Source: Candidatus Sumerlaeota bacterium | Lineage (GTDB): Bacteria > CG03 > SLGR01 | Length of the DNA: 9,854 nucleotides | Reading direction: 5' to 3' | NCBI GenBank assembly: GCA_007136585.1 | Contig: SLGR01000077.1 | Span: forward strand, 1-9,854 | In this document: positions 1 through 9,854 of the stretch, piece after piece | How the letters are laid out: each line of letters starts with the position of its first letter | How positions within the stretch are numbered: position 1 is the first letter of the stretch | Notes under the pieces: model-generated | Told to the model about the DNA's origin: nothing | The model's database searches: none | What the model saw: the letters and a program-made list of their open reading frames with translations, nothing else | Made by a program: the position numbers and the translations under genes

Positions 1-84
1 ATATTAAACCAGTGGAGTTATGTTTTTATACTTTATTAACTGAAGAAGAATTAAAGAGAGGGAGCTGCGGCGGGAAACGGTTTA
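1..84. other. AT-rich edge region, no gene seen
   Basis: This stretch lies downstream of the exonuclease gene at the left window edge. It is clearly richer in A and T than the rest of the window, especially bases 1-60. I see no coding sequence, no strong hairpin followed by a T-run on the minus strand, and no convincing promoter. It could hold the 3' untranslated region of the rnk-exonuclease transcript or the edge of a neighbouring gene outside the window. Confidence 0.4.
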
Positions 85-894
85 TCAGAAAAGAAATCCC
101 AGTATGCGGTCCAGTCTGAATACCCTTATCCCGGATACCCTCCGGCAGTAGGCCACCAGGTAAGTGTAATTTGAATAAGATACTATCTCCCGGGGGGCGG
201 CCTCCATCACGGCCTCAAGACCTTCACCGGTTACATACCTGAACCTTAGTATACCTCCAAGGCGGAGGGCCTCTTTTACCGGAAGGGGCACGCGGGAAAG
301 CTCGCATTCGGGTAAGAGAACGGTCCCGCCCTGGAGCTCAAGAAGCTCCTCCAGGGTCTCTGTGTTCTTATCCCTGGAAAGTATCCGGATAAAGTGGTTG
401 AGTATCTCCGCCGTTGCCCTCACATCGTCCATCGCCCTGTGGGCATTTTCTATCCTTATACCCAGCTGCCGGGCTATGCTACCCAGGGAGTTTCCGGTAA
501 AGCTGAAGTTTCTCCTTGCAAGCTTGAGGGTATCTACAACCGGGAAATCAACCCCGGGGGACACAGCCTTAAGCCCCGGGGCCAGGAACCTCAGGTCAAA
601 AGGGGCGTTATGAAATACCAGGACCGTTCCCCGGATAAAATCAAGGAGTTCCTCAGCTATCTCGTAAAACTCGGGTGCGGAAGCAACCATTGAGTTATCT
701 ATCCCGGTTATATCGGTTATCTTGGAAGGTATGGGTTTGAGCGGATTGATAAGGGACTGGAATGTTCCCGAGGGTTCTCCGTCTCTCATTTTAAGGGCCG
801 CCACCTCGGTTATCCTGTCCCCCATATGAGGGAAGAACCCGGTGGTCTCAAGGTCTATTACGGTAAACGGGGTCTCCCGCAGTAACTGCGCCAG
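85..894 (-). CDS. DnaQ-family 3'-5' exonuclease with C-terminal WYL-like domain
   Basis: Predicted DEDD-type 3'-5' exonuclease of the DnaQ / PolC epsilon-like group, about 269 residues from the proposed CTG start. Exo I is IDLETTG near residues 13-19 (acidic D and E). Exo II is FHNAPFD near 94-100. Exo III has H152 and D157 in HRAMDD. All catalytic acids are present, so it should be an active, metal-dependent cytoplasmic nuclease. Residues about 213-268 resemble a WYL ligand-binding domain: a short beta segment, APREIVSYSNYTYLVAYC, then RVFRLDRI. The first in-frame ATG (823-825) lies after Exo I and would delete two catalytic acids, so it cannot be the start. The frame is open back to a stop at 985-987, with no ATG, GTG or TTG in between. 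A CTG at 892-894 preceded by AAGGAG at six bases is the best choice. It lies 43 bases after rnk, probably co-transcribed. The substrate and the WYL ligand are unknown. Family assignment is firm; the start is uncertain. Confidence 0.85.
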   Translation of the reverse strand: MAQLLRETPFTVIDLETTGFFPHMGDRITEVAALKMRDGEPSGTFQSLINPLKPIPSKITDITGIDNSMVASAPEFYEIAEELLDFIRGTVLVFHNAPFDLRFLAPGLKAVSPGVDFPVVDTLKLARRNFSFTGNSLGSIARQLGIRIENAHRAMDDVRATAEILNHFIRILSRDKNTETLEELLELQGGTVLLPECELSRVPLPVKEALRLGGILRFRYVTGEGLEAVMEAAPREIVSYSNYTYLVAYCRRVSGIRVFRLDRILGFLF

Positions 895-900
895 AGGCTT

Positions 901-906
901 CTCCTT
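901..906 (-). promoter_or_regulatory. Shine-Dalgarno site supporting the CTG start
   Basis: AAGGAG on the minus strand lies six bases upstream of the CTG codon at 892-894. It is the only good ribosome binding site in the open stretch before the exonuclease Exo I motif, and it decides the proposed start. An ATT at 907-909 touches this site rather than following it, which makes ATT a poorer choice. Confidence 0.5.
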
Positions 907-937
907 AATCTCTTCTTTTAAAAACCCGGACTGAAGG

Positions 938-1357
938 TCAGAGGTTGTAATTCCCGGATTTCTCGGGCTGGAAAAGAACTTCCTCTATCCTGAGATGACA
1001 TACCCCCCTGGGGACCGGCCACTCGATGAGATCACCCTCGGAGTACCCTAGAAGGGCGGTCCCTATGGGAGAGATTATGGAGATCTTTCCGGCGTCAACG
1101 TCGGCATCGTCTGGAAACACCACTGTATATACCAGTTCCTCCTCCGTATCAAGATCTGTCAGCCTGACAGTTGAGTTCATTGTGACCACCGTCCCGGGTA
1201 CCTCCCGGGGATCTACAACCTTTGCCCTGTCAAGCTCCTTCTTTAAATCCTTTATATAATCAGGAGCGCGGTAGGTAAACTCGTTTGCCACAATTGAGAG
1301 CCTCTTGAGCCTGTCAAGGTCAAACTGTGTTATGTATATATCTCTTTTTTTTGCCAT
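938..1357 (-). CDS. rnk: Rnk-like transcription elongation factor (GreA/GreB superfamily)
   Basis: A 139-residue protein matching Rnk (named 'regulator of nucleoside diphosphate kinase'), a GreA/GreB relative that binds RNA polymerase. The N-terminal region (about residues 8-50) is the short helical part that replaces the long Gre coiled coil. Residues about 55-136 form the FKBP-like domain, with VVTMNSTVRL (57-66), the ISPIGTALLG stretch (95-104) and the closing FQPEKSGNY (129-137). These follow the E. coli Rnk pattern VVTMNS / APVGAALLG / YQPEAAGDY closely. The length is typical of Rnk (about 136) and too short for GreA or GreB (about 158). The ATG start has GAGGT four bases upstream. In E. 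coli, Rnk lacks the acidic coiled-coil tip needed for transcript cleavage and is thought to compete with Gre factors for the secondary channel; the same is inferred here. It is the first gene before the exonuclease and is divergent from the LysE exporter. Confidence 0.9.
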   Translation of the reverse strand: MAKKRDIYITQFDLDRLKRLSIVANEFTYRAPDYIKDLKKELDRAKVVDPREVPGTVVTMNSTVRLTDLDTEEELVYTVVFPDDADVDAGKISIISPIGTALLGYSEGDLIEWPVPRGVCHLRIEEVLFQPEKSGNYNL

Positions 1358-1360
1358 CTT

Positions 1361-1365
1361 ACCTC
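1361..1365 (-). promoter_or_regulatory. rnk ribosome binding site
   Basis: GAGGT on the minus strand lies a few bases upstream of the rnk ATG (1355-1357). It is slightly close to the start codon but otherwise canonical. Confidence 0.55.
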
Positions 1366-1377
1366 ATACAGAAAGAA

Positions 1378-1399
1378 CGCCGGCCGCATAACGCCGGCG
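1378..1399. terminator. GC-rich hairpin in the rnk leader; terminator-like on the plus strand
   Basis: CGCCGGC (1378-1384) pairs with GCCGGCG (1393-1399) to give a perfect 7-base-pair stem with an 8-base loop. On the plus strand it is followed by C and TTTTT (1401-1405), an intrinsic-terminator layout facing the lysE gene. On the minus strand it lies in the rnk 5' leader and is followed by TTCTTTCT, a ragged T-rich tract, so it could act as a weak attenuator ahead of rnk. Which strand uses it cannot be told from sequence. Confidence 0.5.
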
Positions 1400-1416
1400 C
1401 TTTTTACGAACCCCTC

Positions 1417-1430
1417 TTACCTTCTGGTAA
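1417..1430. promoter_or_regulatory. Inverted repeat at the rnk transcription start region
   Basis: TTACC-TTCT-GGTAA is a perfect 5+5 inverted repeat lying just downstream of the predicted rnk -10 box, where transcription would start (about 1424-1426). The position fits an operator, but the arms are short and chance cannot be excluded. Confidence 0.3.
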
Positions 1431-1431
1431 A

Positions 1432-1460
1432 ATATTAGGATATTTAGGGGTTTTTTTCAA
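1432..1460 (-). promoter_or_regulatory. sigma70-like promoter for rnk
   Basis: On the minus strand TTGAAA (1460-1455) and TAATAT (1437-1432) are separated by exactly 17 bases. Transcription would begin near 1425 and give a leader of about 70 bases before the rnk ATG. The sites are near consensus and correctly placed. Confidence 0.65.
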
Positions 1461-1479
1461 GACGCTCCGGCCGCGGGGT

Positions 1480-1507
1480 TTGACTCGGGGGTTTTTAGTA
1501 ATAAAAT
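1480..1507 (+). promoter_or_regulatory. sigma70-like promoter for the LysE-family gene
   Basis: TTGACT (1480-1485) and TAAAAT (1502-1507) are separated by 16 bases. The predicted start of transcription is about 1513-1515, only two to four bases before the ATG at 1517. This agrees with the absence of a Shine-Dalgarno sequence and suggests a leaderless or nearly leaderless mRNA. It lies back to back with the rnk promoter, with 19 GC-rich bases between the two -35 boxes. Confidence 0.6.
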
Positions 1508-1516
1508 ATCCCTGAA

Positions 1517-2143
1517 ATGATGGAGCTTTTTTTTATATTTACAGGGGCCTTCGCGGTCGCGCTCTCCGGCGCTCTGATACCGGGGCCGATGCTTACAGTT
1601 ACTGTTTTTCACTCCCTTAAGACAGGGTTCCGGGCGGGGCCGCTTGTGACCCTGGGTCACGCGGCGGCGGAGCTTACCCTCCTTGCCCTTATAATATTGG
1701 GACTTGGGGGAATCCTTGCAAGGCCCGCGGTGATGAGGGTTGTCTTTACGGCAGGGGGACTGCTTCTTATTGTAACCGCCGCGTTTATGCTGAAGGCCTC
1801 AAATAACCTGTCACTTGAAATAAAGAGTCCCGGAGACTCTTCCGCAGGGGGGCCTTTCCTGAGCGGCCTGATAACAAGCGTATCAAACCCCACCTGGACC
1901 CTCTGGTGGGTTACCATAGGCATAACTTACCTTACAAAAGCTCTGGAGCACGGTCCGGCCGGGATAGCCGCTTTCTTCTCGGGTCATATACTTGCCGATT
2001 TCGGATGGTACGGGTTTATATCCCTTGCCGTATCAAGGGGAAAGAGCCGGATCTCTCCGGGGGCTTACCGGAAATTCATATCCGTATGCGGGGCGGCCCT
2101 GGGATGTTTCGGGGCCTGGTTTCTGCTCCAGGGGGTTCTTTAA
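1517..2143 (+). CDS. LysE/RhtB-family amino-acid exporter
   Basis: A 208-residue inner-membrane protein with about six hydrophobic segments (roughly 3-25, 42-65, 70-93, 112-138, 146-172, 186-206), the usual size and layout of LysE/RhtB exporters, which expel amino acids using the proton gradient. The family PGP motif is at residues 22-24 in [16 protein letters not shown] follows at 47-52, and SNPTWTLWW (123-131) is the counterpart of the conserved SNPK region in the fourth segment. The substrate cannot be told from sequence; lysine, arginine, threonine and homoserine are all possible in this family. The start is ATG 1517, with a second ATG directly after; no ribosome binding site precedes either, and an in-frame stop at 1502-1504 rules out a much longer form. 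The 3' end overlaps carB on the other strand. The gene is not part of the nucleotide operon. Confidence 0.88.
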
Positions 2144-5100
2144 GGGGCCCCGTACCCGCCGGGCTCTTCTATAACAGCGCTTGCGGCCGGGAGCGTGGTT
2201 ATCAGGGGGACCCTGCTCTCGCCGGCCCATCTTCTTATCCAGTACCCGTCGCTGTAGGCTGTCCCTCCCGAAGGCGTGTTTATTATAAGGGAGACCTTCT
2301 TCTGCCTAATGAGTTCCTCCACATTGACCCCGTCGCTTCCTATCTTTCCTACCGGTTCGGATTTTATTTTATTATCCCGGAGGAACCCGGCCGTACCCGG
2401 CGTGGCGTAAATGGAAAACCGCTCCGCGTATTTTTTTATTACCGGGACGGCTTTCTCCTTGGTGTAATCGCTCAGACTGACAAGTATGTTTCCCGAACGG
2501 GGGATCTTCCCCCCGGCAGCCTCCTGGGCCTTGCGGAAAGCCTCGGGAAATGTTCCGGCTCGCCCCATAACCTCGCCGGTGGATTTCATCTCCGGGCCCA
2601 GTAGCGGATCGGCCCCGAACCGGGAGAACGGCAGAACCACCTCTTTTACCGCGTACCCGCTCTGTTTAAATGAAAGGTCAAACTCACTGAGCTTTCTTCC
2701 GAGCATTACCTTCGCGGCTATCCCTGCAAGCGGCAAACCTATGGCCTTTGATATGAAGGGGACGGTTCTTGAGGCTCTCGGGTTCACCTCCAGGATATAA
2801 ACCTTCCCGTCCTTTATAGCGCACTGGGCGTTCATGAGCCCCCGGACGTTAAGCTTGAGAGCGATCCTCCTGACATATTCCTTGAGTTCCCCGGACTGCT
2901 CCTCCGTGATACTCAGCGGAGGGGTTACGCAGGCGCTGTCTCCGGAATGCACCCCGGCCTTCTCTATATGCTCCATAAGGGGCGCTATAAACACCTCCTC
3001 GCCGTCGCATATGCAGTCCACGTCTATCTCCAGCGCGTCCTCAAGGAACCTGTCGATGAGAACAGGATGTCCGGGGTTTACCTCCGCGGCCAGCGTGAGG
3101 TACCGGCGCATCTCTTCCCGGCTGAAAACCACCTTCATTGCGCGTCCCCCAAGGACATAGGAGGGGCGGAGCATCACCGGGTACCCTATACGGGAGATTA
3201 TCTTCTCCGCCTCCTCTACCGAAAAGGCCTCCCCCCATTCGGGGTGTGGGATCCCCAGTTCCTTCAGGAGACCGGAGAAAAGCACGCGGTCCTCGGCCAG
3301 GTCTATGGACTCGGCCGAAGTCCCGAGTACGGGTGCAAACCTGTCTATTATATGTATCAGGTTGAGAGGGGTCTGGCCGCCTAGCTGCGCTATGACCCCG
3401 TCGGGTTTCTCCTGCTGTATGATTGTTATCAGGTCCTCCGCCGTCAGGGGTTCAAAGTAAAGTCGGTCTGAGGTATCGTAATCAGTGGATACTGTCTCGG
3501 GGTTTGAGTTTACTATTACGGAGAAACACCCCTCCTCCCGGAGAGCGTACGAAGCGTGGCAGATACAGTAATCAAACTCTATCCCCTGGCCTATGCGGTT
3601 CGGCCCCCCCCCTATTATCATTATCTTCCTTTTCCCCTCCGGGGCTGGCGGAACCTCGTTCTCCTGTTCATAGCAGGAGTAAAAGTAAGGTGTGTAAGAC
3701 TCGAACTCCGCCGCGCAGGTATCAACGGATTTAAATACCGGGACCACCCCCAGGTTCTCTCTGAGTTCCCTGATCTTTTTCTGGGAACTCCCCTTGATGC
3801 GGGCTATCTGCTCATCCGAGAAACCCCGTTCCTTGGCCTCCCTGAGGGCCCCGGCCGAAAGCTCAAGTTCAGGGTCTTCAAGAGCGGAGGCCGTCTCATG
3901 TATAAGGGACATCTGCAGTATAAACCACGGGTCAATACCGGAGATTTCGGAAATCTCTCCGGGTGAAACACCAAGTTCAAGGGCGTAGATTACATTAAAA
4001 ATTCTGTCGCAGTTGGGAACCCGGAGATTCTCCCTGACCTGTTTTAAGAACTCTTCTTTCTCAGGGTCGCCGCCGGCGGCCTCCCTGAGCCTGCGGGCGA
4101 GCTCCGACTGTCCCCGCCCGTCAAACCCGGCCCCGAACCTCCCTATCTCAAGGCCACGCAGGGCCTTCTGAAGCGACTCGGGGAAACTCCTTCCGATGGC
4201 CATAACCTCGCCCACCGATTTCATAGCCGAGCCAAGGGTCTGGTCGGCTTCCGTGAACTTCTCAAAGGTAAACCGCGGAACCTTCGTAACCACGTAATCT
4301 ATGGCAGGTTCAAAACAGGCCGGGGTCCTGCGGGTGATATCGTTTGGTATCTCGTCCAGGGTGTACCCTACGGCAAGCTTGGCGGCTATCTTTGCTATGG
4401 GAAACCCCGTGGCCTTACTGGCCAGGGCGGATGAACGGGAGACCCTGGGGTTCATCTCTATGGCGTATATCTTATCCGAGTTCGGGTCAAGGGCGAACTG
4501 TATATTGCTTCCCCCGGTATCAACCCCCATCTTCCTCATTATGGCGAAGGACATGTCACGGAGCCTCTGGTACTCCCTGTCGGTCAGGGTCTGGGAAGGG
4601 GCCACAGTTATGCTGTCCCCGGTATGGACCCCCATCGGGTCAAAGTTTTCTATGGCGCATATGGCCACGCAGTTGTCGGCCCTGTCCCGCATAAGCTCCA
4701 GCTCTATCTCCTTCCATCCGGTCACCGACTCCTCTATCAGAACCTCGGTTACCGGGGAGGCTTCAAGAGCGGCCGATACCAGGCGGTCGAAATCCTCGGG
4801 TTTCTCTACAACGGCACCGCCGGTCCCCCCAAGAGTGAAAGCGGGCCTTATTATAACTGGGAAACCCGTCTCCCTGACCACGGACCGGGCCGATTCCAGG
4901 TCCCGGGCGATCCCGCTTGAAGGAACCTCTATACCTATCTCGCTTACCGCTTCCTTGAAAAGCTGCCGGGACTCCGCCCTCATAATGCTCTTTATGGGAG
5001 CCCCAAGTATCTCCACCCCGTATTTTTCAAGGATCCCCGCCTCCTGGAGCTCCATAGCCAGGTTAAGGGCGGTCTGACCGCCAAGTGTCGGAAGGAGAGC

Positions 5101-5344
5101 CTCCGGGCGCTCGTTCTCTATTATCTTACCAATAGATTCGCAGGTCAGGGGCTCTATGAAGACCTTCCATGCCATATCCGGGTCGGTCATTATGGTAGCG
5201 GGGTTGGAGTTCACCAGTATGACCCTGTACCCCTCCTCCTTCAGTGCCTTAAGGGCCTGGGTCCCGGAATAATCAAACTCGCAGGCCTGGCCTATTACTA
5301 TCGGACCCGACCCGATCACCATTATCTTGTTTATATCTGTTCTT

Positions 5345-5352
<8 letters not shown>
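2140..5352 (-). CDS. carB: Carbamoyl-phosphate synthase, large subunit
   Basis: The 1070-residue synthetase subunit (E. coli 1073) makes carbamoyl phosphate from bicarbonate, two ATP and ammonia passed from CarA, for pyrimidine and arginine synthesis. The first half has GSGPIVIGQ (14-22), the ATP-grasp loop TLGGTGG (173-179) and metal/ATP ligands Q285, E299, N301 in the same numbering as E. coli. An oligomerisation region spans about 400-555. The second half repeats the fold with [10 protein letters not shown] (581-590), VLGGRAM (733-739) and Q843, E855, N857. The last about 120 residues form the MGS-like allosteric domain (ATPGTAGFL near 983, INTPSGG near 1024), where UMP and ornithine bind in E. 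coli; control by the same effectors here is inferred. The ATG lies inside the carA 3' end (8-base overlap), with GGAG at 5360-5363 seven bases upstream. It is the last gene of the operon, and its stop interlocks with that of the LysE gene. Intact. Confidence 0.97.
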
Positions 5353-9007
<3,655 letters not shown>

Positions 9008-9011
<4 letters not shown>

Positions 9012-9613
9012 ATTTTCCTCTCCGGGCCTATCTCGCCCAGCGCGAATTTCCGTACCGCCTCAGGGTAGAGCTTATGCTCCTGCCTGAGGACCCTTTCGGC
9101 AAGAGACTCGGGAGTATCCCCCTCCCTGACAGGGACCCTCCTGCGGGCTATTACCTGCCCGCGGTCATACTCGCCGTCAATAAAATGCACCGTACACCCC
9201 GATTCCTTCTCCCCGGACTCAAGCACGGCCCGGTGCACCCTGAGCCCGTACATACCCTTCCCTCCGTATGAGGGAAGAAGAGCCGGATGAATATTCATTA
9301 TCCTCATCTCATACTCCGAGAGAAGCCGACCGCTGAGTTTCTTCAGAAACCCGGCAAGACAGATAAGGTCTATATCCCTTTTCCTGACCTCTCTCAAAAC
9401 CGCCCCGGAGAACTCTTCCGGACCGGAAAACCTTTCCCACTCCAGGACCAGGCCCTCTATCCCCGCCGCGGACGCCTTTTCCAGGGCCCCGGCACCCGGC
9501 CTCTCGGATATGACCAGAAGAATCTCTCCCGGTATATACCCACGCCGGCACCCTTCTGCCAGGGCCTCAAGGTTGGTCCCCGAGCCCGAGGCAAGCACGC
9601 ATATCCTTATCAC
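9008..9613 (-). CDS. purN: Phosphoribosylglycinamide formyltransferase
   Basis: A 201-residue GAR transformylase that transfers the formyl group from 10-formyl-tetrahydrofolate to GAR, the third step of IMP synthesis. The phosphate-binding N-terminus is VLASGSGTNLEAL (6-18). The folate-site catalytic residues are N107 and H109 in MNIHPALLPSYGG (106-118) and D150 in IDGEYDRGQVI (145-155), matching E. coli N106, H108 and D144. The length is close to the family norm (about 210). The start is GTG (9611-9613), which overlaps the purM stop as GTGA. The ribosome binding site is weak (AGGG nearby), so reinitiation from purM is likely. It relies on folate, unlike the formate-dependent PurT. Confidence 0.96.
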
Positions 9614-9854
9614 ACGGCCCTGCCTATAACTCTGCCCCCGGAGGCTTCAACCGCCGGGAGGGACTCAGGCGGGAGAGCCCCTATCATCCCCCATCCGCAG
9701 TTAAATACCTTAACCATCTCTTCAGCGCAAACGCCCTTCTCATGAATCTTACTGAAAATGCCCTTAAATTCAATATCATCCATCTCAGGGGAGATCCCCT
9801 CCGGAAGAAGCCTTTTAAGAGCGCGCTCAATACCTCCCCCGGTAACGTGGGCCA
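9610..9854 (-). CDS. purM: Phosphoribosylformylglycinamidine cyclo-ligase, 3' part only
   Basis: Only the last 80 residues lie in the window; the gene runs off the right edge. PurM (AIR synthetase) closes the imidazole ring of FGAM using ATP, the fifth step of IMP synthesis. The visible part begins with AHVTGGGIER, the AHITGGG hallmark of PurM, then has VFNCGWGMIGALPPE, the counterpart of E. coli TFNCGVGMIIALP. The protein ends GGRVIGRAV soon after, about 15 residues shorter at this end than E. coli PurM, which is within the variation seen in the family. Its TGA stop (9610-9612) overlaps the purN GTG start. It is the most upstream operon gene visible. Confidence 0.93.
   Translation of the reverse strand, partial: AHVTGGGIERALKRLLPEGISPEMDDIEFKGIFSKIHEKGVCAEEMVKVFNCGWGMIGALPPESLPAVEASGGRVIGRAV

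Follow-up and report, generated by a model that had tools for sequence, protein, structure and literature searches.

This analysis revealed that the window, a stretch of 9,854 nucleotides from a Candidatus Sumerlaeota contig, encodes a small protein in which a DEDDh exonuclease domain is followed by a WYL domain. This architecture is real and is not unique to the window. Our preferred reading, for which we see about as much reason to believe as to doubt, is that the protein degrades single strands in the 3'-5' direction and uses its WYL barrel to hold or sense the strand that it trims, probably for DNA repair or clean-up. The features concerned are the following:

85 to 894, minus strand: gene for the exonuclease-WYL protein (269 residues and a stop codon), with a presumed start at CTG 894 behind AAGGAG
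400 to 861, minus strand: DEDDh exonuclease domain (RNase_T), residues 12-165, Pfam 115.1 bits; PDB relatives PolC, DinG and epsilon
100 to 279, minus strand: WYL domain, residues 206-265, Pfam 44.4 bits; matches to PafC, Pif1 and DriD
938 to 1357, minus strand: Rnk-type Gre-family gene directly upstream of the exonuclease-WYL gene; Pfam GreA_GreB and Rnk_N, and NCBIfam

With regard to the gene itself, the coordinates given in the preliminary description were right, and the strand can now be added: the frame runs from 894 to 85 on the minus strand, and the plus strand contains five stops over the same interval. The first ATG, GTG or TTG of the frame is found at 825, past motif I, and a start at this position would delete that motif. 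As none of these codons precedes motif I and a CTG lies at 894, six bases past AAGGAG, CTG 894 is the likely start; the 269-residue reading that begins there is plausible, not proven. Gene finders restricted to common start codons would truncate the exonuclease active site if translation starts at this CTG.

The exonuclease domain was matched by the Pfam RNase_T profile far above chance (6.2e-33, cut-off 24 bits). Its catalytic residues are D14 and E16 in IDLETTG, D100 in FHNAPFD, and H152 and D157 in HRAMDD, all of which are invariant in an alignment of eight relatives. The DEDDh motif set is therefore complete, as had been described from the sequence at the outset, which places the protein among the DEDDh (DnaQ/RNase_T) exonucleases and predicts a 3'-5' activity. 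Sequence and fold searches of the PDB gave PolC, DinG, epsilon and ExoX as the best solved matches. The nearest of these by both sequence and fold, PolC, DinG and DnaQ, differ from the window protein in that no WYL domain accompanies their exonuclease domains, which belong to polymerases, helicases or subunits of the replicase.

The C-terminal domain, which ends in YLVAYC...RVFRLDRI, was also matched by its Pfam profile far above chance (1.7e-11, cut-off 21.8 bits). The preliminary description had proposed this pairing of an exonuclease with a WYL domain and had suggested a search with both profiles; the Pfam profiles and the sequence matches in the PDB both show this assignment to be correct, and the predicted helix and five strands fit it. 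In the AlphaFold model of the full-length protein, a C-terminal helix is followed by five strands, with block pLDDT values of 76-88. An Sm-like barrel would have its elements in this order, which the model gives with moderate confidence. When the WYL domain was predicted in isolation, the pLDDT was 50. The matches listed by Foldseek and VIA-align concern the exonuclease domain, with no WYL chain among them, and are uninformative on the C-terminal domain. Among solved chains, the WYL profiles of the family found PafBC, PafC and Pif1 helicases first and then DriD; the WYL domains of PafC, Pif1 helicases and DriD proteins have been reported to bind single-stranded DNA. Since its closest relatives of solved structure bind ssDNA, single-stranded nucleic acid is favoured as the binding partner of this domain. 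A ligand bound there may set the activity of the enzyme.

In PafB, ssDNA binding was abolished by single or combined mutations of R181, Y196, R204, R208, R211 and R214, and R181A was sufficient by itself (PMC11804915). These residues were aligned to positions 230, 245, 253, 257, 260 and 263 of the window protein. Four of the six are kept in the window copy, namely Y245 and three of the five arginines (R257, R260 and R263); the two lost arginines are replaced by M230 and V253, the latter adjoined by R251 and R252. Among 26 relatives, position 230 is basic in 23, 253 in 16, 257 in 20, and 260 and 263 in 22 each, while position 245 is a tyrosine in 19 and position 250 a cysteine in 22; L003 and L006 are among the relatives with an arginine at 230. 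On these counts, ssDNA binding is likely for the exonuclease-WYL family and, given M230 and V253, less sure for the window copy. The PafBC and DriD regulators thus share with the window protein a related WYL domain and part of the ssDNA-binding arginine and tyrosine set. They are, however, HTH transcription factors, whereas the window protein lacks an HTH and is too short to accommodate a WCX domain.

In the mechanism that we propose, the PolC/DnaQ (DEDDh)-type domain would trim nucleotides off the 3' ends of single strands, with DNA as the most likely substrate, and the C-terminal WYL Sm-like barrel would hold or sense the same single strand, with ssDNA as its presumed ligand. The barrel could raise affinity or processivity, or could turn the activity up where single strands occur. 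We regard this as the most economical reading, given the presence of both domains, the complete motifs, the kinship of the WYL domain to ssDNA binders and the partly conserved DNA-binding residues. The retention of the PafB ssDNA-binding positions in most of the 26 relatives, some of which adjoin lexA or cinA, is consistent with it, as is the detection of no further RNase_T protein in the window genome, G001, G005 and G007. The protein probably has a role in DNA repair or clean-up. Counting against this reading are M230 and V253 in the window copy, the fact that lexA and cinA each adjoin one relative only, the failure to detect any RNase_T protein in G003, a genome of the same order, which means that the function is not essential, and the ability of DEDDh domains to act on DNA or RNA, between which the sequence does not decide.

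If the substrate were RNA, the protein could be a 3'-5' exoribonuclease for RNA turnover, with a WYL barrel that binds RNA as Sm and Hfq barrels do. We consider this rather unlikely. Among solved WYL domains, those closest to this one bind ssDNA, the nearest exonuclease domains belong to the DNA enzymes PolC and DinG, and the genome has an NrnA-sized DHH protein, which may already cover short-RNA clean-up. These points weigh against several observations in its favour: the WYL fold resembles Hfq (PMC6789036), the Rnk-type gene adjoins, NrnA-like DHH and SpoU rRNA methylase genes flank the relative in genome G321, and Makarova et al., in the sentence that mentions it, name their WYL-fused enzyme an exoRNase (PMC4012209).

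No RNase_T protein besides the window protein was detected in its genome (G000, 88% complete). The exonuclease-WYL protein likewise stands alone in G001, G005 and G007, and G002 has two RNase_T proteins, both of the exonuclease-WYL type. As the assemblies are incomplete, all such absences are provisional. A sole RNase_T match in four genomes, together with an exonuclease domain nearest to PolC, could point to a proofreading (epsilon-like) exonuclease of the replicase. This is nevertheless improbable. No RNase_T protein was detected in G003, a genome of the same order that is 94% complete. In the DnaE of the window genome, the motifs of the PHP metal site (HLH, TDH, GCE, HMTLLA, GC and NDCHY) are intact, as expected of a DnaE able to proofread itself, such as Mtb DnaE1 (PMC5636811), and proofreading therefore need not depend on the exonuclease-WYL protein, in which no clamp- or DnaE-binding region was identified. 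ExoVII is also present in the window genome, alongside the DHH protein. Returning to single-strand trimming, a bolder version can be put forward only tentatively: these proteins would form a widespread class of compact exonucleases, the sole DEDDh exonuclease in some genomes of the order, in which ssDNA binding by the WYL domain directly switches on the 3'-5' nuclease or makes it processive. If true, damage sensing and DNA degradation would be combined within one polypeptide.

With regard to the gene neighbourhood, the Rnk-type gene, which matches the NCBIfam nucleoside diphosphate kinase regulator family above cut-off, is likely to form one transcription unit with the exonuclease-WYL gene. 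A LysE-type gene is transcribed divergently from these two, and carAB, purA, purB and purN, named from their translations, lie farther off in the window. G002 shows the same succession of purB, rnk, exonuclease-WYL and CxxCxxCC gene; in G001, LysE-type and CxxCxxCC genes flank the exonuclease-WYL gene and rnk is missing. Among the neighbours examined outside the family, rnk was not seen beside any relative, and no gene recurred beside exonuclease-WYL outside the immediate family. The transcription-linked role that had been suggested from the adjacent rnk is thus weak: the adjacency holds in the window and in G002, but neither in G001 nor beyond the family. A G+C-rich hairpin is found at 1376-1401, between the divergent rnk and LysE-type genes and just before rnk. 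It has nine pairs on the minus strand, and seven followed by CTTTTT on the plus strand; it is possibly a terminator or a leader element. Rfam gave no family at threshold on the window and none for this hairpin.

Elsewhere, the neighbours include lexA (G005), cinA (G047) and the two RNA-related genes of G321, as well as genes for phosphoglycerate kinase, PrmC, cysteinyl-tRNA synthetase, GGDEF proteins and histidine kinases. All those examined have housekeeping, regulatory or repair functions. In G005, the exonuclease-WYL gene lies directly downstream of lexA (L104 2166-3734); a CACATT...AATGTG-type palindrome is present ahead of lexA only, and no LexA-type palindrome was seen by eye ahead of the exonuclease gene. 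The preliminary description had also raised a defence role. In that case, the WYL domain of a defence nuclease would detect phage nucleic acid or a nucleotide signal. Defence regulators with WYL domains are known according to the relevant text of Makarova et al. (PMC4012209), and PADLOC gave weak generic matches to WYL and DEDDh. However, no defence gene was found among the window genes or 20 scanned neighbours of relatives, so that the neighbours examined lend no support to this idea. In addition, within the family the gene keeps a syntenic setting that involves rnk, LysE-type and CxxCxxCC genes, and no phage record and one plasmid record covered 80% of the protein. We therefore regard a defence nuclease as very unlikely.

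Most of the WYL proteins studied are transcription factors and, to our knowledge, WYL domains acting directly on an enzyme have been examined mainly in Pif1 helicases. E. coli Exonuclease I has an SH3-like barrel domain after its exonuclease domain. The DEDDh domain of this enzyme (1fxx, 4js4) aligns with that of the window protein with a Z of 18.9 over residues 7-190, and the title of entry 1fxx ties the structure to processivity. By analogy, the window protein may work roughly like this exonuclease with its SH3-like barrel. Nevertheless, WYL is a different family from that barrel, and neither the SH3-like nor the C-terminal domain of Exonuclease I gave a Pfam match in the 269 residues at E values up to 10. 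The Pif1-WYL helicases (PDB 8bnv, 8bns; PMC9964779), which are among the best WYL matches, likewise carry a C-terminal WYL domain on a nucleic-acid enzyme, with a helicase core in place of the exonuclease. The same domain pair as in the window protein, likened here from its description in the text, is listed by Makarova et al. 2014 in one sentence, which gives no functional test, as WYL fused to a 3'->5' exonuclease (PMC4012209). In the literature we found no experimental study of such a fusion, and nothing on it beyond that article. As the architecture is already on record, the gain is a test case and not a new kind of system: a two-domain exonuclease of 269 residues, present in many bacterial genomes, would be a simple system in which to ask whether a nuclease is tethered to ssDNA, or gated on it, by a WYL barrel.

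A survey of the two-domain architecture, which the preliminary description had called for, covered 386 bacterial genomes and showed full-length relatives in 33 or more of them. This count is a lower bound, comprising the genomes in which a profile match spanned both domains and ended at profile position 255 or beyond. Up to three exonuclease-WYL copies occur in one genome (G112, G378). Among 61 genomes searched, full-length relatives from the same order show 49% (G001), 47% (G002) and 40% (G005, G007) identity, and those from other lineages 38-39%. The copy in G002, which belongs to the same family as the window, was also found as L032. Seven full-length relatives were scanned with Pfam: six score above the WYL cut-off, and L083 narrowly misses it. 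In G004 and G006, of the same order, the relatives are too short for a WYL domain. In a tree built from 88 exonuclease domains, those with a WYL domain clustered without forming one clade. A single origin of the fusion was sought and not recovered: the tree needs eight WYL gains or losses, at least three of them forced by supported branches. Repeated gain or loss of the WYL domain on this lineage is thus probable.

G002 contains a second, more distant exonuclease-WYL copy (L102 7312-8133), which adjoins a YgjP-like metallopeptidase gene. Finally, exonucleases in records of the Turneriella/Leptospira type (L060 589-1458, L061 5968-6837, L063 5953-6852 and L070 5980-6852) have a C-terminal tail of similar size. 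The three scanned, L060, L063 and L070, gave no Pfam WYL match, and alignment with all four tails is poor. By look the tails are faintly similar, and they may represent a diverged barrel.
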